A DNA stretch of 64,000 nt, from NCBI RefSeq assembly GCF_000801955.1, contig NZ_JSZO01000011.1, positions 62,001 through 126,000 of the forward strand, written 5' to 3'. A model generated the notes under the pieces. The model worked only from the letters and a program-made list of their open reading frames with translations. It was not told where the DNA came from and did no database searches. Of the stretch, positions 1 through 64,000 are shown one piece after another (position 1 is the first letter of the stretch; each line of letters begins with the position of its first letter). This stretch comes from Ralstonia sp. A12. GTDB lineage: Bacteria; Pseudomonadota; Gammaproteobacteria; Burkholderiales; Burkholderiaceae. The translations under genes were made by a program, and so were the position numbers.

Positions 1-488
1 CAGTCAAGGAACATGCGATCGGTGAGGAAACCGGCGGGGAGGAGTACCTGGCCTTCACCCTGGGTCGCGAAGAGTACGGCATCGATATCCTGAAAGTGCA
101 GGAGATCCGTGGCTACGAGACCGTCACGCGCATTGCCAACGCACCGGACTTCATCAAAGGTGTGATCAACCTGCGCGGCATCATCGTGCCGATCGTTGAT
201 CTGCGCATCAAGTTCCAGCTCGACCGCGTGGAGTACAACCAGTACACCGTGGTCATCATCCTGAACCTGATGGACCGCGTGGTCGGCATCGTGGTGGATG
301 GCGTGTCGGACGTGCTGACGCTGCAAAGCCAGCAGATCAAGCCGGCGCCGGAGTTCTCGGGCGCGCTGGACACGGAATACATCCGTGGCCTGGGCTCGAT
401 CGACGAACGCATGCTGATCCTGGTGGACATCGAGCGACTGCTGATGTCGGCCGACATGGCGCTGTGCGACGAGGCGGAAGCGGCCTAG
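1..488 (+). CDS. cheW: CheW chemotaxis coupling protein (5' end outside window)
   Basis: This is the C-terminal part (about 161 residues) of CheW, which couples the CheA kinase to methyl-accepting receptors at the inner membrane. The frame is open from base 3, so the start lies just upstream; an in-frame GTG at 96 is internal. The typical CheW barrel segments are visible: [19 protein letters not shown] near the start, then [13 protein letters not shown], and a VVDGVSDVL segment. The length fits a CheW missing only a few N-terminal residues. It heads the receptor, cheR, cheD, cheB, cheY, cheZ series on the same strand; cheA is expected upstream but cannot be seen. Confidence 0.95.
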
Positions 489-580
489 TTGGGTGGCCTG
501 ATCGGGCAGCCTGATCACAACAGAAAAGTGTGGCCGGAGCATGCACCCGCGTGCATCCGGCAGGCGACAAGACACCTTGC

Positions 581-602
581 GGCGGGCGCTCAAACGCCCG
601 CC
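581..602 (+). other. GC-rich stem-loop between cheW and the first receptor gene
   Basis: An 8-bp perfect inverted repeat (GGCGGGCG / CGCCCGCC, six-base loop) lies 36 bases before the receptor start. It has no T-run, so it is more likely an attenuating or mRNA-processing hairpin than an intrinsic terminator. A second small palindrome (ATGCAC/GTGCAT) lies at 541-556. Confidence 0.4.
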
Positions 603-638
603 GTATCACAGGTGCGGCGCTGAAAGGGGAGGGAATCC

Positions 639-2489
639 ATGTTCAGCAACATGACCATCCGGCTCCGGTTGGGGCTGATGATGGCGGGCATTGGTGTGCT
701 TGCCGTCATCGTGGGTGTGACGGGCCTTGTCGGCATGCGTCACGCCAACACACGCTTGCAGGACACGTATGCCGTGCAACTGGCAGGCGCGGTGGCATTG
801 GCTGATTCCGATTCCAACCTGCTGAGCTTCCGCATAGTGCTGGATCGCGCAGCCATGGTCTCGGGCACCCCTGCGGGGGCAACCGGCATGGACAAGACGA
901 TCGAGCGCGCCAAGATGTTCCTCGACAAATCCGATGCGGCCTGGAAGCGCTACCGTGCGCTGCCGACCTCATCGGAAGCGCGCAAGCTGGCCGACGAGGC
1001 CGATGGATTGCGTGGCACCTTCCTGCGCGACGGCGCCGAGGTGCTGATGCGCGCTGTGCAGGCTGGTGACCAGGCGACCGTCACCAAGACAGTAATGGAT
1101 GTGATGCCCGCGCTGTACCGCCCGCTGGGCGACAAGGTGGCGGCGCTCAACCGCGTGCAATTGGAGACCGCCAAGTCGGATTACGAAGCCGGCCAGCGCG
1201 AGCACGACAGCCTGAGCGTGCTGACGACCAGTCTGCTGTTGGGCGGCATCGTCGTGGGCGGGCTGTTGACGTGGGCGCTGCGCCGCTCGATCACGCTGCC
1301 GCTCACACGTGCCATCGAGCAGGCTGAACACATCACACAGGGCGATCTCACGCACACCATCCACGTGAGCCGTGCGGATGAAACCGGCCGCCTGCTGCTG
1401 GCCCTGCAGCGCATGCAGGAGAGCCTGCAGAAGATGGTGGGGCAAGTGCGTTCGGGCTCCGACTCGATTGCCAGCGCCACGCAGCAGATTGCCACCGGCA
1501 ATGCAGACCTGTCGCAGCGCACGGAGCAGCAGGCCAGCTCGCTGGAGCAGACTGCGTCGAGCATGGAGCAGCTCACGAGCATCGTGAAGCAGAACGCCGA
1601 CAACGCTCGTCAGGCAAGCACGCTGGCTGGCAACGCATCGGACATCGCCGTGAAGGGTGGCGAGGTGGTGGGCCGGGTGGTGGACACCATGGCCGGCATC
1701 AACGAAAGCAGTAAGAAGATTGCCGACATCATCGGCGTGATTGAAGGGATTGCCTTCCAGACCAACATCCTGGCGCTGAATGCCGCTGTGGAAGCCGCGC
1801 GTGCGGGCGAGCAAGGCCGCGGCTTTGCCGTGGTGGCTGGTGAAGTGCGCAGCCTCGCGCAACGCAGCGCCACGGCCGCCAAGGAGATCAAGGAACTCAT
1901 CAGCGATTCGGTTGGCCGCGTTGAAAACGGCACAACGCTGGTGGCCGAGGCGGGCAGCGTGATCGATGACGTGGTGGTAGCGGTCAAGCGCGTGACCGAC
2001 ATCATGGGCGAGATCAGCTCGGCGTCGGATGAGCAGAGCGCGGGCATCGAGCAGGTCAACCAGGCTGTGACCCGCATGGATGAGGGCACGCAGCAGAACG
2101 CGGCGTTGGTGGAACAGGCGGCAGCGGCGGCGATGTCGCTGCAGGAGCAGGCCGACGGGCTGCGTCAGGCAGTGGCGGCATTCCGCACGCATGCAGGCAC
2201 GCAGATCGAACCAGCTCGGCAGGTTGCCAGTGCGCCTCGCGCGGCAAAGCCGGCAGCGGTGAAGCCGGTTGTACGCCGTGCCGCAGCCAAGGCGGCGCCC
2301 GCTCGCAAAGCGCCTGCAGCCGTGCAGCCGACCAACGAACAACCCAAGCCGGCCGCAGTGGAAGCTGCCGCAACCGAACAACAACGCGTGCGACCTGCCG
2401 CCGCCAAGCCGGCAGCACAAGCGCCCAAGTTGCAAACGCCCAAGCTCGTTGCCGCCGGTGGTGACGACAGCGATTGGGAAACCTTTTAA
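639..2489 (+). CDS. Methyl-accepting chemotaxis protein (Tar/Tsr type), copy 1
   Basis: A 616-residue transmembrane chemoreceptor. It has a first membrane helix at about residues 8-32, a periplasmic region of about 155 residues fitting the four-helix-bundle ligand domain, a second helix at about 192-213, HAMP at about 214-268, and a cytoplasmic signalling hairpin with the invariant tip ([20 protein letters not shown]). An Ala/Pro/Lys-rich linker follows and the protein ends in DWETF, an xWxxF pentapeptide of the kind that docks CheR and CheB. The start is preceded by AGGGGAGGG. The ligand cannot be predicted. The signalling half is almost identical to the next receptor gene. A strong terminator follows at 2552-2579, so it is at least partly separated from that copy. 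Confidence 0.95.
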
Positions 2490-2551
2490 CCATGTATGCA
2501 CGAGATCTTCGCTGCTCGCGAAAGCTCTCTCGTGTGTGTTTGTGGTGTGCA

Positions 2552-2579
2552 GCCTGCCCTTCGGGGCAGGTTTTTTTTT
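2552..2579 (+). terminator. Strong intrinsic terminator after receptor copy 1
   Basis: GCCTGCCC and GGGCAGG pair around a TTCG tetraloop and are followed by nine T residues. This is a textbook rho-independent terminator about 60 bases after the receptor stop. Confidence 0.9.
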
Positions 2580-2649
2580 GCCTGGGCAAGTCGTGCTGAC
2601 AGATGAAGGGGCGATCCCCCTCTGAAGTGGCATGACCCCGAGGCGGTTC

Positions 2650-2677
2650 TAAAGAGCCGTCCCCTAGGAACCGATAG
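2650..2677 (+). promoter_or_regulatory. Candidate sigma-28 (FliA) promoter for receptor copy 2
   Basis: TAAAG at 2650 and CCGATA at 2671 match the two halves of the flagellar sigma-28 consensus (TAAAGTTT-N11-GCCGATAA), with spacing one base longer than ideal. The site lies about 40 bases upstream of the receptor start and just after a terminator, so the second receptor probably has its own late-class promoter. FliA itself is encoded at 26867. Confidence 0.55.
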
Positions 2678-2716
2678 CGGTTACAGGGGCATATAAAAAA
2701 GAGAGAGGTAGACAAC

Positions 2717-4651
2717 ATGGGTTGGATCAAGCGTTTGCCGGTGTCCACGGTACTGACCGGCGGATTCCTGATCGTGGCCGCCATGGGCGCGGCCATCGGC
2801 GGGTTGGGCATCTACACGATTACGCAGTTGACGCGTGCCAGCGACGAGCTGGCGCAGAAACAGATGCGCGCCATCACCCAGATGGGCAGCGCGGCCAACA
2901 GCCTTGCGCACGCCAGCCGTGCGCAGACGGCCTTGCTGATTGCCACCACGCTCGACGAGCGGAAGGCGTTGAGTGGCGAGATCAGCAGCAACATGCAGCG
3001 CCTGAAAGACGGCGTCGAGAATGTGCGCCCGCTATTCGCATCGGACGAGGGCAAGAAGATGATCCGCGAGGTGGATGCCATCTACCCCGTCTGGAGCAAG
3101 CGCATGACGGATTTCGTTGCGCTGATGGACAAGCAGGGCCTGGACCCGACCCAGTTCGACAGCCGCGTCACCGCAGAGAACGTGGGCCTGCTGGACGACA
3201 CGGGTGCGTTTGAGAAGACGCTCGACAAGATGGTCAAGCGCGTGGAGGACGTTTCCGCCGCGTCTACCGTCAAGGCACGAGAAGACGCGCAGCGCTCCCG
3301 CTTGCTGATGATGGTGATGGCGGCCGTGGGTGCGGTGCTGGGCATCGTGCTGGGTATCGTCATTGCGCGCCGACTGTCGCGCCAGCTGGGCGGTGAGCCG
3401 TCGTACGCTGCTGACATTGCCCGCCGCATCGCGGGCGGCGATCTGGCCGTGCAGGTGAAGACCCGCCCGGGCGATCACAGCAGCATGCTGTTCGCCATGT
3501 CGCAGATGCAGCAGCAACTGACTGGCACCATCAGCAACATCAAAAGCTCGGCGGATTCGATTGCCAGTGCCACCAAGCAGATCGCAGCGGGCAATGCCGA
3601 TCTTTCCCAGCGCACGGAAGAGCAGGCCAGCTCGCTGGAGGAAACAGCATCCAGCATGGAAGAGCTGACCAGCATCGTGAAGCAGAACGCCGACAACGCC
3701 CGTCAAGCCAGTGCGCTGGCCGGCAACGCATCGGACATCGCCGTCAAGGGCGGCGAGGTGGTGGGCCGCGTCATCGAGACGATGACGGGTATCAACGCCA
3801 GCAGCAAGAAGATTGCCGACATCATCGGCGTGATCGAGGGCATCGCCTTCCAGACCAACATCCTGGCGTTGAATGCCGCGGTGGAAGCCGCCCGTGCAGG
3901 TGAACAGGGGCGCGGCTTTGCCGTGGTGGCGGGTGAGGTGCGCAGCCTGGCGCAGCGCTCAGCCACGGCTGCCAAGGAGATCAAGGAGCTGATTGGCGAT
4001 TCCGTTGGCCGTGTGCGCAACGGCTCGGCGCTGGTGACGGAAGCGGGTGGGGTGATCGAAGAGGTGGTCGTCGCCGTTAAGCGTGTGACGGACATCATGG
4101 GCGAAATCTCTGCTGCCTCGGACGAGCAAAGCTCCGGTATCGAGCAGGTCAACCAAGCCGTGAACCAGATGGACGAGGTCACCCAGCAGAACGCCGCACT
4201 GGTCGAGCAGGCCGCCGCCGCCGCGCTGTCGCTGGAAGAGCAGGCACACCTGCTGCGCAACGCCGTATCGGCGTTCCGGACCGATGAATCCGCCGAACTG
4301 GCGGCATCGGTGATGGCACCTCTGGCGGCCGAGCCCGCCAAGCCGGCAGTGCGCAGTGAAGTGCACCCGGAAGGCAAGACGCAGATCGTGCGTTCGGTGG
4401 CCCGCGCGATTGCTTCACGCAAAGCGGGTCAATCGGCCAAGCCTGCACCGGCTGTTGTGGAAACCCCGGCGCCAGCGGAAGCGCCTGCCGTTGCGCCGGA
4501 TCAAGGCGAAAAAGCGCATCAAGAAGCACATTCCTCGGTTGCACCTGTGGCTGCGGTGGCCGCTTCTGCTGCTGTTTCGGTGGCCGTTGCAGCGCCAACC
4601 CTCAAGCTGTCCGCCGCTTCTGCCGATGATGATGAATGGAGCACCTTCTGA
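2717..4651 (+). CDS. Methyl-accepting chemotaxis protein, copy 2
   Basis: A 644-residue chemoreceptor with the same layout as the preceding gene: first membrane helix at about 8-32, periplasmic four-helix-bundle-type domain, second helix at about 194-216, HAMP, and a signalling hairpin nearly identical to copy 1. A long Ala/Pro-rich linker leads to the C-terminal pentapeptide EWSTF, again a likely CheR/CheB tether. The ATG at 2717 follows GAGAGAGG. The periplasmic domains of the two copies differ strongly while the signalling domains are almost the same, consistent with duplication and ligand-domain divergence or gene conversion. Confidence 0.95.
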
Positions 4652-4768
4652 CGCCAGCGCCCGGCCAGCATCACTGCAGCATCTACGGCGCGGCACCAGA
4701 AACCCGGTGCCCGCCAATCGACTGAAAGCGGGCATCCAAGACTCGCGCAATTACGGGGTAGTTATCTA

Positions 4769-5668
4769 ATGGCACAAACGGCACAAACGGCACAAACCTT
4801 GGCGCCAGTTTCGCCGACGCTCGCGTCGCGTGAGTTTTCGTTTACCGCGGCAGATTTCGCCCGCATCCGCGACCTGATCTATCGTCGCGTCGGCATTTCG
4901 CTGTCCGACCGCAAGAGTGAGATGGTCTACAGCCGCCTGGCCCGCCGCCTGCGTGTGGTCAACCTCGGCTCGTTCCGCGATTACCTGGATGCGCTGGAAC
5001 ACGGCCATCTGCCCGACGAGTGGGAAGCCTTTACCAACGCGCTGACCACCAACCTGACCGCGTTCTTTCGCGAGCAACATCACTTTCCGCTCCTGGCCGA
5101 GCATGCCAAGGCCAAGCGCACGCCGTTTACCGTGTGGTGCTCGGCCTCGTCGACCGGCGAGGAGCCGTACTCGATCGCCATCACCCTGGCGGAAACGTTC
5201 GGCACGATGTCGCCGGGCCAGGTAAGCGTGGTGGCTTCTGACGTGGATACCAATGCGCTGGCCCGCGCCCGCGCCGGCATCTACCCGATGGAACGCGTGT
5301 CGGCGCTGTCCACCGATCGCCTGAAGAAGTATTTCCTGCGTGGCACCGGCAAGCAGGAGGGCTACGCGCGCGTGCGGCCCGAGCTGCAGGCCATGATCGA
5401 CTTCCGCCAGATCAACCTGCTCGACCGCGATTGGCCGTTGCAACAGAAGTTTGACGTGATCTTCTGCCGCAACGTGATGATCTATTTCGATAAGCCGACG
5501 CAGGCCAAGATTCTCGAGCACTTCATCGACGTGATGAAGCCCGATGGCCTGCTGTTTGCCGGCCATTCCGAGAGCTTCCTGCAAGTGACCAAGGCATGGT
5601 CGCTGCGCGGCAAGACCGTGTACGAAATCGCGCCCGAACTGCGCGCGAAGATGACGGGGGCGAAATGA
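4769..5668 (+). CDS. cheR: CheR chemoreceptor glutamate methyltransferase
   Basis: CheR methylates receptor glutamates using S-adenosylmethionine, setting adaptation together with CheB. The 299-residue protein has an N-terminal helical domain (FTAADFARIRDLIYRRVGI) and a Rossmann-type SAM domain with SASSTGEEPYSIA at about residues 127-139 and FDVIFCRNVMIYF near 229-241. The first residues are MAQTAQTAQT, encoded by three perfect copies of a 9-bp unit. The upstream ribosome site is weak (GGGGTAG). The stop overlaps the cheD start (ATGA), indicating translational coupling. Confidence 0.96.
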   Translation: MAQTAQTAQTLAPVSPTLASREFSFTAADFARIRDLIYRRVGISLSDRKSEMVYSRLARRLRVVNLGSFRDYLDALEHGHLPDEWEAFTNALTTNLTAFFREQHHFPLLAEHAKAKRTPFTVWCSASSTGEEPYSIAITLAETFGTMSPGQVSVVASDVDTNALARARAGIYPMERVSALSTDRLKKYFLRGTGKQEGYARVRPELQAMIDFRQINLLDRDWPLQQKFDVIFCRNVMIYFDKPTQAKILEHFIDVMKPDGLLFAGHSESFLQVTKAWSLRGKTVYEIAPELRAKMTGAK

Positions 5669-6375
5669 TCGAACTCGGCAAGAAAGCAAACGCACACGCC
5701 ACCTTGCGCACCGCCGCCGACTCGGTGCGCAGCGACAGCGGCATGACGGTCGGCGCCATGGCGACGCTCGCCCAGTCCGCCGCCAGCACGCACGCGTACT
5801 ACGACACCACCTTCAGCCGCCGTGCCATGAAGGTGCTGCCCGGCGAGTACTACGTCACCACCGAAGACCTGATGCTGGTGACGGTGCTCGGCTCGTGCGT
5901 CTCGGCCTGCGTGCGCGACAAGATTCTCGGCATTGGCGGCATGAACCACTTCATGCTGCCCTCGCGTAACGAGGGGGAATCGATCCTGTCGCCCTCCATG
6001 CGCTACGGCACGCATGCCATGGAAGTGCTGCTCAACCAGCTCTACAAGGCCGGCGCTCGCCGCGAGCACCTGGAGATCAAGGTGTTTGGCGGTGCCGCCG
6101 TGCTGGCCGGCATGAGCACGCTGGACGTGGGCGAGCGCAACGGCAAGTTCGTGCTCGAATTCCTGCGCAACGAAGGGCTGGCCGTAGCCGCCAAGGACCT
6201 GTTTGACGTGCACCCGCGCAAGGTGTATTTCGTGCCGTCCACCGGCCAGATCATGGTGCGCAAGCTGCGCTCGCAAAGCTCGGCCGCCGAGCTGGACAGC
6301 GAAGCCCAGTACGCCAGCAAGCTGTCGAAGTCCATTGCGACGAAGCCGACTTCGCGCCTGCAACTGTTTACGTAA
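5665..6375 (+). CDS. cheD: CheD receptor glutamine deamidase
   Basis: CheD deamidates receptor glutamines and, in some species, interacts with CheC or CheY. The catalytic elements are present: Cys in VLGSCVSACVRD, His in GGMNHFMLP and the Thr/Gly region around KVFGGAAVL. The ATG at 5665 overlaps the cheR stop by four bases and is preferred over an upstream GTG at 5596 inside cheR, giving 236 residues. It lies between cheR and cheB in the adaptation cluster; a CheC partner is not encoded here. Confidence 0.93.
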   Translation: MIELGKKANAHATLRTAADSVRSDSGMTVGAMATLAQSAASTHAYYDTTFSRRAMKVLPGEYYVTTEDLMLVTVLGSCVSACVRDKILGIGGMNHFMLPSRNEGESILSPSMRYGTHAMEVLLNQLYKAGARREHLEIKVFGGAAVLAGMSTLDVGERNGKFVLEFLRNEGLAVAAKDLFDVHPRKVYFVPSTGQIMVRKLRSQSSAAELDSEAQYASKLSKSIATKPTSRLQLFT

Positions 6376-6402
6376 TTCCTGTTCCTTGCTCCCCCCAATA
6401 AC

Positions 6403-7533
6403 ATGAACGACAAACGCAAGATTCAGGTGCTGTGCATCGACGATTCCGCACTGATCCGCAGCATCCTGAAGGAGATCATCAACAGCCAGCCCGATATGGA
6501 AGTCGTGGGCGTTGCACCCGACCCGATCATCGCGCGCGACCTCATCAAGCAGACCAACCCGGACGTGCTCACGCTGGACGTCGAAATGCCGAAGATGGAC
6601 GGCCTCGACTTCCTGGAAAAGCTCATGCGCCTGCGCCCGACGCCGGTGGTCATGATCTCGTCGCTGACCGAGCGCGGCTCTGAAGCCACGTTGCGCGCGC
6701 TGGAGCTGGGCGCGGTGGATTTTGTCGCCAAGCCCAAGCTGGGCATGCGCGACGGCATGAACGAATACGCTGACCAGATCGCCGACAAGATCCGCGCGGC
6801 CGCCCGTGCCCGCTTGCGTCCGCGCACGGCGGCACCGGCGCCGGCGCCGGCAGCTGCTCCGGCTCACGGCGCACACGTTCGCGCGGAGCACGCACCGGCC
6901 GCCCCGGTGGCGTCTGGCCCGGCCCGTACCCATTTCTCGTCGACGGAAAAGCTCATCATCGTGGGCGCGTCCACCGGCGGCACCGAGGCCATCAAGGATT
7001 TCCTGCTGGAGATGCCGCCCGACTGCCCCGGCATCCTGATCGTGCAGCACATGCCGGCGGGGTTCACCACCTCGTTTGCCAAGCGGCTCGACGGCCTGTG
7101 CCGCATCCGCGTGAAGGAAGCCGTGCACGGTGAACGTGTCCTGCCTGGCCACGCCTACATTGCCCCGGGTGACATGCACCTGTCGCTGGGCCGCAGCGGC
7201 GCCAACTACGTGACCGAGCTGGACCAGGGCCCGCCGGTCAACCGCCACCGCCCGGCGGTGGATGTGCTGTTCCGCTCGGCGGCGCGCAACGCCGGCGCCA
7301 ACGCGCTGGGCGTGATCCTGACCGGCATGGGTAAGGATGGCGCGGCCGGCATGCTGGAAATGCGCAACGCGGGCGCGTATAACGTCGCCCAGGACGAGGC
7401 CTCGTGCGTGGTCTACGGCATGCCCAAGGAAGCCGTGGCCCACGGTGGCGTGCATGAAGTCCTGCCACTGTCGCAGATCGGCCCGCATGTGCTGGCCAAG
7501 CTGTACGCGCATGGCCGTGTGACGCGTGTGTAA
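6403..7533 (+). CDS. cheB: CheB protein-glutamate methylesterase/glutaminase
   Basis: A 376-residue response regulator that demethylates and deamidates receptors when phosphorylated by CheA. The N-terminal receiver carries [10 protein letters not shown] and the phospho-acceptor Asp in [13 protein letters not shown]. An Ala/Pro-rich linker (about residues 138-178) precedes the C-terminal esterase domain with the catalytic Ser in [10 protein letters not shown], His in VQHMPAGF and Asp in [10 protein letters not shown]. It starts 27 bases after cheD and has a 145-base gap before cheY that contains a promoter. Confidence 0.96.
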
Positions 7534-7598
7534 CTTGTAAACCGCTGATCAATCGAGGTCGGGGCGCAGTGGTCGGGCGCCCCGAAGCACGCCGGTGC

Positions 7599-7625
7599 TC
7601 AAGAAACGGCTGTGCGCGCCGATAA
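7599..7625 (+). promoter_or_regulatory. Sigma-28 promoter upstream of cheY
   Basis: TCAAGAAA at 7599-7606, an 11-base spacer and a perfect GCCGATAA at 7618-7625 match the flagellar sigma-28 consensus with exact spacing. Transcription would start near 7632, about 47 bases before cheY, giving cheYZ an internal FliA-dependent promoter. Confidence 0.7.
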
Positions 7626-7678
7626 CTCAGCCAAGGTAGTCCCGAAACCCCCCAATTTAGTAAGTGGAGATTGTGTCC

Positions 7679-8080
7679 ATGGACAAGAGCCAGTGCCGAT
7701 TCCTCGTCGTCGACGATTTCCCGACGATGCGCCGGATCGTGCGTAACCTGCTCAAGGAACTCGGTTTTTCCAACGTCGACGAGGCCGAAGACGGTGCCGC
7801 CGGCCTGGCCAAGGTCAAGGAAGGCCGGTTCGATTTTGTGGTTTCGGACTGGAACATGCCCAACATGGATGGTTTGCAGATGCTGCAGGCCATCCGTGCC
7901 GACGCCAACCCGGTCATCAGCAAGCTGCCGGTGCTGATGGTGACGGCCGAAGCCAAGAAGGAAAACATCATTGCCGCCGCCCAGGCCGGTGCCAACGGCT
8001 ACGTGGTCAAGCCCTTTACCGCTGCCACGCTGGACGAGAAGCTGGGCAAGATTTTCGAGAAGCTCGAGAAGGGGGCGTGA
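7679..8080 (+). CDS. cheY: CheY chemotaxis response regulator
   Basis: The single-domain receiver (133 residues) that carries the signal from CheA to the flagellar switch. It shows [21 protein letters not shown], nearly identical to enterobacterial CheY; the phospho-acceptor Asp in [13 protein letters not shown]; the Thr in VTAEAKKE; and the Lys in VVKPFTA. The ATG at 7679 was chosen because it matches the family N-terminus and has AAGTGGAGA upstream; GTG codons at 7664 and 7673 are in-frame alternatives. Its stop overlaps the cheZ start by one base (TGATG). Confidence 0.97.
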
Positions 8081-8742
8081 TGAGCGAGATGCACGATGGC
8101 GCCCACGCGCCAGCCGCAGAAGGTGCAGATCACGGCGATATGCCGGAAATGCTCCAGCGCATCGGCCACCTCACGCGCATGCTGCGCGAGAGCATGCGTG
8201 AGCTGGGCCTGGACAAGGGCGTGGAGAAGGCCGCATCGGCCATTCCCGACGCACGCGACCGCCTGAACTACATCGCCAACATGACTGAGCAGGCGGCCAC
8301 CCGCGTGCTCAACGCCATCGACGCGGCCCGCCCGGTGCAAGACGCGCTGGAATCCGACGCCGAGGCGCTGGTCAACCGCTGGCAATCGTGGATGGACCGC
8401 CAACTGGGCGATGACGAAATCCGTGATCTGGTTGGCCAGACCAACGGCTTCCTGCGTAGCGTGCCGGAAAAGACGCGCGACACGAACCAGCAGCTGATGG
8501 AAATCCTGATGGCTCAGGACTTCCAGGACTTGACCGGGCAGGTGATCAAGAAGGTGCTGGATGTCGTGCAACTGATTGAAAGTCAGTTGGTCGGCATCCT
8601 GCTGGAGAACGCACCTGAACATCTGCGCACGGAAGCATCGTCGTCGTCGCTGCTGAATGGTCCGCAGATCAATCCGGACCACCCAGACGTGGTGGGTAGC
8701 CAGGAACAGGTTGACGATCTGCTGGAAAGCCTCGGCTTCTGA
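8080..8742 (+). CDS. cheZ: CheZ, CheY-phosphate phosphatase
   Basis: CheZ is a dimeric four-helix-bundle phosphatase that removes phosphate from CheY. The catalytic helix reads AQDFQDLTGQVIKKV, with the active-site Gln and Asp in the usual places, and the C-terminus EQVDDLLESLGF is the CheY-binding tail. The ATG at 8080 overlaps the cheY stop; a GTG at 8077 directly before it is possible. Length is 220 residues, typical for the family. A 115-bp palindromic element begins three bases after the stop, followed by an intrinsic terminator. Confidence 0.96.
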   Translation: MSEMHDGAHAPAAEGADHGDMPEMLQRIGHLTRMLRESMRELGLDKGVEKAASAIPDARDRLNYIANMTEQAATRVLNAIDAARPVQDALESDAEALVNRWQSWMDRQLGDDEIRDLVGQTNGFLRSVPEKTRDTNQQLMEILMAQDFQDLTGQVIKKVLDVVQLIESQLVGILLENAPEHLRTEASSSSLLNGPQINPDHPDVVGSQEQVDDLLESLGF

Positions 8743-8745
8743 GAA

Positions 8746-8860
8746 CCTGTCCACGATCCTACTGCGCGTCCCGATCTTGGTCCTGTGATGCTCGCCGTAC
8801 CCGTGTACGGCTGCGCTTCTCGAACCAACCTCGGGCCGCTCGCTACGGATCGTGAACAGG
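8746..8860 (+). repeat. 115-bp palindromic element, copy 1 (after cheZ stop)
   Basis: The element is bounded by inverted ends CCTGTCCACGATCC and GGATCGTGAACAGG (13 of 14 pair) and contains an inner palindrome (GCCGTAC/GTACGGC). A very similar 114-bp copy lies at 34193-34306 on the other strand. Each copy begins three bases after a stop codon and reads in the direction of the gene it follows. It holds no coding frame and resembles a REP/MITE-type repeat or a transplanted 3'-UTR structure. Confidence 0.85.
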
Positions 8861-8897
8861 CTCTGAATCGGCTGTCAACGCTCCCCGTTTGCTGCCG

Positions 8898-8923
8898 CGC
8901 CCGCCAGTTTGGCGGGCGTTTTC
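8898..8923 (+). terminator. Intrinsic terminator downstream of cheZ
   Basis: CGCCCGCCA and TGGCGGGCG form a nine-base stem with a GTT loop, followed by TTTTC. It ends rightward transcription from the chemotaxis genes just before the convergent gene at 8941. Confidence 0.85.
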
Positions 8924-8940
8924 ATTTCCGGGGCCGCGTT

Positions 8941-10022
<1,082 letters not shown>

Positions 10023-10023
<1 letters not shown>

Positions 10024-12008
10024 CAATAGAACCCACGCGGGCGCAGCGGCTCCACACCGCCAACGCTGCGCATGTAGTCCTGCCATTGCCGGTACAGCGT
10101 GGCCGCCACGTCGGGGTACTGGGCAGACACATCGGTGGTCTCACCGCGGTCCTTCGAGATGTCGAAGAGCTGCCAGTGACCGTCGGCAACGCCCAGCGGC
10201 GGTTCGGTCCACAGCGCCTTCCAGCGGCCATCGGCGCTGCGCAGGTAGGCGCGGCCGTAGGACTCGTCACCGAAGGGCTGCGTGTGGATCGGGCCCGCAT
10301 CCGCAGATTGCTTGATCGACGCCAGCAGCGACACGCCCGTCACCGGATACACTGCACGGCTGCCGTACTGCACCTTGCCCTTGTTCTGGTCGACACCGTT
10401 GCCATCCACGGCCGGTTGCGCGGGTGTGCTGGGCGTTGCAATGCCGGCCACGGCCAGGAAGGTGGCGGTGTTGTCCGTCACGTGCGTGAAGCGCGTGATG
10501 GGCGGCAGCGCCTGGGTCTGGCCCGGCAGACGCACGATGGCCGGCACCGAGACGCCGCCTTCAGCCGCATGGCCCTTGACCAGGTTGAACGGCGTGGCGC
10601 TCACCTCGGCCCAGCGCAGGCCGTATTGCAGACGCTGTGCGGCGGACAGGCCGTTGTCCGTGCCGAGCTTGGAGTAGACCGGGTCGGTGGCGTTGGCTTC
10701 ATCGGTGGCCTTCGGGTCTGCGCCCGAGTCGATCGGCCAGCCTTCAGCGCCGTTGTCCGACTGGAACATGATGAAGGTGTTGTCGTACTCGCCAATGTCT
10801 TTCAGGTGCTGGATCAGCAGGCCGATGTTGTAGTCGAGGTTCTCGACCATGCCGGCGTAGATCTCCATGTAGCGCGCCTGGGCCTTGCGCTCCAGTGGCG
10901 TGAGGTCGCTCCACTTCTTGTTGACGTAGCCGGGGCCGTAGTCGGTGTAGCCCTGTGCGGGGCCGTGGTTGGCGTTGATGTAGCGCGCGTTGGCCGTGCC
11001 GTTGTTGGGCGAGGCGGGCGAGCGCGTGGTGGTGCCGGGCAAGCCGGCAAACGGCGTGAAGTCGGCCGGGATGATGCCCAGTGCCTTCTGCCGTGCGATG
11101 CGTGCGTTGCGGATGGTGTCGTAGCCCGCGTCATAGCGGCCGGCGTACTTGTGCAGCCACGGGTCAGGCACCTGCAGCGGCCAGTGCGGCGAGGTGTAGG
11201 CCGCATAGGCGAAGAACGGCTTGCCGTCGCCCTTGTGCGAATCGATGTAGCTGATCAGCTTCTGCGTGTAGAAATCGGTCGAATAGAACACCGCCGGGCT
11301 GCCGCCTGCGCCGCCCGGTTGCCCAGGCTGACCGGGCTGCACGTAGGCGCCGTCTTCCGTGTAGTTTTTCGCGTTGGCGTTCTCGTGCCCGAAGTGGTTG
11401 GCGGCAGCGCCCGGCAGCAACGCATACGAGCGTTCGAAGCCCCACTGGTCGGGCGTCTTGCCCAGGTTGGCGGCGCTGCCCGGAATGCCATTGCCCAGGT
11501 GCCACTTGCCGGCCATGTAGGTGTGATAGCCACCGTCCTTGAGCAGTTGCGCGACGGAGAGCGAGCGGTCGTTCAGATAGCCCTCGTAGCCCGGCAGGCC
11601 GGCGCGCTCGTCGTTGGGCGCACCCATGGTGCCTTCGCCCACGAGGTGGTGATCGGTGCCCGAGATGAGCATCGCGCGCGTGATGGCGCAGACGGTGCCT
11701 GCGTGGTGGTTGGTCAGCAGCCGGCCCGACTGCACGAGCGCATCGAGGTTGGGCGTGTCGATCTCTCCACCCATGGCGTGGATGTCGGAATAGCCGAGGT
11801 CATCGGCCATGATGTAGAGGATGTTGGGCTTGCGGGCCGGAGTGGTGGGCTGCGTGGGTGTGCTGCTGTCGGTGGCGCTGGCCGACGATGTAGCGGGCGG
11901 TGAATCGCTGCCGCACGCGGTGAGTGTGGCAACGGCGGTCACAAGCAACGCAGCAAGCGCACGTTGGCGCAGGGGTACGGCAGGGGAGATGGCTCGATCG
12001 GGTGACAT
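10023..12008 (-). CDS. Arylsulfatase-family lipoprotein with atypical CAITR motif
   Basis: A type I sulfatase (alkaline phosphatase superfamily) that would hydrolyse sulfate esters in the periplasm or at the surface. The N-terminus has a lipoprotein signal with lipobox LTAC, then the metal-binding segment NILYIMADDLGYSD, the active-site region, and MAGKWHLG. The expected CxPxR modification motif reads C-A-I-T-R: the Cys that becomes formylglycine is kept but the Pro is Ile. The rest of that segment (SGTDHH, PGYEG) fits Pseudomonas AtsA-like enzymes. I prefer the ATG at 12008; one at 12047 would give an unusually long signal. It is coupled to the downstream FGE gene. Confidence 0.92.
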
Positions 12009-12091
12009 GACGGTTGGTCCGTTCTGGTTTGACGAAGAACGGGTCATGCTATGGACGCGCCCCGCATAAGGCCACGAAGTTTTCCGCAGGT

Positions 12092-12155
12092 CGATATGAC
12101 GCGGGAGGCGTCATATCGCTGCATCGCGGGCGTGCGGTTCCATTGCGAACCGCAC
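12092..12155. other. Two strong hairpins between the sulfatase and lipase genes
   Basis: CGATATGACGC/GCGTCATATCG (12092-12118) is a perfect 11-bp inverted repeat, and GTGCGGTTC/GAACCGCAC (12132-12155) a perfect 9-bp one. They lie about 85 bases upstream of the sulfatase start and just downstream of the lipase-like gene. The second may be a leftward terminator without a T-run; the first could be an operator for the sulfatase operon. Confidence 0.5.
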
Positions 12156-12173
12156 GTTCGCTCAGTCCTGCGT

Positions 12174-12962
12174 TCAGTTGCGTGCTTGCTGTGAGACTTG
12201 CTGCAGGATCTGCCCCGCCGCGCTGTAGCTCGTGTTCATATAGATCTTCGCGAACGAGTGGCCCAGCACGTCAGACAGCGGGTGCCAGCCGAGCGAGTAG
12301 TTGGCGGGCAGCACCGTCTGCACCAGGCTCAACGCGCCGATCACCGTATCGGAGTGCGACGTCAGGTAGGTCGACCCCGGCAGTTGATAGCGCGCCGCGT
12401 TCCCCACGTTGACCGCGCTGATCTTGCCTTGCGCCTTGTCCGGCCCCGTTACCAGCAGGTTGATCTCGAAGTTGGTGTAGAGCGTGCCCTGCGAGTGGCC
12501 GACCAGCACGACCTTGCGCTGCGCCTTCAGATAGTTGCGGTACTGGTTCAGGTGGTCCGGCAGCTCGGGAATGTCGTTCTTCGTGAGAATGTCGATGTAC
12601 TTCTGCTGCAGCGCTGCGTTCATGCCGCTGGCGGGCAGGCTGTTGCCGTCGATGGCGCGCCAGAAGTCGGCCGGGCTCGAGCCCTCCACGCTCTTCTGCT
12701 TGAACACCTGGTAGATGTCGCTCAGGGCACCCTGCGTGGCGTTGTAGGCGTTGCCGTAGATGTAGGTGTTGTTCTTGTCGCGCGCGTTGAGCTGGGTCTT
12801 CAGCACCTGCAGGCTGGCAACCGCATCGTCAAACGTATTGTTGATGCCGTTGACGAACACGATGGCAGACCCGGGGGCAGCCGAGAGGGCACTGAGTGGC
12901 GCGGCGAGCAGCGAACCGGCGAGCACGATGGTGGCAAGTCTCTTCATCTTCATCATCTTCAT
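12174..12962 (-). CDS. Secreted alpha/beta-fold serine hydrolase (lipase-like)
   Basis: A 262-residue protein with a cleavable Sec signal (LATIVLAGSLLAAPLSALSAA) followed by IVFVNGINNTFDDA, resembling the oxyanion strand of lipases, and a GHSQG nucleophile elbow (VVLVGHSQGTLYTNFEI). A His near the C-terminus (LGWHPLSDVLGHSF) could complete the triad. AAGGAG at 12971-12976 supports the ATG at 12962. It lies 43 bases downstream of the proline-rich membrane protein gene and is probably co-transcribed with it. The substrate is unknown; this is an inferred hydrolase, not an assigned lipase. Confidence 0.75.
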   Translation of the reverse strand: MKMMKMKRLATIVLAGSLLAAPLSALSAAPGSAIVFVNGINNTFDDAVASLQVLKTQLNARDKNNTYIYGNAYNATQGALSDIYQVFKQKSVEGSSPADFWRAIDGNSLPASGMNAALQQKYIDILTKNDIPELPDHLNQYRNYLKAQRKVVLVGHSQGTLYTNFEINLLVTGPDKAQGKISAVNVGNAARYQLPGSTYLTSHSDTVIGALSLVQTVLPANYSLGWHPLSDVLGHSFAKIYMNTSYSAAGQILQQVSQQARN

Positions 12963-13005
12963 GCAGCAGTCTCCTTGGTGGCGTGGGTGAAGTCAGGCGG
13001 GAAAC

Positions 13006-13596
13006 TCAGTTCGGCAGCGTGGCCGGATCGAAGCTGCACGAGGCGGCGCCGGGGTCGTCAAAGTACTGGCCGCCGGCCAGCGACTGGAAGCGCAGATAGG
13101 CTGTGGTGTCGCTCTCGCTATCCAGCATGACGGCACGCGCGGCCTTGATGCGGTCGAGCATCGTCTGCTGGTCAACGCCGGTCCTGGCCAGCACGCCCGG
13201 GCCCAGCGCGCAGGCGATGCCCCGGGCGATGTCATTGCCGGCCAGCTTGGCGTCTTGCGGGCCGCGCACGTCGTTGACGGCCTCGCTCCAGCCGTAGGCG
13301 ATTTGCGTGAGAGCCTGGCGTGTGGCGGCGGAGTTGGGATATTCGCGGGCCAGGTAGTCGGTAAAGCGGGGCGGCAGCGGGCGCTCGGGCGGCGGCGGTG
13401 GCTTGTAGGCGGGCGCAGCCTGGGGTGGCTGTACGCTGGCGGGTGTTGGGGCGGGCGAGGGTGGCGTGGCCGCGGCGGCCTGCTTTGGCGGATCGGCCGG
13501 TGGGGCATCGGCGGCATCGGCCGAAAACAGCCGTACCCCCGCAAACAACAAGACTGCCGCCGCCAGGATCGCCCCGGCCTTGACCTGCCACCGCAT
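13006..13596 (-). CDS. Proline-rich membrane-anchored protein of unknown function
   Basis: A 196-residue protein with one N-terminal membrane segment (AGAILAAAVLLFAGVRLF), a Pro/Ala-rich periplasmic linker (about residues 30-75) and a small C-terminal domain with Cys residues in IACALGPG and ASCSFDP. The ATG at 13596 has GGAGGGG upstream and is preferred to an upstream ATG at 13644. I do not recognise the family. It precedes the secreted hydrolase in the same direction, so it may be a partner or chaperone for it, but that is inference from position only. Confidence 0.7.
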   Translation of the reverse strand: MRWQVKAGAILAAAVLLFAGVRLFSADAADAPPADPPKQAAAATPPSPAPTPASVQPPQAAPAYKPPPPPERPLPPRFTDYLAREYPNSAATRQALTQIAYGWSEAVNDVRGPQDAKLAGNDIARGIACALGPGVLARTGVDQQTMLDRIKAARAVMLDSESDTTAYLRFQSLAGGQYFDDPGAASCSFDPATLPN

Positions 13597-13854
13597 ATCC
13601 CCTCCTGCATGACGAGGTTGGACTGCCCGACGTACCGTATGCACCGCAGTGCATGTGACTGCGGCGCATGGTAGCGGCCTGGGCAGGCGGTTTGGTTAGG
13701 CCAGTGTTACCAAACAGATGTTTGGAGGTTTGCGCGGTGGCGGGCGGCCATTTCATGGAAAAAGCCGGCCAGAGGCGGTTTTCTCCACGCTTTAGAGCAC
13801 GCGCGGTGCCGGAATAATGCGAGCGTCCAGTCATCCACCTCTCGCACGCCCGGC

Positions 13855-15021
13855 ATGTCCGACGACAGCGATCTTGAAAAAACCGAACCCGCCTCTCCGA
13901 GGCGCCTCGAGCAGGCGCGCGAAGAAGGCGACGTTCCCAAATCACGGGAACTGGGTTCGTTCGCCCTGCTGGCCGTCAGTGCCGGCGGGCTGTGGGTGAT
14001 GGGCGATTCGATCGTGCGGGCCGCGTCGTCGTTTCTGGCGCGCTGCCTGGAATTCCACCGCTACGACTACACCCGGGCACAGGACCAGTGGACCTACATC
14101 GGCGCGCAGTTCACGCCGCTGGCCACGGTGCTGGGCGGGCTGGTCCTCATGCTGATCCTGGCCGCGCTCACGCCGCTGGCGATGACGCGCGGGGCGATCT
14201 CGTTCAAGCCGCTGGAGCCGGACATCTCACGCCTGTTCAAGCTGCAGGGCCTGACACGCATGTTTTCGGTGGAAGGGCTGCTGGAGCTGCCCCGGCTGCT
14301 GCTCAAGCTGGCGCTGGTGGGCGGCGTCGGCTGGGGGCTGATCGTGCACTACCGGGGGGAGTTCATGGAGCTGCCCCAGCAGGACCTGCGCGCCGCCATG
14401 GGCGACGTCATGCACGTAGCCGGTGTGGCCTTCCTCTGCATGGCCGCGGTGATGCTGCTGGTGGCCGCCGTGGATGTGCCGCTGGCGCTGTGGCAATACG
14501 CCCGCAAGCACCGCATGACCAAGGAAGAGGTGCGCAAGGAGCACCGCGAGTCTGAAGGGGATCCGCACCTCAAGGGCCGCATCCGCGCCATGCAACGCCA
14601 GGCCGCCCAGCGCCGCATGATGGCCGACGTGCCCAAGGCCGATGTGATCGTCACCAACCCGACGCACTACGCGGTGGCGCTGCGCTATTCCGAAAAGGAG
14701 GGCGGCGCACCGCGCGTACTGGCCAAGGGTGCCGACCTAGTGGCCGCCAAGATCCGCGAGCTGGGCACCGAGCACAAGATTCCCATTCTGGAAGCGCCGC
14801 CGCTGGCGCGTGCGCTGTATCGCCATACCGAGATCGGTCACCAGATTCCGGAAGCGCTTTACGCTGCCGTGGCGGAAGTGCTGGCTTACGTCTATCAGTT
14901 GCGTCGCCTGCATCAGGTCGGTGGCCGCGCGCCCAAGCGCCCAACCGATCTGCCGGTGCCGGCGGATATGGACCCGGGGCCACAACCTGGCCCCGAGGAT
15001 GAGGCAAATTCTGATTTATAG
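13855..15021 (+). CDS. flhB: FlhB, flagellar type III export switch protein
   Basis: FlhB is an inner-membrane component of the flagellar export apparatus that switches substrate class after autocleavage. The N-terminus (SDDSDLEKTEPASPRRLEQA) is typical, four membrane segments follow, and the cytoplasmic domain has the self-cleavage motif NPTH in VIVTNPTHYAVALRY. At 388 residues it is a normal length plus a Pro-rich tail. In this genome it is separated from cheZ by the sulfatase/lipase block and from flhA by the Rhs island. Confidence 0.96.
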   Translation: MSDDSDLEKTEPASPRRLEQAREEGDVPKSRELGSFALLAVSAGGLWVMGDSIVRAASSFLARCLEFHRYDYTRAQDQWTYIGAQFTPLATVLGGLVLMLILAALTPLAMTRGAISFKPLEPDISRLFKLQGLTRMFSVEGLLELPRLLLKLALVGGVGWGLIVHYRGEFMELPQQDLRAAMGDVMHVAGVAFLCMAAVMLLVAAVDVPLALWQYARKHRMTKEEVRKEHRESEGDPHLKGRIRAMQRQAAQRRMMADVPKADVIVTNPTHYAVALRYSEKEGGAPRVLAKGADLVAAKIRELGTEHKIPILEAPPLARALYRHTEIGHQIPEALYAAVAEVLAYVYQLRRLHQVGGRAPKRPTDLPVPADMDPGPQPGPEDEANSDL

Positions 15022-15103
15022 TTGCGCCCTTGCTTTGATGAAGTGCGGGTCATTACACTCTGCGGCACTGCTTTCGGTGCCATAGAGAAAGTGGTCGAGG
15101 CGT

Positions 15104-15236
15104 GGAACCCTCGAGTTAGCGGGCAAGTGCCGGGCATTAGGCGCTTGTCCTCAACTGCTATGGCTTGGCTTCGTCTTCAAAGGGCGAGCCAGGCTTGGAC
15201 GGCTTCGGCCGTGCCGATCGCTAACTTCGGTGTTCC
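15104..15236. repeat. Inverted-repeat-bounded segment downstream of flhB
   Basis: GGAACCCTCGAGTTAGCG (15104-15121) and CGCTAACTTCGGTGTTCC (15219-15236) pair at 14 of 18 positions, enclosing about 97 bases. The segment has no credible gene and marks the left edge of the accessory island between flhB and flhA. It may be a miniature element or a decayed mobile end. Confidence 0.4.
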
Positions 15237-15248
15237 AACCAACCTGTG

Positions 15249-15294
15249 CTCGCCCACCCCCTTTTCTCAAAGGGCGTGGTGCGGCTCCAGTCAA
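15249..15294 (+). promoter_or_regulatory. Leader stem-loop before small gene, shared with the 43.9-kb locus
   Basis: The run GTGCTCGCCCACCCCC ... GTGGTGCGGCTCC precedes the small gene at 15309. Read on the minus strand, 43929-43960 has the same two blocks (GTGCCCGCCCACCCC and GGTGGGCGGCTCC), also just before a small ORF. The blocks can pair with each other, suggesting a conserved leader hairpin. Confidence 0.4.
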
Positions 15295-15308
15295 TAACAG
15301 GAGACCCG

Positions 15309-15536
15309 ATGACCCACCCAACCCCCGATACATTCGCCCCTCAGCGGCTGGAAGCACACGCCGCGCTGTTCGATCGTCTGTCCAAGCTGCGTACGTTGCT
15401 CGATATGTTGCACGCCAACGGGTTCGAGCATTTCCACCGGCTGGAAGCGAACCGGCAAGCGGAGTATCTCTGGATGTGCAAAGAGCACGCGGATGGGGCG
15501 TATGACGCGATGCTGGTGTCGGATGGGGTGGTGTGA
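15309..15536 (+). CDS. Small conserved-looking protein of unknown function
   Basis: A 75-residue soluble protein, mostly helical by composition (FDRLSKLRTLLDMLHANG, then QAEYLWMCKEHADGAYDAM). The ATG at 15309 follows CAGGAGA with ideal spacing. I recognise no domain. It is the first gene of the island between flhB and flhA and the only one on the plus strand. Its leader resembles that of the unrelated small-gene cassette at 43.5-43.9 kb, so both may belong to a group of mobile small-gene cassettes. Confidence 0.6.
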   Translation: MTHPTPDTFAPQRLEAHAALFDRLSKLRTLLDMLHANGFEHFHRLEANRQAEYLWMCKEHADGAYDAMLVSDGVV

Positions 15537-15552
15537 GCCGCCTTACTGAGGA

Positions 15553-15695
15553 TCAACGATCGGAGTGTTTCAGGATCTCGATCACGTAGATCCTGAAATG
15601 CTCATAGACCCCGAAGCGGCCCTCGTCGGGAGAGGGCCACGGCTGTAGCGGTCGATATATGCCTGGACGAGAGCGCGCTCGTCGGTGGGGTTCAT
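15553..15695 (-). pseudogene. Frameshifted remnant of a small gene
   Basis: From the ATG at 15695 one frame reads MNPTDERALVQAYIDRYSRG and soon stops, while the neighbouring frame continues with PSPDEGRFGVYEHFRIYVIE to a stop at 15553. Joined by one frame change near 15640 they make a plausible protein of about 47 residues. I infer a short gene broken by an indel; it may itself be a fragment of a larger gene. Confidence 0.35.
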
Positions 15696-15724
15696 GACTC
15701 TTAGAAAGACACCAGTAGGTATGT

Positions 15725-16165
15725 CTACCCGTCCGCTTCCAGCAATACCTCGGAAAGTTCACCACGAAGCATCGCTTGCATGTCTGCGACCAACCGTTCG
15801 ATGCCTGCGTATGTCGTACGCAATTTCACTGAAGCGGAATGGCGAAGCGTGTCACTTGCAACGCTGTAGGGGCTGACGACACGAATCGAAGCGACCAAGT
15901 GGCCTGTCGCGTCGACGGGGAAAACGGAAAAATGGAAGTGCTCGTCCTCCATCTCACCGAGTGAGTTCAGGAATCCAGACGTTATCTCAGGTGGATTTCC
16001 CGCAGACAATGGGTACGCGGAAAATGCGTCAAGCTGGCGTATCAAGCGCTCCGTATCGAAATATCCATGACCTCGCCCAGCAAAGCCGTCCGCATGGAAT
16101 TCAACTTGTAGAGCGCCCGTGCCATCGCCGTCATCATCGAATTGAAAGCGGATGTGGTTTTTCAT
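15725..16165 (-). CDS. Hypothetical protein, orphan immunity-like
   Basis: A 146-residue soluble acidic protein starting MKNHIRFQFDDDGDGTGAL, with alternating strands and a C-terminal helix (AGIERLVADMQAMLRGELSE). The ATG at 16165 is preferred over an ATG at 16186 that overlaps the neighbouring gene. No family is recognised. Size, acidity and position in a row of small, unrelated, same-strand genes downstream of an Rhs gene suggest an orphan immunity protein, but nothing in the sequence proves this. Confidence 0.6.
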   Translation of the reverse strand: MKNHIRFQFDDDGDGTGALQVEFHADGFAGRGHGYFDTERLIRQLDAFSAYPLSAGNPPEITSGFLNSLGEMEDEHFHFSVFPVDATGHLVASIRVVSPYSVASDTLRHSASVKLRTTYAGIERLVADMQAMLRGELSEVLLEADG

Positions 16166-16182
16166 CGTCCGTGCAGGGGCTC

Positions 16183-16581
16183 TCACTTCCCCTTGGCCAA
16201 ACCGAGCCGACGCTCCTGCTCCGCCAGAATTGCGGCTTCTTTCTTAACGTTGACTTCTTTCTGTGTGAGCCAAGCCTCGTCTCGCTTCAGGAATGCCTCC
16301 ATTCTCTCCATCTGGGCATCGCTGCGACTCATCTGCTCATCAGCGCGTTTTTGATTTTCGTTCCATTTAGCAACTTCTTTCTCATACTGAGCGTCTTGCT
16401 TGGCCGTCTTCTCTTGTTGTTTCTGGCGGGCAACAGCGCGGTCGGCTTGCGCTTGCGCGTCTTCTCGGTCCGTTGCGCTTTTGCTCATGTTGTATAGGAT
16501 GCCCGTAGTTGCGCCGAGGATTACGCAGAAGATCACCGAGAATGCGATGGACTTTAAAAGGAAGTGGAGGATGTTTTTCAT
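16183..16581 (-). CDS. Membrane-anchored coiled-coil protein, unknown function
   Basis: A 132-residue protein with one N-terminal membrane helix (FLLKSIAFSVIFCVILGATTG) followed by a long charged, Gln-rich helical segment from about residue 35 to the end that is probably coiled coil (QKQQEKTAKQDAQYEKEVAK, MERMEAFLKRDEAWL). No domain is recognised. It lies about 17 bases upstream of the next gene on the same strand and may form an operon with it. Confidence 0.65.
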   Translation of the reverse strand: MKNILHFLLKSIAFSVIFCVILGATTGILYNMSKSATDREDAQAQADRAVARQKQQEKTAKQDAQYEKEVAKWNENQKRADEQMSRSDAQMERMEAFLKRDEAWLTQKEVNVKKEAAILAEQERRLGLAKGK

Positions 16582-16720
16582 TTTCCCTGAATAGAACTCT
16601 GCTTAGGGGCAATCTTGAATTGCCCAGCGAATCATTGGTGTTGGTTGATAATTTGATGCTAGCGTGAGCTGTGTACTCGTGGATGAGAGCCTGATCTTCA
16701 GGGCAGCTCGATAGGCGCGT

Positions 16721-17143
16721 CTAACTGTGCGCGCTACTTGTCGCAAATGCCTTCACGTAATCATCTACCGTTGCGAGAGCAGAGATGTCGACTTCCTTGC
16801 CCTGACGCGCTGCACGTTTTGCTGCCAATTCAGCCAGCGTGTCCAGTTCTTCGCTCGTGATTAACGATACTCCAGTGTCGGTTCCGAACTTGTCTGTCGG
16901 ACGCAGCTTGTAGGCTGGCACTCGCAGCGTCTCTACAATCTCGTTCCACGCAGCACGAACTTCCGCCACGTCAAAATTGCCGCCAGCGTAGAACTGTTTG
17001 TAGATTTCAGCATCGCTGAGCGATTGCCGCTCAGAGAGGGCCTGCAGGCTTACCTGGCGGCGCTTACGACGGAGCCATGCTGCTCCGCCGCCGATTGCAA
17101 GTGCGAAACCAGCGATCAGATATATGTTCATGAACGTGCTCAT
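16721..17143 (-). CDS. Small single-pass membrane protein, unknown function
   Basis: A 140-residue protein: an N-terminal membrane helix (FMNIYLIAGFALAIGGGAAW) with a basic stop-transfer patch (LRRKRRQ), then a soluble domain with YKQFYAGGNFDVAEVRAAWN and VSLITSEELDTLAELAAKRA. The ATG at 17143 is the best start; another lies seven codons upstream. I do not recognise the family. It is the third of the small leftward genes between flhB and the Rhs gene. Confidence 0.6.
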   Translation of the reverse strand: MSTFMNIYLIAGFALAIGGGAAWLRRKRRQVSLQALSERQSLSDAEIYKQFYAGGNFDVAEVRAAWNEIVETLRVPAYKLRPTDKFGTDTGVSLITSEELDTLAELAAKRAARQGKEVDISALATVDDYVKAFATSSAHS

Positions 17144-17176
17144 CGAGAGACTGTAGCCCTGCAAGCAGGCGGTTCG

Positions 17177-17491
17177 CTACCGGTCGTAATCTACACAGAA
17201 CAAGCCGAGCTTAGCCTCAAGCCGCTTTACCAATTCTTGCGCTTCTCCGCGCGATGCAACTACGACATCTTCCAGGCCGTAAATCAGATCACCTGAATCG
17301 TCCACTTGAGCCACGGAGATGATTTTCAGCTTTCCAGAAAAGCCGTCGAGGGGTTTCAGGTGCTGTCCACCAACATACAGATCTACGACCTCCCCAACGC
17401 TGGGGGGCGATTGGACGTCAACGCTTCCCGTTACGTTTCCATGCGCGGTGACTGGAGAGTCGAAGATGCTGAAATCGATATCAATTTGCAT
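17177..17491 (-). CDS. Hypothetical small soluble protein, immunity-like
   Basis: A 104-residue beta-rich acidic protein (MQIDIDFSIFDSPVTAHG, GEVVDLYVGG, SGDLIYGLEDVVVASRG) with a C-terminal helix (EAQELVKRLEAKLGLF). It has no signal or membrane segment. The size and acidic, strand-rich make-up fit immunity proteins of polymorphic toxins, and it lies in the gene string downstream of the Rhs gene. It precedes the membrane protein gene by 33 bases. Confidence 0.6.
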   Translation of the reverse strand: MQIDIDFSIFDSPVTAHGNVTGSVDVQSPPSVGEVVDLYVGGQHLKPLDGFSGKLKIISVAQVDDSGDLIYGLEDVVVASRGEAQELVKRLEAKLGLFCVDYDR

Positions 17492-17540
17492 GGTCAGAGA
17501 GGCGCTTGCGCTCCAAGAGTCAACAAAGCCATGCCTCTCT

Positions 17541-17756
17541 TTACAAGCCAGAATCAGGCGACATCAAGTCGCCGCCAAAATAACTATCAAAAATCGACCC
17601 ATTAAAAATAAAATTCACCATCCAAGAATATTCTCCGTTTCTCTTTGGGACTATGTTATCCACTAAATTTGCGATTCTTTTTCTGTCTAGGGGTGAAAAA
17701 TTGCTTACCCCATCCGTTACCACGGAGATAAGAACAAAGTTGAAATCGTTTTGTAT
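17541..17756 (-). pseudogene. Fragment of an AT-rich orphan coding sequence
   Basis: After a stop, the frame is open for about 72 codons from 17756 to 17541, with protein-like content (FNFVLISVVTDGVSNFSPLD, then KRNGEYSWMVNFIFNGS) but no ATG start with a ribosome site; a GTG lies at 17723. The DNA is strikingly AT-rich compared with all flanking genes. I read it as the tail of a horizontally acquired gene that has lost its 5' end. It could also be a short intact gene. Confidence 0.3.
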
Positions 17757-17937
17757 TTAGTAGGAGATATTTATTATTTCAAAGGGGGCGTTGTTTATAA
17801 TTGAAAAGATGCAATTTTCTGCAATTTCATCGTCTACCGGTTTCTTTTCTTCCATAGCCAGCCACGTGCGCCAGATCCAAATTTGAGGTGGACTCTGTTT
17901 GGACTACTCCTGGGAGCAGTCCGGCGGGTGTCCACGC

Positions 17938-18462
17938 TCACTCAACCGATGATTCCGCCCGTTCAAGCCAGTAGTTGGCTAGTGCCTGCTGAATCGACAG
18001 AGCATCAAATCCATCCGGTCCCTCAGCCTCAAGCTTGAATTTAAGGTACTCAACAATTGCGCCAGCCTGCGCTTTCGAAAATACGGAATGCCGATAAATA
18101 GCACTATCCCAGCCTGTCCGATCCCCATATCTACGAGGATTGATTCTTTTCGATGCCCCGTGTCCCTCAAGGCCATGGACTAGGTGGAACACCACATCGT
18201 TGTAATGAATCTCCCCTCTGATGTCGTACAGCATGAAAGCTTGTATGTAGTACCGGAAAGCTTCATCCGAAAGGAACGACAAGACCGCGTCCTGATCCAT
18301 CTTGAATACGTGCAGGTTCCTCCAATCTTTCACGCCACGGAATATTGCCTCTATCTCTGCAGGTTCGGAGCCTTCACGGCTACGCACGAGGGCCCAATCC
18401 GGAGGCGTCTTGACATTCACGAAAGCGTTAGCGATGGATTCTTCCAGTTTGCCCTTGTCCAT
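17938..18462 (-). CDS. Hypothetical protein, DUF6714-like
   Basis: A 174-residue soluble protein. The order GVKDWRNLHVFKMDQDAVLS, FLSDEAFRYYIQAFMLYDI and the C-terminal FSKAQAGAIVEYLKFKLE resembles the DUF6714 group of uncharacterised proteins; I make this match from memory. Family function is unknown, but members often sit near toxin genes. It starts with an ATG 78 bases downstream of the candidate immunity gene at 18541 and reads the same way as the Rhs gene. Confidence 0.6.
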   Translation of the reverse strand: MDKGKLEESIANAFVNVKTPPDWALVRSREGSEPAEIEAIFRGVKDWRNLHVFKMDQDAVLSFLSDEAFRYYIQAFMLYDIRGEIHYNDVVFHLVHGLEGHGASKRINPRRYGDRTGWDSAIYRHSVFSKAQAGAIVEYLKFKLEAEGPDGFDALSIQQALANYWLERAESSVE

Positions 18463-18540
18463 TTGCTGATCTCATCGTCCAGCGTGCAAGCGAGCGCCGT
18501 GCAGCTACGAGTTGGCGCTTGGTGACTTTCACCTATCCTG

Positions 18541-18966
18541 CTAGCCATCCAGCCCAGTAAGCCGATCTCGCAGCAGCGGCCAAGCTTCATCAAGATACTT
18601 GCGGGCGTCTTCGCTTTCCTTTGCGGCTTCCTGCAACAAGGCCTCAATGGACGTATTGTGCGTGGCGGTCTTTGCTGTGAGAGCCAAGTCGACTAGCCTG
18701 AGCGCGCCAATGAAGAGCGAATCATCTTGCCGGCTGCCTTGCACCACCGGCACCTCTCCATCTCCGAATAGCGGCCCGTGCCACGACTGAAGCAGATTGA
18801 GGACACTACCACCGACTCGATATGCGGCATCAGAGGGCTCATAAGCCTTCAGTTCATCTGGAGGAACGCTCACGATCAACTGAAATGGAATATCCGGTCC
18901 TTTGGCTCTTGCAATGCAAAGATCACCTTCTTGGCTCAGGTAAATTTCCAAATGAGGTACTTTCAT
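18541..18966 (-). CDS. Candidate immunity protein directly downstream of the Rhs gene
   Basis: A 141-residue soluble acidic protein (MKVPHLEIYLSQEGDLCIA, then HGPLFGDGEVPVVQGSRQDD and a helical end). The ATG at 18966 lies seven bases after the Rhs stop, the usual place for the cognate immunity gene of a polymorphic toxin; an ATG seven codons earlier would overlap the Rhs gene. No family is recognised. The link to the Rhs C-terminal Cys-rich segment is inferred only from position. Confidence 0.6.
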   Translation of the reverse strand: MKVPHLEIYLSQEGDLCIARAKGPDIPFQLIVSVPPDELKAYEPSDAAYRVGGSVLNLLQSWHGPLFGDGEVPVVQGSRQDDSLFIGALRLVDLALTAKTATHNTSIEALLQEAAKESEDARKYLDEAWPLLRDRLTGLDG

Positions 18967-18973
18967 ATCAACT

Positions 18974-21595
18974 CTATTTCCCATCACATTGCATCATGCA
19001 CTGACGAAGATATTCGCCTGCTCGGTCCACACACTCTTTATACCCAGGTTTTCCCCAAAAGATATGAGCGATACTGCAGTTCTTCACATCATCTTCATGT
19101 TGGGTCACACAATCTTGTTTACACGCTTCACGAGTTGTATCACCACCACGACATACTGCGCCTCCGCTGGCGCTTCCGATCCGCTCTAGTTGTCTTCTCG
19201 CTCTCGAACGAAGGTCGGGCCGAACATGATCACGAGAGTTTTGGTCAACCAGATCCTCAGGGTACGCGGATCGATTGCCGCTTGGTGAACCACTCGAAAT
19301 GGGCGGAGATAGTTGGTAAATGCTGGACATCGCATCGCCCCCTACGGGAGGGACTTGCGCGTGGGCGGACTGGATGATTGCGGACAACCATTGTTTGATC
19401 CAGTTCAGCACGGCATTCCAAGCACGCACTGCAGTGTCGTGGACGGTCTGCAGGCTCGTTGGAGGCGCAGTTTCTAGCTTACCTTGGGGCACGGCCAATG
19501 ATGAGACCACACCGGTTTGAACACTGCTTTCAGACACAGTCAAATTAGCCAGAATCTCAGTTAGGCGATGCGCAGAATCGTAGACCCATCGCATTGCCAA
19601 ATCTTGAGGCCCGAGCATGGCGGTGCGCTGCCCAACCACATCGTATTCGTATCGGATTTGCTGCCCGCCTAGATCGTAGGTGGTTAACCACCCGCGCACG
19701 TTGTAGCTGAGCTTGATAGTGATGCCATTCACATCGATAGCCTCCCGCACACGCCCCGCGCTGTCGTACTGCGTGATCCGCCCAGTCTTACCCTCCGGAT
19801 TGGTCAACGTCAGCAAATTGCCCTGAGCATCATAAGTGAGCGTCCATGTACCGGTGACAACTTGATCTGTCCGCTCTGCTGCAGTTAGAACGTGTCCGCT
19901 ATCGTCGTAGGTCCAGTCTGTGCGCTGGAGGGGCCCAGAAGCCGCAGCCCCAAAACCCTGGCTACCGTTGGCATCACCAGTCGGCGTCACCGAATGCGAA
20001 AGCAGATTCCCATTCGCATCGTAGGAAAACGCTTCAATCTGATACGGCGCAGCGACACGAGTGACCAGCCATTACTGCGCATCCCACTCCGTTGTAGTGG
20101 TCTTCGCATCCGCAGTCCCAGCCCCGACTACCCGCTGGGTCTCACGGCCAAGGGCGTCATAGCTATACGCCGTTGTGGAACCGTCATAACCCGTCTTACT
20201 CGTCGGGTTGTTGTTGGCGTCGTAGCTGGTACTTTGCGCAGTACTACCGCAAGTCGGGCAGGGCGCCGACACCCCCGTAGGCAACAGCACACCGTTCTGC
20301 TTGAGGAAGTTGTACGTGCTGGTCGTGCCTGACGGCTGCGTGACGATCGTCTGGTTATTCGCTTGGTACTGGAACTGATACCGATCCGTGCCACCCGTCA
20401 ACTCACTTGTAATAGCCCGCCCCTGATCGTCATAGGCATAGGTGGCATATCGCACACCAGCTTCGTCGATCACGCCCGTCAGAGCAGTCGGGAAACGCGA
20501 GTCTTCATACACATACTGCCGCACGGTGTTGTCCGGCCAGGTGACCGAGGACAACATGCTGGTTGCGTTATACGAGTACTTCGTCACAGCGCCGTCTGGC
20601 GCAGTGATGCTGGACACGCGGTTTTGCGTGTCATAGGCCAGGGTCAGGCTGCGTCCGCTCGGAGCCGTGACTTGGGTAAGTTGGGCCTTAGCGTTGTAGG
20701 TGAGCGTCGTCGTACGGCCATTCCGTTCGCGCACGGATAGCAATCTTCCGCTTGCGTCGTAACTCTCGACCGCACCAGTGTTTGTCCCCCCATATTGCCA
20801 GCCGGTCACTTTGCCATTGGCGTCCGTCAGCGGCTGCAACGTGTCTTGCGTACCGGTTGCGCCCCAACGCGTCCCGGTCTTCTGAAAAACCAGGATCGAG
20901 CCATCGTTTCGGAGTGCGGAAATTTCTGCCTGCACATAGGGAAGAAGACTTGTGTCAAGCCGGCGCTGCCAATTGAATAGCCATTGGCCAGCGCCCCCAC
21001 TTGATCCAAATACACTGAAAGAACGATACGAACGCGTTACCGGTAGATCCGTGCTGCCGCCGTCTGATTCAGTCACAATCTTGGTACCGGTGCCCGGGAT
21101 AACGGGATGGCTGATTGCGCAGGCTTGCACCGGCGGGCGCGATACTACACATGCCCCATCCGGCTGAAAGGTGTACCCACTTGCACATCTAGGCCAACGC
21201 CCCGCTGTCGCAATCTGACCGCCATTAGGGCTATTGCACTTGTAGGCCCACGCGCTCCAAAAAGACGCCCCCCCATAAGCAACACCGTTGCGATTCGCCC
21301 AATCCGCACACGCGGCGTCAGGCGAAGCGAAGTCGCCAGCATCGACATTCCACAACTCCCCTGCGGACTGAGCGTTAGAAACCGTACTCAGGCCACTTGC
21401 AAGCATTGCCACCAGTAGCACACGACCCAGGCGGACACCGACCGAGATACGCGCGCGGTGATGGGGACGGTGGCCCAACGTGCTGCGGTTACCAGAATGC
21501 CGTCTGCAGCCAAGTACCTTTGCCCCCAGCCCGCTCGATGCCTGGACCAAGCTCGACACTGTGGGCCAAAGCCACTTCTTCACAAATTGCTGCAT
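18974..21595 (-). pseudogene. Rhs/YD-repeat protein with in-frame stop codon
   Basis: Together 873 codons: an N-terminal stretch with a Sec-like signal (VLLVAMLASGLSTVSNAQS), a Cys-containing domain (about residues 75-160), then many YD repeats (for example YDASGRLLSVRERNGRTT, YDALGRETQRVVG). A TAA at 20072-20074 interrupts the frame after TEWDAQ; the same frame continues as WLVTRVAAPYQIEAFSYDAN through more YD repeats, so one base change would restore it. The C-terminus lacks the usual hyperconserved Rhs core and ends in a short Cys-rich tail (six Cys in the last 54 residues). A 12-G tract lies 117 bases upstream. It could be read as two proteins, but a nonsense pseudogene is simplest. Confidence 0.8.
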
Positions 21596-21711
21596 CCCAT
21601 CCCCTGCCTTATTTCTTTTGTCGGAGACGTGACTCTCTGGACGGCTCTTGCCTTCGGCAAGTCAGATTTTCTTCAATCTGAATTCAGAAATACTTCCATC
21701 GAGCAATGCAA

Positions 21712-21723
21712 GGGGGGGGGGGG
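21712..21723. repeat. Homopolymer of 12 G upstream of the Rhs gene
   Basis: Twelve consecutive G on the plus strand lie 117 bases upstream of the Rhs start, in its likely promoter/leader region. Tracts of this length are prone to slipped-strand length change. An inverted repeat (TCAGATT/AATCTGA, 21662-21681) lies between the tract and the gene. Confidence 0.9.
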
Positions 21724-22021
21724 CTGACACCACGTGCTTCGGCAGTGTGTGCGAGACGACGAGGGCATGTTGCCGGTGACATCGACAGTTTTCGTATCCC
21801 CGCAGCAACTGTCTCGCTCAGTACACTCAGTACATTTAGAGGTTGGCGAGGGGGGCGCCACACCGATGATGTTGGCATCACCGCGAACTCGGTCGGCTAG
21901 CGTGGGCTGGTGCGGTTCAACCCAGCCAAGCTCCAAGCGAGGCGTAAGCGTCATGTCTCATGGAGACCCGGCGGCGCGCATCACAGCTTCCACACCCCCC
22001 GTTGGGAGGGTATTTCAAAGA

Positions 22022-22044
22022 AAAGCCGCCTTTTGGGCGGCTTT
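22022..22044 (+). terminator. Terminator-like hairpin upstream of flhA
   Basis: AAAGCCGCC and GGCGGCTTT pair around a TTTTG loop, flanked by A-rich and T/C-rich sequence. It lies 75 bases before the flhA ATG. It may insulate flhA from the Rhs island or act as an attenuator. The 21596-22019 stretch otherwise holds no gene I can support. Confidence 0.5.
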
Positions 22045-22119
22045 CTCGCTTCTTCGATTTGGCGGCTTCCCCGGCAAGATGGCATCCATCAAAAAGCCCC
22101 CCGCTGCCCGCCTCTCCAG

Positions 22120-24219
22120 ATGAACGCCGCACTGCTCCGAGTCTCCAGCTTCCTGCGTCAGGGCGACTATCGCTCCGCCGCCGGCCCGGTGCTCATCATC
22201 CTGATCCTGGCGATGATGGTGCTGCCGCTGCCGCCGTTCATCCTGGACTTGCTGTTCACGTTCAACATCGCGCTGTCGATCATCGTGCTGCTGATCAGCA
22301 TGCACACGCTGCGGCCGCTGGATTTCTCGTCGTTCCCCAGCATCCTGCTGATCACCACGCTGATGCGGCTGTCGCTCAACGTGGCTTCCACCCGCGTGGT
22401 GCTGATGGAAGGCCACACCGGCCCCGACGCCGCCGGCAAGGTGATTGAGGCCTTCGGCCACTTCCTGGTGGGCGGCAACTACACCGTCGGCATCGTGCTG
22501 TTCGTCATCCTGGTCATCATCAACTTCATGGTGATCAGCAAGGGCGCAGGCCGGATCGCCGAGGTCAGTGCACGCTTCACGCTGGATGCCATGCCCGGCA
22601 AGCAGATGGCGATCGACGCCGACCTGAACGCCGGCCTGATCCGTGAAGACGAAGCCCGCAAGCGCCGCACGACCATCGCCCAGGAAGCCGAATTCTTCGG
22701 TTCCATGGACGGTGCCAGCAAGTTTGTGCGCGGGGATTCGGTGGCGGGTATCGCCATTCTGCTGATCAACATCATCGGCGGGCTGGCTGTGGGCGTGCTC
22801 CAGCACAACATGGACATCGGCCACGCCGCTACCAACTACACGCTGCTGACCATCGGTGACGGCCTGGTCGCGCAGATTCCGGCGCTGGTGATCTCCACCG
22901 CAGCCGGCATCATGGTCAGCCGGGTGTCGACCGACAAGGACGTCGGCCAGCAACTGTCGAGCGAGCTGTTTGCCATGCCGATGGTGCTGATGACCACCGC
23001 CGGCGTGCTCGGCCTGCTGGGTCTGGTGCCGGGCATGCCGCACATCCCATTCATTCTGTTTGGCGGCGGTCTGGGCTATCTGGGCTGGTATCTGAAGAAG
23101 CAGCGCGCGATTCCCGAGCCGGAACCGGTGTTGCAGGCCATCGCCCCCGTCGACACGCCCGAGGCAAGCTGGGACGACGTGTCGTGGGTCGACGTGCTGG
23201 GCTTGGAGATCGGTTACCGCCTGATCCCGCTGGTCGACAAGAGCCAGGATGGCGAGCTGCTGCGCCGCATCAAGGGCATCCGCAAGAAATTCACGCAGGA
23301 CATGGGCTTCCTGGCGCCGGTTGTGCACATTCGCGACAACCTGGAGCTGGGCCCGTCGTCGTACCGCATCACGCTCAAGGGCGTGGAAATCGGGCAGGGC
23401 GAGGTGCAGCAGGGCAAGTTCCTGGCCATCAACCCGGGCGGTCAAGACGGGCGCCTGGGCACGCAACTGCCCGGCACGCCTACCGTGGACCCGACCTTCG
23501 GCCTGCCGGCCATGTGGATCACCGCCGATGTGCGCGATCGCGCGCAGGCCGAGGGTTATACCGTGGTCGATTGCAGCACGGTCATCGCCACGCACGTCAA
23601 TCAGTTGATTTACACCCATAGCACCGAGCTTCTCGGCCGTTTGGAAGTGCAGCAGTTGCTCGATCATTTGGCCAAGGAAGCACCGAAGCTGGTCGAAGAC
23701 GTCGTGCCCAAGCTGTTGCCCGTCGCGACCGTGCAGAAGGTGCTGCAGAACCTGCTGGACGAAGGCCTGCATATCCGCGACATCCGCACCATCGTCGAGA
23801 CGCTGGCGGAGCACGGAGGCAGGACGCAAGACCCCGCCGAACTCACCGCCGCCGTGCGGATCGCGCTGGGCCGGGCGATTGCCCAGCACCTGTTCCCGAC
23901 CAAGAACGAAATGCAGGTCGTCACGCTCGACCCGAATCTGGAGAACATCTTGCTGCAAAGCATCGTTGGCGCTCATGGTGGCTCGGCCGCCCCGATTGAA
24001 CCGCAACTGGCTGACTCGCTCATGCAAGCGGCCGCGGATTCGTCGCGCCAATACGAACAGATGGGCCAGACGGGCGTCCTGCTCGTGCCGCCCGCGCTGC
24101 GCCCCATGCTGGCCCGCTTGTTCAAGCGTGCCGCACCCAGCCTGCGCGTGCTGTCACACGCTGAAATTCCAGATCACCGAACGATTAAGGTTGTCGCCAT
24201 GCTTGGAGGCCGCGCATGA
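22120..24219 (+). CDS. flhA: FlhA, flagellar export gate protein
   Basis: FlhA is the large export-gate subunit of the flagellar secretion apparatus, with a membrane half and a cytoplasmic substrate-docking half. The N-terminal half has about eight membrane segments (VLIILILAMMVLPLPPFILD, LSIIVLLISMHTL) and the conserved loop AIDADLNAGLIREDEARKRR. The C-terminal domain runs from about residue 350. The ATG at 22120 gives 699 residues, the family's normal length; a longer frame from 21910 adds low-complexity sequence over the upstream hairpin. The stop overlaps the flhF start (ATGA). Confidence 0.96.
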   Translation: MNAALLRVSSFLRQGDYRSAAGPVLIILILAMMVLPLPPFILDLLFTFNIALSIIVLLISMHTLRPLDFSSFPSILLITTLMRLSLNVASTRVVLMEGHTGPDAAGKVIEAFGHFLVGGNYTVGIVLFVILVIINFMVISKGAGRIAEVSARFTLDAMPGKQMAIDADLNAGLIREDEARKRRTTIAQEAEFFGSMDGASKFVRGDSVAGIAILLINIIGGLAVGVLQHNMDIGHAATNYTLLTIGDGLVAQIPALVISTAAGIMVSRVSTDKDVGQQLSSELFAMPMVLMTTAGVLGLLGLVPGMPHIPFILFGGGLGYLGWYLKKQRAIPEPEPVLQAIAPVDTPEASWDDVSWVDVLGLEIGYRLIPLVDKSQDGELLRRIKGIRKKFTQDMGFLAPVVHIRDNLELGPSSYRITLKGVEIGQGEVQQGKFLAINPGGQDGRLGTQLPGTPTVDPTFGLPAMWITADVRDRAQAEGYTVVDCSTVIATHVNQLIYTHSTELLGRLEVQQLLDHLAKEAPKLVEDVVPKLLPVATVQKVLQNLLDEGLHIRDIRTIVETLAEHGGRTQDPAELTAAVRIALGRAIAQHLFPTKNEMQVVTLDPNLENILLQSIVGAHGGSAAPIEPQLADSLMQAAADSSRQYEQMGQTGVLLVPPALRPMLARLFKRAAPSLRVLSHAEIPDHRTIKVVAMLGGRA

Positions 24220-26084
24220 AAATGCATCGATTCACCGGACTGACGTCGCGCGACGTGTTGCGTAAAGTGCGCGACCAGTTGGGCGACGACGCGCTGATCC
24301 TCTCGAACCGCGCCGTGCCCGGCGGCATCGAGGTCATCGCCGCCTCCGATACGCACCTGGATGCGCTGGTCGATACCCACTCGACCGCGCCCAAGGCTGC
24401 GCAACGCCGCCCAAGCATGCCAGCCCCGATTCCCGAGCCTGCACCGGTGGCCGAGGTTGCCGCCCAGGCACCTGCCGAGCCGCAAGCGCAGGTTTCGACC
24501 CCGGTTGAAGCCTCGGCTACACCCAACGCACTGGCCCGCCTGCGCAACCGCTTTACCGCCGCACGCCGTGTTGCCGCAGCCCAGGCTCCGGCACAGGACG
24601 ACGCTTCGGCCACACCGACGGCCGGCCGCAAGCTGCAGGCGCGTGTGGATGACGATGTGGTGCTCGGCGCATCGGAAGAGTTGCTGGGTGTGGACCCGCT
24701 GGTGGCCTCTACCCGCATGCTGGCTGGCCTGTCGCTGGATCGCGCCAACGCTGATATTGCCGAGACGGCCGCCCAGACGCTGGCCAGCACCGCCCAGTTC
24801 ATCGCCCGCCGCACCGTGGTGCCGGAAGACGAACCGGTCGAACAGATCAAGCGCCCGGCCGCACGCCGCGAGCAGGATGATCAGCCGACCACGCTGCGCT
24901 CGTTTGCTGAGCGTGTCGAAGCCCAGGCCCGCGCAGCACGTGCTGAGCAGCAGGCTGCCCGCCCGCAACCGCAAGTTGAGACCGCCAAGCCGGCCGACAT
25001 CTTCGTCCGCATGGAGGATTCGATGGCTAAACCTGATGCCCAGCAAGACACGCAGCGCGAAGACAGCAGCCTGCAGCGCTCGGCCATCAAGGCAGACATT
25101 AAGGCCGAAACCGATGCCATGACTCGCCGCATGGTCAGCGAGATCGACGTGCTCAAGAGCACGCTGAACGACGCCATGTCGAGCCTGGCCTCGCTGGGCG
25201 TGAAGCTGGGCGACCCGGTGCGCACGCGCCTGTTCCAGACCATGCTGAACGCGGGTTTCTCGGCGCAGCTCACGCGCTACGTGCTGGAGAACATGCCCCA
25301 GCACGACACGTATGAGGGGGCGCTGGACTTCGTGCAGCGCGCCATTGAAAAGAACCTGACCACGGTGTCGGATGAAAACAGCCTGCTCGACCAGGGCGGC
25401 GTGTTTGCCCTGATGGGCCCGACCGGCGTGGGCAAGACCACGACCACCGCCAAGCTGGCTGCACGCTTCGTGCTGCGTCACGGCGCCTCGCGCGTGGCAC
25501 TGCTCTCGACCGACAGCTACCGGATCGGCGGCCACGAACAACTGCGCATCTACGGCAAGATCCTGGGCGTCTCGGTGCACGCCGTGAAAGACGCGCAAGA
25601 CCTGAGCCTGGCGCTCAACGATCTGCGTGAGAAGCACGTTGTGCTGATCGACACCATCGGCATGAGCCAGCGTGACCGCGCCGTGTCCGAACAAATGGCG
25701 ATGCTGCACGCCGTGGGCCCGTCCATCAAACGCCTGCTGCTGCTCAATGCTGCAAGCAACGGCAAGACGCTCGATGAAGTGGTCGGCGCCTACCGTGACG
25801 CCAACCTGGCCGGCTGCATCCTGACCAAGATCGACGAGGCCGCCTCGGTGGGCCACGCGATGGACGTGATGATTCGCCGCCGCCTGCCGCTGCACTACGT
25901 GTCGTACGGCCAGCGTGTGCCGGAGGACATTGCAGTACCGAACAAGAAGCTGCTGATTCACCGCAGCTTCCGTGCAAGTGCCGAGCAATCGTCGTTCGCG
26001 CTGGATTCAGATGAATCGCTGCTGGTGGCGCAAGGCGCCGCACGCAGCCGCGAACCGGGCTTGGCCGCTTTCGATTTCGCATAA
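24216..26084 (+). CDS. flhF: FlhF, SRP-family GTPase for flagellar placement
   Basis: FlhF is a GTPase related to Ffh/FtsY that sets polar flagellar position and number. The 622-residue protein has a start typical of FlhF (MKMHRFTGLTSRDVLRKVR), a long variable Ala/Gln/Arg-rich region (about 55-290), then the NG domain: GPTGVGKTTTTAKLAARF (P-loop), STDSYRIGGHEQLRIYGKIL, DTIGMSQRDR and LTKIDEAASVGHAMDV. It overlaps flhA by four bases and is followed 15 bases later by the flhG-like gene. Confidence 0.95.
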   Translation: MKMHRFTGLTSRDVLRKVRDQLGDDALILSNRAVPGGIEVIAASDTHLDALVDTHSTAPKAAQRRPSMPAPIPEPAPVAEVAAQAPAEPQAQVSTPVEASATPNALARLRNRFTAARRVAAAQAPAQDDASATPTAGRKLQARVDDDVVLGASEELLGVDPLVASTRMLAGLSLDRANADIAETAAQTLASTAQFIARRTVVPEDEPVEQIKRPAARREQDDQPTTLRSFAERVEAQARAARAEQQAARPQPQVETAKPADIFVRMEDSMAKPDAQQDTQREDSSLQRSAIKADIKAETDAMTRRMVSEIDVLKSTLNDAMSSLASLGVKLGDPVRTRLFQTMLNAGFSAQLTRYVLENMPQHDTYEGALDFVQRAIEKNLTTVSDENSLLDQGGVFALMGPTGVGKTTTTAKLAARFVLRHGASRVALLSTDSYRIGGHEQLRIYGKILGVSVHAVKDAQDLSLALNDLREKHVVLIDTIGMSQRDRAVSEQMAMLHAVGPSIKRLLLLNAASNGKTLDEVVGAYRDANLAGCILTKIDEAASVGHAMDVMIRRRLPLHYVSYGQRVPEDIAVPNKKLLIHRSFRASAEQSSFALDSDESLLVAQGAARSREPGLAAFDFA

Positions 26085-26099
26085 CAAAGAGGGGCGACC

Positions 26100-26858
26100 A
26101 TGACGACCCCATTCGCCAAGGACCAAGCCGCCGGGCTGCGTCGCATGCTCGGCCAGGTGGCAAGCCGCCGCGTGCTGGTGATCGGTGCAGAAGAGCAGAT
26201 CGACGACTTTGTCGACAACCTGCGCATTGCGTTGTCGGCCATGGGTCGCGACGCTGCCGTGGTGAGTGCCCAGACCATGCTGGCGGTGGCCGGCATGCTT
26301 GAGCAGCACGACGACAGCGCCGACGTCACCCTGGTGGCCGCGCATTTCGGCAGCCGTGCGCTGGGCACGGTGGCCGAATCCTGCGACGACGTGCTGCTGG
26401 TGTTCTCCGATGGCCCGGAAGGTATCAAGAGCGCGTACACGCTGCTCAAGAAAACCGCTGGGTTGCAAGGTGGCGCAGGCATTCGCACCGTGGTCTGCGG
26501 TGCGCATTCGGTCGACTCTGCGGTGCGCGTGTTCGGCAATCTGGCCAACACGGTGGGGCAGTACCTGAACACCCGCATCGATTTCGCTGGCTATCTGCCG
26601 GAAGACCGGCACGTAGAACTGGCGCTCTCGCTCGGCAAGCCCGTGGCGAGCGCGTTTCCCGCATCGCCTTCGGCCATGGCCTTCCGCCAGCTTGCCGAAG
26701 AGATGCTGAGCTGGGCCAGCGCCGAGGCCCAGGCTGCTGACGACGCAGCGATGGTATCGGCGCAAGCATCGACTCAGACAGCGGTACATGAGTCGGAACA
26801 AACAACGCCGATCCCGACGCCCCGCGCCACCGCGCGCGCGGCCGAGATGGTTTATTGA
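26100..26858 (+). CDS. FlhG/FleN-like protein lacking the Walker A motif
   Basis: A 252-residue protein occupying the flhG position between flhF and fliA. FlhG is a MinD-type ATPase limiting flagellar number, normally with a GKGGVGKT loop near the N-terminus. Here that place reads VLVIGAEEQIDDFVDNLRIA, with no P-loop. The later part keeps MinD-like features such as VAESCDDVLLVFSDGPEGIKSAY and a segment resembling the FlhG C-terminal half (IDFAGYLPEDRHVELALS, QLAEEMLSW). I infer a degenerate, probably non-ATP-hydrolysing FlhG. Clear GGGGCGA ribosome site; ends eight bases before the fliA ATG. Confidence 0.75.
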   Translation: MTTPFAKDQAAGLRRMLGQVASRRVLVIGAEEQIDDFVDNLRIALSAMGRDAAVVSAQTMLAVAGMLEQHDDSADVTLVAAHFGSRALGTVAESCDDVLLVFSDGPEGIKSAYTLLKKTAGLQGGAGIRTVVCGAHSVDSAVRVFGNLANTVGQYLNTRIDFAGYLPEDRHVELALSLGKPVASAFPASPSAMAFRQLAEEMLSWASAEAQAADDAAMVSAQASTQTAVHESEQTTPIPTPRATARAAEMVY

Positions 26859-26866
26859 GGCGCACC

Positions 26867-27628
26867 ATGAACGAAGCGCCAAAGGCAGGCATGGATATGT
26901 ACACCGCAACCGGTCGCAAGACCAAGTCCGACGAGATGGCGACGTACGCACCGCTGGTGCGCCGCATTGCCAACCAGATGATGGTGAAGCTGCCGGCCAG
27001 CGTCGAACTCGACGATCTGATCCAGGCCGGCATGATGGGCTTGCTCGATGCGCTGTCGCGCTATGAAGAAACGCAGGGCGTGCAGTTCGAGTTCTACGCT
27101 GCCCAGCGTATCCGCGGCGCGATCCTCGATGAACTGCGTGGCTCCGACTGGCTGCCGCGCGGCCTGCGCCGCAACGCTCGCACGATCGAGCAGGCGATCC
27201 AGAAGCTGCAGCAGCAGAAGGGCCGCGCGCCCACCGAAACCGAGATTGCCGCCGCACTGGGCATGTCGCTGGCCGACTACCAGAAGCAACTGGTCGACCT
27301 GCAAGGCAGCCAGCTCCTGTACTACGAAGATTTCGACCGCGAAGACGCCGACGCTTTCATCGAGAACCGCGCTGCTGAGAACGATTCCACGCCGCTGGAC
27401 CAGTTGCTGGACCACGACCTGCGTGAATCGGTGGTGGCCGCCATCGAAGGTCTGCCCGAGCGCGAAAAGCTCATGATGAGCCTCTACTACGAGCAGGATC
27501 TGAACCTGCGCGAGATCGGCGCCGTGATGGGCGTGTCGGAATCGCGTGTGTGCCAGATCCACAGCCAGGCTATCGCCCGCATTCGCGCCCGTCTGCGCGA
27601 TCGTGCATGGCTGCCGACACCGACCTGA
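26867..27628 (+). CDS. fliA: FliA, flagellar sigma factor 28
   Basis: A 253-residue sigma-70 family factor that transcribes late flagellar and chemotaxis genes. Region 2 is clear (YAPLVRRIANQMMVKLPASV, LDDLIQAGMMGLLDALSRY, QRIRGAILDELRGSDWLPR), followed by region 3 and region 4 (LPEREKLMMSLYYEQDLNLR, EIGAVMGVSESRVCQIHSQ). The ATG at 26867 with GAGG upstream is preferred to a TTG at 26855. Its targets in this window probably include the promoters at 2650 and 7599. Confidence 0.96.
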   Translation: MNEAPKAGMDMYTATGRKTKSDEMATYAPLVRRIANQMMVKLPASVELDDLIQAGMMGLLDALSRYEETQGVQFEFYAAQRIRGAILDELRGSDWLPRGLRRNARTIEQAIQKLQQQKGRAPTETEIAAALGMSLADYQKQLVDLQGSQLLYYEDFDREDADAFIENRAAENDSTPLDQLLDHDLRESVVAAIEGLPEREKLMMSLYYEQDLNLREIGAVMGVSESRVCQIHSQAIARIRARLRDRAWLPTPT

Positions 27629-27664
27629 TGCCGGCGTAGTCCCGAGCGGTACCTGCCAGAATCT

Positions 27665-28747
27665 TTACTGCGCGGCCAGCGAGTCATCTCGCGGCCGCGC
27701 TTTTTCTTTGGGCAACTCGGCGACAAGGCGCTGTGCTGCCGCATCCCACACACGGGTCTCGCCGTGCTTGAAGAGGGCGAAGCGCTCGGCGGGCACGTTG
27801 GCGGTCTTCAGTGCGTGGGCCAAGTCTGCGATGGGCTGGTCCAGCGGTTCGTCCGTCAGCGCGAACGTGCCCCAATGGATGCCCACCGATTGCCGTGCGC
27901 CGATGTCCTGCATGACCTGCACCGCCTCGGTCGGGTCGATGTGCTGGGCCTTCATGAACCAGCGCGGCTCGTAGGCGCCCACGGCAATTGCCGCCACATC
28001 AAAGTGGCCGAAGCGCGTGCCGATGTCGCGCGTGTCTTGCGAATACCCCAGATCGCCCGAGAACCAGAAGCGCAGGCGTGGATGCAGCAGCGCCCAGCTC
28101 CCCCACAGCGTCTGGTTGCGGTCGTATAGGCCGCGTGCGGACCAATGCTGCACGGCGCAGAAGTGGGCGGTGAAGGGGCCGAAGCTGGCCTCATCGTCCC
28201 AGTCGAATGCGCGCACGTTGGGGTTGTCTCCGCGCAAGCGCGTGCCGCGTACGTTGCGCGCGAACCAGTGGTCGATCCCCAGTGGCACAAAGAACATGGG
28301 TGCGCCGCCCGGCTGGCGCATCAGCGCGCGCACGCTGGCTTTATCCAGGTGGTCGTAGTGGTTGTGCGAGATCAGTACCAGGTCGATATGCGGCAGCTGC
28401 TTGAGCGACAGGCCCGGTGGCTGGTGCCGGCGCGGGCCGGCAAACGGCAATGGCGAGGCACGCTCGGAGAACACCGGGTCGGTCAGCACGTTCAGCCCGT
28501 CAATCTGCAGCAGCAGCGTCTCGTGCCCGATCCAGGTGAGCTGCGGCACGTTGGGCGGCTGGTGTACCGCGTTCAGGTTGGGGGCAATGCAGGAGAGGTC
28601 TTGCGTGGGCGGCTTGGGGAGCCCAGCCTTGCGGCGCTCGCGTTGCCATTTCCAGAAATCGCCGCCGGGGCGCGGATGGGGGTAGCGGTTGCGGAAGCCG
28701 TCCGGCGTGTGGTGAGGCTTGGCCGGATCGTAGTGAGGGTTCTTCAT
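27665..28747 (-). CDS. Metallo-beta-lactamase-fold hydrolase (NAPE-PLD/RomA-like)
   Basis: A 360-residue MBL-fold enzyme. The metal-binding signature is ISHNHYDHLD; further ligands are likely in FCAVQHWSARG, FWFSGDLGYSQD and VGIHWGTF. The N-terminal region (FRNRYPHPRPGGDFWKW) and overall layout resemble proteins annotated as NAPE-hydrolysing phospholipase D-like or RomA. The fold and zinc-dependent hydrolysis are well supported; the substrate is not. It has no signal peptide. Its 3' end overlaps the convergent fliA terminator hairpin. Confidence 0.88.
   Translation of the reverse strand: MKNPHYDPAKPHHTPDGFRNRYPHPRPGGDFWKWQRERRKAGLPKPPTQDLSCIAPNLNAVHQPPNVPQLTWIGHETLLLQIDGLNVLTDPVFSERASPLPFAGPRRHQPPGLSLKQLPHIDLVLISHNHYDHLDKASVRALMRQPGGAPMFFVPLGIDHWFARNVRGTRLRGDNPNVRAFDWDDEASFGPFTAHFCAVQHWSARGLYDRNQTLWGSWALLHPRLRFWFSGDLGYSQDTRDIGTRFGHFDVAAIAVGAYEPRWFMKAQHIDPTEAVQVMQDIGARQSVGIHWGTFALTDEPLDQPIADLAHALKTANVPAERFALFKHGETRVWDAAAQRLVAELPKEKARPRDDSLAAQ
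27670..27706 (+). terminator. Intrinsic terminator after fliA
   Basis: GCGCGGCC and GGCCGCGC pair around a 15-base loop and are followed by TTTTTC. It ends the flagellar operon 42 bases past the fliA stop and overlaps the last codons of the convergent hydrolase gene. Confidence 0.85.
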
Positions 28748-29017
28748 GGCATCGCGGGGGATGGACGAGTTCTGCAGTTGAGGGAACCCACTTGAATATC
28801 AAGAAGTATCAAGTTGTGTTGTTTTTTGCACTTTGGGTCAGACGCTGCCTAGGCTGAAACCGCCTCGCCGAGGCGCGCTGCGCAGCACATTCCGCTACGG
28901 AGTCGCGGCAGTCAAACCTTCCTCAAGGACCACAATGGATTTACCTCACCACTTGGCTGGGCAAACCGACGTTACAGACGCGCATGACGCGCATAAAAAA
29001 AGGGGACCGCCTGCAAT

Positions 29018-29797
29018 TTGACAGGTTGTCAGGAACCGGAGGCGAGCAGACAGACTGCTCTGTTGGCCGATGCCCGGTTTGCCACCTTTCTCATAGAAAC
29101 ATCACCTGTTTATCGTAACGCGCCGCCCCGCTTCATGCTGGGCAACGGGGCGCGGCAGGTCAGCGGCAGCGCCGTATGGCTGGCGCAGCTACCCTCCGGC
29201 GCCATCGTCGGCATCAACGACTACCGGCTGATCGGCGACACCGCCGAGCTGGCCGATCTCTACCACCACCGCGGTTACATGCACGGGCGCTGGGCGCGCG
29301 GCATGGCTCGTATCGGCAGCCAGACAAAGCAGGTTGGCGACGATGCGGGGGACTACCACTACGCCGTGATCGATCAGGCCGACTTGACCTTGCGTCAGCA
29401 GACGGTGCTCGGGTGCCGTGGTGTGTTCACGGTGCCTACCGTTGTCGCTGGACGCGGCCCAGTTGGCTGCGTGCGCGGCACGCTGGACATGATCTGGAAG
29501 GACGGCACCCTGCGCCTGATTGGCAGTCTGGAGGTGCTCGCCAACGGAAGCCGTGTGAATCTGCCGATCCGGCACTATCAGCCCGACATTGGCACCACCA
29601 ACCACGGTGGCAGCCCGTTTGGGGGCAGTACCTACGATCTCACGCCCGTGGTGGCAGAAAACGGCATGCTGCGATGCGTCATCCTGTACCGCGTGCGGCT
29701 CGATCCCGGGGTGATCTACCAGGGCGTGGCGATGTTCGAAGCGCACACGCATTTCAGAACGCAAAATATGTACACAAAAGACGGTGTGAATTGTTGA
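29018..29797 (+). CDS. Hypothetical protein, beta-rich, unknown function
   Basis: A frame of up to 259 residues with no recognised domain. The sequence is beta-rich (GSAVWLAQLPSGAIVGINDY, RGTLDMIWKDGTLRLIGSLE) and ends in VAMFEAHTHFRTQNMYTKDG. The start is uncertain: TTG at 29018 is the longest, TTG at 29063 and ATG at 29135 are alternatives, and a good GGAGG at 29039 does not sit ideally before any of them. It has no signal peptide. It lies alone, 148 bases before the purine permease gene. The 28748-29017 gap shows nothing recognisable. Confidence 0.55.
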   Translation: MTGCQEPEASRQTALLADARFATFLIETSPVYRNAPPRFMLGNGARQVSGSAVWLAQLPSGAIVGINDYRLIGDTAELADLYHHRGYMHGRWARGMARIGSQTKQVGDDAGDYHYAVIDQADLTLRQQTVLGCRGVFTVPTVVAGRGPVGCVRGTLDMIWKDGTLRLIGSLEVLANGSRVNLPIRHYQPDIGTTNHGGSPFGGSTYDLTPVVAENGMLRCVILYRVRLDPGVIYQGVAMFEAHTHFRTQNMYTKDGVNC

Positions 29798-29945
29798 CAT
29801 AGTCCGGGCTGCGATCCAAGATGCCGGCAAATGTGTGACATCACGTCACGCAAATGTCGGCAGACAGCGCCTGATGCCTGTTCTGCCCGATGCACACCAG
29901 GCACGCCTCCGGCACGTACACGGGGGCGGCTTCAGGAGACAAGAC

Positions 29946-31358
29946 ATGCGCCAATCCCCCGGCCAACCCTCGCCGTCATCCTCGACCTGCGTCGATCCCG
30001 TCAACGAACGCCTGCCGCTGCCGCGCCTGTTTGCGCTTGGCCTGCAACACCTGTTGGTGATGTATGCCGGTGCGATTGCGGTGCCGCTGATTGTCGGCAA
30101 TGCGCTCGGCCTGTCGAAGAGCGATCTCTCGTATCTGGTCAATTGCGACCTGTTTGCCGCCGGTATCGGCACACTCATCCAATCGCTCGGCTTCCTGTTC
30201 TTCGGGATCCGGCTGCCGGTGATGATGGGGGTGACCTTTGCCGCCGTGGCGCCGATGATCGCCATTGGCGTGGAGCCCGGCATGGGACTGCCCGGCATTT
30301 TCGGGGCGTCCATCGTGTCAGGTGTGTTCGGCATTGCCGTTGCACCGCTGATGGGCCGGCTGCTGGGCCTGTTCCCGCGCGTGGTGACGGGCACGGTCAT
30401 CATGCTGATCGGCTTTTCGCTGCTGAGCGTGGGCATCAACTGGGCCGCCGGTGGCCAGCAGATGATTCCGCAGGTAGTGAACGGCGTCACGCACATGGTG
30501 CCGAACCCGGCCTTTGGCGATCCGTTCGGTCTGGCCATTGCCGCACTGGTGCTGGTGACGATTCTGCTGCTGACCAAGTTCGGTAACGCGCTGCTGTGCA
30601 ATATCGCTGTGCTGCTGGGCATCGTGGCGGGGACGCTGGTGGCAGCAGCTTTCGGCAAGGTGTCGCTGGCCGATGCGAGCGCCGCGCCGCTGATGACGCT
30701 GGTGACGCCGTTCCACTTCGGCATGCCCAAGTTCGAGCTGTCGGCCATCATTTCGATGTGCATCGTGATCGTGATCACGCTGGTGGAATCGACCGGTATG
30801 TTCCTCGCGCTGTCGCACGTGGTGGGCAAGCCCATCTCGCGCAACGAGCTGACCAACGGCCTGCGCGCTGATGGTCTGGCGACGGTCGTGGCCGGTGTGT
30901 TCAACACGTTCCCGCATACGTCGTTCTCGCAGAACATCGGGCTGGTATCGATCACGGGGGTGCGTTCGCGCTACGTGGCGGCCGCCGGTGGTGTGCTGCT
31001 GATCGTGCTGGGGCTGTTTCCGAAGCTGTCGTACGTGGTGGCCTCGGTGCCGCAGTACGTGCTGGGCGGCGCGGGCCTCGTGATGTTCGGCATGGTGGCT
31101 GCGGCTGGTATCCGCATGCTGGGCATGGTGGATTTCCAGCAGCAGCGCCACAACCTGCTGATCATTGCCGTGTCGGTGGGCTTTGGCATGGTGCCGACGC
31201 TGGCGCCGGCCTTCTTCCACCACTTCCCGGACTGGATGCGCCCGATCACCCACAGCGGCATCGTACTGGGCACGCTGGTGGCGGTGGTGCTCAACGCGTG
31301 GTTCAACGGTATCCGCGGTTCGCATGAAGTCATGCATGGTGCCGCCGCAGCGCATTGA
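29946..31358 (+). CDS. NCS2-family purine (xanthine/urate-type) permease
   Basis: A 470-residue inner-membrane permease of the nucleobase:cation symporter-2 family with 12 or more hydrophobic segments. The family signatures are present: LQHLLVMYAGAIAVPLIVG near the N-terminus, VESTGMFLALSHVVGK, and NTFPHTSFSQNIGLVSITG, the xanthine/urate-type NCS2 motif, then GVRSRYV. The ATG at 29946 follows GGAGAC; an earlier in-frame start at 29835 lacks one. It is monocistronic, with a terminator at 31390. Xanthine versus urate cannot be separated by eye. Confidence 0.92.
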   Translation: MRQSPGQPSPSSSTCVDPVNERLPLPRLFALGLQHLLVMYAGAIAVPLIVGNALGLSKSDLSYLVNCDLFAAGIGTLIQSLGFLFFGIRLPVMMGVTFAAVAPMIAIGVEPGMGLPGIFGASIVSGVFGIAVAPLMGRLLGLFPRVVTGTVIMLIGFSLLSVGINWAAGGQQMIPQVVNGVTHMVPNPAFGDPFGLAIAALVLVTILLLTKFGNALLCNIAVLLGIVAGTLVAAAFGKVSLADASAAPLMTLVTPFHFGMPKFELSAIISMCIVIVITLVESTGMFLALSHVVGKPISRNELTNGLRADGLATVVAGVFNTFPHTSFSQNIGLVSITGVRSRYVAAAGGVLLIVLGLFPKLSYVVASVPQYVLGGAGLVMFGMVAAAGIRMLGMVDFQQQRHNLLIIAVSVGFGMVPTLAPAFFHHFPDWMRPITHSGIVLGTLVAVVLNAWFNGIRGSHEVMHGAAAAH

Positions 31359-31389
31359 AGCTGCCCTAGAACATTCGGCTCACCGCAAA

Positions 31390-31414
31390 CACCCCGCTTC
31401 AGGCGGGGTGTTTT
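31390..31414 (+). terminator. Intrinsic terminator after the purine permease
   Basis: CACCCCGC and GCGGGGTG form an eight-base stem with a five-base loop, followed by TTTT. The terminator and its flank (GCTTTGGCGACA) are nearly repeated at 32090-32115 after the next gene. Confidence 0.85.
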
Positions 31415-31554
31415 GCTTTGGCGACACCAATCTGAGCGCAAGCGTTTGCTATGTGGTGACTTTGCGCAGCGGGCCTTTGTTTCACGGTTCTGCAAATTAA
31501 GCGCCTTAGGTTGTACCCAATCTTCGGGGAGGAAGAGAAAAAGCGGGGGGAACC

Positions 31555-32082
31555 ATGCAAGGGCTAGCTGCACGATTTGAAAAAACAGACGCGGGGCGCC
31601 GTGAAATCGCCACGCGCAACGGCGCGCTCAGCCGCTCAAGCCGCGCGCTGCTGATCATGGTGGATGGCCAGGTCACGGGCGAGGATCTTGCTGTGCGTGC
31701 GGGCCAGCTTGGTCTGCAAGCGCAGGCCGTGTTCGATCTGGTACAGGCAGGCTTCATCCAGAGCGCGGCGGACACCGCTGGCGAGCCGGTCTTCGTTCAG
31801 GTTGAGCCGCAGCCCGAGGCGCACAAGCCCGCAGCGGCCAACCGCAAGCGCTCGCTGGCGGCGGCACGTATGTACCTGATGGACATCGCCGCACGCACGT
31901 TCAGCTCGGCAGAGCATCCGATTCGCCAGCGGCTGGTTGAAGCGACGGATCGCGCCTCGGTGGAAGGCGCGTTCGATGCATTGATGGCAGCCCTGCGTGA
32001 AGCCACGTCGGCGTCGATGGTGGAGCAGGTGGAAGTGTCCTTCCGCGGCTTCCTGCCTGCCGAAGAGGGCATTGCCGGCTAA
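31555..32082 (+). CDS. Hypothetical protein of unknown function
   Basis: A 175-residue, mostly helical soluble protein. The N-terminal half (ALSRSSRALLIMVDGQVTGE, LAVRAGQLGLQAQAVFDLVQ) resembles a winged-helix-like or FrzS-type small domain seen in many Burkholderiales hypothetical proteins; the C-terminal half (AARMYLMDIAARTFSSAEH) is helical. I do not recognise a named family. The ATG is preceded by GGGGGGAACC. It stands alone between two near-identical terminators. Confidence 0.7.
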   Translation: MQGLAARFEKTDAGRREIATRNGALSRSSRALLIMVDGQVTGEDLAVRAGQLGLQAQAVFDLVQAGFIQSAADTAGEPVFVQVEPQPEAHKPAAANRKRSLAAARMYLMDIAARTFSSAEHPIRQRLVEATDRASVEGAFDALMAALREATSASMVEQVEVSFRGFLPAEEGIAG

Positions 32083-32089
32083 GCAGAGA

Positions 32090-32115
32090 CACCCCGCGCA
32101 AGGCGAGGTGTTCGC
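32090..32115 (+). terminator. Terminator-like hairpin, near copy of the 31390 terminator
   Basis: CACCCCGC ... GCGAGGTG pairs with one mismatch-type position, followed by TTCGCTTTGG. The 32-base context matches 31389-31420 closely, so one terminator is probably a duplicate of the other. Confidence 0.6.
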
Positions 32116-32136
32116 TTTGGCGACAACGCCGCGCAC

Positions 32137-32808
32137 TCAGGCGGCCTTCTGCGCCACCTCATCCTTGAGCAGGCCACGCGCCCGCTGATTGGACTTGTAG
32201 ATGTTGTCGCGCACCGGCGCTGCGCCGGTCTTCACGCTGTGTACCCATTCCTGGGTCGACATGACCGCCGCAAAGCGCGATTGCAGCACCACGCTGAACA
32301 CACGGTGGATTTCTTCCGCGCTCGCAAAGCCCGCCTGGTTCTGATACGGCACCGCGCCCGATGCATCGTGCAGGAACTCCACTGCCGTACCGTTGTGCAG
32401 CGCGTGGTTGATGGTGGACGCATCGCAGTTGTGCGTCATATAGCCAACCACGGTGAGCGTGTCGATGCCGCGCGCTTCCAGCCATTGCGCCAGATCGGTC
32501 TCCGGATAGGCGCTCGGCAGCGTCTTACGCACGTAGTGGTCATGCGGACGCGAGGCCACCACCGGGTGCAACTGCCAGCCATCCGTATCGATGGCAAACA
32601 GCGGCGAGCTGGCAGGCGAAGTCTGCTGCACGACGATCACCGGAATCCCAGCCTCGCGCGCCGTATCCATGGCAACGCCGACATTGGCAACAGTCTGCTG
32701 CGGGTTGGGATACTCGATCGGCAGGCCGCCGGTGAAGTATTCGTTCTGCACATCGATGACGATCAGGGCGCGGTTTGGGGTAACGGCGGGGGTGGCGGTT
32801 GCAGTCAT
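32137..32808 (-). CDS. Isochorismatase-like cysteine hydrolase
   Basis: A 223-residue member of the isochorismatase/nicotinamidase superfamily. The catalytic triad is visible: Asp in LIVIDVQNEYF, Lys in YVRKTLPSAY, and Cys in VVGYMTHNCDAST. These enzymes act on isochorismate, nicotinamide or other amides, and the substrate here is unknown. The ATG at 32808 follows CTAGGAGCC and is preferred over a start 19 codons upstream. It is divergent from the GlxA-type regulator at 32945, which probably controls it. Confidence 0.88.
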   Translation of the reverse strand: MTATATPAVTPNRALIVIDVQNEYFTGGLPIEYPNPQQTVANVGVAMDTAREAGIPVIVVQQTSPASSPLFAIDTDGWQLHPVVASRPHDHYVRKTLPSAYPETDLAQWLEARGIDTLTVVGYMTHNCDASTINHALHNGTAVEFLHDASGAVPYQNQAGFASAEEIHRVFSVVLQSRFAAVMSTQEWVHSVKTGAAPVRDNIYKSNQRARGLLKDEVAQKAA

Positions 32809-32944
32809 GGCGAGGCTCCTAGAGCTGGTTGGGATCGGGCATTTGCGTGAGCCCGTGGACAGCATCTTCGTGCATGGCTATCCTTCCTGATAGTGGCCCG
32901 GAAGACATTCATCGATGAAATTGGGCCAAACCAAAGGATGCGCC

Positions 32945-33913
32945 ATGCAACCCCTGGAAATCGCCGTTCTGGCCTTCAACGACATCAGCCCGTTTCACCT
33001 CTCCGTGCCGTGCCTGGTCTTCGAAGACCGCATCTGGGCGGGGCTGCCTGCCTACAACCTGCGGATCTGCGCGGGTGAGCCCGCCCGCAAAGGCGGCCTG
33101 CGCACCACGGCCGGGTTTGCCGTGCAGACCGATCTGACGCTGGAAGACGCCGCCCGCGCCGACGTGCTGATCGTGCCGTCATGGCGCGACACGCAAGAGC
33201 GCCCGCCCGCGCCCATGGTGAATGCCGTGCGCGCTGCGTACGAGCGTGGCGCCACGGTGGTCGGCCTGTGCCTGGGGGCATTTGTGCTGGCGGAGGCCGG
33301 TGTGCTCGACGGCCGCGAGGCGACCACGCACTGGAGCGCGGTCGAAGCGTTCTCGCAGCGCTACCCACGCGTGAAGCTGGTGCCCGATGTGCTGTATCTG
33401 GATGCCGATGATGGCCGGCTGGTGACATCCGCCGGCACCGCTGCGGGGCTGGATTGCTGCCTGCATCTGGTGCGCCGCTGGCATGGCGCAGAGGTGGCCA
33501 ACCGCATTGCGCGACGGCTGGTGGTGGCGCCGCACCGGCAGGGCGGGCAGGCGCAATACATCGAGCAACCGCTGCACGATGCGCCGGGCGGCGATCGTCT
33601 ATCCGATCTGCTGAACTGGGCCGTCGCCAACCTGGCCGAGCCGCACACACTCGACTCGCTGGCAGAACGTGCCGCCATGAGCCGACGCAATTTCACGCGG
33701 CGCTTTCGTGAGTTGACCGGCGCGACCGTTGGCCAATGGTTGCTCGGCCAGCGTTTGGCCTATGCACAGCGCATGCTGGAGACCACACGCCAGCCGGTGG
33801 AGGCGATTGCGCAACTGGCGGGGTTTGGCAGTGCGGTGTCGCTGCGCCAGCATTTCAGCCGGACGTATCACACGTCGCCCAGCGCCTACCGCGCACTGTT
33901 CGCGCAAACCTGA
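32945..33913 (+). CDS. GlxA-family transcriptional regulator (DJ-1/PfpI + AraC HTH)
   Basis: A 322-residue regulator with an N-terminal amidotransferase-like (DJ-1/PfpI) domain, including VVGLCLGAFVLAEAGVLDGR at the nucleophile-elbow position, and a C-terminal AraC-type double helix-turn-helix (LDSLAERAAMSRRNFTRRFR, PVEAIAQLAGFGSAVSLRQH). Such proteins sense small molecules and activate adjacent genes. The ATG at 32945 follows AAGGATG. The 136-base gap to the divergent isochorismatase-like gene holds the shared control region. Confidence 0.9.
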   Translation: MQPLEIAVLAFNDISPFHLSVPCLVFEDRIWAGLPAYNLRICAGEPARKGGLRTTAGFAVQTDLTLEDAARADVLIVPSWRDTQERPPAPMVNAVRAAYERGATVVGLCLGAFVLAEAGVLDGREATTHWSAVEAFSQRYPRVKLVPDVLYLDADDGRLVTSAGTAAGLDCCLHLVRRWHGAEVANRIARRLVVAPHRQGGQAQYIEQPLHDAPGGDRLSDLLNWAVANLAEPHTLDSLAERAAMSRRNFTRRFRELTGATVGQWLLGQRLAYAQRMLETTRQPVEAIAQLAGFGSAVSLRQHFSRTYHTSPSAYRALFAQT

Positions 33914-33931
33914 AAGGGGGAAGGCTGGGCC

Positions 33932-34114
33932 TTACTGGCCAAGCTCGTGGCCGATGATGGCGCCGGCGGCTGCACCGCCGATCGTGCCGGCCGGGCTGTG
34001 CGTGAGTTCATGCCCCGCCACGCCACCGGCCACTGCGCCGCCGAGTGTGCATGCAGACAGCGCGGGCACCAGCACAACAACCATCGAAGCGAGTACCGTT
34101 TTCCATGTGTTCAT
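33932..34114 (-). CDS. Small glycine-zipper lipoprotein
   Basis: A 60-residue lipoprotein with a signal peptide and lipobox LSAC (MVVVLVPALSAC), followed by a glycine-zipper helix (GGAVAGGVAGHELTHSPAG, TIGGAAAGAIIGHELGQ). It resembles OsmB/SlyB-type small envelope lipoproteins. AGGAGAGC upstream of the ATG supports the start. It is convergent with the GlxA-type gene. Its role is probably envelope stress or outer-membrane stability, by family analogy only. Confidence 0.8.
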   Translation of the reverse strand: MNTWKTVLASMVVVLVPALSACTLGGAVAGGVAGHELTHSPAGTIGGAAAGAIIGHELGQ

Positions 34115-34192
34115 GTGTGCTCTCCTGATCGGGCCGGCGCAATGTGTGCGCCGACACCTTCAGTCGAGCAAGGCGCGTGCCGCGCTCAGAAT

Positions 34193-34306
34193 CTGCTCAC
34201 GATCCGTAGCGAGCAGTCCGAGGTTGGCTTGAGAAGCGCAGCCGTACATGTGTACGGCGAGCATCACAGAGCCAAGATCGGGCTGCGCAGTAGGATCGTG
34301 AGCAGG
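34193..34306 (-). repeat. 115-bp palindromic element, copy 2 (after yggT stop)
   Basis: This is the second copy of the element at 8746-8860. Its ends CTGCTCACGATCC / GGATCGTGAGCAG are perfect inverted repeats, and the middle holds the perfect palindrome GCCGTACATGTGTACGGC. Relative to the minus strand it starts three bases after the YggT stop codon (TGAaaaCCTGC), just as copy 1 follows cheZ (TGAgaaCCTGT). Confidence 0.85.
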
Positions 34307-34309
34307 TTT

Positions 34310-34870
34310 TCACATGAACAGCGGCGAGAGCGACAGATGCGACAGCGCGATCACCAGCACCTGCGCAATCACCAGCAGGATCAGCGGAGACAGATCCAGC
34401 CGCCCGCCCAGCGGCGGCACCACGCGGCGGATCGGGCGCAGCAGCGGGTCAACCAGCGTGTTGAGCACCGCGCCCATGGGCGATGCCGGGCCCATCCACG
34501 ACAGGATGGCCGACGCAATGGTCACCCACACCAGCACGTTGAATGCCCACTTGAGCACCGTGAATAGCGCTGCCACAAAGCCCCACGGCAGGAGCGCCAT
34601 CGGGCTCACACCCACAGAGGCCAGCAGCAGGAACAGATACACGAGCGCCGTGGCATAGGCTGCCACCAGCGAAGACCAATCGATGTAGCCCGTGGCCGGA
34701 ATGACCCGGCGCAGCGGATGCACCAGCCAGCCCGTCAACTGAAAGATGGCCTGCGACAGCGGGTTGCGCGGTGACAGCCGCACCGCCTGCGTCCAGGCGC
34801 GTATCAGCAGCGCTGCGCCAAAGAGCGAGAAGATCGTGTCGAGCAGAAAACGCGTGATGTCGCCGAACAT
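34310..34870 (-). CDS. YggT-family membrane protein
   Basis: A 186-residue inner-membrane protein with two YggT domains. Each has membrane helices and the family motif: PLSQAIFQLTGWLVHPLRRV and VLNTLVDPLLRPIRRVVPP. YggT proteins are linked to osmotic tolerance and, in Gram-positives, to division, with no defined biochemistry. The ATG at 34870 follows GGAGAC and is preferred to a start 11 codons upstream. The palindromic element follows its stop. Confidence 0.9.
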   Translation of the reverse strand: MFGDITRFLLDTIFSLFGAALLIRAWTQAVRLSPRNPLSQAIFQLTGWLVHPLRRVIPATGYIDWSSLVAAYATALVYLFLLLASVGVSPMALLPWGFVAALFTVLKWAFNVLVWVTIASAILSWMGPASPMGAVLNTLVDPLLRPIRRVVPPLGGRLDLSPLILLVIAQVLVIALSHLSLSPLFM

Positions 34871-35059
34871 GCGTCCGGGTCTCCTATGGTCAGGTGAGGC
34901 CAAAACAGCGGGGCGAAGGTGGATCGCCCGGGGCGCGGTATTGTCGCACGGGACCCTGACGGCAAGCTGCGTGTGGTGACGTGTCGCGCGCAGCAGGCAT
35001 TGTCATGGGCCTTGGCGTATCGTGGTGGCGCATTCCACTCAAGGCCCAAGGAGACCCCC

Positions 35060-35635
35060 GTGAAACCACGATTGCTCCGCACGTTGTTCAATGCCGCGCT
35101 GTTCCTGCTTGCGAGTCTGGCTGCCGTGTCGCAAGCGCAGGCGCAGTCAGGTGTTTTCACCATCCAGTCGCCTGCGTTTGCCGACAACGGCGTGATGGAC
35201 CGTAAGTACGCCGGCAAGAACGCTGCCAACCCGAATTGCACGGGCGACAACGTCTCGCCGCCGCTGGCCTGGTCTGACGTGCCGGCCGGCACCACCAGCC
35301 TCGCGTTGATCGTGAGCGACCCGCAGGGCGGTGGTGGCCTGGGCGTGAACCACTGGATGGCCTACGGCATTCCCGCCACGCAGACCGGCTTGCACGAAGG
35401 CGCCGGCACTGGAGATGGCCCGCGCATGGGGCAGAACACCCTCGGCAAGCCGGCGTACCTGGGGCCGTGCCCGCCCAAGGGCTCCGGCATGCACCACTAC
35501 GTGTTCCTGCTGATCGCCACCGATCTGGCGCCGGACGCGCTGCCCAACGGGCTCACCCGCGCCGAGCTGGAAGCCGCACTCAAGGGGCACACCAAGGGCG
35601 CCACTGCGTGGATTGGCCGCTTCGGCAACTTCTGA
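35060..35635 (+). CDS. Secreted YbhB/YbcL-type (PEBP) protein
   Basis: A 191-residue phosphatidylethanolamine-binding-protein/Raf-kinase-inhibitor-like protein with a Sec signal cleaved after AQA (FLLASLAAVSQAQA). Core motifs are CTGDNVSPPLAWSDVP, SLALIVSDPQ, NHWMAYGIP and HHYVFLLIATD. The GTG at 35060 follows AAGGAGACC and begins the signal peptide; the longer frame from 34919 has no such site. Periplasmic members have no known reaction. Its last 139 bases overlap the convergent DUF971-like gene. Confidence 0.88.
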   Translation: MKPRLLRTLFNAALFLLASLAAVSQAQAQSGVFTIQSPAFADNGVMDRKYAGKNAANPNCTGDNVSPPLAWSDVPAGTTSLALIVSDPQGGGGLGVNHWMAYGIPATQTGLHEGAGTGDGPRMGQNTLGKPAYLGPCPPKGSGMHHYVFLLIATDLAPDALPNGLTRAELEAALKGHTKGATAWIGRFGNF

Positions 35636-35913
35636 CAGCCCGCCAGCGATGCGAGATACGTCCACGGGAAGATGCCACGCGTGTGGCCGTCGCTGAAGAT
35701 GAGTTGCACGCCGTAGCCCGCAGGTTCAATGCGAGTGACACGCACGTCGTGCGGCGCATCGATCGGCTTGCCTTGTCGCTGCATCGCCTGGCATCCAGCG
35801 CAGCGGCACGCGCGGCGCAACGCGGCGTGATCGATTGAGATTGCGGTATCCGCCCAGGCCAGATGCAGTTGGCCCTGGGCGATGTCGTTGTCGATCCGCT
35901 CAGGCGCGTGCAT
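35497..35913 (-). CDS. DUF971-like (GBBH N-terminal domain) protein
   Basis: A 138-residue protein whose first 95 residues fit the DUF971 fold found at the N-terminus of gamma-butyrobetaine hydroxylases and in some Mrp/ApbC proteins: DHAALRRACRCAGCQAMQRQ (Cys residues of a probable metal site), HDVRVTRIEPAGYGVQLIFS, DGHTRGIFPWTYLASLA. The last ~45 residues are unusual and are coded antisense to the PEBP gene. It overlaps the HEAT-repeat gene by 14 bases and ends the AprBA-like operon, so a role in cofactor assembly is plausible but unproven. Confidence 0.8.
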   Translation of the reverse strand: MHAPERIDNDIAQGQLHLAWADTAISIDHAALRRACRCAGCQAMQRQGKPIDAPHDVRVTRIEPAGYGVQLIFSDGHTRGIFPWTYLASLAGCQKLPKRPIHAVAPLVCPLSAASSSARVSPLGSASGARSVAISRNT

Positions 35914-36859
35914 GTGGGCTCCCAAGCTGCGCGAGCGCAATCCGCACGGCCTTGACGACTTCCGGGTCGCCATCGGATTCCGCTGCGTGCAATGCAGGTA
36001 GCGCACTGGCGCTGCCGATTTCACCCAAGGCCAGCGCAGCCTCTTTGCGCAGATTGCTGATCGGGTGCGTGAGCAAGGCGGCAAGGATGTCGACGGCGTG
36101 TGTGGCGCGCCAGCGGCCCAGTGCTCGGGCAACTTGCAGGCGGACTTGCCAGTAGTCGTCGGCCAGTGCTTCACCCAACGCGCGGGTGACATCGGCGTTG
36201 GGTGCCAGCGTGCGCAGCTTGCCGAGCGTGGCGGCCGCTTCCTCACGCACACGCCAGACCGGGTCACGCAGCGCATCCAGCAGCGCAGGCAAGACGGATG
36301 CATCGCTTGCCAAGCCGAGTGCGCCGGCGGCTGCGCGGCGCACTTCGGCATCGGTATCGCCGCGCGCGCGTTCTGCCAATGCCGGCAATGCGGCCACCTG
36401 CTTGCGCCAGCCCAGCACGGTTACCGCTTCACGGCGCACGGTGGCTTCGGTGTCTTGCAGTGCGGCCAGCGCCGGGGCGTCGGCCTCGGACACACGCAGC
36501 TCGCGCAAACCACGCAACGCTGCGGCACGGACGAAGGCATCTGCGTGAGCAACGTACGGCAGTAGCGCGGGCGCAGATTCGGGCGATTTCAATTCACCCA
36601 ACCCGAGCGCCGCTGCGTCACGCACAGCGGCGTCGTGGTCTTCCAGTGCGCGCGCCAGCGCGGCCACGGTGTCAGGCTGTTCCCACGTTGCCAGAATGCG
36701 CGCGGCTTCAAACCGCACATCGGGCGATGGGTCTTCCGCCAGCAGTGCAATCACCTCGGGCAGTACGTCGGCGTCTTCTTCATCGGCAAGCTGCAGGAGT
36801 GCGACGCGGCGTGTGGCGGCATCCGTGTCGCGCAGACGGATCAGAGTCGTTGTCGTCAT
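35900..36859 (-). CDS. HEAT-repeat (PBS lyase-type) protein
   Basis: A 319-residue alpha-solenoid of about nine HEAT/PBS-lyase repeats, for example DVRFEAARILATWEQPDTVA, VRDAAALGLGELKSPESAP and VRREAVTVLGWRKQVAALP. Such proteins are scaffolds or, in phycobilisomes, chromophore lyases. The ATG at 36859 follows TTGAGG, with a GTG at 36865 as alternative. It lies between the ferredoxin and DUF971 genes, all tightly spaced, suggesting a scaffold for the flavoprotein/ferredoxin complex or its maturation. Confidence 0.88.
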   Translation of the reverse strand: MTTTTLIRLRDTDAATRRVALLQLADEEDADVLPEVIALLAEDPSPDVRFEAARILATWEQPDTVAALARALEDHDAAVRDAAALGLGELKSPESAPALLPYVAHADAFVRAAALRGLRELRVSEADAPALAALQDTEATVRREAVTVLGWRKQVAALPALAERARGDTDAEVRRAAAGALGLASDASVLPALLDALRDPVWRVREEAAATLGKLRTLAPNADVTRALGEALADDYWQVRLQVARALGRWRATHAVDILAALLTHPISNLRKEAALALGEIGSASALPALHAAESDGDPEVVKAVRIALAQLGSPHARA

Positions 36860-36866
36860 CAGCACC

Positions 36867-37112
36867 TCAACGCAGCAGATAGGGAATGTCGACCTTCACC
36901 GCGCCGGTTGGGCAGTCCTGTTCGCAGGGCATGCAGTACCAGCACTCGTCGAATTGCATGAAGGCTTTGCCCTTGGTCAGGTCAATGGCGAGCAGGTCGA
37001 GCGGGCAGACGTCAACGCACACCGTGCAGCCTTTGTCGGCAATGCACTTGGCTTCGTCAATGGTGACCGGTGCGCTGCTGCGCGAGGCGATGTCGTGGGG
37101 CGTGAATGGCAT
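36867..37112 (-). CDS. 2[4Fe-4S] ferredoxin, AprB-like
   Basis: An 81-residue ferredoxin with two cluster motifs, CIADKGCTVCVDVCP and CWYCMPCEQDCP. The spacing, the short connecting segment and the tail ending DIPYLLR resemble the beta subunit of adenylylsulfate reductase (AprB) more than generic bacterial ferredoxins. It is encoded 18 bases after the AprA-like flavoprotein, so the two probably form an electron-transfer complex. The organism group is not known for dissimilatory sulfate metabolism, so the substrate is open. Confidence 0.88.
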   Translation of the reverse strand: MPFTPHDIASRSSAPVTIDEAKCIADKGCTVCVDVCPLDLLAIDLTKGKAFMQFDECWYCMPCEQDCPTGAVKVDIPYLLR

Positions 37113-37130
37113 GGCGATCGCTCCTCAATC

Positions 37131-38864
37131 TCATGCGGCTTGTGGGATGCGCAGATGTGCGTAGGCGTTGACACTTTGCGTGCCGTGCACATCGACGGGG
37201 ATCACGTAGGGCTCGACGGCCTGCTTGCGGCTGACCATCGCGCCCTGCGCGTCTTTGTAGAGGCGCGTGTGGCAGAACCAGTTGGCGTCGTCGCGCGCGG
37301 GGTAGTCCACGCGGTGGTGGTAGAGGCCCCAGCGGCTTTCCGTGCGGAAGAGCGAGGCACGCGCGGCCATCTCCGCGCAGTCGCGGATGAAGCTGACTTC
37401 CATTGCACGCATCAGCTCGTGCGGGTTGCGCGCGTGCAGGTGCGTGATGTCTTCGGCAATTTCGTCGAAGCGGCGCAGGCCGATTTCCATCTTGCGCGTG
37501 ACCTTGGGCGGCTGCAGGTAGTCGTTGACCATGCGGCGCAGCTTGTATTCCACCTGCGCCGGAGCAAGGCCGTGGTCACGTTGCAGTGGCGCGAAGATGC
37601 GCGCGCGCTCGTGGGCGATCTGCTCGTCGTCGACGCGTACCTCACCTTGTTTTCCGGCAATGTAGTCCGCCGCGTTCTGCCCGGCAAACCAGCCGTAGGT
37701 GAACGCGCCCAGCATGTAGTTGTGCGGCACGGCGGCCATGTCGCCTGCAGAGTAGAGGCCGGGCACCGTCGTCTCCGCACGCGCGTTGACGTGCACGCCC
37801 GATGCGCTGTGCCCGCTGCAGAAGCCGATTTCGGAGATGTGCATCTCCACCATCTGCGTGCGGTAGTCGGTGCCGCGCCCGGCGTGGAAGCGGCCGCGGC
37901 TCGGGCGCTCGTTGGTGTGCAAGATGGTCTCGATGGTCTGGATGGTTTCTTCGGCCAGGTGGTCGAGCTTGAGGAACACGGGGCCCTTGCCGCCCTGCAA
38001 CTCCTGGTAGAACTCCCACATCATCTGACCACTCCAGTAGTCGCACTGGATGAAGCGTTCGCCGCGTGCGTTGGCGGTGAAGCCGCCCAGCGGGCCGGTG
38101 ACGTAGGCACAGGCGGGGCCGTTGTAGTCTTTGATGAGCGGGTTGATCTGGAAGCATTCCAGGTTGGATAGCTCTGCACCGGCGTGGTACGCCATCGCAT
38201 AGCCATCGCCCGCGTTGGTGGGGTTCTCGTAGGTGCCCATGAGGTAACCGGATGCGGGCAAGCCAAGCCGCCCGGCTGCGCCGCAACTCAGTACCACGGC
38301 CTTCGCGCGCACAACGAGAAAATCCGCCGTGCGGCAATCGAAGCCGAGCACGCCGCACGCCGCGCCGTCGGCATCCGTCAACACACGTGTGACGACGATG
38401 CGGTTGGTGATCTCCACCCGCGCGCGCTTGAGCTGTCGATACAACACCTTCTTGATGTCGTGCCCCTCCGGCATTGGCAACACGTAGCTACCCATGTGGT
38501 GGACCTTCTTGACGGCATAGTCGCCCGTCTCGTCCTTCTCGAACTTCACGCCCCAGCGGTCCAACTGCTCGATGGTGGCAAAGCTGTGCTGCGCATACGC
38601 GTACACGGCAGATTGATCGACGATGCCGTCATTGGCCAGCGTGATCTCGCGCGTGTATTGCTCGGGTGTGGCGTGGCCGGGAATGACCGCGTTGTTCAGA
38701 CCGTCCATGCCCATCGAGATAGCGCCGCTGCGTTTCACATGCGCCTTGTCGATCAGCAGCACGCGCAGCGCGGGGTTGCGTTCCTTGGCCTTGATGGCAG
38801 CCATGGGGCCGGCGGTGCCGCCGCCCACGATGACGAGGTCGTACTCCAGTTCCTGCGTGTTCAT
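37131..38864 (-). CDS. FAD-dependent oxidoreductase, AprA/SdhA-like
   Basis: A 577-residue flavoprotein of the fumarate reductase/succinate dehydrogenase superfamily. The FAD site is VIVGGGTAGPMAAIKAKER; other family segments are KRSGAISMGMDGLNNAVIPG, VVLSCGAAGRLGLP, and GLYSAGDMAAVPHNYMLGAF. The pattern, with a following AprB-like ferredoxin, resembles adenylylsulfate reductase alpha subunits. It has no signal peptide, so it is cytoplasmic. The start overlaps the GntR-gene stop (ATGA). The substrate cannot be told; sulfur or organosulfur chemistry is one guess from the resemblance. Confidence 0.9.
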   Translation of the reverse strand: MNTQELEYDLVIVGGGTAGPMAAIKAKERNPALRVLLIDKAHVKRSGAISMGMDGLNNAVIPGHATPEQYTREITLANDGIVDQSAVYAYAQHSFATIEQLDRWGVKFEKDETGDYAVKKVHHMGSYVLPMPEGHDIKKVLYRQLKRARVEITNRIVVTRVLTDADGAACGVLGFDCRTADFLVVRAKAVVLSCGAAGRLGLPASGYLMGTYENPTNAGDGYAMAYHAGAELSNLECFQINPLIKDYNGPACAYVTGPLGGFTANARGERFIQCDYWSGQMMWEFYQELQGGKGPVFLKLDHLAEETIQTIETILHTNERPSRGRFHAGRGTDYRTQMVEMHISEIGFCSGHSASGVHVNARAETTVPGLYSAGDMAAVPHNYMLGAFTYGWFAGQNAADYIAGKQGEVRVDDEQIAHERARIFAPLQRDHGLAPAQVEYKLRRMVNDYLQPPKVTRKMEIGLRRFDEIAEDITHLHARNPHELMRAMEVSFIRDCAEMAARASLFRTESRWGLYHHRVDYPARDDANWFCHTRLYKDAQGAMVSRKQAVEPYVIPVDVHGTQSVNAYAHLRIPQAA

Positions 38865-39649
38865 ACGGTGCCTTGCAAAGGGAAGATGGATTGGGCCGAT
38901 GCGGCCACCTGCCGGTCCAGCCGCAGACGGTACTGGAAGGCATCGCCGCGGAAATACAGGCGTTCAAAGTCGATGGGGTTGCCGTGCGCGTCGTGCGTGA
39001 GGCGCTCTACGCGCAGGATGGGTGCGCCTGCACCTACGTCGAGTGCCGTTGCTGTTGCGTGATCCGCCAGCGCGGCATCAATGGCCAGTGTGGCGTGGCC
39101 GAGCGGCACGCCCGCGTCCTGCTCCAGCACGAGAAAGACATCGCGCGTTGCCAGGTCTGCGCGGGCAACGACGTGGCCGAGCGTTTCCGGCAGCCACGTC
39201 ACCTCCAGCGACACTGGCGCGCGATCGAGCAGCCGCACACGATGCAATTCAGTCACCAACGTGCCGGGCGCGAGCTGCAGTGCCTGTGCCACGTCAACGG
39301 GCGCGGGCACCGTTTCCAACCGCAGCACGCGGTTGTGGATGCTGTGGCCCTGCGCAGACATCGCCTCCGCAAAGCCCTGCAGCGCCGTCACGTTCTGGAA
39401 GGCCTTGGGTTGGCTGACAAACGTGCCCTTGCCGTGGCGGCGGAAGATCAGCCCTTCGTTCTGCAGATCGGCCAGCGCCTGGCGCACGGTGATGCGGCTG
39501 GCGCCAAACTGCTCGCACAGCGCGGCTTCAGACGGCAGCAACGTATCGGGCGCGGCTTGCCCGCTGAGGATGCTCTCGCGCAGCGCGCCCTTGATTCGCT
39601 CATAGAGCGGCGGCGCTTGCAGGCGGGGGGAGGGTGGGGACGTCGTCAT
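38861..39649 (-). CDS. GntR-family regulator (HutC/UTRA type)
   Basis: A 262-residue repressor with an N-terminal winged helix (LPSEAALCEQFGASRITVRQ, ALADLQNEGLIFRRHGKGTF) and a UTRA-type effector domain (residues about 95-245, ILRVERLTHDAHGNPIDFER). It is the first gene of the flavoprotein-ferredoxin-HEAT-DUF971 operon and overlaps the flavoprotein start by four bases, so it probably controls its own operon in response to a pathway metabolite. Confidence 0.92.
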   Translation of the reverse strand: MTTSPPSPRLQAPPLYERIKGALRESILSGQAAPDTLLPSEAALCEQFGASRITVRQALADLQNEGLIFRRHGKGTFVSQPKAFQNVTALQGFAEAMSAQGHSIHNRVLRLETVPAPVDVAQALQLAPGTLVTELHRVRLLDRAPVSLEVTWLPETLGHVVARADLATRDVFLVLEQDAGVPLGHATLAIDAALADHATATALDVGAGAPILRVERLTHDAHGNPIDFERLYFRGDAFQYRLRLDRQVAASAQSIFPLQGTV

Positions 39650-39772
39650 CTTGGGGGTGCACGTGTCAACTCGTCATAACAAGTGCGCCCAGTCTAAAAA
39701 GACGACGTTGGCAGGGGAACGAAGCTTTTTCGATATGGTTCTGCGGTTTTCTTTGGTGCTTGAAAAGGTTGT

Positions 39773-39804
39773 GTTGCGCAACTATATTGGTTGCTCAGTG
39801 CAAC
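39773..39804 (+). promoter_or_regulatory. Tandem palindromes upstream of the MarR-acetyltransferase gene
   Basis: GTTGCGCAAC (39773-39782, perfect palindrome) and GTTGCTCAGTGCAAC (39790-39804, perfect 5-bp arms GTTGC/GCAAC) lie 15-46 bases before the ATG at 39819. The repeated half-site GTTGC in an AT-richer control region fits an autoregulatory MarR-type operator. Confidence 0.55.
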
Positions 39805-39818
39805 TTGTTGAGGTTGGC

Positions 39819-40808
39819 ATGGATTTCATCGAGACACCCGCGCAATCGCGCGAGCAGACCATCCGTGAGCTGCGCGAGGTCTCGCGCAAGCTCGTGCGCG
39901 AACTGGGCTTCATGCGCAACACGCTGGCGGAGAGTGACTTAGCGCCCTCTGCGGTGCATGCAGTGCTGGAGATTGCCGGGGCACCGGGCATTCCAGCACG
40001 GGATCTGGCCGAGCTGTTGCGGCTGGACAAGTCGAGCACCAGCCGTCAGGTCACGCGCCTGGAATCCGCCGGGCTGATCGAGCGCCGCACCAGCAGTGAC
40101 GATGCGCGCTCTTCCGAGCTGTACCTGACCAAGACCGGCCAGCAACTGCGGCGTAAGATCGACGCGTTTGCATCGGACCAAGTCTCCAACGCGCTGCGTC
40201 ACCTCACCCCGGCAGATCAGCAACGGTTGGTCGCATCCCTGTCGCAATACGTCAGCGCGCTGGCCGATGACAACGACCACAAGCCGCAGCAAGGCACCGC
40301 AGATACCGGCCCCCAGATCGTGCAAGGCTACGTGCCCGGCTGCATTGGCGACATTGCAAGTCTGCACGGCCGGTTCTATGCGCAGCACTGGGGGTTTGGT
40401 GTGTTCTTCGAACGCCGGGTCGCGACCGAACTGGCCGACTTTGCGCAATCCCTGCCCGATCCGAACAAGGCGCTCTGGCTGTGCGTGGAAAACGGCCGCT
40501 GCCTCGCATCGCTGGCCATCGATGGCAACCCTCACTATCGTGCTGCGCATCTGCGGTGGTTTATCGTGGATGACGCATTGCGTGGCACGGGCGTCGGCCG
40601 CAAGCTCATGTCGCAAGCCATGCAGTTTGTCGACGCTCGCTTTGATGAAACCTATCTGAATACCTTCAAGGGTCTGGATGCAGCCCGCCACCTGTACGAA
40701 TCATTCGGCTTTGAACTCACGCAGGAAGAAGAGGGTACGCAGTGGGGCAGCACTGTGACTGAACAGCAATTCCGCCGCCGCGCACACGCGCAAGGAGACC
40801 GTACGTGA
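39819..40808 (+). CDS. MarR regulator fused to a GNAT acetyltransferase
   Basis: A 329-residue fusion: a MarR winged-helix domain (residues about 1-150; AVHAVLEIAGAPGIPARDLA, LRLDKSSTSRQVTRLESAGL) and a C-terminal GNAT domain (about 180-320) with the acetyl-CoA loop LRGTGVGRKLMSQAMQF and YLNTFKGLDAARHLYESFGF. Such fusions are known. The ATG at 39819 follows TTGAGG. Its stop overlaps the GTG start of the arylamine N-acetyltransferase (GTGA), so regulator and enzyme are coupled, probably against an aromatic amine or antibiotic. Confidence 0.9.
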   Translation: MDFIETPAQSREQTIRELREVSRKLVRELGFMRNTLAESDLAPSAVHAVLEIAGAPGIPARDLAELLRLDKSSTSRQVTRLESAGLIERRTSSDDARSSELYLTKTGQQLRRKIDAFASDQVSNALRHLTPADQQRLVASLSQYVSALADDNDHKPQQGTADTGPQIVQGYVPGCIGDIASLHGRFYAQHWGFGVFFERRVATELADFAQSLPDPNKALWLCVENGRCLASLAIDGNPHYRAAHLRWFIVDDALRGTGVGRKLMSQAMQFVDARFDETYLNTFKGLDAARHLYESFGFELTQEEEGTQWGSTVTEQQFRRRAHAQGDRT

Positions 40809-41614
40809 CATCGCAGATCAACCTGGACGCCTACTTCAACCGAATCCAATGGGGCGGCGATACCCGCCCAACGTACGACACGCTCGCGCAGTTGGTGCGC
40901 GCGCATATGCGGCACATTCCGTTCGAGAACCTCGACGTGCTGCTCGGGCGCGGTATTCGGATTGATCTGGAGAGCATCCAGAACAAGCTCGTCCATGCAC
41001 GCCGGGGTGGCTACTGCTTTGAGCACGAGACGTTGTTTGCGGCAGTGTTGGAGCAACTCGGCTTTCAACCGGTGCGGCATTCATCGCGCGTGGTGCTGCT
41101 GTTTCCGCGCACTGAAGCCGCGCGCACCCACATGTTCCTGACCGTGCCGCTGCCCGAAGGCACCTTCGTCGTCGACGTGGGCTTTGGCTCGTTGGCGCCG
41201 CGCGTGCCGGTGCCGCTGGACGGCACGCAGGTCAGCATCGATGGCGAATTGCACTGGATGGTGCGCGATGGAGACCATTGGGTGCTGCGCGCGCAGGTGC
41301 GCAGCGATACGCCGGTCGATGCGTGGGTCACCACGTTGGAACAGGACTACCCGGTCGACTTCGAGATGGCGAACCACTACACGTCTACGTATCCAGCGTC
41401 GCCGTTTATGAATCGCATCTTGATGCGTGCCATCACTGATGAGGGGCGGGTGACGGTGATGAATCGGGATGCGACGATTTGGCGTGGGAATACGCCGCAT
41501 AAGTTTGAATTGGAGGATCGGCGGGCGTTGCGGGATCTGCTGGCCGAATATTTCGGCATCGATTTGCCGGAGGTGGAGGGGATGCGGGTGCCGGGGGTTC
41601 CGGAGTGGGCGTGA
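40805..41614 (+). CDS. Arylamine N-acetyltransferase
   Basis: A 269-residue NAT enzyme that transfers acetyl from acetyl-CoA to arylamines or hydrazines through a Cys-His-Asp triad. All three are visible: Cys in HARRGGYCFEHETLF, His in ARTHMFLTVPLP, and Asp in VVDVGFGSLAPR. The N-terminal HIPFENLDVLLG motif is typical. The length is normal. The GTG start overlaps the upstream MarR-GNAT stop, so expression depends on that gene. Confidence 0.95.
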   Translation: MTSQINLDAYFNRIQWGGDTRPTYDTLAQLVRAHMRHIPFENLDVLLGRGIRIDLESIQNKLVHARRGGYCFEHETLFAAVLEQLGFQPVRHSSRVVLLFPRTEAARTHMFLTVPLPEGTFVVDVGFGSLAPRVPVPLDGTQVSIDGELHWMVRDGDHWVLRAQVRSDTPVDAWVTTLEQDYPVDFEMANHYTSTYPASPFMNRILMRAITDEGRVTVMNRDATIWRGNTPHKFELEDRRALRDLLAEYFGIDLPEVEGMRVPGVPEWA

Positions 41615-41655
41615 TCAACGCAAGGAGGCCGACGGAGATTGTGGTGCAGGGGCGG

Positions 41656-43332
41656 TCATTTCAAATGCTTGAAGAGCAGGCCTGTTGGCGACATACGTCG
41701 GACTCGATCCTCCTCGGCAATCTCACGAAACCGAGTTTTGATTTCCCTCAGGTTTGGTAGACCCGCAACCCCAAGGACACCGGAAAGTGCGCCCAGCGCT
41801 GGATTGCTCGTTAGAGCTGCGGTGACAGCAATGCCGCCTACCGTAATGCAACTCGCTAGATCGAATCCGTACAGTTTGAGCTTCTTTTGCCTTGCCTCAA
41901 GCAGCGACTTTTGATGAGCGCGAAAAGCGTTATCGAGATTTTCGACAACTTGGTCAGCAGTCCGGAAATAGTTGTTCGGGTCTACACCGATGAGGTTGGT
42001 CACGCCATGACCCAGCATGGCCCGGATTTCTTCAGCAGCTCCTTGTTTGCGTATCTGAACTACTGTCTCCGGTGGTACTTTGCCGAGCCACGACAAATTC
42101 GTGTCCTGTTCGGCGGACAAAGCATGCACGACATGCATGCTTTGGAGTCGCGCAGGATCATTGGTGACTTGGCGACCTTCGTAGTCCAACATCCACGTGT
42201 AGTAGCGCCATGAGGTTTCCGCATTTATGAAAGGTGTGCCACCGACATGGAACGCATTTTCTTGCGCTGCAAGAGCTTGCGGCATTCTTCCCAAGCATGC
42301 ACCGAGCACATGATGGCCAGCACATGTTGCATCCATATCCGGCAGAATGAACTCTCGCTCTGTCATGGCTCGCGTGAGTTGGCGATGAGCGCCTTCTCCC
42401 CATTCTGTGTCGAAGAGAAGACGATCAGGGCCTTTCAGTTCGCTCATGACCTGATCGACCGTCGCAAGAGAAGCACAGAAGTCCGCGAGATCTTCTATTG
42501 ACTCGAATTGGCGACCAAAAAGGTATTGACCATGAGCGCATATCGCGGGTGTCGCTCGTTCAGTCAGCCCCATTTTTCCTTTGCCGTCGAGATCGGTCTC
42601 ATGAGGCAAGATCAAGACTATTGGGGGGCTTACGTCTGCCAGTGCAATGTCCCGATACGACATTGCTGTCAAGGTGTGCTTGATGAATAGCGAGGCAACG
42701 GTCTGGTCAGGTAGGTGACCAATGAGGGGCGATATTCGAGTTATCGGGCAAGGAAGCACTATTGTGTCGACATACAATCCTGCCATTGATACTGCATTTT
42801 CCCAATGTGCAGGAAACAGGTCTCCAGCGAAGGTTGCTTTTAACTGCGGTCCATCCTGAAGATGAAATGCGCCGGACTCGGAAACGGCGCTCCAGAATTC
42901 GTGCAGATTTGCAGCAAGTTCCGGAAGTCCCTTCGTGACCTTTGCAACAAAATCGGGATTCTTTACGGCCAATCTGGCGACATCTGCAGGTGACGCGGAC
43001 TTCTTTTGCATCTCGTCATACAGCCAACCGAGTTCGCGAAAAAGAAGCTCGAAATATATCTCCTGGATTTGCGCCAGGCTGAAGGCAGCCATGCTCTCTT
43101 CCCGGTATTTCATTGCTCGTACAGCCATTGCTGCAGCTCTGATGCGCCCATCGACTGAGGCGGGGTCAACGAGTCCGTCAGGGCGTAACCTGATCGCTTC
43201 CCAGCTTTGCTTGAAACCATCGACGAGATGCGCGGCGAAGTGCATTTTTCCGGCTTCCAGTTTCGTTTTCATTAGGAAGATGCGGTCAGTCAATTCTTGG
43301 ACTTCTTCCTCTGTGTAGATTCTTCCCGCCAT
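41656..43332 (-). CDS. Large protein of unknown function (558 residues)
   Basis: The ATG at 43332 follows GGGAGG and begins MAGRIYTEEEVQELTDRIFL; an upstream in-frame start adds 32 residues without a ribosome site. The protein is mostly helical, with a hydrophobic Gly/Ala segment near the end (ASCITVGGIAVTAALTSNPA) that may be a membrane helix. I recognise no domain. The gene looks lower in GC than its neighbours and stands beside a small-gene cassette and a repeat array, so it is probably acquired. A defence or toxin role is possible but has no direct support. Confidence 0.7.
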   Translation of the reverse strand: MAGRIYTEEEVQELTDRIFLMKTKLEAGKMHFAAHLVDGFKQSWEAIRLRPDGLVDPASVDGRIRAAAMAVRAMKYREESMAAFSLAQIQEIYFELLFRELGWLYDEMQKKSASPADVARLAVKNPDFVAKVTKGLPELAANLHEFWSAVSESGAFHLQDGPQLKATFAGDLFPAHWENAVSMAGLYVDTIVLPCPITRISPLIGHLPDQTVASLFIKHTLTAMSYRDIALADVSPPIVLILPHETDLDGKGKMGLTERATPAICAHGQYLFGRQFESIEDLADFCASLATVDQVMSELKGPDRLLFDTEWGEGAHRQLTRAMTEREFILPDMDATCAGHHVLGACLGRMPQALAAQENAFHVGGTPFINAETSWRYYTWMLDYEGRQVTNDPARLQSMHVVHALSAEQDTNLSWLGKVPPETVVQIRKQGAAEEIRAMLGHGVTNLIGVDPNNYFRTADQVVENLDNAFRAHQKSLLEARQKKLKLYGFDLASCITVGGIAVTAALTSNPALGALSGVLGVAGLPNLREIKTRFREIAEEDRVRRMSPTGLLFKHLK

Positions 43333-43519
43333 TGAGGCCTCCCTAACAGTGCTGGTTTGCATGGCGATTCTATCCCGTGCGTATTGCTTCTCGGCTCGCT
43401 GCATCAACTGAAAGATGATGTAAGCCATTCAGTTTCTGTTGCGCTGTTGGAAGGTGATTCATTAAGAGCCTTTCTTCGCTCTCTTCCCCGCCCGTCTCGG
43501 GGAGAGAAGCTAATTTTTC

Positions 43520-43795
43520 TTATCTACCCCGCCCCCGCTCTAGCTCCTCCAACAACTCCCACCGATACAACTCCACCAACACCCCCTCCAGCGTGGTGAG
43601 CAAATACACCCCAATCCCATCTAAAAACCCCGCGTGGTACTCCGCCGACTTCTCACAGGCGTAGCTCTGAAACTCCCATCGCAGCACCCTCGGCTCAAAC
43701 TGCCGATGCAGCTTCAGCCCCGCCTGCGTCCGCCGCAGAAACTCCCGCGCAGACAGCGCGCCTTTCAGATAGTCCCGGTTGTGTTCAAGCGTCAT
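43520..43795 (-). CDS. Small protein of unknown function (cassette gene)
   Basis: A 91-residue helical, charged protein (MTLEHNRDYLKGALSAREFL, then FEPRVLRWEFQSYACEKSAE and LYRWELLEELERGRGR). The ATG at 43795 overlaps the stop of a 35-residue upstream ORF (ATGA), indicating coupled translation. A decayed copy of its 3' half and following hairpin is at 57669-57805. Family unknown. Confidence 0.6.
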   Translation of the reverse strand: MTLEHNRDYLKGALSAREFLRRTQAGLKLHRQFEPRVLRWEFQSYACEKSAEYHAGFLDGIGVYLLTTLEGVLVELYRWELLEELERGRGR

Positions 43796-43899
43796 CGCGC
43801 ACCTCCGCACACGGCGTGGCGATCAATGCAGGGTGGGGAGGGGAAATATGCGGAGCAGCGTCCGCGAGATGTGGGAACAGCGTGAATCAGTAATGCCAT
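43792..43899 (-). CDS. 35-residue leader ORF coupled to the cassette gene
   Basis: The frame MALLIHAVPTSRGRCSAYFP... runs 35 codons and ends in TGA that overlaps the ATG of the 91-residue gene by four bases. It is preceded by the leader hairpin at 43930-43956. It may be a regulatory leader peptide or simply a coupling ORF. Confidence 0.4.
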   Translation of the reverse strand: MALLIHAVPTSRGRCSAYFPSPPCIDRHAVCGGAR

Positions 43900-43929
43900 C
43901 GTCTTGCCCTCTAACTTTGAGTAAGGGGA

Positions 43930-43956
43930 GCCGCCCACCAGGAGGGGTGGGCGGGC
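43930..43956 (-). promoter_or_regulatory. Leader hairpin of the small-gene cassette
   Basis: GCCGCCCACC and GGGTGGGCGGGC pair around a short loop, about 30 bases upstream (minus strand) of the 35-residue ORF. Its sequence blocks recur at 15249-15294 before another small gene. A further stem (GGCAGGG/CCCTGCC) is at 43998-44021. Confidence 0.45.
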
Positions 43957-44204
43957 ACACGGCAAGGTCTGCAATACCGATCAGATCACACAAGAACCGG
44001 CAGGGCCGAAGCCCTCCCTGCCGGGCCCGCCCATATAGGCGAACGACGGCGCGTCAGTGTCATAACGACACTCACGGTGTGATCTGAATTCGGGATTGCA
44101 GTCCCGGCTGCGCTTGTTTGCGCGAGCGGGGCTGAGTTTAGGGGTGCCGAGCAGCGACGGCAAGTTGGGGTTTCTGGCGGTGCGAGACTCAGAGTGCATC
44201 CGCC

Positions 44205-44625
44205 GAGTAGAAAAGCGCCGCGCGCGGGGTTCAGAACAGCAGGCCCCGAGTTCCGAACCCTAAACGCCGAGCAAAAAGCTCCAAACGCCGAGTTCAGAGC
44301 ACCGGTCGCCGAGCAAAAAGCGCCGATCGTCGAGTCCAGAACCCCACTCGCCGAGTTCATGGCCTCAATCGAGACCCAAAAAGTGTCATGGGTTGCTGAA
44401 AAAAACAGCAAGCGTGAGGAAAAAAGTGTCGCGCGCCGAGTTCGGAAACTCACGCGTGGAGTTCAGAATGCGGAGCACCGAGCAAAAAGACTCGATACCT
44501 TGCTGAAAAAAGCAGCAACGGTGGAGCAAAAAGCCTCGCGATCGACATTTGGAACTCGACACGCGAGGTAAAAAGCTCGGCGCTCCGAGAAAAAAGCCTC
44601 AAACGCCGAGCTTGAGGCAACGCAT
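44205..44625. repeat. Degenerate 21-bp tandem repeat array
   Basis: About 20 degenerate units averaging 21 bp, each starting near CGCCGAG. Two unit types partly alternate, one continuing CAAAAAGC and the other TTCAGAGC, making a 42-bp higher-order unit in the clearest part (44250-44355). One plus-strand frame (44194-44571, GTG start, no ribosome site) stays open across it and would encode heptads such as NAEQKAP and NAEFRAP; the minus strand is open too. Repeat-like remnants follow the decayed cassette at 57806-57912. Spacers are not unique, so it is not a CRISPR. Confidence 0.75.
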
Positions 44626-44660
44626 TCCGGCAAGAAAGCCGGTGCAGGTATCCTGCGCGC

Positions 44661-44783
44661 ATGTCGAAAATCACGATCTGTTCGCTGCTGTGCAAGAACC
44701 CGCCGGGGTTGCCTGCGTGTCGGAATCGGGTGATTGATGTCACGCGCTGTTGTGCGCCGGCGGCTGCGGCGGGGCAGCGTTAG
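44661..44783 (+). CDS. Possible 40-residue Cys-rich peptide
   Basis: An ATG frame of 40 codons reads MSKITICSLLCKNPPGLPAC and continues with a CC pair to a TAG at 44781. Five Cys in 40 residues is unusual for chance sequence. No good ribosome site is seen. It is short and could be non-coding. Confidence 0.25.
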   Translation: MSKITICSLLCKNPPGLPACRNRVIDVTRCCAPAAAAGQR

Positions 44784-44801
44784 CGCGGTAGACGCGCAAA
44801 G

Positions 44802-44829
44802 AAAAAGGCGTGCCGCCTGGCACGCCTTT
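44802..44829 (-). terminator. Intrinsic terminator of the large lipoprotein gene
   Basis: On the minus strand AAAGGCGTGCC pairs with GGCACGCCTTT and is followed by TTCTTT, giving a strong hairpin plus T-rich tail about 80 bases after the lipoprotein stop. Confidence 0.85.
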
Positions 44830-44909
44830 CCACCACCTTGATCGACCACGTTCCGTACGCCTGATGCATGGCGTGCAAGAACGTCGGCCGGATCGCGTCG
44901 CTTTCTCGC

Positions 44910-47042
44910 TTAGTTGTACGTGTACACGGCGCTCTTCATGCTGTTGTCCAGCATGCGGTAGTTGAACAGCAGCGAGCGCGTGCCAGTGCTGGTCAGCGCC
45001 GGCACCTGCTGCAGGTTCGGTGCGATCACAACCGAAGTTGCGCCACGGCGCACGTTGGTCGACGCGCTGTAGGTGCCCTTCAAGTCCACCGTAACGGCAG
45101 CGCTGCCGATCTGTTGGGCTGACAGGTTTTGCACCCAATCTGCCGTGATCGAAGACAGCACGCCGTTGGTGGCACTGTTGGACGGGTTCAGATCCGCCAG
45201 CGTCTGGCTGCCAGCCGTATTCCACGGCAGGTTCACAGCCTGCGTTGCCTGCACCAGATCCGTGATCAGCGACTTGTAATACACGCGGTCAGGCGTGGTC
45301 TGCGAGCCATAGAACAGCTCAACCTTGTAGCGCGAGCCCTTGGTGACCGGAGTCGGGTCCAGGGTGTCCGATGCCTGCGCCCAGACCGGGTTGCTGAAAT
45401 CGCTGCGCGGGGCGGCCAGCGTGGTCGCGGCGCTGCCCGTCAAACCAACCGTACGGGCGAACCAGAAGTTCGGGCAGTTGAACGTGGCCGTGCCGCCGTT
45501 GCTGCAACGGGTGGTGGCCGGAACGACGCCGAACTTGTTGCTCACGTCCATGTACCACTGATCCGGCTCGTTGCTGTCGCCGGTGGGGGCAACGTAGACG
45601 AGGCCGCTGGTGGGCAGGCCTGGCCCGGTCACGCGCACAAAGTTCAGGGTGCCGTTGCCGTTGACGGTGCCCGGGCCCTTGGCGTTGATCGAGAACTGGA
45701 TGCCGGTCTGGAAGTGGCTATAGGCGTTGCTGTTGGCGCTGGTGCCGGTGAAGTTCGGGTTGACCTGCTCGACCCGGCGAACCAGCAGGCGGTCGCTGAT
45801 TTCCACAGGCTGCTGATTGCCCACGACCCACCAGTTGGACGGGTGTGCACTCGACGTGCCCGAGGCGACGTAGCGCACCAGCACGATGATGTTGCCCGGG
45901 TTGCCGTTGATGTCCAGGTACTTGTTGTTCAGCACGGCCGTGTCGTACGTGGGGGACGACGCCGAGCCCGCCGGATAGAACGCCATGACTTCCGGCACGC
46001 TGAACTTGGCGCCGGTCATGCTATCGCTGACCAGGTAGCCGTAGAGCAACTGTCCGAACGCGTAACCGTTGTGCAGGAAGGCGATGCCGCCAGCGTTGCT
46101 GGTGTCCGATGCGATGTTCTGGCAGGCCGGCGCCAGCGACGTCACCTTCGGGCCGCCTTGCGTCATCGGCAGTGACGTGTCAACACCGAGCACACGTTGC
46201 GAAGTCGGCAGTGCAAAGCAGGCCGTCAGCGCATTCGCCAACGCCTGCGCACCCTGCGGCAAGCTGGAAACGTTGGCAGCCGGTGCAGGCAGCGCCGAGC
46301 CGCCGCCGGTGGCGGTGGCCAGCGGCACGGGTGTGCCGTCCACCGTACCCAGTCGCAGCTGGCCGGTGGCCGGGTCCTTCGATACCGTCACCACGTCCAG
46401 GATCTGGTCGGCCGTGTTGCCAACGCCAGACGGCGTAGCGGCGGAAATGCTGGTGGCGAACGGGTCATAGTTGGCCGGCGCACCGATGGCGCTCAGCACC
46501 GATGACAGTTGCTTCACCACGTTGGCGGTAACGGCCTTGAGCGCGTTCGCATCCACCGTCTTGGCATTGACCAGCGTCAGCGGGTTCCCGTCCGGCGAGA
46601 GCTGCGCCACGATGGCGGAGGTCAGCGGCGTGGCATTGAGCGTGAGCGGCGTGCCGGCCGGCGGGGTGGTTGTGGTCACGCTGACCAGCGGCGCGGTATT
46701 GCCGGTCGGGTCGGTGACGACCACGAAGAACGGCGCCGTCGCGCCAGTTTTGAGCGTGCAGGTGTACGTGCCCAGCGCACTGGTGGTGATGGCTGTCTCA
46801 ACGCACGGCGAATTGCCGGTGCTGTCGGTCACGACAACGTTGGCGTTGGCCAGCGCGCTACCGGTGGCGGCGGTGCCGGTCAGGCTAGCGGCTGCCGGCG
46901 TGACAGTGCTTGTGCCACTCGAAGCGGAGCTATCCGATCCTCCACCCCCGCCGCAACCGGCAACCAGCGTCACTGCGGCCAATGCAATGACTGTCGCGGC
47001 CGAACTCAATTGCCAGATGCTCTTGGCATGCGTTGCTTTCAT
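44910..47042 (-). CDS. Large Ser/Thr-rich lipoprotein
   Basis: A 710-residue lipoprotein: signal with lipobox VAGC followed by a Gly run and Ser/Thr linker, a carboxypeptidase-regulatory-like beta-sandwich (residues about 55-130: LTGTAATGSALANANVVVTD, LGTYTCTLK), then a long low-charge domain of unknown type (about 250-705) with few lysines. The ATG at 47042 follows GGGAGG; a TTG precedes it in frame. It is monocistronic with a strong terminator. It is probably surface- or periplasm-exposed, perhaps binding a ligand; function is unknown. Confidence 0.85.
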   Translation of the reverse strand: MKATHAKSIWQLSSAATVIALAAVTLVAGCGGGGGSDSSASSGTSTVTPAAASLTGTAATGSALANANVVVTDSTGNSPCVETAITTSALGTYTCTLKTGATAPFFVVVTDPTGNTAPLVSVTTTTPPAGTPLTLNATPLTSAIVAQLSPDGNPLTLVNAKTVDANALKAVTANVVKQLSSVLSAIGAPANYDPFATSISAATPSGVGNTADQILDVVTVSKDPATGQLRLGTVDGTPVPLATATGGGSALPAPAANVSSLPQGAQALANALTACFALPTSQRVLGVDTSLPMTQGGPKVTSLAPACQNIASDTSNAGGIAFLHNGYAFGQLLYGYLVSDSMTGAKFSVPEVMAFYPAGSASSPTYDTAVLNNKYLDINGNPGNIIVLVRYVASGTSSAHPSNWWVVGNQQPVEISDRLLVRRVEQVNPNFTGTSANSNAYSHFQTGIQFSINAKGPGTVNGNGTLNFVRVTGPGLPTSGLVYVAPTGDSNEPDQWYMDVSNKFGVVPATTRCSNGGTATFNCPNFWFARTVGLTGSAATTLAAPRSDFSNPVWAQASDTLDPTPVTKGSRYKVELFYGSQTTPDRVYYKSLITDLVQATQAVNLPWNTAGSQTLADLNPSNSATNGVLSSITADWVQNLSAQQIGSAAVTVDLKGTYSASTNVRRGATSVVIAPNLQQVPALTSTGTRSLLFNYRMLDNSMKSAVYTYN

Positions 47043-47279
47043 CAAAAACCTCCCTGTTTTTGTTTTGTCATGAGGTTGCGCGCAAATGGCCCCTCTCGAT
47101 TGAGAAAGGCGTTAAGCAGCAACCTCTATGTGCGCGCGGGCGAGTGCGCTCGCGCACGCGGATGCTAAGAAAAAAGCAGCAGGGAATCTATCCCTATATC
47201 GTGGGATAACCGTTTGGTTAGGTGGAGATTTTGGTTATTTCATGGGAATGAAACGAGTGGTCTTTATTGCTTGGGGGTA

Positions 47280-48236
47280 TTAACTTCCCCTCCTGCCAGC
47301 AGCCGTTTTGCGGGGGCGCTGTGAATCTTTCGCGTTTGATCCGCCTGCCACCGCCCCCTGAGCCTCCCCAAGCATCCACCTGGCAAACGCCTGCACAGGC
47401 CCCTCACTCAACTCGATCGGCTCAGGAAGCACAAGGCAGAAGTTCTTGGTAATCGCTTTGCCGTCTGGCCAAGGCGCCACCAAACGGCCTTGTTCAAGCT
47501 CCGCTCCGATGTAAAGACGCGGCACCAGCGCAACGCCCAAGCCAGCCAGTGCCGCCTCTATCAGCATGGAATGGAGGTCGTAACGTGCACCAACCGCCGA
47601 GTTGGTGAGCACGATGCCGGACTCTTGTGCATACACCTGCCACGCATCCGGATTCTGTCGTCTGTGCAAACGTGGCAACACATCCAGCGACGGGTTCGCG
47701 CCGGCGTCTGCAAGCAGCGCCGGACTGCAGACGGGCACAAGTACCTCTTGCAGCAGGGGATGCAGATACATACCCGCCCATGCCGGGTGCTCAAAATGAA
47801 TGGCCGCGTTGAAGCCGCTACCCGCGAGCAGGAAGGGCTCCATCCGCTCGGCGATATGCACGGTGATGCTCGGGTGCTGATCCTGAAAACGCTTCAGCCG
47901 GGGGATCAGCCAGCGGGTGGCGAAGGTTGGAATTGCGGCGATTTCAATGCTCGCGCCTTCGATCGGCTGCCCCATCAGATACAGGCTGTCCCGCTCCAGC
48001 CTGTCCAGCGTCTCTCGCACCTGCACCGCATATCGCGCACCGTTGGGTGCGAGCCGTACGCGATTGCCGACCCGCTCGAACAAGGTGACGCCCAAGAACG
48101 CCTCCAACCGGCCAATCTGACGACTGACGGCGCCTTCGGTGCGCGCCAACTCCTCGGCGGCGCGGGCGAAGCTTCCGTGTCGAGCTGCGGCTTCAAAAGC
48201 CTGGAGTGCGGAATTGCTTGGAATTTTGCGTGGCAT
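47280..48236 (-). CDS. LysR-family regulator (GcvA-like)
   Basis: A 318-residue LysR regulator. The N-terminal helix-turn-helix reads ALQAFEAAARHGSFARAAEE, LARTEGAVSRQIGRLEAFLG; the opening MPRKIPSNSALQAFEAAAR and effector domain resemble GcvA-type regulators. The ATG at 48236 is preferred over a start 17 codons upstream. It is divergent from the three-gene set at 48403-50149 and probably controls it. Confidence 0.9.
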   Translation of the reverse strand: MPRKIPSNSALQAFEAAARHGSFARAAEELARTEGAVSRQIGRLEAFLGVTLFERVGNRVRLAPNGARYAVQVRETLDRLERDSLYLMGQPIEGASIEIAAIPTFATRWLIPRLKRFQDQHPSITVHIAERMEPFLLAGSGFNAAIHFEHPAWAGMYLHPLLQEVLVPVCSPALLADAGANPSLDVLPRLHRRQNPDAWQVYAQESGIVLTNSAVGARYDLHSMLIEAALAGLGVALVPRLYIGAELEQGRLVAPWPDGKAITKNFCLVLPEPIELSEGPVQAFARWMLGEAQGAVAGGSNAKDSQRPRKTAAGRRGS

Positions 48237-48402
48237 TGACGTCTCGCCGATCAAGGTGTGCTCGTCGTCAGCTTGAGTAAATGTCACTGAAGCCTGACGT
48301 TATTTCGTTTTATACGTCGGAATTGCCAGCCTAGCATTACGTTACTGCAGTGAACATGAACCGTCTGCAGAACGACACGCATCCTGCTCGAAGGACAAAC
48401 TG

Positions 48403-48945
48403 ATGCTCTATACCGTGGAATGCAGCTTCGCTGACCCAACCAGCGAAGCCGAATGGAACGACTTTTACAGCCAGGAAAAACTGTCCGCGCTTATCTCGGT
48501 GACGGGGTTTCACACGTCGCAGCGCTTCAAGGCGATCAGCGATGGCTGCCCCGTCTATCTGGCCATTCACACGATTGACGGCCCCGACGTCTTGACCGGA
48601 GAGGAATACCGTCGAAAGGGCGGCGGCAATTTCGCGAGGTGGCAGCAGCAGATCACTGACTGGCACCGAAATCTTTACAGCGACATCGGTCTCGCTCCAG
48701 CGGTAAAGGACGATGAGCTTCTCGCGCTTTGTGCAAGCGGTCCCGATTCGTTGATCCAAATGGGCATCACGCCCTTGGCCATGCAGGCCGTTGCGCTCGA
48801 GAGGTTTCCAGAGCGCCGTTGGCTCGCGGTACTGCCTCGGTGCAATGCGCAGGTTGTCGAGCACATCGCGCAAGGGATTCACCTTTACGTGCCGATGACG
48901 GAGCAACTGACAAGCGCAGGCTCCTTGTCGACAGCGCAGGAATAG
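48403..48945 (+). CDS. Dimeric alpha/beta-barrel (EthD-like) protein
   Basis: A 180-residue protein whose first ~95 residues (MLYTVECSFADPTSEAEWND, FYSQEKLSALISVTGFHTSQ) fit the ferredoxin-like alpha/beta-barrel group that includes EthD and short monooxygenase-like enzymes. The C-terminal part is of unknown type. It is first in a run with a tautomerase-like and an MBL-fold gene, divergent from a LysR gene, a layout typical of small aromatic or quinone degradation operons. Substrate unknown. Confidence 0.7.
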   Translation: MLYTVECSFADPTSEAEWNDFYSQEKLSALISVTGFHTSQRFKAISDGCPVYLAIHTIDGPDVLTGEEYRRKGGGNFARWQQQITDWHRNLYSDIGLAPAVKDDELLALCASGPDSLIQMGITPLAMQAVALERFPERRWLAVLPRCNAQVVEHIAQGIHLYVPMTEQLTSAGSLSTAQE

Positions 48946-48952
48946 CGCTGAG

Positions 48953-49279
48953 ATGCCGAACATCACCTTCTATTTGGACGTGAAGCAGATGCCGTCGGAT
49001 GAATGCCTTGCCGAGCTTTCTCGCGACTGCATCGAACTCTGCACCACTGTGCTTGCAGCAGCGCTCAAGAACGTTCACGTCATCTTTGTGGATGTTCGGC
49101 ACGGATATGGGCATCCCGTCTTTGCGGACATCCAATACCGCCTCGAGACGTTTCGCACGCCACGGGTCATGAACCAGTTCATGGAAGCCCTGGATAACGC
49201 AATTGCCCGTCGCACAGGGCTCACGGCGCGCATCCGTTGCTTTGGTCATGCGGCGTCGAACATTGACGCCCGCAACTAG
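48953..49279 (+). CDS. Tautomerase-superfamily protein
   Basis: A 108-residue protein beginning MPNITFYLDVKQMPSDE; Pro-1 after Met removal is the catalytic base in 4-oxalocrotonate tautomerase and CHMI enzymes, and VHVIFVDVRHGYGHPV matches the middle strand region. It follows the EthD-like gene by seven bases and precedes an MBL-fold hydrolase, so it probably takes part in the same degradative route. The exact reaction is not predictable. Confidence 0.75.
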   Translation: MPNITFYLDVKQMPSDECLAELSRDCIELCTTVLAAALKNVHVIFVDVRHGYGHPVFADIQYRLETFRTPRVMNQFMEALDNAIARRTGLTARIRCFGHAASNIDARN

Positions 49280-49297
49280 CCCGTCAGGAGAGGTCTT

Positions 49298-50149
49298 GTG
49301 TCCACCCTTACTTTTCCCAGTCAGCAAGTCGGGGATTTCACGATCACCGCCATCAGCGATGGTTACCTCACCGCCAGCCTCGACTTCCTCTCGAATATCG
49401 ACACGTCTGAGGCTTCCAGAATGCAGCGCGATGCGGGGCAGCAGGCGCCGGCTGCTGTGCATATCAACTGCTACGTAGTGCGTGGGGCGGGCCGTACCAT
49501 CCTCATCGACGCAGGTGCCGGGGGCATCAAGCAATGGGGCGGCCGCCTGAAAGCCAATCTGCTGCATGCCGGGATAGCGCCATCGACGGTCGACACCATC
49601 CTGCTTACACACGCGCATCCTGACCATGTCGGCGGGCTGGTGAGCGCAGCCGGGCAAATTGCCTTTCCGAATGCGGAGCTGGTTGCGCATCAACGAGAGG
49701 TCAGGTTTTGGCGGGATGACGGCAACCTGAGCCGCGCCAGCGAGCGGGCACGCGGCAACTTTCAGATAGCGCGTCAGGTGTTCGACGGCTACAGCGACAA
49801 GCTTCGCACGTGCGATGAGGGAGAGGTGCTCCCCGGTATCAGCGCAATGCCGCTGCCGGGGCACACAGATGGGCACACCGGCTACGTCCTCGAATCCCGT
49901 GACCAGAGTCTTCTTGTCTGGGGGGACGTTGTTCACTTTCCCCACATCCAGATTCAGCGGCCAGGCGTATCGATTGCATTCGATCAAGATCAGTCCCAGG
50001 CAGCCACGACACGTTCAAGGCTTCTGGACATGGTCAGCGCGGAGGGGCTGTTGATCGCCGGGATGCATTTGGGGGAACTCGGCTTCGCGCGCATCAAGCG
50101 GGCGAGCGAGGGATATGGTTTGTTTTACGAGACCGACGCTGCAGGATGA
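49298..50149 (+). CDS. MBL-fold metallo-hydrolase (lactonase-like)
   Basis: A 283-residue metallo-beta-lactamase-fold enzyme: metal motif LLTHAHPDHVGGL (THxHxDH), a later His in MPLPGHTDGHTGYV, Asp in LVWGDVVHFPHIQ, and a C-terminal His in IAGMHLGELGF. The layout is like AHL or quinolone lactonases and other esterases. The start is GTG at 49298, preceded by CAGGAGAGG. It ends the three-gene set divergent from the LysR gene. Confidence 0.88.
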   Translation: MSTLTFPSQQVGDFTITAISDGYLTASLDFLSNIDTSEASRMQRDAGQQAPAAVHINCYVVRGAGRTILIDAGAGGIKQWGGRLKANLLHAGIAPSTVDTILLTHAHPDHVGGLVSAAGQIAFPNAELVAHQREVRFWRDDGNLSRASERARGNFQIARQVFDGYSDKLRTCDEGEVLPGISAMPLPGHTDGHTGYVLESRDQSLLVWGDVVHFPHIQIQRPGVSIAFDQDQSQAATTRSRLLDMVSAEGLLIAGMHLGELGFARIKRASEGYGLFYETDAAG

Positions 50150-50212
50150 CGTTGGCGCATGAACGCTTGATCGAGAACGTGTGTGAAAGGCGATTCCTGA
50201 CCCGGGGGGGCA

Positions 50213-50252
50213 GTCGTTCCATTGCTGAGAAACCCTCCCTGATTGGAACGAC
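50213..50252. other. Inverted repeat between convergent genes
   Basis: GTCGTTCCA and TGGAACGAC form a perfect nine-base stem with a 22-base loop, between the MBL gene and the convergent methyltransferase. No T-run, so probably a weak or rho-assisted bidirectional stop. Confidence 0.45.
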
Positions 50253-50271
50253 GCCGTCAGACTGCGGCGGC

Positions 50272-50877
50272 TCAAGATACCCGCTTCAGAGCGATGAAAC
50301 TCCAGGTCACATCCCCCCGGCCAAGCATGTCTTCGCGTTTGCTGCAGTGATGTTCCTGCAATCCGGCTTGCATACCCAGTGCGATGGTCTCGTCTGCGGA
50401 CACATCGAACATTCGCCGCCCATCGGGGACAGGACCGTGCCGAAGCGACATGACGACCAAGCCGCCAGCGCTCAAGAGTTCGGCTACGGCAAACATCGCG
50501 GTCTGCCGCTCCGTCTCGTCAAGGTGCATCCAGACCGCCGTAAGAAGGATCAGATCAAAGCGCTTCGGTTTGCTGCGCATCACGCGGAGCATCGGCAAGT
50601 GATCATCCACCCATTCGAGATTGGGGAGGGCGTGAAGCCTTTCCCCCTCATGCCGCAGTTCTGGCGTCGGCTCGACTGCAACGACGCGATGTCCGCGCGC
50701 AGCCAGTGCGGCGGCGTCGCGGCCAGAGCCTGCGCCGATGTCGAGCACATCTGCAGTATTCCGCGGAAAGAGATGAATGACATCTCGATGAACCGCCTCA
50801 AACGCAATGCTTTCATACTGCGCAACCAACTCAGTCGCACGGCTGCCATAGCCGGCTGTACCAGCGGGAGCATTCAT
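50272..50877 (-). CDS. Class I SAM-dependent methyltransferase
   Basis: A 201-residue methyltransferase with motif I DVLDIGAGSGRDAAALAARG, motif II VVAVEPTPELR and a post-motif FDLILLTAVWMHLDETERQT typical of small-molecule methyltransferases. Substrate unknown. No ribosome site decides the start strongly; the ATG at 50877 fits. The 323-base gap to the next gene (50878-51200) shows no gene I can support. Confidence 0.88.
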   Translation of the reverse strand: MNAPAGTAGYGSRATELVAQYESIAFEAVHRDVIHLFPRNTADVLDIGAGSGRDAAALAARGHRVVAVEPTPELRHEGERLHALPNLEWVDDHLPMLRVMRSKPKRFDLILLTAVWMHLDETERQTAMFAVAELLSAGGLVVMSLRHGPVPDGRRMFDVSADETIALGMQAGLQEHHCSKREDMLGRGDVTWSFIALKRVS

Positions 50878-51200
50878 GAAGTCTCCGAGAATGCGCTGTG
50901 TAGTGGACGATCAGCTCGATTCGAAACACGCATTCTGATGGAGATCGGCCCATCTGGGGAATTGGTTGACCGGCACAGCGCGATGAACGCGCGGTTGATT
51001 CTTCAATGAAGACAGCAACACGACCATCCAATAGCGGCCTTGCAAGAGGCGCGTCGCCTTCCTTACCAACGTCTTTTTCCATCGCGCAGCGCCCCTAAAT
51101 TTGGGGATGTTCGCACCTACCCGGTTTGATATTTCTGCCCCTGCCTGAGCGATGCCCCTTTCTACGGCTCAGGTCATGTTCTGAACAGGGAGAGATCAAA

Positions 51201-52052
51201 ATGAAACGTACAAACCGGCTGGCGACTTTGCTCTTATGTGCAAGCGCCGCGCTGATGGCAGCCGCATGCGGCGGTGGCGATGGTGGCAGTGGTGGCGGCA
51301 ACGCCTCCGGGTCTGGGGGTTCCCTCACCGGCGATGGTGCAAGCTGCAGCGCTGTCAAACCGCAATGCACGGTGTCCGCGTCTCCAGCTTCTACGGCAAA
51401 CAGTCCGTTGCCGGCTGGGACCAACGTCATGCTCAGCGCAAGCTGCAGCACGGGTGTGACCCAAGCGGATTGGTTCACCAATGCGCAGACGTTTGCCAAG
51501 GGCCTGAACGTAACGGTCAATCCGAGCACGACAACGGGCTACGGCTTTGCCTACAGCAACTGCGCCGGTGGTGACCACACTGGTCTCTATGTCTACGTGG
51601 GGTCTGGCACCAATGGCGGCACACCGGGGAATGGTGGCGGCAGCAACGGCGGCGGCAACGGCGGCAATAGCGGCAGCATCAGCACCAATTCCGGCACCAG
51701 CGCGGTCAACTGCCTGCGTATGGGCACCACGGCACAAGGTTCGATCACGATCACGAACACCTGCAACGCGAGAATCTCGACTGCCTACTGCAACCTCTAC
51801 GCAACGGCACCCAGCTCAACGGGCACACTGTTCGTTTGCAGCGGCCACGCGGCATCCTATAGCCCAAGCGGGTATGTGTATGAGCAGGGCGCGGGTTCGA
51901 TTGCCCCAGGGCAGACCGAGATCCTTTTGGGCACTGCCGTGCAAAACCAGAAGTCGTGGGTGATGGCTTGTGCGAGCGGGAACCCGCATATCGTTGACTT
52001 CAATACCTCAACCATCAGCGCCAACTCCACCGCAACAGGCATCTGCTATTGA
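51201..52052 (+). CDS. Gly/Ser-rich lipoprotein of unknown function
   Basis: A 283-residue lipoprotein with lipobox MAAAC followed by a Gly/Ser linker (CGGGDGGSGGGNASGSGG), a Cys-bearing N-terminal part (ASCSAVKPQCTVSASPA), a second Gly/Asn-rich stretch (about 150-175), and a C-terminal domain with several Cys (NCLRMGTTAQGSITITNTCN, TAYCNLYAT) that may be disulfide-bonded. The ATG at 51201 follows GGGAGAG. No family recognised. It is secreted to the envelope or surface by its signal. Confidence 0.75.
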   Translation: MKRTNRLATLLLCASAALMAAACGGGDGGSGGGNASGSGGSLTGDGASCSAVKPQCTVSASPASTANSPLPAGTNVMLSASCSTGVTQADWFTNAQTFAKGLNVTVNPSTTTGYGFAYSNCAGGDHTGLYVYVGSGTNGGTPGNGGGSNGGGNGGNSGSISTNSGTSAVNCLRMGTTAQGSITITNTCNARISTAYCNLYATAPSSTGTLFVCSGHAASYSPSGYVYEQGAGSIAPGQTEILLGTAVQNQKSWVMACASGNPHIVDFNTSTISANSTATGICY

Positions 52053-52240
52053 GTGCGCGCGCGCGGGCTTCGGAACCGAAAACGCTCAGGGCGGTGCATC
52101 AGCCGCCCCGGTCCTTGAGCGTGAAGCCCGCGTGGAACACGTCCAACGCATCTGAGCTGGCGGCATTTCCGGATGAGACCTATCTCAATGGTGGATAGGT
52201 GCCGCACCCTCCACCCCTGCCAGCGCGAGTTCCACCCAGC

Positions 52241-52265
52241 AAACGGAACAATGCGTTCCGTTTTT
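52241..52265 (+). terminator. Intrinsic terminator upstream of the 52340 gene
   Basis: AACGGAAC and GTTCCGTT pair around AATGC and are followed by TTT. It lies about 190 bases after the lipoprotein stop and insulates the next gene. Confidence 0.75.
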
Positions 52266-52339
52266 GTGCATTGCAATATCCGGTGAGGCTTCCTACCTTC
52301 GATTGACCGTCGTTCTGCTGACGCCCCAGGAGGTATGCC

Positions 52340-52750
52340 ATGAACACCACGAACACTACGCTCGACACCGGACACTTGTCCTTCCGTTCCGAGGCCGACA
52401 ACACGGTTTCGGCCCTTCAACATCGCGACATCGTTGCTGCATTTACCGCGCAGTCATCTTCCCAGCGTATCGCTGTGCTGCACATGCTCTACCCGCACAC
52501 CGACGCCCGCACGCACCGCAGCCTGGATCACCTGGTGGACGCATTGCATCGCCATGGGCTCCATGGGGTCGCCGCGCTGGTGGAGGGGGAGGCGCGCTAC
52601 CTTGTGTTCGAAGACCCCTCCGAAGCATGGCGCGCACTGCACGAAATTCGCCATGACTCGTTGGCCGTTGGCGTACATCTCTACTACCGCGGCTTGATGG
52701 GTGGTGCTGCTGAAGCTGCGTTGGATGTCGATGCGCATCTCTTGCAGTGA
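52340..52750 (+). CDS. Hypothetical small soluble protein
   Basis: A 136-residue protein with a good AGGAGG ribosome site. Helical in the middle (RSLDHLVDALHRHGLHGVAA), with LVFEDPSEAWRALHEIRHDS. No domain recognised. Its neighbours are unrelated lipoprotein and hydrolase genes, so no context clue is available. Confidence 0.65.
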   Translation: MNTTNTTLDTGHLSFRSEADNTVSALQHRDIVAAFTAQSSSQRIAVLHMLYPHTDARTHRSLDHLVDALHRHGLHGVAALVEGEARYLVFEDPSEAWRALHEIRHDSLAVGVHLYYRGLMGGAAEAALDVDAHLLQ

Positions 52751-52887
52751 GCGTCTGACGCTCCCCTTGCCGTGCTTCACCAACGACGAATGCACGGTTG
52801 AATGACCGTGAGGGACGAGGCTCGAGATCGCCCCTGAGCGGTCAGTCAACAAGCGTACGCGCGCGGCCGTCATCCAACCTTGCGATG

Positions 52888-53532
52888 TCAAGCGCGGTCA
52901 CTGGCGCCGCGCCGAAGTAAGTGGGCATCAACCAGCGGAGCCAGCTGCAACGCATGCTCATGTGCCAGGTTGTGGTTGCCACCTGAGACGACGTGCAACT
53001 GCGCGTCATGCAGCAGTTCAGCTAGCCGCTCGCCAACCGCGACCGGGCTGATTGGATCGGCATCTCCCCAAAGCAACAGGACCGGTTGTGTGATCCGGCC
53101 CAGCGCGTCCGTCAGATCGGCCTTGAACGATGTGAACCAATCTGGGAAGGTCGGATTGGCCTGGATGAATTCGTTTTGCCAATCCGCGGCACCCAATGCG
53201 CGTGTGTCGAGCCCGCCAGAAGTCACCGTCAGCACCAAGTGGGTCACCAGGTCAGGCTTCTCCAACGCAGCGCGAATCGCAATCACACCCCCCATCGATT
53301 GGGCGATCAAGGCGGTGGGTTGGTCGATGCGGGATACGACCATCCGCACAAGGTCGTCGATGTCGTTGACATCGGGCGCGACGGGCTCCTGACCGAACCC
53401 CGGATACCCAAGGAAGACCTGTGTGGCAGGGTGCGTGAGCTGACCGGCGAGCGGCTGCCAGAACGCAGTGTTGCCAGATGCCCCTGGCAGAAAGAGCAAT
53501 GTCGACGGGGCATGCAAGTTCTGGTTCTCCAT
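52888..53532 (-). CDS. Alpha/beta hydrolase
   Basis: A 214-residue alpha/beta-fold hydrolase: LLFLPGASGNTAFWQPLAGQ (oxyanion region), nucleophile Ser in ALIAQSMGGVIAIRAAL, Asp in LLLWGDADPISPVAVG, and His in VVSGGNHNLAHEHALQLA. The ATG at 53532 was chosen; one at 53553 is an alternative. It is the second of two leftward genes after a tautomerase, divergent from a LysR gene, so it may hydrolyse a ring-opened intermediate. Substrate unknown. Confidence 0.85.
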   Translation of the reverse strand: MENQNLHAPSTLLFLPGASGNTAFWQPLAGQLTHPATQVFLGYPGFGQEPVAPDVNDIDDLVRMVVSRIDQPTALIAQSMGGVIAIRAALEKPDLVTHLVLTVTSGGLDTRALGAADWQNEFIQANPTFPDWFTSFKADLTDALGRITQPVLLLWGDADPISPVAVGERLAELLHDAQLHVVSGGNHNLAHEHALQLAPLVDAHLLRRGASDRA

Positions 53533-53600
53533 GTCTTCGTGGGGGGAGTGCATCAAGCGTTTCGACGTGTTGAATTGTTGGCGATGGACACCGCATTGCC

Positions 53601-53981
53601 TCAAGCGTATTGCGCAAGGCCGTGGCCGAGAGACCAATTCTCTTTCACAACCTCGACAAGGCTCACGAACACGTCCTCCGGCCGGATGCCCGGGTTCTCG
53701 CCAAGCAGCTCCGCGATCCGCCGAAACAGTGCTTTCTTTTGTTCCACGGTGCGAGTGTTGTTGGCGGTGATCTGGATATACACGAGGTCGTCGCTCCGGG
53801 CGACGTCAAGATAAGACGCGCCGTAGCGGAAGTTCGCAGCTTCATGCTCAGTCATGGCCATGAACTGGTTGTCTTCAGGAACGTTGAACGTTTCGCGCAT
53901 CGCGCGGTAAATGGCGTCGAAGATTGCCTGCCGATAGGCTTCCGTCTTTCCGGTGCGCAACGAGATATGAGCGAGTGGCAT
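53601..53981 (-). CDS. Tautomerase-family protein
   Basis: A 126-residue protein starting MPLAHISLRTGKTEAYRQAI, so Pro-1 is likely catalytic, with FRYGASYLDVARSDDLVYIQ and a C-terminal VFVSLVEVVKENWSLGHG typical of tautomerase-family proteins of about 130 residues. It lies 69 bases before the hydrolase gene and is divergent from the LysR gene at 54062, which probably regulates both. Confidence 0.85.
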   Translation of the reverse strand: MPLAHISLRTGKTEAYRQAIFDAIYRAMRETFNVPEDNQFMAMTEHEAANFRYGASYLDVARSDDLVYIQITANNTRTVEQKKALFRRIAELLGENPGIRPEDVFVSLVEVVKENWSLGHGLAQYA

Positions 53982-54044
53982 CGTGAGTCCCCTTGTTGTC
54001 TCGCTTCATACTAACTATTCTGTTGGGTTATGTATTTTTATTTC

Positions 54045-54057
54045 AATGATAATCATT
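54045..54057. promoter_or_regulatory. Fur-box-like palindrome at a LysR start
   Basis: AATGATAATCATT is a 13-base palindrome (centre base aside) matching the core 13 of 19 positions of the classic Fur box GATAATGATAATCATTATC. It lies four bases before the LysR ATG at 54062, in the divergent control region with the tautomerase gene. Confidence 0.5.
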
Positions 54058-54061
54058 TGAA

Positions 54062-54919
54062 ATGACTGAGCGCCCCCTCGACCTGGATGCCGTCACGGCC
54101 TTCGTCCGTGTTGCTGAGCTTGGCAGCTTTACGCGTGCCGCCCAGGCCATGCAGACAACGCAAGCCGCAGTCAGCTTGAAGCTCAAGCGGCTCGAAGACA
54201 GGCTCGGTTTCCGGTTGATTGAGCGAACGCCCCGGTACGTGGAGCTCTCAGCGCGGGGCGCAACCTTCCTTGAGCACGCTCGCGAACTCCTGGAAGTCCA
54301 TGATCGCGCGCTCTCTGCATTTGTCGGGACCCGGCAGCGCCTCACCATTGGCATCAGTGACCATGTTGCGGGGCCAGAGCTTCCGGCATTGATCGCGCGC
54401 ATGAACGCGCAAGACCCGGAGCTGTTGATTGAGGTCCGGATCGGATCGTCGGGTGACCTGCTGCAAAGCTTTGACCGACGAGAACTCGACACGGTGATCG
54501 CCCGCTTGCATGTCGGTCGGGATGACGGAGAAGTGCTTGCCGAAGAAAAGCTGGGCTGGTTCGCGGCACCTGGCTGGCATCCTCGAGCAGATGAGCCACT
54601 GCCGCTTGCCACGCTTGCAGAGCCATGCGGCGTGCGTGCGCTGGCAGGTAAGCTTCTCGACGAAGCAGCCGTGCCGTGGAGAGAAGTCTTCGTTGGTGGC
54701 GGTGTGGCGGCGGTTTCTGCGGCCGTCATGGCCGGGCTTGGCGTTGCCGCGTTGGCGCCGCGGATGTTGCCGTTTGGCGCCGTTGACGTGGGCGCCAAGC
54801 TTGGGCTTCCCGGCTTGCCGCGGCTGCCGATTCTGCTTCACACAAGGGTCAAGGACGGTCGCCCTCGTGACGTGCTGGCCGCGCTTTCAGCGGCCTTCCG
54901 GAGCGTGGTGCGAGGCTAG
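54062..54919 (+). CDS. LysR-family regulator
   Basis: A 285-residue LysR regulator with helix-turn-helix AFVRVAELGSFTRAAQAMQT, TQAAVSLKLKRLEDRLGFRL and a typical periplasmic-binding-like effector domain. The ATG at 54062 overlaps the edge of a Fur-like palindrome, so its own translation may be affected by binding there. It is divergent from the tautomerase/hydrolase pair. Confidence 0.9.
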   Translation: MTERPLDLDAVTAFVRVAELGSFTRAAQAMQTTQAAVSLKLKRLEDRLGFRLIERTPRYVELSARGATFLEHARELLEVHDRALSAFVGTRQRLTIGISDHVAGPELPALIARMNAQDPELLIEVRIGSSGDLLQSFDRRELDTVIARLHVGRDDGEVLAEEKLGWFAAPGWHPRADEPLPLATLAEPCGVRALAGKLLDEAAVPWREVFVGGGVAAVSAAVMAGLGVAALAPRMLPFGAVDVGAKLGLPGLPRLPILLHTRVKDGRPRDVLAALSAAFRSVVRG

Positions 54920-55000
54920 CGGAGCGTTAGGTTATCGGGTTGCTCGCGGAAGGGCGGATGTTGTTTCATAGCAGGCTTGTAAAAAAAAAACTACGAAAAA

Positions 55001-55375
55001 ATGAGAACAATCTTCATCGCTTCACTAGGGATTTCATTGCTTATTCAGACGTCACTATCCTTCGCGGATAGCGACAATGGGAAGAAGCTCTTTTTGGCAA
55101 GATGCGCCATGTGCCACGGAGCAGATGCCAAAGGAACAGGGCCGTTGGCCAACAAGAGCAATCCACCTACGCCTGATCTGACGACATCCGCTTTCAGAAA
55201 GCGACTCAGTGACTATCCGGGCGTCATTGTTTCGTCAGTCATACTTCGGCCAAATGGAGACTTGATTCCAAAAACGTTGCGGGAGAATGGTGTCAAGCTG
55301 TCACCTCACCCTTGGACGGTTAAGGACTTCCGTGATTTGAATCAGTACATGAGTGGCCTGATTTCAAAGAAATAA
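55001..55375 (+). CDS. Small c-type cytochrome
   Basis: A 124-residue secreted protein with a signal peptide (FIASLGISLLIQTSLSFADS) and a single haem-binding motif CAMCH near residue 38. The likely distal Met is in LNQYMSGLI. The ATG follows A-rich sequence with no clear ribosome site, and the gene looks lower in GC than its neighbours, suggesting transfer. No oxidoreductase partner is encoded nearby. Confidence 0.8.
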   Translation: MRTIFIASLGISLLIQTSLSFADSDNGKKLFLARCAMCHGADAKGTGPLANKSNPPTPDLTTSAFRKRLSDYPGVIVSSVILRPNGDLIPKTLRENGVKLSPHPWTVKDFRDLNQYMSGLISKK

Positions 55376-55455
55376 ATAGACAGGTTATGACTGAAAGCCG
55401 TCGCCTGTGCACCGAGAGGCCGACGGCTATTCCGGCTCCAGGCCGACGTTGAACG

Positions 55456-56025
55456 CTATGGGTGAAGCTTTTCGCCGTTGTTCAGCATGTCGATGAACTG
55501 AGCGATTTTCTTTGCGCGTGTTTCGGCCTTCTTTACGTTCTGGATTCTGAACAGAATCGCGTACCGGTTCTGGCCATTCAGGGTTGCGAAGAATTGCTTG
55601 GCCTTCGGGTTGGTGTCGAGGGCTTGTTGCAGATCATCGGGCACGGTCGACGTACTCGCAGAGGGATAGGCCGCCTCCCAACGTCCGTCGTGCTTGGCTT
55701 GATCGATCGCGCGAAGCCCTGTGGGGCGCATCCTTCCGGCGGAGATCAACGCCTCAGCCTTTGCCTTGTTGATCTTCGACCAGATGCTTTTGGCCGTTCT
55801 AGGCGTAAATCGTTGTAGCCAGTAGTGCTCGCTTTCCGCCTGCTTTTGCCCGTCAATCCACCCGTAGCAGAGGGCGCTCTCAAGTGCCTGTGCATAGGAC
55901 ACAGTCGGTTGTTCGGCAGACCGCTTTGCTATGCGGAGCCAGACACCGGGCACATCCTCTGCGTTGGCTTCGAGCCAGGCTTCCCAAGCTTCCTGATGGG
56001 TGAACGAGAGTGTTGGGTTGTGCAT
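55456..56025 (-). CDS. YdeI/OmpD-associated family protein
   Basis: A 189-residue protein with the family's features: QEAWEAWLEANAEDVPGVWL near the N-terminus, ALCYGWIDGQKQAESEHYWLQ in the middle and a C-terminal Lys-rich helix (KKAETRAKKIAQFIDMLNNG). YdeI proteins contribute to antimicrobial peptide resistance in enterics. The ATG at 56025 is preferred over a TTG at 56052. Confidence 0.85.
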   Translation of the reverse strand: MHNPTLSFTHQEAWEAWLEANAEDVPGVWLRIAKRSAEQPTVSYAQALESALCYGWIDGQKQAESEHYWLQRFTPRTAKSIWSKINKAKAEALISAGRMRPTGLRAIDQAKHDGRWEAAYPSASTSTVPDDLQQALDTNPKAKQFFATLNGQNRYAILFRIQNVKKAETRAKKIAQFIDMLNNGEKLHP

Positions 56026-56091
56026 TTCGCTAAACCTTACGTGCTTGTTCAATGGCGTAGCAGGCGGTATAGGCCCGTCGTCAGGCCACCG

Positions 56092-56742
56092 TCACCCCTG
56101 GCGCCGCAGAACAACATGCGTCGCCTTCTCTGATGCCACGGACTCAACGCACGCGTATCCCAGTGCACGCAAGTCGAGCCCTTCGAACAGCGGTTCCCCC
56201 CGGCCGAGCAGGACTGGCGAGATCGCAATGTGCAGCTCATCAATGAGGTGCTCACGAAGATACTGCCGGATGGTGTTCGGCCCGCCGCCGATCCGCACGT
56301 CCATTCCGGCTGCGGCCTCGCGCGCACGGTCGAGCGCCTCGTGGATGCCCCCGGTGATGAAGTGGAACGTGGTGCCGCCTTCCATCTCGAGGGAGGGGCG
56401 AGCATGGTGCGTCAGGACGAAGACTGGAACGTGATACGGCGGGTTGTCTCCCCACCAGCCTTTCCAGTTGGTGTCCGGCCATTCCCCGCGGATGGGGCCG
56501 AACATGTTCCGCCCAAGAATCCAGGCCCCGACATTCTGAAAGCTGCGGGCGGCGAAATCATCGTCAACCCCGGTCGTGCCGCCTTCCTTGCCGAACAGGT
56601 GCAGCTGGAAGGTGCGTGTGGGGATCAGCCACTGGTGCAGTTCGATCCCGCCAACGCCGAGCGGATTGTTGATGTCTTGATCCGGACCCGCTCCGTATCC
56701 GTCGAGCGAGATGGTGCAGCCTGCAACGCGAACGCGTGTCAT
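56092..56742 (-). CDS. Dihydrofolate reductase/RibD-like family protein
   Basis: A 216-residue protein of the bacterial bifunctional deaminase-reductase C-terminal family: VRVAGCTISLDGYGAGPDQD at the N-terminus, VPVFVLTHHARPSLEMEGGT, MDVRIGGGPNTIRQYLREHL and IDELHIAISPVLLGRGEPLF. It probably reduces an NADPH-dependent substrate; true folate activity is unlikely. Start supported by GGAGGC. Confidence 0.88.
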   Translation of the reverse strand: MTRVRVAGCTISLDGYGAGPDQDINNPLGVGGIELHQWLIPTRTFQLHLFGKEGGTTGVDDDFAARSFQNVGAWILGRNMFGPIRGEWPDTNWKGWWGDNPPYHVPVFVLTHHARPSLEMEGGTTFHFITGGIHEALDRAREAAAGMDVRIGGGPNTIRQYLREHLIDELHIAISPVLLGRGEPLFEGLDLRALGYACVESVASEKATHVVLRRQG

Positions 56743-56808
56743 CGTTTGCCTCCGTGTAGATGCTTAACAGGTCATCCCCCACCACTGGCAACCCACAGCC
56801 GCCGTTCC

Positions 56809-57462
56809 TCAGCCGCCCGGCAGTTTGCCAGTGAATACCGCCAATTGCGCAGCGAAAGCCCGCTTGTAAGCGGGCCGCGCCTCACCGCGAGCGACATAGG
56901 CCGCCAGCTTCGGAAATTCGTCCAGAAGGCCCGACGCCCGCAGCCGGAGCAGCACGGACACCATCATCAGATCCCCCGCGCTGAACGCACCATCAAGCCA
57001 CGCCGCATCGCCCAGGTGCGCAGAAAGCTGCTCCAGCCGATGGCGGATGCGATCCATGATTAGCGGTAAGCGCTCCTTGGTCCAGGGCTTGTCGCCCTCC
57101 TGAAACCTGGCGGTGACGAGTTCAAGGATCGGCGGCTCCACGGTGTTGAGCGCTGCAAACATCCATGTGATCGCCCGTGCCCGGGCATTGTCATCGTCCG
57201 GCAACAGTCCCGCATGGTGCTCTGCGATATGGAGAACGATCGCCCCGGTCTCGAACAGGACGAGATCGCCTTCCTCATACGTGGGGATCTGGCCGAACGG
57301 GTGCCGGCTCAGATGTGCGGGTTCCTTCATCGTCTGGAACGAAACCAGCCGAACCTCGTAGGGTTGGCCTGTCTCTTCGAGCGCCCAGCGCACGCGCGTG
57401 TCACGCGCCAGTCCCTTGCCGCCGTCGGGCGACCGTTCAAAGGCAGTGATGGTGGGGGGCAT
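56809..57462 (-). CDS. Glutathione S-transferase family protein
   Basis: A 217-residue GST: N-terminal thioredoxin-fold part (VRWALEETGQPYEVRLVSFQ, HPFGQIPTYEEGDLVLFETG) and helical C-terminal domain (AAWLDGAFSAGDLMMVSVLL). The ATG at 57462 starts MPPTITAFERSPDGGKG; the longer upstream frame lies in low-complexity DNA. Substrate unknown. Confidence 0.88.
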   Translation of the reverse strand: MPPTITAFERSPDGGKGLARDTRVRWALEETGQPYEVRLVSFQTMKEPAHLSRHPFGQIPTYEEGDLVLFETGAIVLHIAEHHAGLLPDDDNARARAITWMFAALNTVEPPILELVTARFQEGDKPWTKERLPLIMDRIRHRLEQLSAHLGDAAWLDGAFSAGDLMMVSVLLRLRASGLLDEFPKLAAYVARGEARPAYKRAFAAQLAVFTGKLPGG

Positions 57463-57668
57463 TGCGTGCTCCGGGGATGGGAAGCTATGGCGCGGACGAC
57501 GATTTCTTCGACACGGGACGTGTTTCTTGCGCTGCTTTATCCACGACGAACGAGCCGGGGCCAGTTCGACATGTTTTCTGTTCGGGTGATTGGCGGTACA
57601 TCCACATCTGGCCCCCAAACCACCACACATACATCCCCCAACCATTCACATTCACAACGCGCCGCCGC

Positions 57669-57912
57669 GTTGTACTTTCCCCGCCTGTCCCGAGGAAAGC
57701 AACAGCATCTTGTTATTGACTCCGCCCCGTTCCAGCTCCTTGAACAGCTCTCACCGATGCAGTTCCACCAGCCCCCTCCTGCGTAGTGAGCAGATCAACC
57801 CCAAAACCGCATGTATGAGGTTCAAAGCGTGGCGTTCCGAGCAAACAAGATTCGCGGTGCCGAGTCAATCCCGCCATGTATGGGGCTCTGAACCTCAGGC
57901 GTGAGCCTCAGA
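57669..57912 (-). pseudogene. Decayed copy of the 43.5-kb small-gene cassette and repeats
   Basis: Bases 57669-57805 align with 43473-43625, covering the hairpin after the 91-residue gene and its 3' half (shared blocks such as CAGCTCCTTGAACAGCTC against TAGCTCCTCCAACAACTC). The reading frame is broken. At 57806-57912 follow units like CGTTCCGAGCAAACAAG and GGTGCCGAGTCAATC that resemble the 21-bp array. The order and orientation match the 43.5-44.6 kb locus. The rest of the 57463-58002 gap holds nothing else I can name. Confidence 0.6.
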
Positions 57913-58002
57913 GGTTCAGAAGTGGAGCAGGGCGCCGCGACCGGCAGCAGCATCAGATGGCTGACGTCAGACCTGGGTCAAGCCGATGCGCGCGACGTGT
58001 GT

Positions 58003-59001
58003 TCAGTTCTGCGTCAGCGGATTCAGCGTCGTGCAGAGGAATCCGCTGCAGTTGCTGGCCTTGAAGTAGTAAGACGCCGATGTGCCGAGCATGAGATCCC
58101 CAAGGTAAGCGTTGTTCTGCGCGCCAAGGTCGTTCAGTTGCTGGATGTACGCCGCGCTTGCCGTCTGCACGGTTGCCGACTGGTACGTGAAGGTGGGCGA
58201 TTGGGTCTGGTCCTTCACGTAGACCCACGCGGAGTCGGCGCCGAACATCAACGCCCCCTTTGCGCGATAGCCGTTTGCACCTTCGCTGTTCGCCTGCGCG
58301 ATGAAGCCGCTCGACGTCGTCGGCAGCGTGAGCGCGTCGTAGGTGTAGGTCGCGTTTGACGCGTTGTTTTTCATGTACAGGCTCGTGCTCGCTGAACTGA
58401 GCATGATCGGGCCGACCAGCCAGTAGCCCGATTGTCCTTGCCCGTTGGCTTGCGTGAGGAACGCGGCCTGACTGGTCGGCCAGGCTACCGCAGCGTAGGT
58501 ATAGGTGGCTGACGAGCCGCCGTCCTTGCGATACAAGTTTCCATACGTCAGCGGACCTTCAAAGCGATAGCCGCGTGCACCCTCGGCGTTTGCCTGCGCG
58601 AGGAAGGCCGACTGGCCGCTTTGTGCGCCGACTAGTTCGTACGTGTACGTTTGCGCGGTGCCGTCGTTGACGAAGACTGAAGTCGTGGTGCTGCCCGACG
58701 CGTTGAACCGGTCGCCCAGATAGCGAAAACCCTTTGCGCCTTCGCTGTTCACCAGAGCAAGGAAGCTCGCCGCATCTGCCGCGGGCGACAGGGCTTCATA
58801 GCGCAGCGTGAGCGTGCTGCCGCCATTGGACCCCGAGCCTGGATTGGTGCCCGTGCCCGTGCCCGAACCTGTACCCGGCCCCGAGCCTGTACCCGTTCCG
58901 GTTCCCGCATTCGAACCGGTGCCTGATGTGGAGGAGTCGCCACCGCCGCCACAGGCAGTGAGTGCAACACAAGTCATCGCGATCAGCGCAACGGTTTTCA
59001 T
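58003..59001 (-). CDS. Lipoprotein with five tandem ~45-residue repeats
   Basis: A 332-residue lipoprotein: lipobox LTAC, a Gly/Thr/Ser linker with GTGTGSG repeats (residues about 18-60), then five repeats of about 45 residues, each built around FLAQANAEGARGYRFEG-like and TYTYAAV-like segments. Repeated strands suggest a beta-rich, perhaps solenoid, surface domain. The ATG at 59001 follows GAGGTGACC. No family recognised by name. Confidence 0.8.
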   Translation of the reverse strand: MKTVALIAMTCVALTACGGGGDSSTSGTGSNAGTGTGTGSGPGTGSGTGTGTNPGSGSNGGSTLTLRYEALSPAADAASFLALVNSEGAKGFRYLGDRFNASGSTTTSVFVNDGTAQTYTYELVGAQSGQSAFLAQANAEGARGYRFEGPLTYGNLYRKDGGSSATYTYAAVAWPTSQAAFLTQANGQGQSGYWLVGPIMLSSASTSLYMKNNASNATYTYDALTLPTTSSGFIAQANSEGANGYRAKGALMFGADSAWVYVKDQTQSPTFTYQSATVQTASAAYIQQLNDLGAQNNAYLGDLMLGTSASYYFKASNCSGFLCTTLNPLTQN

Positions 59002-59257
59002 GGGGTCACCTCGGAAGAGAAAATGTGTGAGCGAAGCCCGCGCGCACGACCCTGCCGTGTGCGGGCAAATAGCAACAAGCCATACAGGTAATACCTTCGG
59101 TTGGTAATGGAGTTGCCCCGGTTGGCTGGCCGCTGGCATGCGCCAGCGTTGCGCCGTAGCGAATCCATGACATGGAAATATACCGATCTATCTCATTTGG
59201 GTGATGATCGTTTGGTAATGCACGGCACTGAATGATCGGCGCGTTGAATCCATTGGG

Positions 59258-59293
59258 TGGTGGCCGTGGTGGCCGTGGTGGCCGTGGTGGCCC
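59258..59293. repeat. Four copies of a 9-bp tandem repeat
   Basis: TGGTGGCCG occurs four times in a row (the last differs in its final base) in the gap between the lipoprotein and the next gene. No reading frame uses it. The rest of 59002-59344 shows no gene. Confidence 0.85.
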
Positions 59294-59344
59294 TGCTGGG
59301 GCGGCAGGTTTTCTGGTGGCTGGGATGCATTACCCGCCTTAACT

Positions 59345-59587
59345 TCAGCGCTTGCTTCGATCCCGCGCCTTCACGTCGTACTGCTGGCGATCAATCTCAT
59401 CCCCATACAGCAGGGCATCGTTGAAGAGCCGGTTGTCGTGCGGCAGGGGTTCGGGCCATTCGCCCTCTCCGTAGAAGCATCGGTAGATCAACTCCGCCTG
59501 GTGGTCCCATCGAAACATCACCTCCTCGAAGGGATAGTCCACGAACACGTCTCGACCCTGGAACGTCACACCTTTTTGAACCGGCAT
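59345..59587 (-). CDS. Small hypothetical protein
   Basis: An 80-residue protein (MPVQKGVTFQGRDVFVDYPF, then HQAELIYRCFYGEGEWPEP), Trp/Tyr-rich and acidic. The ATG at 59587 has AAGGG upstream; an ATG at 59653 overlaps the upstream regulator's stop (ATGA) and would add 22 residues. Family unknown. It is downstream of the YafY-type regulator. Confidence 0.6.
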   Translation of the reverse strand: MPVQKGVTFQGRDVFVDYPFEEVMFRWDHQAELIYRCFYGEGEWPEPLPHDNRLFNDALLYGDEIDRQQYDVKARDRSKR

Positions 59588-59649
59588 CTGTGCCCTTCGG
59601 AAAGCGGACACCGGACCAGTCAGTGCTCGGCATCCGCGCAAAACGAATC

Positions 59650-60621
59650 TCATGTCTTGTAGAGCGTTTTCAACTGCGACAACTCTTCCAGCAGCTGCTG
59701 CTTGAGTTCCTGCGGCCCAAGGATCTTCATATGTGCACCGTACCCGAGCAGCTTTCGCGCGCCGTGCTCGATGGATTCGATGGGCAACAGAAATTCTTTC
59801 CAGCCAGCCGGCACCATGGTGCTGCCGGCGTCCTGGTCAACAGGCAGGGTTTTGACACGCGCGTTGATCAGCCAATTCTCGCCGCGTGGGGATACGGCGA
59901 TGTGTGCTGTCAGCCGATAGAGATCGGTCTCGTACCGGCGCATGGCGTCATGCCAGTGCTTTGCCAGATCAAACCGCGCGGGCCGCTTGAAGCGGCGGCG
60001 CGAGGGTTTGAGTTCAGCAATCTTCGCCAGCCGAAAGGTCAGCGGGCCGGGCTTGCCGGCCACCTTGGCAATCAGGTACCAGGCTCCGCCCTTGAGCACC
60101 AGACCGAGGGGTTCGAGCTCGCGGTCGGACAGGCCATGCCAGCTCTCGTACTTCACTTCGATGCGGTACGAATTCCACACGGCATCGGCAACTTCACGCA
60201 GGAACACCGGTGTCTCCTGCGCGCGGTACCAATCCACGGTATCGATGTGCAGTCGGCTGGCGACGCGGTCTGCCTGTTCGCGCGAGTCCGGCGGCAGGCT
60301 GGCAATCATCTTCCGCTGCGCGGAGGTTGCCATGCCGTCCAGGCCGAGTTCTGTCGCCGGACCGGGTAGCCCCGCCAGAAACAGCGCGTGTGCTTCCTGC
60401 ACTGTGAGCCCGGTGAGATCGGTGCGCCAACCCTCACGCAGTTGAAAGCCGCCGTTGCGGCCGCGGTCTCCCCAAATGGGCACGCCCGCGGTGGAGAGCT
60501 GGTCGATATCCCGCAGGATCGTGCGCTCGGACACCTCCAATGCTTCCGCCAGCGCCGGGGCAGTCATGCGCCCGCGCGCTTGCAGCAGCATCATGATCGA
60601 CAACAGCCGGCTCGCTTTCAT
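59650..60621 (-). CDS. YafY-type transcriptional regulator (HTH + WYL)
   Basis: A 323-residue regulator: N-terminal HTH_11 domain (RLLSIMMLLQARGRMTAPAL, LEVSERTILRDIDQLSTAGV) and a WYL effector domain with LVLKGGAWYLIAKVAG. The ATG at 60621 is preferred over a TTG one codon upstream. A perfect palindrome lies 22 bases upstream, between it and the divergent NIPSNAP-like gene, fitting autoregulation and control of that gene. Confidence 0.9.
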   Translation of the reverse strand: MKASRLLSIMMLLQARGRMTAPALAEALEVSERTILRDIDQLSTAGVPIWGDRGRNGGFQLREGWRTDLTGLTVQEAHALFLAGLPGPATELGLDGMATSAQRKMIASLPPDSREQADRVASRLHIDTVDWYRAQETPVFLREVADAVWNSYRIEVKYESWHGLSDRELEPLGLVLKGGAWYLIAKVAGKPGPLTFRLAKIAELKPSRRRFKRPARFDLAKHWHDAMRRYETDLYRLTAHIAVSPRGENWLINARVKTLPVDQDAGSTMVPAGWKEFLLPIESIEHGARKLLGYGAHMKILGPQELKQQLLEELSQLKTLYKT

Positions 60622-60642
60622 CAATGCACCATGGCCTCAAAT

Positions 60643-60663
60643 ACATGACATGAGATGTCATGT
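60643..60663. promoter_or_regulatory. Palindromic operator between yafY-like and NIPSNAP-like genes
   Basis: ACATGACAT-GAG-ATGTCATGT is a perfect inverted repeat with nine-base arms and a three-base centre. It lies in the 98-base divergent control region and is the best candidate site for the YafY-type regulator. Confidence 0.7.
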
Positions 60664-60719
60664 TAATGGACATATCGTTGGCGCATCCCCTGTTGGTGCC
60701 GTCCACGCAAAGGTCAAAC

Positions 60720-61457
60720 ATGAACGCGAGCATTCAAGACACGCAGCTGGAGGTGATCGAGCTGCGCCAGTACACGCTTCAACCCAACAAGCGCGATGTG
60801 CTGATCGATCTCTTCGATCGCGAGCTTGTCGAGACGCAGGAAGCGGTTGGGATGACCGTCATGGGGCAGTTTCGCGATCTCGATCATCCGGACCTGTTTG
60901 TCTGGCTGCGCGGGTTTAAGAGCATGGAGACCCGCCTGCGCGGCCTGACGGCGTTCTATGGCGGCCCGACTTGGCAAGCTCATGCCGAGGCGGCCAACGC
61001 CACGATGCTGGATTCGGACAACGTGCTGCTGTTGCGCCCCGCCTGGGAGGGTGCCCACCTGCCGACCGACCTGACGCGCCGCGCGAGCCAGGATGCAACG
61101 GCGATACCGCCGGGCTTTGTCGACATCACGATCTTCTATCTGGAAGCGCCCGCGTCAGCGGAGCTGCTGGCGTTCTGCCGCGAACGCATGGCGCGCGTTC
61201 TCAGCGCCGGCGGCGCGGCAGCCCAGGGCTGGTACACCACCGAGCCGAGCGAGAACGATTTCCGTCGATTGCCGGTGCGGGCGAATGAGCACGTGCTGGT
61301 GGGCGTTGCCGTGTTTCCTGACATCACCTGGTTTGACGCATTCGGCCGATCGAATCTGTGGGCGCGTGAGGTTGCGCCGCAATTGGCGCAATGGCCAATT
61401 CGGTCGACCGAGACGCACCGGCTGGTGCCCACGGCGCGCTCGGCCATTCACGCGTAA
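60720..61457 (+). CDS. NIPSNAP-family protein
   Basis: A 245-residue protein with two NIPSNAP-type ferredoxin-like halves: VIELRQYTLQPNKRDVLIDL with FVWLRGFKSMETRLRGLTAF, and VDITIFYLEAPASAELLAFC in the second half. Bacterial members have no known reaction. The ATG at 60720 follows AAGG. It is divergent from the YafY-type regulator. Confidence 0.85.
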   Translation: MNASIQDTQLEVIELRQYTLQPNKRDVLIDLFDRELVETQEAVGMTVMGQFRDLDHPDLFVWLRGFKSMETRLRGLTAFYGGPTWQAHAEAANATMLDSDNVLLLRPAWEGAHLPTDLTRRASQDATAIPPGFVDITIFYLEAPASAELLAFCRERMARVLSAGGAAAQGWYTTEPSENDFRRLPVRANEHVLVGVAVFPDITWFDAFGRSNLWAREVAPQLAQWPIRSTETHRLVPTARSAIHA

Positions 61458-61492
61458 GGCGGGTTTGCACGCACACAGGCGCCGCCGTCGCA

Positions 61493-62500
61493 CTAGCCGT
61501 TGGTAAACCGGACAATCAGCACCACCGCAAAGACGGCATACAAGCTGCCGGCTACCACCAGCGTGCGTCCGTGGACCATGCCGCGCCGGAACATGGCCCA
61601 GAGATACACGATGGCGGCGGCGGTGATGATGCCGGATGCGAGCAGCGGCCCGTCGAAGCGCCAGGGCGTGAAGAAGATGCCCAGCGCGCTCGGGATGGTG
61701 GCCTGGATCATCATCGCGCCAGAGATGTTGGCCAGGGCCAGGCGCTCCTTGCCTTGCCGGACCCAGATCAACGCGTTCATCGTTTCCGGCAACTCGGTGG
61801 CAACGGGGCTCAGCAGCAGGGCAACAAGGTGGGGCGGCCACTGCAGTGCCGTGCCGATCGACTCCAGCTGCGACACAAACACATGTGAAGCGCCGCCAAT
61901 CACCACGAGCGCAATCACAGCTTGCAGCACGGCCCAGCCGAGCGCGGGCTCTGCCTGGTTGGGGCGGATCGACAGGGGCTCCAACTCCTCTTCTTCCGGC
62001 GCGGTATCGCCATCCCGGATTTCTCGCCAGACGTAGACGGCGTACGCGGCAAGGAAGAGCACACCCAGCCACGGCTTGTAGGCGAACGCGACCAGCCCCA
62101 GGGCGACCTTGACCACAAAGACGCCCAGGAAGGCAGCCTGGTCGCGGCTCATCCGCATGTGGTCGACTTTGACTTCTGTCGTTGGCCGTCCAAGGCGTTT
62201 CCGGTTCGCGATCAATGCCAAGCCGACCACGGCATAGGCGAGGGTCGCCAGCACAAGCGGGCCGCCCATTGCTGCGCCGACACCGAGGTCCTTCTTCTCG
62301 GGCGTGGAGCCGAACGCGACCGCTACAAACGTCACGGCGCTTTCAGGCAGCGCGGTGCCAAACGCGGCCAATACCGAACCCACCGCAGTGGCGCCCAGAT
62401 TCAGCCGCTTGCCGCACCATTCAATGCCGTTGACGAAGTATTCGCAGGCCAGGTAGATGGCACCTGCCGACATCAGGAAAAGACCGATCGTGAGAAGCAT
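61493..62500 (-). CDS. Ca2+/cation antiporter (CaCA family), manganese-linked
   Basis: A 335-residue inner-membrane exchanger with about ten helices and the two alpha-repeats of the CaCA family: GATAVGSVLAAFGTALPESA and LLSPVATELPETMNALIW. The ATG at 62500 is used; a GTG 24 codons upstream lies in the riboswitch region. A yybP-ykoY-type manganese riboswitch precedes it, so it probably exports Mn2+ rather than, or as well as, Ca2+. Confidence 0.88.
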   Translation of the reverse strand: MLLTIGLFLMSAGAIYLACEYFVNGIEWCGKRLNLGATAVGSVLAAFGTALPESAVTFVAVAFGSTPEKKDLGVGAAMGGPLVLATLAYAVVGLALIANRKRLGRPTTEVKVDHMRMSRDQAAFLGVFVVKVALGLVAFAYKPWLGVLFLAAYAVYVWREIRDGDTAPEEEELEPLSIRPNQAEPALGWAVLQAVIALVVIGGASHVFVSQLESIGTALQWPPHLVALLLSPVATELPETMNALIWVRQGKERLALANISGAMMIQATIPSALGIFFTPWRFDGPLLASGIITAAAIVYLWAMFRRGMVHGRTLVVAGSLYAVFAVVLIVRFTNG

Positions 62501-62559
62501 GAAATGTGAGGGGCCGGGCGACGCGATCAACCAATGGCGCAGCAACGCACGTCGCCCAG

Positions 62560-62705
62560 CCCTGGGGAGCACGTTGCGGCCAAAGGTCTCGCCTGGCGGT
62601 TCCGCTTGCAGCGGTCGCTGTCCACACCATGAGGCATTGGCGCCTCAAGTTTGTTGATGTGGACTTCCGAGCATTGCGCCCGGAATGGCTACTCCCCAAT
62701 GACAA
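62560..62705 (-). ncRNA. yybP-ykoY (manganese-sensing) riboswitch
   Basis: Read on the minus strand, the leader has TCATTGGGGAGTAGCC, then CAACAAACTTG, a variable stem, and GGCGAGACCTTTGGCCG, in the order and wording of the yybP-ykoY class, which binds Mn2+. It ends about 60 bases before the exchanger ATG. Coordinates are approximate; a covariance search would fix them. Confidence 0.85.
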
Positions 62706-62911
62706 CGGGCGCGAGTCTATCACGTGGGCGACAGGCGTTCTACCGGCCATTTACGTGGCGTAATACCGTCGTCACCCTCACTGTAGGCAGCTGATGCGCC
62801 CGTGCCACAACGGCATTCCGACGAGAGCCGAAGCGACGCCCTGGCATTCTGGCGATGGCCAGCATCGACATGGCGCAGTTTGGCGACGTGTTGTTGTCGT
62901 CCTGACTGCAC

Positions 62912-63769
62912 TCAGTCTGTGCGCCCAGCACGCAGGTCGCTCTTGCGGATGAGTTGCAGCAGCGTTTCCGCAGGCTTGGTCAGGCGCCGTGCCGACAGCG
63001 TGATGAACTCGATGGCCGGCAGGGGAGGCAACGCATCGCCGTTGACGGGCGGCACCAGTCCACCGCCGGCCAGGTCTTGCGCGCGCACCGTAATCCCCAG
63101 TCCGCCGCGTGCTGCGGCAATACAACCGGAATGGCTGCTGCTGGTGCAGACCACGCGCCAGAGCCAACCGGCTGCGGCCAGCGTGTCCAGCACCACCGAG
63201 CGGGTCACACTCGGCTCATTGACCAGGATGAGCGGCAGCGGCTGGTCCACGTCCACCACGGTGCCGGGTCGCGCCAGCCATTCGAGCTGCCCTCGGAATA
63301 GCGGCACCCCACGCCGCCCGCCTTCGCGGCGCTTGCCGATGATCAGGTCGAGCGAGCCGTCTTCGATGCCCTCGTAGAGCTTGCTGGTCATCCCCATCGT
63401 GATCTCGAGTTCGACATCGGGATGCGTCGCCCGGAACGCCGCCAGCAGATTGGGCAGTGGCCCTTGGGCCAGGTCTTCCGATGTCCCCAGCCGAACGCGC
63501 CCCTGCAGCCGCGGTGCGCTGAACTGCAGTTCGGCGCGCGCCAGTGATTCGAGGATCAACCGTGCGTGCACGAGCAACGCCTCGCCATCGGGCGTGAGCG
63601 ACAGGGAGTGGGTGTCTCGTACGAACAGCCGCCGGCTCACGCTCTGTTCCAGGCGGCGGATGTGATCGCTGACCGACGATTGCGACAAGCCAAGCTGGCG
63701 CCCGGCATCGGTAAAGCTGCGCGCCGCGGCCACGGTGGCGAAGGTCTGGATCCAAACGGGATTGAGCAT
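62912..63769 (-). CDS. LysR-family regulator
   Basis: A 285-residue LysR regulator: TFATVAAARSFTDAGRQLGL, SQSSVSDHIRRLEQSVSRRL, and an effector domain. It is divergent from the DHA2-type efflux gene at 63894, the common layout of a LysR activator controlling a drug exporter. The 62706-62911 stretch between it and the riboswitch shows nothing recognisable. Confidence 0.9.
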   Translation of the reverse strand: MLNPVWIQTFATVAAARSFTDAGRQLGLSQSSVSDHIRRLEQSVSRRLFVRDTHSLSLTPDGEALLVHARLILESLARAELQFSAPRLQGRVRLGTSEDLAQGPLPNLLAAFRATHPDVELEITMGMTSKLYEGIEDGSLDLIIGKRREGGRRGVPLFRGQLEWLARPGTVVDVDQPLPLILVNEPSVTRSVVLDTLAAAGWLWRVVCTSSSHSGCIAAARGGLGITVRAQDLAGGGLVPPVNGDALPPLPAIEFITLSARRLTKPAETLLQLIRKSDLRAGRTD

Positions 63770-63893
63770 GCGGCATTGTCATCGGAGATTCCGATTACAG
63801 TCAACGACTCTAGAGGGGTTCCCGATTGGTCAACCATGCGTAGCATTGCGGGTGGATGTCCGGAGCTTTCCGGACAGGCATTCCAGGATTCAC

Positions 63894-64000
63894 ATGCAGA
63901 CCGCTTCAACCTCCGCTGCCTCGCAAGACACCTCGCAGAAGGCCATGCTGTGGATCGTCTTTGCCGGCTTCTTCATGCAGGCGCTGGACACGACGATCGT
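63894..64000 (+). CDS. DHA2-family efflux permease (3' end outside window)
   Basis: The first 35 codons of a major-facilitator gene: after a short Ser/Ala-rich start comes the first membrane helix (AMLWIVFAGFFMQALDTTIV), with the LDTTIV motif typical of EmrB/QacA-type 14-helix exporters. The window ends within it. It is probably controlled by the divergent LysR gene. Confidence 0.8.
   Translation, partial: MQTASTSAASQDTSQKAMLWIVFAGFFMQALDTTI

What the first reader, a model, noticed from the sequence alone, without database searches (positions are those of the whole stretch)
8746..8860. A 115-bp palindromic element sits right after two unrelated stop codons
Copies at 8746-8860 and 34193-34306 (114 bp) are very similar, with inverted ends (near CTGCTCACGATCC / GGATCGTGAGCAG) and an inner palindrome. 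Both begin three bases after a stop codon (cheZ, yggT) and read in the gene's own direction, although the genes are unrelated and on opposite strands. That placement suggests either an element that targets post-stop sites or a portable 3'-UTR structure affecting mRNA stability or termination.
Basis: seen in the sequence. Interest (0 to 1): 0.7.

Follow-up and report, generated by a model that had tools for sequence, protein, structure and literature searches.

The report
Mobile palindromes planted on stop codons
The palindrome is a tiny jumping DNA element that lands on the stop signals of genes and copies the signal so the gene stays whole, and in this group of bacteria most of the copies examined point in the direction in which the gene is read.

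Summary
Confirmed and sharpened. Each window copy is a 121-bp insertion (8743-8863 +; 34189-34309 -) with TGA on both sides; the left TGA is the stop codon of cheZ or yggT. The 15 other genomes of the genus lack both copies, and at yggT 13 of 15 read straight on, so the element inserted and duplicated TGA. Its ends resemble the IS1031 group of IS5-family insertion sequences, which target TNA; cousins in genus g9 carry matching TNA on both sides in 27 of 31 copies. So it is a MITE, and TAA/TGA stops are targets that survive insertion. That does not explain direction: of 20 copies in this genome 16 are sense and directly post-stop, one antisense; among 51 genus sites 35 are sense, 2 antisense. 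Janthinobacterium shows the same (20 to 0), Massilia (7 to 6) and g9 (4 to 6) do not. A g9 copy holds Rfam's 'sX9 sRNA' over its cut-off. Selection on the transcribed strand is my best guess for the direction. Against it: covariation shows no strand asymmetry and the antisense folds better.

The parts
8740..8742 (+). TGA: stop codon of cheZ and left copy of the 3-bp target duplication
   Evidence: sequence; CheZ PF04344; site empty in 15 of 15 other genus genomes
8743..8863 (+). element copy 1, 121 bp
8743..8759 (+). left terminal inverted repeat GAACCTGTCCACGATCC
   Evidence: sequence; resembles the 17-bp end of ISLrh, IS1031 group
8847..8863 (+). right terminal inverted repeat GGATCGTGAACAGGCTC
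   Evidence: sequence
8760..8846 (+). core with conserved mismatches
8794..8811 (+). inner palindrome GCCGTAC-CCGT-GTACGGC
   Evidence: sequence and fold
8864..8866 (+). TGA, right copy of the target duplication
34310..34312 (-). TGA: stop codon of the yggT-family gene and 5' copy of the target duplication
34189..34309 (-). element copy 2, 121 bp
   Evidence: clean empty site in relatives
34186..34188 (-). TGA, 3' copy of the target duplication
8170..8742 (+). part of cheZ as scanned (start codon not determined), with stop
   Evidence: PF04344
34310..34903 (-). yggT-family gene as scanned, with stop
   Evidence: PF02325
8897..8919 (+). separate terminator-like hairpin with T-rich tail behind copy 1

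Best explanation
The element is a non-autonomous miniature transposon (MITE) of IS1031 type (IS5 family), moved in trans by a transposase that was not found here. It inserts at TNA and duplicates those three bases. TAA and TGA stop codons are TNA, and an insertion there restores the stop, so the gene stays whole. Shown: insertion, 3-bp duplication, spread over the genus, patchy presence, strong sense bias in Ralstonia and Janthinobacterium but not in Massilia or g9, a conserved core and arms that vary but stay complementary. Inferred: the sense bias arises after insertion, because the core's sense strand in the transcript, 0-5 nt behind the stop in most post-stop copies, is tolerated or useful there and the antisense strand is not. 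By analogy with REPs within 15 nt of a stop, reported to hold up ribosomes and lower translation, and with orientation-dependent ERIC effects, the likely effect is on translation termination or decay of the upstream cistron, not on transcription termination.
For: Empty sites and TGA duplication at yggT, TAA duplication at the L011 site. TNA on both sides in 27 of 31 g9 cousins. End GAACCTGTTCACGATCT agrees at 13 of 17 bases with ISLrh, IS1031 group, TNA target (passage of PMC12016507). In the genus, TNA at offsets 0, 1, 2 behind the right end in 20, 30, 32 of 92 copies, at offsets 3-7 in 0 to 3. Direction: own 16 sense, 1 antisense, 3 other of 20; genus 35 against 2 sites, p=1e-8; Janthinobacterium 20 against 0. 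Direction is absent in g9 (4 against 6) and the Massilia group (7 against 6), so it is not built into the target. REP and ERIC analogies: passages of PMC12306157 and PMC2229807.
Against: No strand signature: outside two fixed U-G pairs G-U 53 against A-C 69 cells, and the antisense strand folds better in 91 of 96 copies. At shared sites the core (92.6% identical) is hardly better kept than the right flank (90.6%), 85 pairs. 12 of 51 genus sites are not at a stop; one is kept in five genomes and is antisense to both neighbours. Copies with other arms (L014:8560, L023, L024) show no TNA duplication, and at L024 some flank was replaced. No transposase with these ends among 8 PF13340 loci.
Confidence: 0.6

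Rival explanations
1. Plain selfish MITE without function: TNA target plus loss of harmful insertions gives the placement, and the direction is a by-product of history (few master insertions, gene conversion between copies).
For: TNA target; patchy presence: of 66 orthologous ends in five relatives 7 carry a copy and 59 do not, 3 of these with apparent remnants; core not better kept than flank; no direction bias in g9 and the Massilia group.
Against: 35 against 2 separate sites in the genus; TNA stops are few among TNA triplets outside genes (41 stops, 829 intergenic TNA in the window, rough gene calls that overstate intergenic space), and intergenic space away from stops is little used.
Confidence: 0.22
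2. Direction-specific insertion: in Ralstonia and Janthinobacterium the enzyme, or coupling to transcription or replication, inserts the element in one direction relative to the stop codon.
For: Bias is already strong in copies that five relatives lack.
Against: TNA is symmetric; g9 cousins insert both ways; at 'neither' sites the right-hand triplets include TGA, TAA and TCA, so no purine rule is seen (read).
Confidence: 0.13
3. Portable transcription terminator.
For: Strong hairpin directly behind stop codons.
Against: No T-run; 6 of 16 own post-stop copies have a co-directional gene 8-58 nt on, among them behind a 2-oxoacid dehydrogenase E2 gene and an ahpC-like gene.
Confidence: 0.05

Closest known systems
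IS1031 group of the IS5 family (ISLrh; PMC12016507, passage read)
   Same: 17-bp end GAACCTGTCTAGTATCT, 13 of 17 bases as in the g9 cousin; TNA target, 3-bp repeat, TGA in that case
   Different: ISLrh is 857 bp with a transposase; ours is 121 bp without a gene and has a structured core
sX9 sRNA, Rfam RF02228 (PMC9029176, PMC6337395, PMC10924375: passages)
   Same: matches the 3' half of a g9 cousin over the cut-off (48.5 bits, cut-off 44) and shares GCUCGCUACG with the window element
   Different: the window element itself scores only 18.9; Rfam's model holds 76 positions, one arm and the centre, and is filed as an sRNA, not as a mobile palindrome
ERIC / RU-1 (PMC2229807, PMC2759123: passages)
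   Same: 127-bp palindromic MITE, transcribed, effect on upstream mRNA reported to depend on orientation
   Different: other sequence and ends (TATA...); the resemblance of its centre was judged by eye only
REP / BIME and REPINs (PMC3733652, PMC12306157: passages)
   Same: palindromes at gene ends; GTAG-REP ends may supply TAG stops; REPs within 15 nt of a stop reported to affect translation
   Different: 20-40 bp units; no RAYT relation shown here; ours has IS5-type ends and target duplication
YPAL / RU-2 of Yersinia (PMC2229807 section 11 read, PMC2759123 passages)
   Same: about 168-bp mobile palindrome, empty and filled sites known, possible effect on upstream transcripts
   Different: target duplications of 3-26 bp; sequence in PMC2759123 not compared by program
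MITE in avrA of Ralstonia solanacearum (named in the review PMC10969869, passage)
   Same: a MITE in the same genus

Membership tests
MITE | short, no coding capacity, terminal inverted repeats | tested here: met
   121 bp with 17-bp ends that pair
MITE | target-site duplication and empty sites | tested here: met
   yggT, L011 site, 27 of 31 g9 cousins; not met by the few copies with other arms
MITE | autonomous partner with the same ends in the genome | tested here: inconclusive
   8 PF13340 loci in 8 genomes, none with these ends; other transposase families not searched
IS1031 group (IS5 family) | TNA target with 3-bp repeat | tested here: met
IS1031 group (IS5 family) | ends like those of group members | tested here: inconclusive
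   13 of 17 bases with one member named in one paper; no end collection compared
sX9 (RF02228) | covariance-model score over 44 bits | tested here: not met
   window copy 18.9 bits, L009 and L023 21.6 and 21.8; none in the own genome. A g9 cousin meets it, 48.5 bits
intrinsic terminator | stem-loop followed by a T-run | tested here: not met
REP/RAYT | RAYT (Y1 transposase) gene with flanking copies | not tested
   no search for RAYT was run
cis-acting 3'-UTR element | orientation-dependent effect on the upstream gene | not testable with these tools
   needs expression data

The most novel reading that the evidence does not exclude
A transposon-carried RNA module: IS5-type MITEs of beta- and gamma-proteobacteria share a structured core, known in part as the sRNA sX9, that they plant on stop codons; in some genera the core works in the sense strand as a portable, direction-specific device at the point of translation termination, so that a selfish palindrome has become a 3'-UTR regulator of many unrelated genes.
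Probability: 0.3. Interest if true: 0.8.

Novelty: new variant of a known kind. Interest (0 to 1): 0.6.

Why it matters
It shows how a transposon can settle at gene ends without breaking genes: its target is the stop codon and the duplication restores it. The one-sided direction then needs a second force, which makes a testable case either of selection on transposon RNA at the terminating ribosome or of insertion tied to reading direction. It also suggests that some annotations of sX9, listed among the twenty most frequent bacterial sRNAs (passage of PMC9029176), are half of a mobile palindrome.

Tried and rejected
Terminator: no T-run, operon-internal copies. Known Rfam family for the Ralstonia element: none over its cut-off at the element. 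Copies on phages or plasmids: no match for the window copy (blastn, E up to 1); the g9 cousin finds 3 plasmid records. Transposase with these ends: 8 PF13340 loci, none fits. Stop-free sense strand: dropped; 28 stops in three frames over 20 copies, antisense 62, shuffled mean 49. Sense-RNA selection seen as G-U wobble: not seen. Extra conservation of the core at shared sites: not seen. That the E. coli relatives are the RSA repeats is recall only; the paper search gave nothing. Literature: the listings showed no description of this element in Ralstonia; the library lacks most subscription journals.

Limits of the counts: the 92 genus copies are the 20 of this genome plus listed best matches from relatives, not each copy present; copy numbers are lower bounds (capped scoring). 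Genes were called from open frame and GC by codon position, not annotation. The g9 direction count was read by eye with frames of 100 codons or more, leaving out one antisense stop 7 nt off (L260); 3 of 31 G059 matches and 1 of 4 G023 matches were not fetched. In one search the L019 end matched two loci in each of two genomes. Alignment A3 was fitted to the model's structure and holds two reverse-strand rows of 98.

Full report
What is there. The two window copies are 121-bp palindromes, 8743-8863 (+) and 34189-34309 (-), each with TGA on both sides. The upstream TGA is the stop codon of cheZ (PF04344) and of a yggT-family gene (PF02325). The genome (6.1 Mb, 60 contigs) holds 20 copies by DNA search. 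A covariance model built from them finds the same 20, many again on the reverse strand, and one more hit at E=1.7.

Spread. 16 of 16 genomes of the genus have it. In 200 genomes of the family 24 have a match, 16 of them the genus; 5 of 25 genera. By plain DNA search 18 of 41 relatives.

It is an insertion. At yggT none of the 15 other genus genomes has the copy; 13 of 15 read straight on...TTCATG TGA GCGCGGC... or close to it, where this genome reads ...TTCATG TGA [121 bp] TGA GCGCGGC...; the other two have diverged there. At cheZ none of the 15 has it either, with small indels around the point. Fourteen further post-stop copies were followed into five relatives: 13 of 14 sites were found, 66 matching ends; 7 carry a copy, 59 do not, 3 of these with apparent remnants. 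The L011 site shows a clean TAA duplication. At L024 the relatives end in GAC AAG TAA and this genome in GAC TGA: there the new end supplies the stop and some flank was replaced. At L021 the right flank no longer resembles that of the relatives.

What kind. One small genome of genus g9 (G059) has 31 matches, of about 145 bp. Of 31 g9 copies examined (28 from G059, 3 from G023) 27 have the same TNA triplet on both sides: TTA, TAA, TCA or TGA. Their end GAACCTGTTCACGATCT agrees at 13 of 17 bases with that of ISLrh, an IS1031-group member of the IS5 family, a group that inserts at TNA with a 3-bp repeat (passage of PMC12016507). In the genus itself TNA begins at offsets 0, 1, 2 behind the right end in 20, 30, 32 of 92 copies and at offsets 3-7 in 0 to 3. 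No transposase with these ends turned up in a limited search. I call it a MITE of IS1031 type, partner unknown.

Where it sits. In this genome 16 of 20 copies stand directly behind a stop codon in the sense of the gene, 1 at the stop of a gene on the other strand, 3 elsewhere, one of these just behind a cobalamin riboswitch. In the genus 92 copies fall into 51 sites: 35 sense, 2 antisense, 2 both, 12 neither; sense against antisense p=1e-8. Sense stops are TAA 37, TGA 22, TAG 12 of 71, against TAA 8, TGA 33, TAG 10 of 51 genes called in the window. TAG is not TNA, so those 12 are not explained by the target alone. Ten of the sixteen upstream genes were named by Pfam and are unrelated: CheZ, YggT, solute-binding protein, threonine synthase, AhpC, amino-acid kinase, aldehyde dehydrogenase, acyl-CoA dehydrogenase, 2-oxoacid dehydrogenase E2, FolE2. 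Of the 16, 6 have a co-directional gene 8-58 nt on and 6 face a convergent gene 13-277 nt on.

The controls that make the direction interesting. The g9 cousins also hit stop codons, but both ways: 4 sense, 6 antisense, 2 both of 31; against the genus, Fisher p=5e-4. Janthinobacterium: 28 = 20 sense, 0 antisense, 5 both, 3 neither. Massilia group: 20 = 7, 6, 2, 5 (sites shared by strains not merged). So one-sidedness belongs to some lineages, not to the element as such, which speaks for a host-dependent force: selection, or different insertion machinery.

RNA or DNA. On 98 aligned copies 28 of 42 pairs show changes on both sides, 324 such cells against 70.5 in shuffles (none of 500 reached it) and 33 to 65 in slid controls. 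Some copies have quite different arms that still pair, and at one orthologous gene the arms differ between species (L171 against L178, L157, L200). The core keeps the same pyrimidine-pyrimidine mismatches in nearly all 96 sense rows. But outside two fixed U-G pairs G-U (53) is not commoner than A-C (69), and the antisense strand folds better in 91 of 96 copies; at shared sites core, outer arm, right flank and gene end are 92.6, 88.8, 90.6 and 95.6% identical. At the riboswitch site flanks are identical between L181 and L025 while 13 of 84 core positions differ, as if the core had been exchanged. Complementary arms can also come from template switching inside palindromes (established knowledge, not tested); one G023 copy has the same centre with about 40 bp of different, nearly perfect arms, which fits that. 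So the covariation shows a kept palindrome, not by itself a kept sense RNA.

The sX9 link. Rfam's sX9 scores 18.9 on the window copy and 21.6 and 21.8 on two others (cut-off 44), 24 to 33 bits on five of six further loci tried, and 48.5 bits at G023:C23:26998-27072, inside the palindrome at 26934-27081. In 41 relatives 2 have sX9 over the cut-off; the own genome has none. By a chain of weaker matches (G023 cousin to a Yersinia plasmid over 64 bases, then to enterobacteria) related centres were also seen directly behind queA in Salmonella, sense, and between xylA and xylB in Yersinia and pyrH and frr in E. coli, antisense; a Comamonas plasmid copy lies directly behind a 3-hydroxyacyl-CoA dehydrogenase gene, sense. 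5375 of 5426 E. coli genomes match the Yersinia sequence in part, none over 80% of it.

How it may work. Step 1, insertion at a TNA stop codon by an IS5-type transposase: sites and duplications shown, enzyme inferred. Step 2, the gene survives because the stop is restored: shown by sequence. Step 3, the transcript carries a long hairpin, 0-5 nt behind the stop in most post-stop copies: follows from sequence, transcription not tested. Step 4, this changes termination, ribosome release or decay: inferred from REPs within 15 nt of stops (passages of PMC12306157) and ERIC (passages of PMC2229807). Step 5, only the sense form is kept in some genera: bias shown, cause inferred.

Noticed in passing
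L025:3853-4241 and orthologous copies L181, L113: A copy sits directly behind a cobalamin riboswitch (78.5 bits), before the downstream gene; flanks identical between two species while the core differs at 13 of 84 positions.
   Followed up: partly
L479 (G023:C478:10695-10748): The same centre carries about 40 bp of quite different, nearly perfect inverted arms.
   Followed up: no
L143-L146 (four genomes of genus g3): One copy behind the stop of what looks like the same gene in four genomes, with arms unlike those of Ralstonia.
   Followed up: partly
L193, L151, L176, L168, L205: An intergenic copy, antisense to both neighbours, kept at the same place in five genomes, unlike the post-stop rule.
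   Followed up: partly
L486:1480-1630 (Klebsiella aerogenes record): Enterobacterial relative with ends GAGCCTATC...GATAGGCTC and TAA on both sides, again a TNA-like duplication.
   Followed up: no
L484, L485, L488 (E. coli pyrH-frr): A related palindrome without annotation lies between pyrH and frr in E. coli; partial matches number 1 to 8 per genome, median 5.
   Followed up: partly
L025:2622-2841 (-): 6S RNA match (50.1 bits, cut-off 46.4) about 1.2 kb before the riboswitch copy.
   Followed up: no
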